This document shows positions 1 to 64,000 of a DNA stretch of 64,000 bases, one piece after another (the first letter of the stretch is position 1; each line of letters begins with the position of its first letter). The notes under the pieces were generated by a model. That model ran no database searches. It was not told where the DNA came from and worked only from the letters and a program-made list of their open reading frames with translations. The stretch lies in assembly GCA_964017195.1 (NCBI GenBank), contig OZ024892.1:18851389-18915388 (forward strand), read 5' to 3'. Origin of the DNA: Siderastrea radians. Taxonomy: Eukaryota; Cnidaria; Anthozoa; Scleractinia; Rhizangiidae. Both the position numbers and the translations under genes were made by a program.

Positions 1-1118
1 AATTTTACTGAAAGGCTAGTTGTCGGGGCCGGAACAAAAATGCGAATGAGAACGCACGGAAATTTCCGCTACCAAAGCGACACGAAGAAAGTGTCCGGAT
101 TATTATTGCTTGACGTTGGATATTTATATATCAAATAGAAATTGCTGGCTTCCTTGTGGTAGACTTCCTTAGAAAACGAATCGTCAGCACAAACCTCGTT
201 TACACATGAGCGGAAGCGAGTTCTAGTAAATAATTCGTGGGTTATCTCATATTTATGATTTTTGGTCTAAGAAATATTTGTCAGCTTCGTTTGTTTTGGT
301 AGATGAGAATTGGAACAAATCCTTTGTACACATGCGCATAACTTACGTTTGGAGTTATATGGTTCAACTTTAGAGTGTGAGAAATAACGTGACTTCTGTG
401 CAGGGATGTCCCGTAGTAAATGATGGTAAATAGATGGCAAATAGTTTGAAGGTATAAAAAGGGCAGAATCGTGCATTTCGAACTTAAAACGACTTATTGT
501 TCGCACCTTTTGGTAGGTTTTAAAATTAACGCCCATGCCACTCGATCACTAGGTCCGTCAAAGGCACAAGGTCCACAAGGAAAAAGATTGTATGGGTGAC
601 ATAAACGTTGCTCCTACGTGCGACTAGCTGAGCGCAAAGTTAGAGGCGGCTTACCAGAGAAATGGGTTTCTGGTTAGGCTGCGTGGCGGTAGCGGGATTG
701 TTTGTACGAAATTTTAGGCGGAAAGATCAGCACGACAATCAAATCAAATCAAAACAATTATCACCTCCAATACGAAGACAAAAACGCAGTAGCTTCACGC
801 AAGATTCGTTTCACAGTTTTATAGACGCAAAAATCGGTTATCATTTTTCAGATTACAAAAAACGCATAAATTTACTCATTCCCCGCTTCCTTTAAAGTTT
901 CTCCCTTTGTCACACAATTCTAGCTGCCACGAAAGCCAATAAAAAGTGCCGAAAACGAACTTATGACAGTCTTATGAAAGTCTCGTGACTCGCCATTGAC
1001 CTTTGTGTCATCACATGTTTGTACGTGACAAAACACCACTTGTTTACACAAAACAGTAACCTGATCTCACGCTCAATCAACATAACACGTTCTTTACACG
1101 TGAAACGACCCACACATA
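1..1118. other. intergenic, no gene seen
   Basis: I see no exon with convincing splice sites, no recognisable protein motif and no RNA gene here. The short open frames on both strands have no family resemblance and overlap each other in different frames, as chance frames do. Confidence 0.5.
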
Positions 1119-1268
1119 TATATTATTTGCCGGCCGGGAGGTCCGTATTGAGAAAAACTGTGCCAAAGGTCTTGAGTACGGCCCGAGGCCGCAGGCCGAG
1201 GGCCGTGCTCAAGACCGAGGGCACAGTTTTTCTCAATGCGGACCGACCAAGGCCGGCAAATAATATTT
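1119..1268. repeat. GC-rich foldback element (near-perfect inverted repeat)
   Basis: Two arms of about 65-70 bp read as reverse complements around the centre near 1193. The outer ends are ATTATTTGCCGGCC and GGCCGGCAAATAAT. The inner parts share GAGAAAAACTGTGCC and its complement, and the core CGAGGCCGCAGGCCGAG is itself palindromic. The element is far richer in GC than its flanks, which suggests a mobile foldback/MITE. No target-site duplication longer than the AT-rich ends can be defined. Confidence 0.75.
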
Positions 1269-3550
1269 TTATTTTTTTCTTGTTGTTTTTCAAAAGTTAA
1301 ACGTGTCTTGTTGTTTTCGGAAAGCAACGTTTTGCAAGCGCGCGTAAAATGAACCATGAAACGAAGCCGTTTGTGACACCAGAGCAGCAAAATACGCTTT
1401 TTTACTCTGTTAAAACTCAGAAATCACAGGAAGCAATATAACTAAAAGAAACCCCTTCATTTTCCCAAATTTCGATACATGTAGCTAACTCCTGCTCGAT
1501 TTACTCAAATGTTTGTCGAAAGGGAAGAGGCGATTTACATTGCACAACCTTCGGTATTTTAACAAGAAATTTTGGAAAGAAAGTTTTTAACGACAATGTA
1601 CAAAAAATTTCAGAATTCTAAGTTTCGGAGAACGTTTTAAAGATTTTAAGAGCAAATGTTGCCAAAAATCAAACATTTTCAAAATATTGTGGCAACAGGT
1701 CAAAAATCAATTCCGCTCATATTCTTATGTTAGGTAGACCTTAATGTGAAACAAATCACTGCATAGTTCGTTTGGCTGAATATCGATTTATTTTCAAGAA
1801 AATCGATATTAACGGAATTCGCTCAAAAGACCGCTTTTGAAGCTCAAAATTTAAGGTAAATCTCGAAGCTTCGCGTGACAAATTGAAGCATTCCAGAGCA
1901 ATAAAAGTTAACCAAACTTGTAGAACGATGTTTAAATATATGTCAAAAGCAATTTCAGCAATTTCTGCTCATTTATTTACGAGCTCTAATTAAATTTATC
2001 CGACATACTTTTGACTAGATAAAAAGTATATCAAGTTTAACCCCTAAAAAAAGTATGTGGTACCGAGTATTATTCGTCAAGAATCTGGATTTCAAGAGGA
2101 GAAGGGGTGTTCTTTTCCCTCCTAAAAGGATTTTTTGGGGAAATTTATTGACGCGATGTTATAGAATTTTAAAGTTGGACAAAATGCCTTGATTCAAGCG
2201 ATCAGAAAAGTCAGCCTAATTAACTCAGTGTACACATACACAAACAACTTCACGTTTACCGCAGGTTTTGATCAGCCAACAACCGATTTTAACACAAAAT
2301 CCTCTAACCTTCATGTTGCTGTATCACAGATGAGAGCTGTGGTCCTTGTTCATGATAAAATTCAAGCAAACTGCGAGGAAACTTGACAGGATATCGCAAC
2401 TTGCCATGCCGTTTCACCGAACATCCGCCGTTTTTGATGTGAGGATTCTCTTTTCCTATTTTCGTTAGAAAACAGGCTTAAGGTGTTGTACAAAAGATGC
2501 CTTTCCTTTGAAACTAGCTCTGAACTGAACAGCGTATTAAGAGGTCGTTCATACAAAAACATCTGTTACGTGGTTTGGGTGATGCCGCTAATTAATTCAG
2601 TCCGAACGAGTTTTAGTGAAATCGACAACTGCATGCATGTACCGCGGTAACGAAATTTTGGGTGGGAATAAGGTTAAATTGTTTTTTCAAATAAGCTATT
2701 CTTGTCATCCTACGTTTATTAATTTAAGGACTGAGCGAAGATTCTCAGTAGATTGGTTTCAGATGAGCACTTAAAAATGCGTGAAAATGAATAAAACGAA
2801 CGTTGGTTGCGTGACATTAACCCTAGAGCTTTTCCCGGTGGGCAGGGCGAAGGGATTTAAAAAATATATTCTCTGTTGGTTTTTCAAGAGGTAGCACAGT
2901 TAATGAACTATGGCTGGATTAAAATACAAAGTTGGACATGAAAATCTCCTTTTCGGTCTGAGAATGGTTTCTTTCTTTTTGTTTAGGGTGGGGCGGGGTT
3001 TGGGCTAAAGGTGTTTGAAAAGACGTTTAAGAGAATACTAAATCGACTGATTGCAAGTGCCCGGGTGAAAGTGATAGTATAAGTAAACGATTCTTGGCAT
3101 TAAAGGATTTTCAAATAAAGCGGAGCATTTCCATCTCTTGTTTCAGAACTCACCTAACCCCACCTTTAATGTAACAATTATGCAGAAGTGAAACCTTTTG
3201 CTTTACAACATCACACAACATTCAAGCCAGCCACCTGCATGTGATAAAGCTTTGTTCAGTAATTATAAAAGCGGATCGGAAAGGAATATGCAGGTTTTCG
3301 ATTTTCCGAAAACTGGATTTCACAGACCCAAAAGGCTCCGATTAGAAATACTTAGTCCGCGCCTGCAGTCTTTCCTCGTGCGTTTTAATATTCTTTAAAG
3401 GCATCTTGAGGTGACTTGGACATCTAAGTCACCCTCATATCAAGGTCTTCGAACACCGTTAAGAGTAATAGCGGGTCGCTGTAAAATGACAGTTTTGAGG
3501 AATTATTGGTTGGAATTATTACCTTGGAATTATCTTTCCCTTTTGCTTAA
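1269..3550. other. intergenic, no gene seen
   Basis: AT-rich sequence without a supportable gene. A small hairpin (AATATCGATTT ... AAATCGATATT) lies at about 1780-1810. Open frames here are short and unrecognised. Confidence 0.45.
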
Positions 3551-3595
3551 CCGATCAACCGACCGACCGACCGACCGACCGACCCACTTTCGCGA
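3551..3595. repeat. (ACCG)n microsatellite
   Basis: About ten uninterrupted copies of the tetranucleotide GACC/ACCG, followed shortly by a poly-G run at about 3611-3622. Confidence 0.9.
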
Positions 3596-3707
3596 GGATG
3601 GGAGCGATGGGTGGGGGGGGGGGGGTGGCGGGGTTGGAAACCTACTTAAGGGGAAACCTTTTCATGTTGGGGGATTAAGGGTTCAAACTTCCCCCTTCTC
3701 TTAGCCT

Positions 3708-4421
3708 TTAAGGTTACTCCGGACCTTCGCGGGTGTCTTCCCGTGTCCTCTGGAAAAAATTCATATGCGCGCCATTTTAAAGGAAAACACGGCAAACTAT
3801 ATATCGTTGGAAAGCTTAATAAATGTAGATTTCGGAAAAATGTGAACTGCCAGTTTTTTTAAATCCACAAAAGAAAATTGCAAAAATGACCGCCAAAATG
3901 ACCATGCGTCATTGAGTTAAACAAATGAATTAATAAGGTACCAAAATTCGGCAGATTTCTGTGAAATTTGGCCTGAACGTTCCTTAGATGTTGTAAAACA
4001 AAGGTGTGTCGGGGATTTTTGAAATTTATATTTCATCCGTGGCGATCTTCAATGCAACGCCCATCGCGCATTCTTTGCTGCTCGAACTTGACAAATTAAT
4101 TAAAAAATAACCAGTCAGAATATCGAAAAATGCTGACACACTTTTGATGATTGATCCTTTGTGATTAACACTGTGCAGTTATTTTGCCAATGCGCTTGAA
4201 TTCGATACCCTATTAATTCAATTGAATGACACATGGTCATTTTCCTGGTTGTTTGCGATTTTCTTGTGCGGAATTGAAGAAACCGGCAATTGATATTTTT
4301 TCGCGAAATCTACATTTATTAAGCTTTCCAACGATATATAGTTTGCCGTGTTTTCCTTTAAAATGGTGCGAATACGACTTTTTTCCCCGAGAACACCCGC
4401 GAAGGTCCGGAGTAACCTTAA
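3708..4421. mobile_element. 714-bp foldback DNA transposon/MITE with TTAA ends
   Basis: The element begins TTAAGGTTACTCCGGACC at 3708 and ends with the exact complement GGTCCGGAGTAACCTTAA at 4421. The arms stay complementary with mismatches for roughly 210 bp (about 3708-3920 against 4210-4421), sharing CCTTCGCGGGTG, a run around AAAACACGGCAAACTATATATCG and CTACATTTATTAAGCTTTCC. The central 290 bp is unpaired and non-coding. TTAA at both ends fits TTAA-specific superfamilies (piggyBac or Kolobok). No transposase is encoded, so it would be non-autonomous. Short frames inside are translations of the arms, not genes. Confidence 0.8.
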
Positions 4422-5220
4422 CTCCAGCTGCGCCCTCATTTTGTTGGCTCACGCTCTTTGCGTTTCTCGTTTGCAAACTTTATGCCTCGGCCAAACTCAT
4501 TCAACATTATTCAACAATCTTGAACACTTTTTGTTGTGCGATGTTGAACAAGGTGCGCAAACGAATTCAATACTTTTGATCACACCTGAGAACATAGAAA
4601 AAGTTGAATCAATATTACAGAACATCATTGCACAGGGTGGCACACCTGAGAACAAAAGAAAAGTCGGCAAAATTGTGAAACATCATTAAGCTGGAAGGCC
4701 AAACTTGTCTTAAAAATTCAACGGCGTTGATCGGTGTTGAATAGAACGCTGGACCCCCAGTTAACCGTTTTGTAGTTTTTTTCACTGTTGGAAGCTTTAA
4801 AAAAAGACTGCACGCACTACAGTGTCAGTCGAGTAGAGTCGTTTGGTTCATCTTGCCCGCTCACGCGCTGAGAAAAAAATAATAAGCATTATCACATGAC
4901 TGCCTGGCTGTGCGATAAAATCCCCCCCCCACCACCCCCCGGAGCTATTAAAGCAAAATTTGGCCTTGACTTGATCACATGTACTCCACGTGATAAAATT
5001 CACGTTGTTAACCACGCAGGCGAACCACGCCATTATTATTCTCGAATTCGCTCATTTAAAATTTCAACGATTCCTTCGCCCATTACCACCTCTCTACTTT
5101 AAAAAACATCCCTTAATATTATTTTCACCCAATTTTGCATCTTAATTTCACATCAAAACAAAATTTATTCGCTGAACACAACCACTAATTTTTATGTGGC
5201 TTCAGCGAAGCTGAGACCAT
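4422..5220. other. intergenic, no gene seen
   Basis: I see no convincing exon. A C-rich tract lies at about 4921-4940. Open frames running out of the preceding foldback element continue here but show no recognisable domain. Confidence 0.4.
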
Positions 5221-5791
5221 TACAGTGTGGCACCAATATTTTTGCGGGAGTTTAATTTTGCGAATGGCGATTTTTTTGTGTGTTTTGCGGGACTAATTTT
5301 TGCGATTGGGGAAACTGTTTATCCTTCCTTGGAATTAATTTTTGCCATTTTCCGGAAGCCGCCTTCTATTTGGAATTATAACATTCTCGTTTTTTGAGTA
5401 TAAACAATCGAATGCAGGTGAACAACATGCAGACGTATAACACGTTAAATCAGTTAATCAATGGAGTACCTTCAGACGATCCTTTTCTTTAAAGCTTTTA
5501 ACAGCTTAATACTTGTAATATACCAACTGCAATTTCATCGTTTTATTTCTGAATGTTTTGCTTCTAATTTCGTTTTATTTTTGAATGAAAGAGACGGTTT
5601 AAGTAAATGGGCACCAACATAATATTACATCACATGTAAAAGGCGATGTTTGTATATTGTATATAAATTTCGACAATGGAGTAAATTTGTGCGGGAATTA
5701 TTTTTTTCCCGGGAACTTTTTTTTGCGGATCGTGAAAAAACCGCGGAAATCCCAAAAATTTGAATCCGGAAAGAATTAGTGCCACACGGTA
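5221..5791. mobile_element. 571-bp MITE, TA target site (Tc1/mariner-like ends)
   Basis: The left end TACAGTGTGGCACCAAT and the right end ATTAGTGCCACACGGTA are inverted repeats with one mismatch in the outer 13 bases, each flanked by TA. Internally it is rich in TTTTTGCGGG and TTTGCGGAT motifs near both ends and has no coding capacity. The TA duplication suggests a Tc1/mariner-type element; this assignment is an inference. Confidence 0.75.
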
Positions 5792-7140
5792 CATGTATGT
5801 CAGCACATGCGATGTTTCTGGCTTTTTTGACAGTTTGCTACGTGACTAGTCACGCAAGACTTACACAAGTCACACAATGGCATGATCTTTTCTAACAAGG
5901 CACGCTTATTACTCGATTTTAGCCGTGTGTTCCAAAATGTAAGTCCGTTTGAAATAATCTGGAAAATAAAACAGAGCTTATTTATATATTTGTCTCGATA
6001 CGGGAGTTGCCACGTTCGTCAAGCATGATGTCACGCAAGAAGAAGACATACGTGACTTTCAAGATCGGTTACTCTCTTCTGGTTCAAACATTACAGAATT
6101 AATTTTTGTGACACGTTACGCTTCCTACTAGATCCAAAATATTTGTCCATAGCAAAATAATCTTTATAATAGAAAGCCACAAAATTAAATTTCAATCCAT
6201 TGACCTTACGAGAAACATCTGAGAATGAGCTTCAGAAAGGACTGTTTTGTATTATTTTGTTTGTCCCATATTCACACTGTTGTCAGATATTCTACAGATT
6301 TCATCTCACTTTCTTCTTGTTTTGTCGTATTTTGAAGCCACGCTTGTACGCATTAGCGTACCATCTATTGATCAATGACGTATACGAATTCGAAACCACT
6401 AACATAAACTCAAACATTGATCTTTGATTACCCTCAAATCTGTGAAAAGCCCTGGGAACGAGGTTGCACAATATCGGACACAGCTCCACTTATAAGGTTA
6501 ACTCTGTCTAAAAACCAATACTTTTCGAATGCTCAACTCTACTCAAATAAACAACATCACAATAGTGTACCTTGGTGCACGCACGTTCATTCAATAACCA
6601 TTTCCGTACCTCTCATTGACAGTTACAAAATAGCTCACGCACGCTATGCGTGCCTATGTTTTTATCAGCAGTACTGGAGGTTAGGAGAATTAAGAACCAA
6701 ATTTCAACAAAAAAGTTAAAAGTGTAAAACAATTTCACCAACTTTGTCTTATCTTAGTGAATCATTTTGGTAAGTCATTTTTCAAAAAACGTCACTGACA
6801 GGAACGGTGATTAAGGCTTTCCTCAACGTTAATTTTTCTCCGTGAAACACAGATAAACATAGGCACGCAATGCGCGCAGAGCCAATGACGTTTTTTTTCA
6901 CCATATGGTGAAATTTATCCTGACAACCTATGGGACTTTACACCTCCGGTAAGTCCCACCCTAACCCCTCAGCCCCTCCCCCCCACCACCACCAAAAAGA
7001 TCTTGTGGTTACCCACTATAAAACCTGGTAATGATTCAGCAGCGTGACTACGCGGAGTAAAAAAAAACCGGAGAAAGCTCTTTGTTTCACGGTTCTTCAA
7101 AGAACACAGACAAAAACAAGTAAACTTAAACTTAAACTCA
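5792..7140. other. intergenic, no gene seen
   Basis: No supportable coding exon, RNA gene or clear mobile element. A C-rich tract is present at about 6975-6990. Confidence 0.4.
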
Positions 7141-7275
7141 CCGTCGAAAAATATTGCATACATAATTTAGGCAAAGATCAGTGGAAAGTTAACAATTTTA
7201 CTTCAGAAATAAATGCAAGTTGCAGTTGAACCTTTTAATCTCTTACTTCTACCGGCGAATATCCAATACTTTTCA
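7141..7275. repeat. dispersed repeat, copy A (matches 28321-28465)
   Basis: This stretch and 28321-28465 share GCATACATAATTTAGG, AAAGTTAACAAT, TTACTTCAGAAA and a CTTCTACC block in the same order and orientation. Similarity fades on both sides. No termini or coding potential are visible. Confidence 0.6.
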
Positions 7276-7560
7276 GTGCTCATAAACGGTCAACTTTCTA
7301 AAGGGTGCCGTTTTGACGCTCTGCGTGATTTGCGTGACACGCGACTCGCTTTACTTTGTTTAATTTGTAAGGTTTCAGATGTTGTATTGTCAAAACAGGA
7401 GTCTGCCATCAAACGGCGTTTCTTGTATCCACAATATTTTCGTTCGAAATCGGTTTGAACTAGCGTTTATAAACACGACTGAAATAGTTTTGCAACTATA
7501 TTTATTTCCCCTGTTATTTGAAGTTGCTTGCTTTGTAATCAAGTCGGCTATAATAATTTT

Positions 7561-9485
7561 GGGAGAGTTGAAAACACTGACCCCCAGTCCGCGGACTACC
7601 CACTGACCCCGACTCTGCGGACTACCCTATGGACTACTCCGCGGACTACCCTACGGACTACCCCTACGGACTACCCTCAATAATCAACCAAATTTACTTT
7701 TACCCACCTGCACTACCTACGCGATCGTAAACAGCCACCATCTTGCTTTTACCCGTTTCCTCAACCCAGTCCTTCTTATTCCAACCTAACTTCGCGCCCA
7801 GTACTTCTCAGGAGACTTCTAGGCGAGTTGTATTCAAAAATGGTGACTTCCAAAATTGGCTCCGTCTCCTGCCGTGGGTGTTGGGTTCTAAATTTTTAAG
7901 GTGGACATCGATTGACTGATTTTATGAAATATGAGCTGTCATCGGCTGGCACGTATTTCATGAGGGACTGATGATATCGCTGATGTCATCCATCATGCAG
8001 GTGAGAACTACATGCAAGCGCAAGACCCACGGGTCAATCTTAAACACTCTTTTAGTATTGTTTTTTTAAAGACATTTAATGTGGAATGAAACTTACAGTG
8101 CAAGATGTTGATTATAGCCTCGAACTGTTATCTGGTATACATGCAAGCTAACACTTACTCGTGTTTAAAAAGAAGGTTTAAAAAAGCTGTTCAGCAAATG
8201 TTAATGTCGACGGCAAACATTTGAAAAATATTAAAACGATTACACTCAAACGAAGAAAACCGTGAACGCTTAAAATATTCTTGGAATGTGTGTTTTGACC
8301 AATCGCGCGCGAGACATTGTAACCGCAGAAAACGAATGGGTTTCTCAGTCACGGAATCGAGTTGGTTCTCGAATTGTTTTGAAAGGCCTCAAGATTTAAT
8401 CTCCATCTTTATCTTACAGGAATTGAAATTACTATTCCTCTCTATCTGAGAGCCACATGCACTGTGCAAGCGAAAATATGTTTGAGCGCTTCTGGAGAAT
8501 AAAATTTTTCCACATGGCGGCCCAACGATTAGCGGTTCCAACATTTCAAATAAAAGCAACTCAAGGGGCAGTTATTTCACCTTGATGTAAAAATTGCAAC
8601 GTCCACCCTTAAAATTCCAGAAATTCGCCCAAAGCTGCTGTTATTTCTGATAGCACAGCTGACGTATTTAAAGGGGCTACGTCACGAGGATTTTGTTAGT
8701 CTAGGTCATTTCTGTGCTAAAATCATTACCTAGTGCCTTTACTCATACACAAAGTGCTCCTGTAAAACTATGAAGAAGATATCAAATGAATTTTATCAGC
8801 GACAGCTAACCATAATAAGTTTTGTAGTGATTTTTAAGAACATAGCATCAAAACTTGAAAAAATTGGCCCAATTTTTTCAAGTTTCAATCCATTTCCATC
8901 CTTGCCATCGGTAGCAACAGACGACAGGAAACAGTTTCAGTGCCGTAAGATAGCCTTTAATAACAAAGCTAGACCATTATTTTCGGAATTCAATTGATGC
9001 AAAGACACTTTTAGCTTTTTGAAAAGATACTAAAATAGCGTGACATAGTCCCTTTAAATCTTGTGGTCTTTCGAAACAAATTGAGAACCAAATCCTTTCC
9101 GTGACTGAGCAGCCCATTCGTTTTCTGCGGTTACAAGGTATCGCACGTGATTGGCCAAAACACAATGAACATTCCAGAAATATTTTCAGTGTTCACGGTT
9201 TTCTTCGTTTGAGTGTAATATTCACCTAACACTTACCGAACATCTACCGGCGTGTTGAAGAATGGGCCGAGACTGAAAAAAGATGGCGGCTGTTTAGGAC
9301 CGCTTAGGTAGCGTAGGTAGGTTTGTTGTATCTCTTTCCCCTGTAAAAGTAAATTTGGTTGATTATTTAGGGTAGTCCGCAGGGGTAGTCCGTAGGGTAG
9401 TCCGCGGAGTAGTCCGTAGGGTAGTCCGCGGAGTCGGGGTCAGTGGGTAGTCCGCGGACTGGGGGTCAGTGTTTTCAACTCTCCC
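7561..9485. mobile_element. 1.9-kb non-autonomous element, long TIRs, 9-bp TSD (Mutator-like)
   Basis: The ends are GGGAGAGTTGAAAACACTG and its exact complement. The 9-bp sequence AATAATTTT flanks both sides (7552-7560 and 9486-9494). Subterminal sequence carries tandem GGACTACCC units at the left and the complementary GGGTAGTCC units at the right. The TIRs continue inward: AACAGCCACCATCTT pairs with AAGATGGCGGCTGTT, and 8229-8405 pairs with 9050-9225. The left arm has about 430 bp (roughly 7800-8230) with no right counterpart, probably a later insertion. Long TIRs plus a 9-bp duplication fit a MULE-type element. No transposase is visible. Confidence 0.85.
8669..9056. mobile_element. internal MITE-like segment with TAAAGGGGCTACGTCAC ends
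   Basis: Inside the 7561-9485 element, TTTAAAGGGGCTACGTCACG on the left pairs with CGTGACATAGTCCCTTTAAA on the right. A similar single end (CGTGACACAGCCCCTTTAAA) recurs at about 13938-13957. It may be a nested MITE or the inner part of the host element; boundaries are approximate. Confidence 0.5.
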
Positions 9486-9494
9486 AATAATTTT

Positions 9495-10920
9495 CGTCTT
9501 TTGCCTTCACAAATCGACCAAAGTATGTTTACATTTGTAACTTTCCCACGGTACAAAGTTATTTTTAGCTCACGTGTTTATTTTGAGTCTCAACCTACAG
9601 CCGAATAAATTTCGTTTGCTTTGCCTTCGAACAGTACGAAAATGTTCAAATTCAGCTCGCTTTCCAGTAGATCCAACAGGTCTCTGTTAGAATGCTTTGT
9701 CACATATCTGTTGTTGTTAATCTTTCGGTACTGTTTCGGTCGGTTCGAGATGTTTTAAGTGTTGCGTAACATTCCTTATAAGGCTGAAATTACAGCTGTC
9801 AACTATGCAAATTTCTCAACATACGCTTTACACTTTGAGCTATGAATAACCCCGAAATAACGTTTAGTATCTTGTTAAGATTTTACTACATCCATCCTCT
9901 AATTCCTTGATCACCACTGTGACTTGGATTTTAATACTAGTTTCATTCAAGTTTTTCAGTTTTAAGAATAGCTAGCAACAAGCCGCGCAATTTCCGATTT
10001 AGTTTTAAATGGGTTCATGTTTTATAACACGCACTCAAAAATGACACTGCAAATTTTAGATTCGCTGTTACCGAGAGATAATCCCGAAAAATTTTATGCT
10101 GTTTTACTCTACTCTTTTCACTATCGTTATAAACTTGGGCTTTAAATATTGTTTCTTTCACTGTTAATTAGGGATCGATGTAACGTTAATTTCCACGTTC
10201 TGTTCATACAACATCTCAAATTGGCAAGTCCGTCTTGTATTTGCTGCTGTGGAAAAATGTACTTCAGCTAAGTAAACACAGGACTACAAAGCGAATAAAA
10301 TCCTGCCAGACCTCACGTACACAAAACAGGCATTCGAAGTAGATCCACACTTGCGAATGCAAAACACTTCAAAGCCCGGGGGTCTTACTCCCATAACATT
10401 AGCTGTATGGGTTTGTGCCGCTGATAAGGTAAGACTTTCAGTGTCCCGGTGCACACCCCCACCCATCGTCTCACAGAATATCCCCCCAGCCTCACAAATC
10501 GTAAGACAAACATCGCACGTACGTACTACTTCTATCGTTGATTTTTAGGCTCTGATAGTAGCCATATGACGTCACTAACGTGACGTCATTGGCTAAAAAT
10601 GCATCGGCAACTGCTCGACAACAAACGTACTTTGCAAGCAACTGAGAACAAGGTGTTGTCGAGGTTCCTGCTCCATGAGTTCTGAGAAAGGCAAGATTAT
10701 GGAACGTTTCGAGAAACTGCTGGAAAAACGCTGGAGAAACCCTCAAGATGACAAGCCCGCAGAACGATACCTGATGCGTAGTTTGTTTCTCCTTTTTTAT
10801 AGTTAGAAGAACAATTGTAAATGGTAGTTTAGGTTTGATTATCAGTGGATAAAATTCAAATAAAATGGTAGAAAGGGAACTAGGATGCAGTTACGGCACA
10901 TAATCCTGATTTAATATACT
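9495..10920. other. intergenic, no gene seen
   Basis: No supportable exon. The only notable motif is the CRE-type palindrome at 10566-10589, listed separately. Confidence 0.4.
10566..10589. promoter_or_regulatory. 24-bp palindrome with two CRE motifs
   Basis: ATGACGTCAC, then TAAC, then GTGACGTCAT. Each arm contains the full cAMP-response element TGACGTCA. No gene start is seen next to it, so a regulatory role is only a possibility. Confidence 0.4.
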
Positions 10921-11050
10921 CGTCTCGAATACACGCCGGGATCTCAAATAAACGCTGGGCGTTTATTTTAAAGTCGGCCCTGTAGACCCGGCGTTTATTT
11001 GAACCAGGCGTCTATTTGGGGTCCGACGTTTAATCGAGAAAATACGGTAA
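10921..11050. repeat. GCGTTTATTT-type repeat cluster
   Basis: GCGTTTATTT and close variants (AACGCTGGGCGTTTATTT, CCGGCGTTTATTTGAACC, GGCGTCTATTTGG, GACGTTTAATCGAG) recur within 120 bp in both orientations and end in AAATACGG. It looks like a short mobile-element remnant rather than coding sequence. Confidence 0.5.
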
Positions 11051-12029
11051 CCAGACATTTTTCAGAGATAAACGTGCGGCCGTCTCGTAAAATGCAACGC
11101 ACATTCCTGAATTTACGGAAGTCAGTCTAAACAATCAGGCTCGTTATAATGACGTGGATTTTACGAGATTGAAAGCTAATGTTTCAAATACGGGACGATT
11201 TGTTCGTGACATGACCATTCTTGCATGTGAAGCGTAATTTTGAAGTTTTGAGTTTCGCGGCGTATTGAAGTTGAGTAAAGGTAAGCGTTGAAATGTTTAT
11301 TTCGCTGTTTTTGAGGAGGTTTCGTTTTTAAGGGGAAGTGTTTACAAAGGTTAGGGAGAACCTGGGAGTTGTGTGCGTCTGGCCAATGTCCATCCGCGCT
11401 CAGGTGCGTTCTCTCAGTGCACGAGACGGAACTGAAGCAATCTATACCTGCCACTGTAAACCCGGCCTTTACAGAATCAAAGCTGGAACTAACTTCTATA
11501 GTTTAATAAATAGCGTCCCAAAAAACTATAACACTAAAAAAAATGAAAACACTAAACAAAAAAATTCGGTGGTGATGAAATCTCAATCAAATAACAAACA
11601 AGGCCTGAGTATCACCTATCTAAATTGATTCCGTCGCACCAGGTCAGAAATACATTTCTGCTTTTCGGTTCTGCCCAATTTTTAGAATTTTGGCTGCCTA
11701 AACTTGTCTAAGACCTCTCAGTCTTTCGTTTATGTCTTTCCACGGTTTCAAACTAATTTAATAAAGTTTCATTCATTTTAGTCTGTGTTAGAGCACGGAT
11801 TAACACACAAAAATATAAACGTCACGAGTCGGTCAGCTATCTCAGCATTGACGTGAATATGTCTTCCAGATGTATCTAGAAACACAGCTTTCTGGCGATA
11901 AAAAATTAGTCTGAACCCCTACGTGAAATCAAGAATACTAGACAAAATGAAGTTTGAGCTCAAAAGAGGAGAAGTAAAACTTTTTTAGCAAAAAGCGTTT
12001 CCGCCTGTTGTAGCTTAACGATATCACGG
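11051..12029. other. intergenic, no gene seen
   Basis: No supportable exon, RNA gene or bounded element. Confidence 0.4.
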
Positions 12030-12250
12030 TTTAGGAACGAATTGAAAGAGCCGTACAGAGGTCACTGGTTACAAACAAACGAAGTTCTCAAGTTGCATAC
12101 ATACATTTAATTCCTTAAATACCGGAAGTGCAAATTGTCCATAACAGGTCACCGGAAACCACGAACTACTTAAGAAAAGGGGAGGGGGAGGGGGGAGGGG
12201 GTGAGAGACTATGCGCCGCCTGTAAATTCTTCAGAATTTCTTGTTGACTT
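12030..12250 (+). repeat. dispersed repeat, copy A (matches 29700-30080)
   Basis: Shared blocks in the same orientation include AAAGTTCTCAAGTTGC-like sequence, CAAATTGTCCATAACAGGT, GAACTACTTAAG and, after a G-rich run, CCGCCTGTAAATTCTTCAG followed by AATTTCTTGTT. The second copy carries about 130 bp of extra sequence. Type unknown. Confidence 0.65.
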
Positions 12251-12439
12251 TGAATTTGGAAAGAAAATACCATACATTGTTCTGTATTTTACAGCTTTTT
12301 ATTGAATTATGGTTGCTATCAGACAGGCCTGAAGGGCACCGTCTAAAGAGATGCTTATCTGAATGTTGGCAACCGAAAAATAAAATTTGGGAATTATCAA
12401 CTGAGTTGATAAGGTAGATTGGCCACCGTAAAGAGACTG

Positions 12440-12520
12440 AAAGCTGACGTTTCGAGCGTTAGCCCTTCGTCAGAGCGATTTGCTCTGACGAAGGGCTAAC
12501 GTTCGAGGGCTAACGTTAAA
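12440..12520. repeat. foldback element with GCTCTGACGAAGGGCTAACG arms
   Basis: CGTTAGCCCTTCGTCAGAGC is followed within a few bases by its exact complement, giving a strong hairpin at about 12459-12504. The surrounding TTCGAGCG and GCTGACGTTTCGAG motifs belong to the same repeat. Confidence 0.7.
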
Positions 12521-12736
12521 ACCTTTTTCTGAATAAAACAAGAAAGTGAAAAGACTGTCATAAAGTTCCACCTTTTGATTCAATTCACGAATTTGAAGTC
12601 TAGCTCATATAAAGAGGGAACAAAAACGCTAGAATCTACATTGGGTCAGGAGCCTCACTGGGTTAATTTTTTCTGTTTCTGTTTCTGTTAGTTTCTGTTT
12701 ACAACATGCGTTGTAAAATACGTTTTTTTAAGCACC

Positions 12737-12737
<1 letters not shown>

Positions 12738-12781
<44 letters not shown>

Positions 12782-12783
12782 TT
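12738..12783. repeat. (TTA)n microsatellite
   Basis: About 15 uninterrupted TTA/TAT units. The poly-Tyr stretch this gives in one open frame is an artefact. Confidence 0.9.
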
Positions 12784-13194
12784 GTTGAATCAAAACATTT
12801 GGAGGTGAAAACAAGCTTACACTTTAACAAAATACTATATGAAAGATTCCTTCAATCAAATTCCAGACGTTTGGCTGGGGATCACCTTTCGACAAGGTAG
12901 TGATGCAAATATACAGGTAACGCAATTTTATAAAACGCATGAGGTTTTTTACTGTATTGTAAAACAGAAAATGCAAGTGCTGTAGGATAATTCGGAGGTT
13001 TAAGGAGCCAACATTTTTTTGGGAGGGGGGGGTGGGGGCTTGGCGTATATTTTTTAAAATTAAAATTTCGCATAGAAGACAAATTTCAATTTTTCTTGAT
13101 ACTAAACCATCTTTTCGACAAATGACTAAAGTTTATTTTTCATTGGTTTCCTAGCAACACCTGTCACCATAGCAACGGTAATAGACAGCCCCTC

Positions 13195-14045
13195 ATTTTA
13201 AATAATGTCGGCTATCTCGAAGTCTAGTCATGCAGACACTTTACAAAAACTTAAAGTATTTGAACTACTTAACCTACACCACTTGTATGCGAAATTAGAG
13301 AAAAATCTGTAAGACCGTTTTCAAGTAAGTCGTGAATCACTTTGTTATGGGCTGATTTTGGTCATTCCTGCAATTCTCTCCAATATTTCAAGAAAAATAA
13401 AACTTAACACTTTTTCTTTTCAGTTGAAAGATCTTTTGTGGTAGCAAAGCATTCTTAATGTCAGTCAAAAAGTTCGTAATTTGCACAAATAGACATATTT
13501 CTAAACTGCCCTTACAGATCTTTCTTTTAAATTGCAAGCCGTTAGAATAATAATTCGTTTTGACGTTCGAGAAAACTTAGGCTTAAGAATCATTTCTGGC
13601 ATGAGATAAAAAGCATGAATCTCGGTCAAGTTTCAGTCGTTATTAACTTTTTCTGAATGAGGGTCTCATTTTTCTTGCTTCTACCTTATTGGTGCTGCTC
13701 CAGCAAACTGTTGCGAGCCTCCTTAGAGCATTGCCAAAAGGTTTAAAAAACACGGCAAACAAACAAGAAGGCACGGATGGGCTAATTTGAAGAAGATTAA
13801 CACGGATTGTAATCGGGGTTTTTGAAAAACTGTTAGGCTGAACAGTTTTCAAAGTTTATCTCTAACTAACATTAAAATTAAGTTCCCTAGCAAGTAAGGG
13901 CAAAAAAGGTGAAAAACTAAACAAATTGGAATGGACCACCGTGACACAGCCCCTTTAAATAATGTCGATTATCTCGAAATCTAGTCAGACACTTTATGAC
14001 GAAACTTGAACTACTCAACCTACCCAACTTGTATGCGAAATTATC
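13195..14045. repeat. direct repeat pair bracketing about 640 bp
   Basis: About 100 bp at 13200-13310 recurs with substitutions at 13955-14045, same orientation. Shared blocks include AATAATGTCG, TATCTCGAA, TCTAGTCA, CAGACACTTTA and ACTTGTATGCGAAATTA. The second copy directly follows a MITE-like end (CAGCCCCTTTAAA). The sequence between is non-coding. It may be a small duplication or the flanks of an inserted element. Confidence 0.5.
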
Positions 14046-14046
14046 A

Positions 14047-17000
14047 TTGTTATTAGCAGAGCTCTTTTGCGGCCGAAGGCCGGAGAGCGGAGCTAAATAC
14101 TCATAGAAATTAGAATATATATATCCCTGCGAGCCAATTTTGATGGTCATGACGTCACGTGACAGTACGACGACCGACGACCCTTGTACGATGAGTCATG
14201 TAAAATATCCGAAGTGTCTGAATACTCGCGCGTTTACACACTGGTGAAAAATGGCAGACTTCCCTCGAACTTAAACGCTAAACCACCTTTTTTGAGGCTT
14301 CAAGTTAAAAGGATGTACGTTCATGGACATTGCACCACGTTAGCGTCGGAGCAACAACCCTGACTGAACACTTAAAACTAAAGAATTCGGATCGCCTATT
14401 ATCACAGGAGAAATTTGATCTGAAGTGATCAATATGGCTGCTGGTTCCTCATGCGGTCGATTTTCAATACGGTAATTTTACATTCTTGCTACACTCGAGA
14501 CGAAAATTTGAATTCATTTTGCTTACCTAGGCAAACAAGTGCTAAGATGAATGTAGTTTTATGTTTGTGAAGGTTTCTTGTCCCTTTTTCTGTGTTTATT
14601 CGATTCATTCAAGGAGTGTTCATTAATAAGAAATCTCATATGCAGGCTAAAGCTTAATCACCTATTGCAATGTTTTTCCTTTGAGCAATTCTTTTTGCCT
14701 AACTGGTGTATTTTATTCCAAAAGTAGAAATCGTGACTATTCTTCTGAGACGGTGTTGTTTTCTCAACATAGGTTGGTGGTTTTCCGCACCGCACATTTT
14801 GTTGTTTTGGCTGATTGCCAACAACTGATGAGTCGCTCTGACGTCAATATTAAGTTTATAGTCTTAGTGTAAAGCTCCAATATTTTTTTCAGTTGTGAAA
14901 TATGTTTTATCGTCCTTGTATCATATTTTTTAGCTTCTTTATTTGAAGCGAATGGCATTTCTGTCCCAATTTAGCGACTAAACTTAGAATCGCCAATTCA
15001 GAGAGTGAGTTTAGTGTGTCATGTTTTGGTGTTTGGTTTGTTATTAAGCTCTAAGATATTTCAGCATGTCTCTAGTTAAAGATCGAAATAAGAAAGTTAT
15101 TTAAGTAACTATAAGTGAAGCAGTTCTCGGTTTAAACCTTTTTTTCCCCAAAAAAGAGAGTCTTAAAGCTTCCGAAAAGTAGTTCAGGGTGTGTTCTTTA
15201 AAACGCCGGTGTAATACTTCGAGGGGGAAAAACTTCTGCCATTTTCCCTCGATAATTTACGTGTGCTTAAAAGTTACCGAGAACATTCTTTGGGTAATTT
15301 TTGCCAGTAAACTGGCTGATGCAGGGGCAATATTATTTATTTTAGCAAAGTTGTTTCATGGTTGACAGAACTAAACAGCCAGCGGGATGCATAAGTATCA
15401 ATGAGAAATGCGACAGCGTATTTGTGTACATTGACTAGTCTGTTGAGTTGCTAACTTTAATGGGTTTATTAGGGCAAATATAGTTTCACAATACTCTTCT
15501 TCAACTAAATTAGCTTTCAATTGAACGCTACAAGAAGAGCCGTCGGTGAAAGTCGTGCTGAAGTCTTGTCTTTGAAGAAAAGTAAGTCAACTTCGCTGTT
15601 TCCTCAGCGGGTCCGCATCGTGTTTTGCCTTTAAGCTTTCCCTTGTTGTTTTTCATCTTTTGACGAATAAGTGTACAACTAAAATAAGCTGTATTTTAGG
15701 GGCAAATAAGTATGAGAGGTTTCAATTTGATTTTTACAATCCACAAAGACACTCCAATTTCTTCAGATTTAAGAGTGTTTAGAGCGATCAGGATAAATAC
15801 GCAGAACAACTTACGAATAGAAAAATAGTTTTATGATAGTACGACCTTGTCTTTTAGAATGCTTTTAAAATGAAAGTCACTTAAGCTTTTTTGGAGTTTT
15901 TACATATAAAGACACTGTCTAGAGGACAAAGTTGAGGCAAACTACCTGTTTTAGATTTAAACAACGTGAATTCAACAGTTTCAGCAATCTATCCGAACGA
16001 AAAAGAACGAATCAAAAACATAACGCGAAATTTCGACTTTCGATTACGGGTCAGTTCGCTTCAGCGCTACTGATTTCGATTTAATTGCATTTCGTGTTAT
16101 TTGTCAACATCCGAAATCGATGAAAACCCATAACGACAACCTGTTTAGTGTAGAGTAAGTTATATTTAGCTGGTGTAGATAAGTGACGTTTACCGTTCAT
16201 TCAAGCGAACAGGCAGTAGTCCGAGATGATTTGACAAGGCTTGACAGTTAACTTACAGGATATTGAAACATTGTAAAAACCAAGGAAGACGGCGCAAGAA
16301 AAAAAAAAAGATATTTTATGCAAACATTTTGTGCCCGAAAAGAAAATAATAACAATAGTTAAAGCTGTGTTATAGAGTGACTTTTGAATTCGGATTCACA
16401 GGACCAACCCGAACATTTTTGCAAAGCTATAGTGGGACAATTCGGAACAATTGTTCAGAACACTTTCGGTTTTTTAGAACACTTTTCGAAAGAATATATT
16501 TGGTATGAATATTTCATTCACGAGTTGGCTCACAGCCTCTCTGACTATATTTCTGGTCCATCTAAAAATAAAGAAAATATCTCAGAACAGGCCCGAAGGC
16601 ACAGCGAAGTTACTCTCTTGGGAATACCGAACATCGCACGAACAACACCGAAACTACATGAGAGCTCACGAAAATAACCACGGGAATGCAGCAACCCGAT
16701 CACAATCTCTTAGTTGCTATCGCAACCACGAGATAAGAATCTCCATTTGTCCAAACTGGGGCCGCAAGGTAGTATTGGGAAAGTGACAAAAGACTGCATG
16801 GTGATTGGTTCATGATGATAGCTAATGATGATGTAAGGTCAACGAATGTCTGGATGGCGATTGGGTAATAATGACGACATCAGTCCGCGCTGTGTCGATC
16901 TATTTACTTCAAGATGACGCTGTGGTACCCTAGCCTGCCAGCAAAGGAACTAGGAGACGACTGCACGCAGGCTATGGTAGTCTAGATCTTAGAATTTATG

Positions 17001-18122
17001 AAGTCTCAGCTTCCACGCTCGGGCTTTAGAGATCATTTTCGCCACGAGAAATTCAAAAAAGAAAAAGTTTATGATTACCGGTTTTTATGAAATTGGCGTG
17101 CGATAGGACTATGCTAAATTCTACCTTCAGATTTTTCTTTTTCGTCAGTTATCAGTAACAGCGATTGCAGTGGTCGAGTAGCGTCCTTAACCGAATTTAA
17201 TTTTCCTTGGTTGGAAGGTAATCCGGTTCGCGTTAAATGTAATTTCTGGCGTTTGAGTAACGTAGGTAACGAATTAGACAGAAATTAATATTTCGACGGC
17301 ACGGGAACGGCAGGGTAGGGGCTGGGCACTATTGTTGTAGTGTATTGTGGGTACCGTACTTCGTTATAAACGAAGTATTGCACATAGTTAGTCATTCTAG
17401 GCCTGCACCACTCGACTTTAGTTGTTTTCAAAATTTTTTATGCTATCACTTACTGCATAAGAACTTCAGCACCTAGTGTATAGCACTATATAGGGCCTCG
17501 TAGGATGGGTTATAGAGTTTGAGCTTAGGATCCTACGCAGATTTCCTGCCACATTTTTTCCCCAGAGGTTTTTTTTGGGTGACAGGTTTTTTCTGGTCAC
17601 CTTTTAACCACAGTTTTTCTTTCCATGTGAGTGGTTGCTCAGCTGTGGTTCGTCATAAGCATTGTATTATTTTATGGATTTTGACTCAACTTATATTGTA
17701 CATTTGTATTATTGTACTCACATTATTGTAAATGTTTGGTAGTGCCGTTGGTGTTGGGCCGAAATGCATCAAAATAAACCTATTGGAATGTATGTCTGCT
17801 GTGTAGTGGAGTTCCAATTTTGTGATTGCTTCGCGTTTACATACTGGTGCTGTACAATTTTTACTTGCGGTTTGTTCGAAGTAATTCAGAGCAATGCAAC
17901 GCTTAAATGGTTTTCTTTCGTTAAGATGCCATCGATAACTTTGTACATTCTTTTTGTCCAACGCCTCAAAAAAGACAGTTTAGATTAAAACGTTGGTTCG
18001 AGGGTAGTCCGCCATGTTTCACCAGTATGTAAACGCGAACTCGCATGGATATATATATTCTAATTTCTACGAGTATGGGGCTCCGCTCTGCGGGCCCAAG
18101 GCTCGCACAGGAGCTCCGCTAA
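14047..18122. mobile_element. 4.1-kb element with about 200-bp terminal inverted repeats
   Basis: The left arm (14047-14285) and right arm (17985-18122) are inverted. Shared pieces include GAGTATT-like sequence next to AGCTCCGCTCT, TAGAAATTAGAATATATATA and CGCGTTTACA(C/T)ACTGGTGAA, then ATGGC(A/G)GACT and CCCTCGAAC. The left arm has about 100 extra bp containing GACGTCACGTGAC. The interior has no recognisable transposase; the largest frame (about 16384-16677) matches nothing I know. The GAGCTCCGCT ends resemble those at 27490-27523 and 34580-34615. Confidence 0.6.
17168..17240. repeat. short direct repeat, copy A (matches 18146-18215)
   Basis: TGGTCGAGTAGCGTCCTTAA, then CGAATTT and a GGTAATCC/TGCAATCC block, occurs here and again at 18146 in the same orientation. 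Origin unknown. Confidence 0.5.
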
Positions 18123-18249
18123 AAACAGCTACTGAGTTTTGCCTGGTCGAGTAGCGTCCTTAAGCGAATTTCTCCCCTTTGAAGTGCAATCCAGTGCAAG
18201 TTTGGGCAAAAATAAAGTGACTATTTGGCGTTGGCAAGGCTCGGTTTGG

Positions 18250-18427
18250 TACAGTCGAACCTCCTTGATACGGACGTCAAAGGGACAGACCAAAGTGTCC
18301 GTATTATCAGAGAAGTCCGTATTGCAGAGGTAGGGATTGTACAACCTTTTTTTTGTTTCCTCGGGACCAAGAGAAATGTCCGTAATGGAGAGGCGAACCC
18401 AGGTCCGTAAGGAGACGTTCGACTTTA
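18250..18427. mobile_element. pogo/Tigger-like MITE, TA target site
   Basis: The left end TACAGTCGAACCTCC and right end GGAGACGTTCGACTTTA are inverted repeats inside TA dinucleotides. The interior carries repeated GTCCGTATT and GTCCGTAATGGAGAGG motifs, the arrangement common in pogo/Tigger-derived MITEs. About 178 bp, no coding capacity. Confidence 0.7.
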
Positions 18428-18830
18428 TATACCAAAACCAGAAATTCTAACGCTAGGGAATCCAACAACCAAAGCAGCAAAACGAACGGGATATTGCTAA
18501 ATGAAATTCACGGCATGTTCACTCAACAGCAGGGGCAGCTTTAGCGAGAACTATCCCAGTTATGTAGAAAAGCCTTTAAAAGAAAGATGTCAAACAAATG
18601 ATCGATCGATCGAGTAACATTGCAAGCTGTGGCAATAAATCCCATCCAAAGTGACTACTAAAATAATAACAAATATCCTAAATATCGGCGGGCTGAGGGT
18701 AATTTAACAAGACGCTTCACGATTTTTTTTAACCTTACAAGCGTCGCTGCTGTTTTTGCTTAATAAGATTTGTTTTGAAATTGGTCAGAAACATAAAGAG
18801 AAAGAGCGATCACTGTACATAAAGAATTGA
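18428..18830. other. intergenic between a MITE and the PSMA6 3' end
   Basis: Nothing identifiable except a short (ATCG)n run at about 18600-18613. Confidence 0.4.
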
Positions 18831-18833
18831 AGT

Positions 18834-18839
18834 TTTATT
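18834..18839 (-). terminator. PSMA6 polyadenylation signal
   Basis: AATAAA on the minus strand, about 145 nt downstream of the PSMA6 stop. It is the first canonical signal after the stop and gives a short 3' UTR. Confidence 0.65.
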
Positions 18840-18982
18840 ATAGTAGTTCAAGACGCTGACAAAAAGTATATACGAGAGAGCTTTTTAGGTGTGCCTGTGT
18901 AAGACAGCGGGACTTGCTTGTTTAGGTCTTCTGAATTGTTAATGCCCCCAGCAGCTTGTACTCTGTAGTCTGCAGTGTTTTG

Positions 18983-43705
<24,723 letters not shown>

Positions 43706-46570
43706 ATGGCTGAATCGAGTGAGCTCATTTAAATTTATAGGCATTGATCTGCAATCTTGTTTGCCTTAACTAATGGTATTAATTCTTATCCTTTGTAGAC
43801 CGAGGAAGAAAGCGGAAAAAGCCTCGGCTACTTTCCGAGGTGCTGGAAGAAGCAAAGGGTCTTATGGCGAGGACTGACACCGAACCCTCTCATCAATCTC
43901 GCTCTACAGAGTTTTCCAGGGTTGCCGTCCGAAAAACTAGAGCGCCGGCTACGTATCACTTCCGTAAAGATTCGTTGACAGGTCAACGGATAACACACTG
44001 TGAATACCGCCAAAGAAAAGTTAAAACAGCAGAAAAGGAACATGTGCATCTTGATGCTGAAGATGCCGCTGCTGTTTCTGGTATGTTATTTGAGAGGCCT
44101 CAGATTAATATTTAAGCTTATATAAGGTTAGAACTGACTTTAAATTCGACTTAAGTAGACCTGTATTGAAAGTTTTTGTGTGCCGTTTTGCACGCACCGT
44201 TGAACGGTTGTTGTAGTAAAAATTAAGGGTGTCTAAACGGACAAGTTGTTGTTGGTGTAGCCGCAGAATTTGGTGTAAGCTTTAATATATAGGGAAGAAA
44301 TTTTATCTTTTATGTGTTATTAACTTCAATTTACGCTGAAAGTTGTAAGTATATGCTTACTGGGAATTTCGATTTTTAAGTTAAGCATTATTTTGTAATA
44401 TTGTTTTTCAGTTTGAGAACTATTAGCTTTTGTTGTTTTACGTGTAAATGACCCCACAGGTAAAGTCTTGTTATTGTACTCTGTTGATAATTGAATAATT
44501 GTATTGACTGCTTGTCTTATTTATAGATGATGATGAGTATGGCCTTTCTGGTGTGGACGAAACAGGAACCTCAGCTGAATCAAGTCTGTACAATTGTACA
44601 CCACGTGTTTGACTTTTATTTTGCTTTCCAAATGAAGGGTCCAGTTGTTGTAGTTTTTTTTTTGTATTAATTTTTATTTTATTCTTTATTTTTATTTCTA
44701 TAGTTAATTTGGCATGTGTTTTGCAAGAAGCTAATGAAATATTAAAAGAATGGCGAGCTACCAAAGCACCAAAACAGAATTGGGGTCAACGCAGCACAGT
44801 CTTCAATGAAAGCTGGGCAGCTATCCGTGAAGGCCTGCTCAATACTTTAGTATCAGGGCATGCCATTGACAAGACTAGCTGCATGAAGTGTGCAGAAAAT
44901 GCAGCTGTTATTCACTGCTACAACTGCCATATTCATTCAAGATTGTGTTGGCACTGTGATCAGTTGGTCCATGCAACGCATCCATTTCATGATCGGTCTG
45001 CTTTGATAAATGGGTTTTTAAAGCCAATTCCACCTTCATTTTCTTTTGACTCTGATGGTAAATGGGTATCCATAGGTGTGTATAATCATACCATGTTGTT
45101 GTACTGATTTCAGTTGGTCAACTAACATTTTGAACTTCTATACTATACTGTTACTGTATTCATTACACAGTGTCAATGTCGGTGAAATAGTTGTTAATTT
45201 TTTTTCAATTCTCAATTTTTTTCCTTATTACTTTGTTGTGATTCAATTAACCTTGGTTCAATTTTTATTTTCCTTTCTTTTATACTCATTTATCGTACAT
45301 AACTATACACCGAAAAAAAAGGAAAATAAAAAATCGAACCAAAGATGAAATTGTCAACCACAACAACTACATTGCTCTTCATTTCTCAGATGTCTTCCCA
45401 TTTTCCTAATGTTAATAGGGAAACATGCTCTATTTCTTTTTATTAATATAACAATTCAGAAGCCTAGCTACATGTAAAATAGAGTGTTTTAGGAAAATGA
45501 AAACTTTCCAGTGGAGAATTACCCTTATATAGTTAACTCCTCATGAAAAGCCTTTTGACCTGTATCTTCCATTATGAAGAAAGCAATGCAAAAAACAAAG
45601 TTCATTTCCAATACTATATTGGACCTACAGTTCAACTATTTCACATTTTCTCTGATGTGGTATATGATTTTGCTGTGTGGAAACGTTTTTGAATTTTATC
45701 TGTGGATGAGTTGCAATTGTAACGATTTATTGTTTTACTGTTTGTGTTATTCTACCTTAGGGCAGGAAACATGCATTTAAACTCCATTGGTTATTCCCAT
45801 ACAAACTCATATATTTTAACGAAGTTTGATAATGTCTGCAAACATTTTGCACAAGTTAATGTAGGCACAAAACTAGACTTTATTTCCCCGGGTGACCTGT
45901 GGTTATACATAAGTTCACATACTTGGAACTTTCTTTCTTTTTTTTTTTTTTTTCAGATCACTTGTTACCATCATCCCATGTTTGCTTAGTATGCCCCACG
46001 TGTAACAGTCACGACATTCAAACAGTCGGAAAACAAAACCGCTGCATCGTGGTGACCCTTAGAGGCACGTTAATGATGAGATAATCCATTAAGTGAATGG
46101 TTTTTAATAAAAATGAAAACCATAACATTATGATTTCAATGGAGGTAATAGCTTTCCTCAGTCTAGTGACAAAATTAATGTGACAATCTGCCATTTATTT
46201 AAAATGATCAACTATAAGATTCTAGCACTTTTATTATCACAATATTTTTCTTTTCAAAATGTTTCCCTGTTTGTTGCACTCCTTGTACATTTGAAATTAC
46301 AAATTACTCACTGAATGGTCTTGTCTTTTAGGAAGGTATGATATGCACCATGTCCTTTTCAGATGCCTCCAGTGCCACAAAGATCTACCCACATCCAATC
46401 CGCTTATTGTTACACAACTTGGATTCTGGCCTGGAAGTATCAGCAATATGATCTATGTATTTGATCCGGAGGTTTTCCTACACTGGGATCTTTTTCAGAA
46501 GGAAAGCCCTGGTTCTTCTGAGAGATCTTTCTTGAAGTCCCTAGAACAGTTTTCCCTAAGGAAAGGAAGG
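43706..46570 (+). CDS. KDZ-protease gene, exons 1-6: N-terminus and zinc modules
   Basis: Exon 1 is only 13 nt (MAES plus one base) with donor GTGAGC. Exon 2 gives a basic RGRKRKKPRL start. Exon 4 encodes a B-box-like array (CMKC, CYNC, CWHCDQLVH, H), exon 5 CLVCPTC and exon 6 RCLQC, the cysteine clusters that usually precede KDZ cores. Exon 5 to exon 6 joins in frame only with a GC-AG intron (donor GCACGT at 46065), giving TLRGRYDMHHVLFRCLQC. In exon 3 the donor at 44584 or the one at 44596 both keep the frame. Confidence 0.8.
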
Positions 46571-49500
46571 GTATGCCAATTTTAATAATTATTGTTTAAT
46601 TAAATTTAGCCACTGACTAAAATGCCTGAATTTCCTTGTGGTGTTTGATATACAAAATATCAGGTTAAACTGTCTTGCTATACATATGTTAACAGTCCAA
46701 TGTAAACCATGGGTTACTGCTCAGTATAGCAATTTTAATATGTTTTGTGTAGATAACACTTTTGTCAATTAATGACGTATTTTATAGGTTGGAACAGTAA
46801 ATAGCAAAGCATTTAATAATGCCTTTAAAGAATGGAAATTTTGCCAGTACGAACTTGACCTTTTGCGGCACATGGATTGGATGCAGTGTCCACCTTGTGA
46901 AAAGGCTCAGCATTCTGTACACGTTGACGGCAATATGAAGCTCTATAGATTCAAGTCTGCTGGGATGTAAGTGCCTTTAAAGATACTGTGTATTCGAGAA
47001 ATATTTGCCAGCTTATTGTAAACCCTTCTCAGGCTAATTTTTTTTTGTATGCATATCACTGTCACATCAATTCTCATTTATAATGACGACGATGATGATG
47101 ATGATGATAATGATGATGATGATGAGGATGATGATGATGATGATGACACAAGTCTTATTTGAGGTAAATGTTAAGGCCAGGGTGCTATATCCATTGGACG
47201 TTAGGGCTATAACTCCAAAGAAAGAAAGTGTTATGAATTTAGATTGTCAGCATAGTTAATTATGATAACAGCACTTATTTTGAAGATTTTATCAATTTTG
47301 TTGAAAAGTTTGTACTAATCATTCACAAAGGTTCCAATCATTTCCACTGATTAGCATGCACAGGTGTATGAAACTATGGTCTCATATCTTTATTATTTAT
47401 GGTGTCTGTCATTGTTGTTTGCAGAAGACAAAGAGATTGTTACTATGGCAATGCATTTGTTGCCTCTAACAAAGATGTCGACCAACATATCCAGAAGGTC
47501 TATCAAGGTTCTAAGCACAGTGTATGTAAATGTTTGTGTTCAAATTTGTTATAAACAACTTGTTAGGTTATGCAGTCACTAAATCATCAAGTTCCACACT
47601 CACATTACAGCATCAGGTAGATAAAGGTGAGATCCCTAGACATAATTATCAAACATGTACATGTAATTGTGAATGTGGTTTGTATCTTACAAAAATTCTT
47701 AATTTTTAAGTTATAAATTGGATAGCTATAAGTTTCAAAATTTGACAGCTAGTTATGATTTATTTATATCAGACTAGGATATAATAAGTGCAATAGTGTG
47801 ACCTGATTGAATATTAAAAAACAATGTGTATACCTAGAACTATTAAATGTTAGGTTTGCTTTTTATAGTTATGGGAAATGGAAATTGTTTTTTTACTTAG
47901 CATTCATCATAGCATTTACATGCAAACTGTACAGGTGGACAAACACTTAGACCAGAACATGTGTGGTGATACCAGTTGGCGAGCTGCAGGCAATACCCTC
48001 CGCAAGAAGAAAAACCTCTGCGAAACAGGGCTAGAAATAGCTGGATGTCGCCATTCTGTTGCACAGAAAGCTGTCAACATGTTGTACGGTGAAATATATG
48101 GATACGCCCACTACTTGCAGACAGCATATTTCATTCCAAAGAAGGTTGAGTTCTTCTGGTATGATGTTGTCTGCAAGTTCTGGCCATGGCTTAAAAAGCA
48201 TGATGGTGATTCAGAAAAGAAGATGAAGCCTGCATTGTCTGTGATGCATGCCAAAGCTCATTCATGGTCATGCCAGGTAGTTTGGTTCCTTGACATTGAT
48301 TAATGTTTGTATTCTCTCTTTATATTGCTGTTGGTTGAAGTGGTGGCACTTGAGCTTTCTTTTTTTTTCAAAACATAATACAGGAAAAAATTGAGTAAGT
48401 TGGTTGACTTCACCTTGTAGCTGACTGTTCAGTTCAAATTTATGTTTTATAGTATGGAAATGATGATGTGAATTCAGCTGGCCAAAAGTGCCGGGAAGAA
48501 TGGGATGTCTTCAGACACAACTTTACCCAATGACTTCTGAACATTTTTTCACAAAACACTACTATTTCAAGCTGCTGTCAGTAGTCGTTTTCTGACCACT
48601 ACTTTGACGACTTGTAGCCAAACCTTTAAAAACTTTGTTTGGAACGTGCCAAGGAAACTTTCTTCCCTTCTTAGGACAATAGTTTTGCATCTCTTCCTGT
48701 TGTTATTTTTTCTTTGTTTTTTTTTAATTTTGTTTTGTTTTGTTTTTAACTGGACTTCATTTTGTTGGAACATTTTTCACAAACCACCAGAAAACATTTA
48801 GAATTGGCACTAATTATTGGTGTAACTGTGAAATTTTCAAGTTTACATGCTCTCTTGTGCTTATCTCTGTCCTAGTTATTGTAATAGCTCTCATTTGGGC
48901 ATGCCTTTGCATTCCTGCAAAATATGTTTATCAAGATATGTATATAAGTTTTGTGGTACATGGGCTGTGGTATCTGACACAGGCAGTTTAGGGCATAAGC
49001 AAAACTGCAAAAGTTCAGTTTTTTCATGGTTGCTTACACCATTTATGGCTTTGTGGCAGTAGATTGTCTAAATTGAGGCTTAGACATGCATTGCCCTGTG
49101 CCTTTACTTTTACTGCTTATGACGTTATTTAAATCATTTCATTGAACTTTAGAAATTAAATGGAGTATATATATATTTTTTATAATTATAGGTTGTTTGG
49201 GGTGGAAGGTGGCAGAATGGTGCTTCTGCAACCACTGGGGAGGAAGTTGAGCAAATAAATAGTCATTTCTCCCGGCTTGGTACCAGCACTAAGCACATGC
49301 TTCCTGAAGGTACATTTTTTTTATCTCATTGTTTTGTGATTACACAACAACAAATTGTGTGCACACTAGTTTTTGTTAGTTTGCACTGGCTGTCTTCAGT
49401 TCTTGGTGTTTCCATATCATAGTGAAACTTTGTGGTATATCCAAGAAGACTCATGTTTAAATGTTACTTATTTTGTGTCAATTCTTAACAATAAAATATT

Positions 49501-52500
49501 CACCTAACCATACCACTGTTATGACTTGATGCTTACAAATGTTCTATATCATTGGCACAAATGGTGTAGTTGTCTAAGTTCTTCACACTCATTATACGGC
49601 AATAGCCTTTTTTTCTGTTATCTTTTGCTATTCTATGGATTTCATCTTTTATTTTTTGCATTTCTATGAATTGTTGCTTATCTCGGCAAAATATAGGATA
49701 TTTAAAATAAATTATTTTATTAAATAACTTGTCTAGTTAATTTTTTTGAATTAAATTCTCAACTTCGGTAATAATTGCTGAGGTTTTTTTTGCCATATTT
49801 TTGCGGAGAAATTTTTTTCTTTTCATTTCAGAACCTTTTAAATGCCTGCAGGACCAGACATGACATTCAATTTAATTATAAGGCAAATAGCTGATTGCTG
49901 ATAGTCTGTTAGTGGCAACTGTTAAGAAAGCTACAAATGTCATAACCCCAAAATACACTGAAACACTGGTAGCTATCTTATCATTTCTTTTATCATTTCT
50001 ATTTCTATCTCCAAGATAGATATCGTCTTTAAGTGTTTGATGATTAAGGACGTCGCCTCCAAATGCTAAGGTGTGTTTTCAAGGTTAATGACTATGCGGG
50101 CAAAAAGGTCTTAGCAAGGGCTGTTGGAAGCCAAAAAGAAAACTGGAGGTAACCACGCGTTTGTCTGAGTTAATTAAGCAGCAATGTTATTAATTAGCTC
50201 TGGAATACACAGCAGTAATGGCATCTTCTTTCCACAACAAAGCTTTATTGTATCCGAAAATTGCGTGGCTACCCCCACATTTCTCTTTGGATTCTAAAAG
50301 GACTTGCTAAGATGACCCTTTTCTCTAATAGTCATGGTCCTTATAAACAACATGTCTCACTGACCATCCCGTGATTCACAAAACATATGCGCACTAAGAA
50401 AGGGAGGCACCGTGCTTAATTGCTCAATATTCTTGTGCTCGCACTTCGTCTTTCTTACACAGCACGTGAGGAGTTGCTTACAGAGCATGCCCTCCAGTGG
50501 AACCGGAAAAAGATAGAGAAGTTGCCGCGGACTTTAGCAGATAGATATTCGAAGGTAGATTTTTTTTCTAAGATCATGATAATCAAAGTGAAGTATGTAA
50601 TGTGACAGTTTTCAGTGGCGCCACTATTACGGTTTGCCTACATTGACGACCAAAACGTTAATGCATCATCTGTAATTTTTAATCTTTCACACTCTCAGAC
50701 AAAGATGCAACTTTCCAATGCAAGGAAGGACCTTTTGGACAATCTAGAACAGCTGCACGTTTCAGAGGATGTGTTGACCACCTGGAGGGAAGAGATATAC
50801 AACGCTGCTCTAGGTAAGAAGGTCAATGGTGAAACCGGATAAGGATACGTAAAGACTGCGGCTAATATTCGATAATTTCTTGGATGTTCCTCTCCCACAT
50901 AACAGTAGTAAACAGTGAATAATGCTTGTATTAACGGTAAAAGAAAGTGTGGTCGATTAATTACTTATTTTTTGGAAGTCTATACTTCCTTTCATCAGAG
51001 TATTATATTCACTAAAGTGAGTCTGATCATAATTTTGTTACAGAGAAAGAGAAGCAGAATTCTCAGTTACAAAAAAAACCAGTCATAACCCAGAAAGAAG
51101 AGGAGTTTTTGCTAAACCTTTTGCAAAGTGCAGATGTTTCTGCAAAGCATCACGTTTTGTGTGAAGCTGCCAAGCAGCTGTATGGTAAGCAGTATGACCA
51201 GATAGTCGCAAGATCTGCAACTGGAGTCGACAGTGCTACTCCTTTAGCTGGTGGTGGTGAAAAAATCCTGCATGAGAAAGCTGTTGCACATTTTCAAAAG
51301 CAGATGGAAAGTTACCACTACTCCATTTCACAGATGGTGTACAACATGGCAAAGTTGGGAGGTGAGACCTGACGATGGTTTAGCTTTAGTTGTTATACCA
51401 CACATATCCATTTTTCTTGTTATTTAACGACTGTATCCGTTTGACTTCTATGTGAAGTGCTTCTAGACTTTTCCTTTTTTTGCTCCCTTCCATTCCTACT
51501 TAGATTCAAGTCGACAGAGACAAAAGCTTCGAACCAAGGTGTCTCGTGAAAAGGATTCTTTAAAGACAGTGGTGTCGAGTTACAACGAACTGGTTGGTGA
51601 AAGCAACACAGTTATGGCAGAGAGTATAGAGAAAGGCGATTTCCCATGGAATTTAACTGATTATCCTCTTAATGACAGTGGTATGATTGAGTTCTAATTG
51701 CAGTCCTGCTTTGAAAATAGTCTATTTCCATACTCAGATGTGTTTTTGAGTTGCCCTCGACCAACATAAATGTGTGCTCGCACTTTGTTTGAAGGGTGTA
51801 ATATTTTATTTTATAAGCAGTCCCCTTAGGTACCAAGAGATCCGTAGTGGACAAAGAGATGGAGGTGAACCGCTTCAAAGAGGAGCTTATATTATTGAAG
51901 AAGGAGATGAATGGCTTTATTTCTTTCTACAAAGATGACGTTCTGCCATCGATACAAAAGCGGAAGACTGAATTACAGGCTTCTCTGATCGGTAATGGCC
52001 CTTAGTAGCCTTTAGGGACCTTTAGTGTCTTTAAGTTGACATTTCTATGAGTACAAAAGTATGCGCATTTTTTAAATTAACAAAATTTTTTTGTTGACCT
52101 CTACTGAGTGTAGAGAAATTTGACCCTCACCAGCTGTATTCAGTGCCCCTATCAACTGAACTGTATTGTTGCCGATATTATTTTACGATGCTCGGGATAG
52201 AATTTAGGTGTTACTTGTTATTATTCTCTCATTGTGCTTTAAGTAATTTTAACTATGCCGTCGACAACCGATGTAATATCTCTTATTAGCTATGTGTTTT
52301 TGCAAGCCTTGCTGTTACTCATTTCCTTTGCACACTGTTTCTTAGATATTTCTTCCCATGAAGTTGACTTGGAGAGTTGCACTAGTGGAAGTGAAATCGG
52401 ATCAGTGGACACAGTAGGACTTTTTTCATATTCTGCTTTGTCGCATGCTTTAATATGAAAAAAAAAATGCTTTTCTCTTAGATAGCTGCCTTCAAATCAA

Positions 52501-53836
52501 AAGTTAGGACAGCATGATTTTCCTATATTTTCCATTGTTATACACTGCGGCAAATCCGCCCGCCTAACCTTCTAATTGTAGAACAGACTATTGCTTGTTC
52601 CATTTTCATGCTATATAAATTGTTCCGTATTCATAATCTGCTGTCCATGGCTGCCAAAGATTCCAGTGATCAATTGACGATTTCCGTTTATGTATGCATA
52701 CCTTTATGTCGTTCTTTGTGAATTATTACATTTCTAACAAAATTGAAAACTTTCAGGTGTAACAGTTAAACAGCTTTTTATTAATAAAGGTCTAAACACA
52801 CAGAATATTGGAGTCTTGGCTGCGCCATGCCGATGAGACCCAACAGGTCGAAACAGCAAGCAATTTAGTTGTCTTTTGAATCTCTTCTCTCTTTGAGCAG
52901 GTTGTTAAAGGACAAATTTCGCTACTTGAGCAAGGGAAGGAGTTCGCCCTGAAGCAAATCGCAGCAGGTCTTACTGCATTTGCGTCTGTGCTATCAGACG
53001 AGTTGCATTCTTTTCGAGACTTGGCCATTGAAGCTACAGGCGACGCAGTAGAATTTGAAGATGACACCGAGCCTGGAGATGAGTCTGAGGCCGAGGATGA
53101 CGAGGACGACCATGACGATCAAGAAAGGATTCAGCTAGAGGACAAAGTTACAGAAGCCGCCCCAGACGATAACTTGGTAGCTTACTTTGACAGAATTGTC
53201 GACGAGCTAAATACTTTACCTTCATTAAATGAAGAACTTATAAACGAGGAAATATGTGCCTGGTATTTCCCTCCAGAAATAAGCCAGAGCACTTTCAATG
53301 GCCGCAATGGAAGCAACGCGTGCAGCATGATTTCTATTTTAGCTGCGTATTTTTTTGCAAGAAGTCGCCTAGAGATTCCAAAAGGAGGGGTACTTTCTTC
53401 CGAATTTGTAAAAACATTCTGCGGCTGTATCGAGTTAGGCAATAGAATGTATGATTTGTGTCGCCACGGTCTACCGAACCGGTATTTGTCAATTGAAGAA
53501 GCTGCCGCTCTGCTATCCTTCACAGATATGTCTACAGCTGGGCCCTTGCCTGTAAGACTGGAAGACGAGCACGAGTTGTCTACAGTTTGCGGCCAGTTAG
53601 GTACCCTGTCAGAAAATAGGACCTACTTTGCAAGTATTGTCATTGACGAGAAGACGTCTATTTTCATACTTTCTCCACCCCATGTTTTGTATATCGATTC
53701 CCATCTTCATGGAATTTATGGTGCTGTTGTAGTTAAAGGCACCTATTCTAACTTGAGTGACTTCTGTAAATTTGTCTGGAAATTGGAATCCCATGGAAAA
53801 AGTACTTACGGAAATCTGCATATTTTAATATTTTAA
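43706..53836 (+). CDS. KDZ transposase-like protein fused to a cysteine-protease-like domain (17 exons)
   Basis: Exons: 43706-43718, 43799-44080, 44527-44583, 44704-45075, 45957-46064, 46332-46570, 46788-46966, 47425-47521, 47935-48276, 49192-49309, 50463-50554, 50699-50813, 51044-51361, 51504-51680, 51821-51991, 52346-52413, 52901-53836. All phases agree and the sum is 3684 nt (1227 residues), which supports the model. Order: basic N-terminus; B-box-like and further Cys pairs (177-292); KDZ core with candidate acidic residues D404 (HVDGN), D526 (WYDVVC) and E580/E583 (GEEVEQ); helical region (about 600-910); acidic stretch (about 966-992); protease-like domain with C1057 and the D1182/H1184 pair. 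KDZ enzymes move DNA transposons. Whether this copy is a live transposon or a host gene is open. I find no terminal inverted repeats around it. The exon 3 donor and exon 15 acceptor each have an alternative. Confidence 0.85.
46788..49309 (+). CDS. KDZ-protease gene, exons 7-10: KDZ catalytic core
   Basis: Exon 7 has a CPPC pair and HVDGNMKLYRFKSAG (first Asp). Exon 9 has NLCETGLEIAGCRHS, the ETG...CRH signature of KDZ proteins, and FFWYDVVCKFWPW (second Asp) followed by MHAKAHSWSC. Exon 10 has GGRWQNGASATTGEEVEQIN (Glu) and SHFSRLGTSTKHMLPE. This D-D-E order is that of KDZ transposases with an RNase H-like fold. All three candidate acidic residues are present, so catalysis is plausible. Confidence 0.85.
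47083..47148. repeat. (GAT)n microsatellite in intron 7
   Basis: About 20 GAT/GAC units with few interruptions, within intron 7 of the KDZ-protease gene. Confidence 0.9.
48453..48533 (+). other. possible alternative terminal exon in intron 9
   Basis: A good acceptor (TTTTATAG) is followed by an in-phase frame YGNDDVNSAGQKCREEWDVF and RHNFTQ, then TGA. Used instead of exon 10, it would end the protein before the catalytic Glu. It may equally be a chance frame. Confidence 0.3.
50044..50419. mobile_element. TTAA-flanked MITE, family 1 copy B, in KDZ-protease intron 10
   Basis: The ends are TTAAGGACGTCGCCTCC and GGGAGGCACCGTGCTTAA. The interior shares GTAACCACGC, AAGCCAAAAAGAAAA and CTTGCTAAGAT with the copy at 20842-21243. 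Its right end lies 43 bp before exon 11, so the branch-point region is at or beside the insertion. Confidence 0.8.
50463..51991 (+). CDS. KDZ-protease gene, exons 11-15: helical region
   Basis: Exons 11-15 encode charged, helix-prone sequence typical of the region after a KDZ core: REELLTEHALQWNRKKIEKL, RKDLLDNLEQLHVSEDVLTT, HEKAVAHFQKQMESYHYSIS, RQRQKLRTKVSREKDSLKTV and NRFKEELILLKKEMNGFISF. Several heptad-like stretches suggest coiled coil. At exon 15 two acceptors 9 nt apart (exon from 51821 or 51830) are both in frame. Confidence 0.8.
52901..53836 (+). CDS. KDZ-protease gene, exon 17: acidic stretch and cysteine-protease-like domain
   Basis: A single large exon of 311 codons plus stop. 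It opens with a helix (VVKGQISLLEQGKEFALKQI), then an acidic run (EFEDDTEPGDESEAEDDEDD), then about 210 residues that look like a papain-fold cysteine peptidase. NGRNGSNACSMISILAAYFF offers the nucleophile Cys at a helix start with Asn before it, and VLYIDSHLHGIYGA offers an Asp-x-His pair on a strand, the usual layout in OTU, Ulp and viral deubiquitinase-type peptidases. It could act on ubiquitin or a ubiquitin-like tag, but the substrate is unknown. The stop is followed by AT-rich sequence. A further small 3' exon cannot be excluded. Confidence 0.75.
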   Translation, partial: VVKGQISLLEQGKEFALKQIAAGLTAFASVLSDELHSFRDLAIEATGDAVEFEDDTEPGDESEAEDDEDDHDDQERIQLEDKVTEAAPDDNLVAYFDRIVDELNTLPSLNEELINEEICAWYFPPEISQSTFNGRNGSNACSMISILAAYFFARSRLEIPKGGVLSSEFVKTFCGCIELGNRMYDLCRHGLPNRYLSIEEAAALLSFTDMSTAGPLPVRLEDEHELSTVCGQLGTLSENRTYFASIVIDEKTSIFILSPPHVLYIDSHLHGIYGAVVVKGTYSNLSDFCKFVWKLESHGKSTYGNLHILIF

Positions 53837-54420
53837 TAATTTCTCTTTTGGACAAGGAAGTTTTAGTAAAGGGGAGTTGGCTTGACCATTCTCGACTATA
53901 CTATCGGCCTATTTATTTATTTTTCATATTTCCAGTTGCCTCCTTTTCATTGAGGAAACGCGACTTGTTGATGAGGGGTATTTGCAACCCTGTATTAACT
54001 GAAGAGCCTTTGTCGTGGCTAATCAAACAGGCACAGCCAACTTCCATTTATCTTGAAACAACTTACCCTTAACTATTAGATAAATGTTGTGCTGACGTTG
54101 GAAACAATTTTGAAAGGTGTGTACGTAAAGTAACTGGCAAGGCAGTGAGTCGCTTGGTAAATGACATTTTAAGAAGTACCACATTAAATAAGTGGCAAGT
54201 CCTCGAAAGTGTTTTTCTGTGCAATATTTTTTTTTAATTTAAGCATTGCAGCAATGCCTCCTTACGTACTGTTTCAGTTTGACCTCTGCTTGCGAACACC
54301 TTTCGAAAACGCGGACACCCTCACCAAGGTCCTGGCAATTCCCCTTCTAAACTCCGCATTTATAACTTTCCCTTGGCGGACACCTCTCGTCGGCGGAGGA
54401 GGTGGGGGGGACAGGGGGGT
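53837..54420. other. 3' flank of the KDZ-protease gene
   Basis: No canonical AATAAA was found close to the stop; AAATAAG occurs at about 54184. A frame at 53848-54072 follows a TTTCCAG acceptor-like site but has no clear partner donor. Confidence 0.35.
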
Positions 54421-54655
54421 TTGAACCTCCCACTTCCCGTACCCTTTAATCCCGGTTCCCGCCCTGTATTTTTTGGCTCCCGCCCCTTTGCATTTTTTCG
54501 ATTGCGAAACATTGCGCAATGTTGCGTAATTTTCCCCTTTTTCTCCCGCTTCCCGCCACCTTGGGAATCCCGCTTCCCGCCCCCTCTTCTCCCGCCTCCC
54601 GTACACCTCCCGCCCCCTTTTCTCCCGGTCTCCCGCCCCCCTGTCCCCCCCCCAC
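54420..54655. repeat. C-rich low-complexity block, CTCCCGC-type units
   Basis: Repeated TCCCGC(C/T), CCCGCTTCCCGCC and CTCCCGCC units with almost no G outside CG. All reading frames give low-complexity protein on both strands, so the long frames here are artefacts. Confidence 0.75.
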
Positions 54656-54954
54656 GAGGAGGGCACCAATTTAAGGTCCGTAGAAGGTAAAATAACCTTG
54701 CGTAGGCGGAAAACACTAAAGATAAGGCCAAGCTGTCAGACAGTACGGTTGCCTTAGGGGAGACTTCCCAACGCTATTTTTAACCGACTCGCGACACAGA
54801 TGTGAGATGTTGCACCCCGGTGTTGCACACCATTCGCTAGTTTCTATTAACGCTGATACCTCTTTGCATGTATCCTTTCCAAATCGCAACCTTAGACTTA
54901 ATCCTAATCAAAATTTTGCTTAACTATGGCCATAATTTGCCTTAAAACTCCCCT

Positions 54955-57270
54955 GTCTGAAGACCGTCAAGATTAAACTCACCCCAGATTCACACAATTT
55001 TCATGCGTCGTGCCATACTTCTTATTCTAGCAAATAATCCCAGTTTTCACTAACTTGACGTAAACCTCTACTGTATGACGACCGTTACAGCTAAACTCGT
55101 CCCAGGTTCACACAATTTTCTTGTGCTTCCCCAAACTTGAAATGTTATGCCAAATAATCCCAGTTTTCGCTAATTTTGCCGTGAAACTGTACTGTTCGAA
55201 GACCGTCGAGACTAAACTTACCCCATATTAACACAGTTTTCATGTGTTGGCCCAAACTTGAGATGTTATGCCAAATAATCCCAGTTTTCCCTAATTTGCG
55301 GTGAAACTGTACTGTTCGAAGACCGTCGAGACTAAACTCACCCGATATGAACACAATTTTCATGTGTTGGCCCAAACTTGAGATGTTATGCCAAATAATC
55401 CCAGTTTTCCCTAATTTGCCGTGAAACTGTACTGTTCGAAGACCGTCGAGACTAAACTTACCCGATATTAATACAATTTTCATGTGTTGGCCCAAACTTG
55501 AGATGTTCTGCCAAATAATCCCAGTTTTCCCTAATTTGCCGTGAAACTGTACTGTTCGAAGACCGTCGAGACTAAACTTACCCGATATTAACACAATTTT
55601 CATGTGTTGGCCCAAACTTGAGATGTTATGCCAAATAATCCCAGTTTTCCCTAATTTGCCGTGAAACTGTACTGTTCGAAGACCGTCGAGACTAAACTTA
55701 CCCGATATTAACACAATTTTCATGTGTTGGCCCAAACTTGAGATGTTCTGCCAAATAATCCCAGTTTTCCCTAATTTGCGGTGAAACTGTACTGTTCGAA
55801 GACCGTCGAGACTAAACTTACCCGATATTAACACAATTTTCATGTGTTGGCCCAAACTTGAGATGTTATGCCAAATAATCCCAGTTTTCCCTAATTTGCC
55901 GTGAAACTGTACTGTTCGAAGACCGTCGAGACTAAACTCACCCGATATGAACACAATTTTCATGTGTTGGCCCAAACTTGAGATGTTATGCCAAATAATC
56001 CCAGTTTTCCCTAATTTGCCGTGAAACTGTACTGTTCGAAGACCGTCGAGACTAAACTTACCCGATATTAACACAATTTTCATGTGTTGGCCCAAACTTG
56101 AGATGTTCTGCCAAATAATCCCAGTTTTCCCTAATTTGCGGTGAAACTGTACTGTTCGAAGACCGTCGAGACTAAACTTACCCGATATTAGCACAATTTT
56201 CATGTGTTGGCCCAAACTTGAGATGTTCTGCCAAATAACCCCAGTTTTCTCTTATTTGCCGTGAAACTGTACTGTTCGAAGACCGTCGAGACTAAACTCA
56301 CCCGATATTAACACAATTTTCATGTGTTGGCCCAAACTTGAGATGTTATGCCAAATAATCCCAGTTTTCCCTAATTTGCCGTGAAACTGTACTGTTCGAA
56401 GACCGTCGAGACTAAACTTACCCGATATTAACACAATTTTCATGTGTTGGCCCAAACTTGAGATGTTCTGCCAAATAATCCCAGTTTTCCCTAATTTGCG
56501 GTGAAACTGTACTGTTCGAAGACCGTCGAGACTAAACTTACCCGATATTAGCACAATTTTCATGTGTTGGCCCAAACTTGAGATGTTCTGCCAAATAACC
56601 CCAGTTTTCTCTTATTTGCCGTGAAACTGTACTGTTCGAAGACCGTCGAGACTAAACTCACCCGATATTAACACAATTTTCATGTGTTGGCCCAAACTTG
56701 AGATGTTATGCCAAATAATCCCAGTTTTCCCTAATTTGCCGTGAAACTGTACTGTTCGAAGACCGTCGAGACTAAACTTACCCGATATTAACACAATTTT
56801 CATGTGTTGGCCCAAACTTGAGATGTTCTGCCAAATAATCCCAGTTTTCCCTAATTTGCCGTGAAACTGTACTGTTCGAAGACCGTCGAAACTAGACTTA
56901 CCCGATATTAGCACAATTTTCATGTGTTGGCCCAAACTTGAGATGTTCTGCCAAATAACCCCAGTTTTCTCTTATTTGCCGTGAAACTGTACTGTTCGAA
57001 GACCGTCGAGACTAAACTCACCCGATATTAACACAATTTTCATGTGTTGGCCCAAACTTGAGATGTTATGCCAAATAATCCCAGTTTTCCCTAATTTGCC
57101 GTGAAACTGTACTGTTCGAAGACCGTCGAGACTAAACTCACCCGATATGAACACAATTTTCATGTGTTGGCCCAAACTTGAGATGTTCTGCCAAATAATC
57201 CCAGTTTTCCCTAATTTGCCGTGAAACTGTACTGTTCGAAGACCGTCGAGACTAAACTCACCCTAGGTTC
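54955..57270. repeat. 120-bp satellite array with a 360-bp higher-order period
   Basis: About 19 tandem copies. Each 120-bp unit contains AGATGTT(A/C)TGCCAAATAA, CCCAGTTTTC, GTGAAACTGTACTGTTCGAA, GACCGTCGAGACTAAACT and ATTTTCATGTGTTGGCCC. The first two copies (54955-55200) are diverged. From 56161 three unit variants repeat in fixed order every 360 bp: the CCAAATAACCCC/TCTCTTATTTG variant occurs at 56221, 56581 and 56941. Earlier, blocks at 55261 and 55861 resemble each other over 600 bp. Because 120 is a multiple of 3, the minus strand shows long open frames with a 40-residue period. I read these as a by-product of the repeat. Confidence 0.95.
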
Positions 57271-57489
57271 ACACGGTCAGTCCACAAAAAAAGAAATACT
57301 ACTCATGCGCTAGTTGTTAAACGCGAGCATCATTAATTTCAATTTCCGTGTATGGTAGCAACGTTCCCCACCCATAGCTTGAGAACCCCACTCCAAGGTT
57401 TATTGCCAACCACATCTGACAAAGTCTAGATGGGGAATGCCACATCGTCTCATAACCTTGAAATTATAAAAAAAGACGTTTTCTGTTCT

Positions 57490-57860
57490 CATGACCTAAC
57501 CTTTTGACCTTTGACCTTGAAACTTGGTGGCCAAAATGTCCAAGATGCGTGCACTTAGGTCAAGAGGTACTTAATTCAAAGGTCAAAAGCCAAGGTCATG
57601 AAACATATTTTTCCATCTCCCGACCTTACATTTTGACCTTTGACCTTGTCGCACATGTATGTTAGGTGCCTTTCCGTTGTTAATAGTTTGTGAAATTTCC
57701 AAGGTCAGAGGTTAAAATCAAAGGTCAGAAGGGTGAAAAATATAGGTTTTTATATCCTCCTGACCTTTGATTATGACCTTTGACCTTCAAAGTTAATGTG
57801 GTGAATACTCTCAAACATGCAATTCATGTGTGAAAAGAACAAGGTCAAAGGTCAAAACCA
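57490..57860. repeat. cluster of AGGTCA/TGACCT half-sites
   Basis: At least eleven AGGTCA or TGACCT hexamers in 370 bp. Several form direct repeats with one spacer (TGACCTTTGACCT at about 57505, 57635 and 57775; AGGTCAAAGGTCA at 57842). They alternate in orientation, giving palindromic pairs about 60-100 bp apart. DR1 is the classic binding pattern of RXR, HNF4 and COUP-TF nuclear receptors. It may also be a decayed foldback repeat family. Confidence 0.65.
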
Positions 57861-58207
57861 AAGGCTATGACGGCCAGTAATATAAGCATATTTTTGGTGT
57901 TTGCATAATTAATGAGGCACTTTGTGTAGCCAATATCTTCAAATCGCTTTGCTAGAACGAGTTCAGGTTCACGTCGTCTTTACATCCATTCAAACACCAT
58001 TTGGTGCAATAGAAATATTGAAGTTTTTTTAAAGAACGTGCGCTATACAACTTTTCCCGTATGCATCGTTTGAAAAAAGGTCTTTTCTTACGATGTGTGG
58101 CAGTATGAACACTTCAAGTATTAGAAGAAGTGTTTATGTTTATGTATACTAGCTCACGAGGAAAAATTAAACGCTCTCGTAGCAAAAGTGAGTTTCAGAT
58201 GTTTTCA

Positions 58208-58255
58208 TTGATTTCCGTCCGCCATGTTGGTGTTCCTCGAAAGGACACCAAAATG
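58208..58255. repeat. short hairpin (CGCCATGTTGGTGT)
   Basis: CGCCATGTTGGTGT and ACACCAAAATGGCG form a 14-bp imperfect stem. No gene context. Confidence 0.4.
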
Positions 58256-58320
58256 GCGTCTGCAACAGGTGATAACTAAGATTGAAAATCGTTTGTGAAC
58301 ATAGAAAACTAATGAAGTGT

Positions 58321-58520
58321 GATGCTGGCCAAAGTATATTTCAGTATTCTACAGCCAGAGAGTGGAACAGCCTCCTAAATCCAATTAACACCCTAACGTT
58401 CAGTCGCCATTTTGAATTCTAGTAACTACTATAGTTATATTCATATCAGCGGCCATTTCACCGTGTCGGAAGACACATCTTTTTCAGTCTAAATGAAGCT
58501 TTTACTTACTTTACTTACAT
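58321..58520 (+). pseudogene. LINE ORF2 C-terminal remnant with 3' tail
   Basis: The frame ending at TAG (58420-58422) reads SIFQYSTAREWNSLLNPINT and LTFSRHFEF. It matches the AxxWNSLP...F...L region at the C-terminus of non-LTR retrotransposon ORF2, also seen in the larger LINE at about 26020. About 80 bp later comes CTTTTACTTACTTTACTTAC, a LINE-type 3' tail. It is a strongly 5'-truncated insertion. Confidence 0.7.
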
Positions 58521-58522
58521 TT

Positions 58523-60228
58523 TCTTCAAGTTGTCACAGTATAACTCGTTGAATTATTACACTCCATATAATTGAACGAAAAACAATTATACCCTCATTG
58601 CCCTATTTTATACGCGCACCGCACTGGGAGTTTTACGTTTTCACTCGGATTAGCTTGGCTCATAGTCAGTGGTGAAGAATCTAGAGACTTCTCCAGAGAG
58701 CTGTTTTAAAATGGGAGAGTTGCATGAACCTGAAAACACCATTAACTATGACATCGTCAAAAACTTCACACAAGTCTTTTGGGCAAATCAGACAACCATC
58801 GAGTGTAGCAAGGGAAAGATCATTTAATGATTATTGAAGTATTATTCAATACTTAACATGTATTATATAACAAGTAATAACAGAAACTCATAAGGTAATA
58901 ACTAATAAGTATTATTTAATTATTATTTAATACGTAATATTATTTAAGTGATCTAACAGTACTTCTTCTCAACAATATCACCTCCTCACAACATTCCTCA
59001 TTTGAGTTCGACATTCCATAACCACTTACAACAAAGGAAGTAAAAGATAAAAAGATCAAACAAAATAACGTATATACTAATACACCACACATGCATTAAG
59101 TATACAGTACCTATGTAGACACCGGTAACTAACAGATATAATCAAAACCAGACATTAAAAATAGAAATATTTCTGTGCACCGTGGCACTGACTAGTGTGT
59201 AGTGTAGGAAACGTTTAGCAAGAAGAGAACGTTCTACAAAAAGGCGCGTAAACCCGGGACATCAGTGTGTCTTTTACCGCGTTTTGGCCGCCAAGAAATA
59301 CTGAACTTATGAGTAAGACGACCTACAACTCAAAACACACTTACTGCGCCAGCTTAAACAAAACACACTGTAAGCCTGTCAGTTCTGATACGCTAAAATT
59401 TCTGAATTGACATCCGATGAAAAGAAAACTCTGTCCCTTGTTTCTTGTTTCGTACAAATTAAGTTCACTGTATGAAGTGAAAACCTCTATATTGACACTC
59501 ACGTTGCAGAGACCAAAAAAAAATTGAACCAAACCGAGACTTAACTAAACTTTAACCTCAAGATAATGCAAGCGATAAAAGTGACTGGATACAATACACT
59601 GTATGGCCTTGATATTGCCTGGTCTACAATGGGCACTTCCGCCACTTGAAAGCAACATATATGTACCATGAACAATCATTACTTCAAGGAGTCAAGTCGA
59701 ATATTTAAGAAACCACGACGACGATAGTAAAGAAAACGCCACAGCAGCACAATACTCGATTAGAGAAGCAACGGCTCTGCACGTGTGCCATACATTTTGG
59801 TACATATCTTTGCCGCTCTAAGCAAAACAATGATGAATTTTGCTTGCCCCTCATAGAGGCGAACGCAATTCGTACAAATTCACCTCCTGGATATCAAATG
59901 CACAGGACTACGAATGTGTGAACTTGCGTTGGGCGATGTTCATATTTTCGTCGTTGTCGTGGTTGGTTATCCCTATTTAGCCTGGGATTGTCTGGAGCTT
60001 CCATTTAAGGCAAAAAATTCCCAAAAAAAAGAAAGTGGCTGTCAAAATTTCCTTGCCATGAAAACGCGAAGTCAAAGTCGCTTGCAAAGTCACGCGAAAA
60101 AATGTCAGGTACATTGCGGGAAAAGTCGCAAAGGTATGTTGTGTTTTCCCTGGAATACTTACATAAGAGTTTACGAAGGTTCAGTGTCAGTCCCTCCACC
60201 CAGGCTTAATAAGGTCAAGGTCCCTATT
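58523..60228. other. intergenic, no gene seen
   Basis: An AT-rich low-complexity stretch with TTATTTAAT-type units lies at about 58825-58945. Open frames at 59341-59532 (minus) and 59914-60231 (plus) show no recognisable domain and lack splice context. Confidence 0.4.
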
Positions 60229-60381
60229 TAAACAATAGAGTTCTTCTGTCGAAGGCACTATCGTGTGATAGGTTGCCCGAGGAAATTTGATGTTCACAAC
60301 AAATATATGAAGTTCTAACATCAAATCTCCGTGGGACCCTATCAAACATAGGGCCTGAGACAGACGGACTCTATTGTTTTT
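60229..60381. repeat. foldback element with AAACAATAGAG ends
   Basis: AAACAATAGAGTTCTTCTGTC pairs imperfectly with GACAGACGGACTCTATTGTTT. A separate hairpin GCGGGCACTATTCGC with GATAGGCGCCCGC follows at 60419-60448. Non-coding. Confidence 0.5.
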
Positions 60382-60536
60382 ATTGTACAACGCTAACGTT
60401 TGAGCGAAATTGCCAAAAGCGGGCACTATTCGCTGATAGGCGCCCGCTGAGGAGAGACACACTATCTCGTCACGTGATCCATGACGCGATCAATGACAGC
60501 ACGCCAAAATTTAGCGTTGTACTATAATGTTACTTA

Positions 60537-60791
60537 TGCCCCTTTCACACCTTACTCAAATACGGAAATACCTAAACACGTTTAAAACCTGTTTAGTTAA
60601 TGTCGATTTAAAGTTGTTGTCTTCGTATAAATTCTTTATGATAATTTCGACTGCAAATTTATAACAGTGAAAGCAAAAACTAGAGCTTACTTGAATCCGA
60701 TACACAATTCAATCTTCCAGTTATCTGACACTGATTTTCATTTTTTTAAAGCTGGTTTAGGTAAACATGTTCAGTTGGTGTGAATGGGGCA
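60537..60791. mobile_element. 255-bp Harbinger-type MITE with TTA target-site duplication
   Basis: The ends TGCCCCTTTCACACC and GGTGTGAATGGGGCA are 15-bp inverted repeats with one mismatch. TTA flanks both sides (60534-60536 and 60792-60794). A three-base TTA/TAA duplication is typical of PIF/Harbinger elements. Inner arms share ACCTAAAC and GTTTAAA-like sequence. The right-hand duplication is the stop codon of the neighbouring minus-strand gene. Confidence 0.8.
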
Positions 60792-61045
60792 TTAGCTAAC
60801 CAAAGTGACCTTCGTCAAGTCTTTTCTCGGAAGAGCGAAAAACTGCCCGGTGCACAAGAAACGGTTTTCCTCGGGGTCACCGAGTACGACAGGTGCAGGA
60901 ATTCTCTCTTCCTTGACCCAGGTGACTTGGACGGCTTCGCACCCGAGTGGAACTGCCTTCCCATGGATGGTTTTGCGGTTCGACTGAAGGTATCCCACCG
61001 CCACGTTTTCATCCCGCTGCCTGTAGAAAACAACACTTGGCATAC
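60792..61045 (-). CDS. unrecognised gene, terminal exon
   Basis: Acceptor TTTTTTTCGCAG. The frame runs 84 codons to TAA. Its last codon is the target-site duplication of the adjacent MITE, so the present 3' UTR begins inside the MITE. Confidence 0.65.
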
Positions 61046-63455
61046 CTGCGAAAAAAAAGCAAGCACCATTTAATGATTTTATACCCTCTTCTAACTGCTT
61101 TAATTCAGTCGCCACTGGATTGCATGACAACAATCTTCGAGACTGTGCCATACAGAAAAAGGAATCAATGTAGCCCAATTGGTATTCCGAGTAACCCACA
61201 TATCGTATGTTCAATGGCAAGTGATATTGTTGCATCAGGAAAACAGTGATACAGAATGGTTACACTACAGTACACTAACGACGTTTTAGCCCTCCGAAAT
61301 AATCATGGGGTACAATAACATAGGATTCAAAGTATAACAGAACTTGCACCACTGAGGTGGGGTGACCAATGCACTAACAACCATTTACGCACTATTTCCC
61401 CTCATCGTATGGCTCGCGTGTTTGCTGTTTAAAATGTCAGTTGAATAATACTACACGCATAGAGACAGTGTATATACACACCAGTGGACTGTGGCACTGG
61501 TGTAAACTCAACCCTTGTTCCTCTTCGGGGTTGTATTGTGCCACTAACACCTGGTGACAAAAAAAGACATCTAATCAGTAATTCATAACATCAGTGTTGC
61601 TGCAACTTAAGGTAAATTTTGGTTCTCTGTCAAGAACCACTCGGTCCACACAAGTGCTCTTGCTGAAAACATAACAGAGCAACATCACATTACCTCTATT
61701 TTCACTTTCTTTATCTAAAATTCTTTTGGGAAACAGTTTGAATTGCATTTCTACTGTTTGACGGATCTGTTCATTTAGCTAACCCTACAAGATGTTTTAT
61801 TTGCTTCTAAAGCCCCAGCATACCCTTAACTATACATATGGGATTGAAAAAGAGACAAGTTTCCTCTAATTATAGCTGGTCTCAAGTCAAAGAATAAAAT
61901 ACTGTATGAAACAGGACAATATCTATTTGTATCAAAATGATACAATGGAAGGATCATCATCATTTTAGGCGTGGCCATGGAAGGGTGATGCCTTGTAGTT
62001 CGTTGGAATTTTTACTTGGTTTATGACAATGCCGGAAAAGGAGATCTTACCACATGCTATTGATGTAGTCGATGGTGCTGTTGTTGTTGTTGCCACGGTC
62101 TCTGAAGTATTTTCTCCAGGAGAAATGCTTTCGTTTTCTGTAAAGACAAACTCATTTAACACACAGAATCTGCTGCTTGGGCACTTTGTTAAAATATCTT
62201 CAATTGTACACTACAGGACTGCCCAGCGATTAGTCCCTGTGCAATGCATGTCACACTTATGCTGTCATTCTCAAACACATACATGCTAATAGTCAAGAGG
62301 GCATTATTATTCTTTGCTTTGCATAGGCCGTGGCAAGGGAAGGGTGGTGCCTTAAAATTCAATGTATTTTCCTTGGTTTCCTTACCACAAGCTATTGGTG
62401 TAGTTGATGGTGTTGTTGTTGTTTTCTCGGGAGTACCATCACCAGGAGGAATGCTTTCATTTCCTGTAAAAAAAAAAACATTTAACACACAGAAACTGCT
62501 GCTTGGGCTCCTTGTTAAAATATCTTCAATTGTACACTACGGGACTGTGCGCACTTGACACATACATACTAATAGTCAAGAAGCATTATTATTGTTTGCT
62601 AAGCACACATATTTCATGAACGACAAGTCGATGACATATCCAGCACTTTCTTGGTTGAAATACCTTTTATAACAGCCCATTAGGACAACACACGACTACA
62701 TTTCATGTAACAAGTATGCGAACAGAAGACCTCAAACATGTCAAGATATTTTCTGCCTGTGTCCGTTTTTCCAAAAACAATCAAGTCATTGCCTGTGAAA
62801 ACACTTCATTTTAATTATGACCTAAAGGAGAACACAATGTTCACTGTTATGAGATCATTTTAACAGAATAGAGGTAGCTTATACACACCACTCGATGTTG
62901 TTGTTTTTGTCTCTGAAGAGACTTCTTCATCCTGACACTGAGAAGCACTGTTTTCATTTCCTGTAAAGACAAACTCATTTAACACACAGAATCTGCTGCT
63001 TGGGCTACTCATAAAAAGATCTTCAATTTTATACTACAGGACAGGACCAAAAATGCTAAGACATATTACATGCTAATAGTCAAGAGGGCATTATAATTTT
63101 TGGTTAAGCAAACACATTTCACGAATGACAAGTCAATGAAATATTCAGCACTTTATTGGTTTAAATACCTTTTATAACAGCACGTTTGGACAACATACGG
63201 TTTTACTTGATTCTATGAATGGCTTTTAGCTTATCTGACCACTTTGTATGAAAAAAGTATGTTAAAGCAATTACCATATTTTGTGCAAAAGGCTTCGAAC
63301 ATATCAAGAAAGGTCTTCCCGATGTCTGTTTTGCCAGAAACAAATAGTTCTCCCAGTCCAGGTGTTCCATAGGCAAAATAGGAAACACCATTGACATGTT
63401 TCCTTTTGTATAGAACCACAACGTCATACCCGTTGTGATGATTGAGTGTGTCAGC
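60792..63455 (-). CDS. unrecognised gene, last five exons (5' end not seen)
   Basis: The minus-strand exons in order are 63275-63455, 62889-62960, 62386-62463, 62051-62137 and 60792-61045 (stop TAA at 60794-60792). Phases join cleanly, 1-1 for the three small exons. The first exon encodes HNGYDVVVLYKRKHVNGVSY, FAYGTPGLGELFVSGKTDIG and KTFLDMFEAFCTKYG. The middle three encode Thr/Ser/Pro-rich linkers (ETKTTTSS, EKTTTTPSTTPIAC, VATTTTAPSTTSIAC). The last encodes GMPSVVFYRQRDENVAVGYL through FLCTGQFFALPRKDLTKVTL. I do not recognise the family. The Thr-rich linkers could be O-glycosylated if the protein is secreted or membrane-bound, but no signal peptide or membrane segment is visible in this part. 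Confidence 0.65.
61046..62050. other. intron of the unrecognised gene
   Basis: No further exon is evident. A palindromic patch (CCAGTGGACTGTGGCACTGG) lies at about 61482-61501. Confidence 0.4.
62051..63010 (-). repeat. tandemly duplicated exon-plus-intron units
   Basis: Three units, each a Thr-rich exon (62051-62137, 62386-62463, 62889-62960) preceded on the minus strand by the same intron sequence. The plus-strand blocks CTGTAAAGACAAACTCATTT, AACACACAGAATCTGCTGCT, TGGGC and ATCTTCAATTGTACACTAC recur after each exon, with changes. Unit spacing is about 335 and 500 bp. All three exons are phase 1-1, so duplication keeps the frame. Confidence 0.75.
63275..63455 (-). CDS. unrecognised gene, most upstream visible exon
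   Basis: Acceptor TTCTTGTAG, donor GTAATTGC. Begins in phase 0 and ends in phase 1. The 5' exons lie either in the remaining 545 bp without a clear signal or beyond the window. Confidence 0.6.
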
Positions 63456-64000
63456 CTACAAGAAAACAAAGAAAAAGAAAAAAAATGGAAACAATGAAGG
63501 GGCATTATATCAAAGATAATCTCCAGTGAAAACCAGTAAGGAAATGGGAAAGTGACACATTCAAGGGGGGAGATGAAATATAATACTGTACCAGAATGTT
63601 ATAACTGTTGCATCTGTGCATGAAATCTAAAATGTGACTAGTCAAATGAAAGCTACTAAGCAGTACTTTGTTGCGGTGCTGTTTATTATGTTGTACAAGA
63701 TGGCTCTAACTTTTGAGTGCATGGAAGAATTCCTAAAGTGCAACCATTCCAGTGAAAGCTGCTTAGCTCTACTTCTAAGTGGTGCTGCAAAATCCACAAA
63801 AAAAAGTTGAAGCAAAAAAGTCAGAAATACTCTCTGCAAAAATTTGCTACACTGTAAAAGGTATATGCAAACGTCAACTTTAACATGTAAATTATGTAAA
63901 ATTATGTTGGCACCCATTGCTCATGTTGTTCACCTGTATTTCGATTACACATACTCAAAACTGAGAATATTATAATTCTAATGTTGATGCTGTCTTTTCT
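63456..64000. other. probable intron at the window edge
   Basis: No exon with both splice sites could be supported. A frame on the minus strand (63642-63917) follows a TTTTGCAG site but ends in a stop without joining the next exon. Confidence 0.35.

Follow-up and report, generated by a model that had tools for sequence, protein, structure and literature searches.

The window, i.e. the whole stretch of 64,000 nucleotides of Siderastrea radians DNA analyzed here, corresponds to C6:18851389-18915388 of the 804.8-Mb assembly that served for the searches of the coral's own genome. Its plus strand harbors a gene that extends from an ATG at 43706 to the end of a stop codon at 53836 and encodes a transposase of the KDZ (Kyakuja-Dileera-Zisupton) type, followed in the same predicted frame by a C-terminal domain that resembles viral tegument deubiquitinases (VTD). 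The gene and the putative transposable element that surrounds it comprise the following features (window coordinates):

43547..43553, no strand: left target-site duplication (TSD) CGTTCGT; right copy at 67914-67920, beyond the window (L021)
43554..43658, plus strand: left terminal inverted repeat (TIR), 105 bp, starting with 5'-CAACATG; partner at 67809-67913, beyond the window (L021:3809-3913), 100/105 identical
43554..64000, plus strand: KDZ-VTD element, part inside the window; whole element 43554-67913, 24,360 bp
43706..43718, plus strand: exon 1, start codon
43799..44080, plus strand: exon 2
44527..44583, plus strand: exon 3
44704..45075, plus strand: exon 4, B-box-like Cys/His module (aa 177-215)
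45957..46068, plus strand: exon 5, beginning of CxC3
46336..46570, plus strand: exon 6, remainder of CxC3
46788..46966, plus strand: exon 7, beginning of the KDZ core, D404
47425..47521, plus strand: exon 8, KDZ core
47935..48276, plus strand: exon 9, KDZ core, D526
49192..49309, plus strand: exon 10, KDZ core, E580
50463..50554, plus strand: exon 11, last part of the KDZ match, followed by helical region
50699..50813, plus strand: exon 12, helical region
51044..51361, plus strand: exon 13, helical region
51504..51680, plus strand: exon 14, helical region
51821..51991, plus strand: exon 15, helical region
52346..52413, plus strand: exon 16
52901..53836, plus strand: exon 17, C-terminal helical tail of KDZ, acidic linker, VTD (about 53210-53833; C1057, E1116, D1182, H1184), stop codon
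54933..57263, no strand: tandem array of about 19 copies of a 120-bp unit, within the element and inside the block common to the C5 copies
63275..63455, minus strand: tentative exon of a possible second gene in the right arm; the frame is open, has splice-like borders and is 98.6% conserved in C5 copy A

The exon-by-exon rebuild joined 17 exons across 16 GT..AG introns into 3684 nt, or 1227 codons, with no internal stop, which reproduces the uninterrupted frame that an earlier note on this DNA had proposed. At the junction of exons 5 and 6 the acceptor ends at 46335, and the resulting LRG-TYDM aligns without gaps to LNG-RYDL of Nematostella. The rebuilt frame goes beyond chance: over 96-100% of its length, the segment of residues 240-620 exhibits 60-62% identity to four entries of Nematostella, which derive from three named loci. 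The C-termini of these entries in turn match residues 1015-1227 at 42% identity. The nearest named relatives of the protein are anthozoan (Nematostella, octocorals, stony corals), and the 17 exons are presumably spliced in vivo as modelled. Intron 10 contains an inverted-arm repeat (50044-50333) with 73% identity to 20842-21132, apparently an older MITE-like insertion within the gene.

The domain order given in the earlier note, with cysteine-rich zinc modules, a KDZ core carrying three acidic residues, a helical region and a papain-fold domain with Cys and Asp-x-His, was recovered in full. The zinc modules are a B-box-like cysteine module at aa 177-215, which was read off the sequence, and a CxC3 domain at aa 250-354; for P0126, a related KDZ protein from an octocoral, the B-box match remains below the cut-off. 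The KDZ transposase domain (aa 400-616) scores 103 bits against a Pfam cut-off of 26.6 (E 2.5e-29), and its residues D404, D526 and E580, without substitution in the non-gap cells of 51 alignment rows, are probably the catalytic ones. Profile searches of both halves, as suggested earlier, thus placed the KDZ half above the Pfam cut-off and left the VTD half without a match: the translation of exon 17 hits no Pfam family, no VTD-type family is present among the best 25 of 37 Pfam families for its relatives, and none of the VTDs in the PDB was matched at E <= 10 by a C-domain profile of 81 rows. A confident predicted model of the C-terminal domain adopts the papain-like VTD fold, and the catalytic positions C1057, D1182 and H1184 are kept in 80/81, 80/81 and 79/81 rows, respectively. 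The fusion of an intact multi-exon KDZ transposase with a papain-fold domain of the ubiquitin-protease type (C76-like, among the peptidase types named in the earlier note) is supported; the domain would be expected to act as a deubiquitinase. We consider it rather unlikely that the domain belongs to a different class of papain-fold proteases (YopT/AvrPphB-like, UFSP-like, SUMO or UFM1 proteases) or binds ubiquitin without being catalytically active.

The location of the VTD wholly within the last exon, together with exon joins taken solely from genomic sequence, would be compatible with two adjacent genes that were wrongly joined, namely one for a KDZ transposase that stops short of exon 17 and an independent one for the VTD. 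However, exon 17 alone encodes the last KDZ helical segment and the VTD in one frame. The profile of this tail matches 13 of the 50 proteins of the KDZ set at E <= 1e-3, with an implausible position in one of them (P0136); several of the matched proteins, e.g. P0127, P0128, P0130 and P0133, have no VTD; the octocoral protein P0128 ends in an acidic linker immediately past the tail segment. All 120 listed VTD proteins have the C-domain, and 89 of them also contain the tail in one open frame. Moreover, the fusion is found in gene models of two other genera, namely in five Nematostella entries and one Desmophyllum entry, which makes six VTD-bearing members among the 50 KDZ proteins. Against this evidence the two-gene explanation is extremely improbable, and we treat the KDZ-VTD product as a single protein.

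The KDZ tree, which comprises 25 of 51 proteins and contains no labelled reference rows for Kyakuja, Dileera or Zisupton, unites the window protein with Nematostella; their group is well supported and also includes VTD-less octocoral models. Desmophyllum is placed with VTD-less Acropora models. The same two groups are separated with moderate support (85/94 and 84/80) in a VTD tree of 21 chosen rows. The agreement of the two trees suits an old fusion with co-diverging domains, whose VTD may have been lost or missed in some gene models. With its occurrence in Nematostella and Desmophyllum, the fusion gives no support to the earlier suggestion of a "very young" element.

Comparison of the window (C6) with C5 revealed DNA identity that starts abruptly at 43554 and continues beyond both the gene and the end of the window as far as about 67904. 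Both ends of this block are inverted repeats of 105 bp with 5 mismatches (5'-CAACATG...CATGTTG-3'). The C6 copy, 24,360 bp in length, is located between perfect 7-bp duplications (CGTTCGT), and C5 copy A, with 24,714 bp, possesses its own 7-bp duplication (TAGATCC); its outermost 9 bp are unpaired. An ordinary segmental duplication as the source of the long common block was rejected in view of inverted-repeat ends with locus-specific 7-bp duplications. The statement that no TIRs are visible holds inside the window, where only the left TIR is located, but not for the whole element, whose right TIR ends at 67913. The target duplication measures 7 bp at both copies, not the 8 bp named in the earlier note. 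A TIR/TSD scan of 38000-43705 against 53837-59000 gave nothing convincing (two 6-base matches, GAAAAA and CCCCCC, versus 0.2 expected), since the true right end lies beyond the scanned part.

About 250 bp of the window copy (54403-54655) are absent from C5 copies A and B and probably represent a later insertion. A minus-strand frame just past the window, within 64086-64301, shows weak similarity to a zinc ribbon (Pfam DZR_2, E 1.4e-4, below the cut-off), and together with the minus-strand frame at 63275-63455 it possibly belongs to a second transposon-borne gene. Outside the element, an apparently intact, non-autonomous element of about 890 bp (41862-42753) is located about 950 bp before the gene; its 127-nt TIR arms are 91% complementary (TAGACTGCGAG..CTCGCAGTCTA), and a 9-10 bp direct repeat (GCTTATTAT/T) is present on its two sides. 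It resembles a MULE-like insertion. A frameshifted reverse transcriptase remnant is present at 24642-26138, where two of three tested frames match RVT_1 of Pfam.

Four copies of the window family were found in the genome, i.e. the window copy and three at C5:25.61-25.68 Mb, and the next match in the VTD search is only 39% identical. The window copy alone is intact; the reported lack of decay therefore applies to this copy and not to its three C5 paralogues, all of which are broken. Common to them are a stop within exon 2, indels that affect exons 6, 7, 13 and 14, and an excess of about 160 bases where exon 4 begins, so that the aligned exon lacks a preceding AG; copy C is also devoid of exons 16-17. 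Based on their mutual identity of ~99% and their partly inverted arrangement, the three look like local duplicates of one insertion. The surrounding region (C5:25610000-25690000) is a cluster of direct and inverted duplications, likewise ~99% identical. Between the window and C5 copies A and B the introns differ at 146/6372 and 139/6382 positions (2.2-2.3%) and the exons at 50/3681 and 57/3681 (1.4-1.6%). The corresponding ratios of nonsynonymous to synonymous differences are 37:16 and 42:18, or about 0.75 of the neutral expectation, where totals of 53 and 60 instead of 50 and 57 reflect different alignments. These ratios weakly indicate constraint on the window lineage, given that decay is under way in the C5 lineage; copies A and B are not independent of each other. 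Nearest paralogues that are ~2.2% diverged in introns and already broken likewise give no support to a very young element.

A single intact copy among four, an exon divergence below that of the introns, and apparent older MITE-type insertions in introns could also be understood if a former KDZ-VTD transposase had been domesticated, i.e. kept intact for a cellular role while its copies became pseudogenes. Yet the intact copy still carries its 105-bp TIRs and a perfect 7-bp duplication, so that the absence of flanking TIRs and TSD anticipated for a host gene was not observed, and the C5 copy has a duplication of its own. In addition, Nematostella harbors near-identical copies on different contigs (P0002 and P0003 differ at 6/1048 residues), and a lone intact copy may be due to chance given that the C5 trio resembles local inverted duplications of one insertion. 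Domestication thus has a low probability. The ends and duplications document that the unit was inserted in the past at two sites (C6 and C5 copy A) and moved as an element, which favors a transposable element over a domesticated host gene; of the two options in the earlier note, a young autonomous element or a domesticated gene, the element was retained without the attribute "very young". It is plausible that the window element is autonomous, and it may still be mobile.

The search with the C-domain yielded 95 matches in the coral's own genome, and among the 30 that were examined three loci beyond the window family (L026, L028, L029) combine tail and VTD within a single frame, and two others (L027, L030) have the tail in a frame next to the VTD frame. 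L026, L028 and L029, which are located about 3.3 kb from matches to KDZ, represent a second KDZ-VTD family: its copies on C10 and C1 are 98.4% identical over 12,980 bp and share the left end CAACACG, and the third copy is without the 5' part. No inverted partner of the left end was found within 15.2 kb; the 7-mer next to this end recurs once, inside the region still common to both copies, and one tblastn match contains a stop. Of five proteins tried, the one closest to this family is an Acropora model annotated without a VTD, yet the family itself has the VTD exon. Three further KDZ loci (L018-L020) lack a VTD within the 9 kb examined per locus.

In some other VTD matches the frame contains a RING-like pattern of cysteines further upstream (Pfam zf-RING_5, E 0.021, below the cut-off). 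Six separate, uninterrupted frames of 418 residues on C1, C4 and C5 (L041-L045, L047) combine this pattern with a VTD, so that a ligase-like and a deubiquitinase-like domain possibly reside in one multicopy gene. At L032 (C8:43680904-43681428) the VTD terminates an open frame of 705 residues, whose upstream part appears by eye to be hydrophobic and membrane-like. The window family, the L026-type loci and the RING-like frames show that VTDs occur in several multicopy gene types of this genome, as Erven et al. state in general terms for cnidarians. An apparently separate pairing is found in the jellyfish Rhopilema esculentum, where a KDZ protein (P0169) ends in an Ulp1-type C48 protease (Pfam E 4.2e-7). 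In viral contigs, 11 matches to one short pattern were obtained, but tblastn confirmed none of them.

The element resembles known KDZ transposons in its KDZ and CxC3 domains, the multi-exon gene and the conserved acidic residues, but differs in the additional deubiquitinase-like domain and in its length of 24 kb. The 7-bp duplication at both copies deviates from the 8 bp of Zisupton (Kojima 2025; PMC12730594). It agrees, as do the 5'-CA..TG-3' termini, with two Kyakuja families described in the same paper, which in contrast to the window element are listed there without TIRs. The VTD shares the Cys and Asp-x-His residues, and in prediction the fold, with the large tegument deubiquitinases of herpesviruses (peptidase C76) and with Helitron VTDs such as zebrafish DrT1-VTD2 (8ADD). 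Helitrons also provide a transposon setting (PMC9741609), but their VTDs are fused to a Rep-helicase instead of a KDZ transposase, and the Pfam and PDB searches described above gave no profile-level match of the present domain to known VTDs. One Discussion sentence of PMC9741609 refers to VTD genes of cnidarians that are joined with "several transposon-associated domains", and these very likely include the KDZ-VTD architecture; the word KDZ has no occurrence in the main text of that paper, nor are element ends, duplications or gene structures of the cnidarian cases found in its text. Transposons with VTDs are known, as are KDZ transposons and VTD deubiquitinases in general, and cnidarian fusions of VTDs with transposon domains have been mentioned. 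As far as the searched open-licence literature without supplements shows, the named KDZ-VTD pairing with its gene structure, TIRs and duplications is new.

Taken together, the locus is probably a large transposon of the KDZ superfamily, whose single protein carries a C-terminal VTD that would strip ubiquitin and thereby allow the transposase to escape the proteasome. In the proposed mechanism the zinc modules (B-box-like, CxC3) probably serve for binding to chromatin or to the ends of the transposon, and the RNase-H-like KDZ core (D404, D526, E580) would cut and join DNA. The helical region and the acidic linker would lead to the deubiquitinase-like domain, which most likely removes ubiquitin, by analogy in the form of K48-type chains. 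Its substrate may be the transposase itself or proteins at the transposition complex, and the deubiquitinated transposase would persist long enough to move the element. In an extension of Erven et al., a VTD in the transposase's own chain suggests that the transposon may protect itself from destruction by the cell. It is plausible that KDZ elements are repeatedly linked to ubiquitin-type chemistry, in view of the jellyfish KDZ-C48 protein and the F-box/CxC7 proteins of fish Zisupton elements (PMC12062965), which are likewise linked to the ubiquitin system, although via an F-box (a ubiquitin ligase adaptor) instead of a deubiquitinase-like domain.

The KDZ-VTD element adds an animal KDZ element with defined ends and represents, besides Helitrons, a second well-delimited transposon class hosting the VTD family, from which the herpesvirus tegument deubiquitinases may stem. 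A transposase and a deubiquitinase-like domain in one chain provide a testable pairing for the questions of whether hosts restrain transposases via ubiquitin and whether transposons counter this by a deubiquitinase of their own. More tentatively, a self-stabilizing cnidarian KDZ transposase would unite DNA cutting and ubiquitin escape in one molecule, and repeated capture of ubiquitin/SUMO enzymes (VTD in Anthozoa, Ulp1 in the jellyfish, multicopy genes with RING-like pattern and VTD) would make transposons a general reservoir for viral tegument deubiquitinases.
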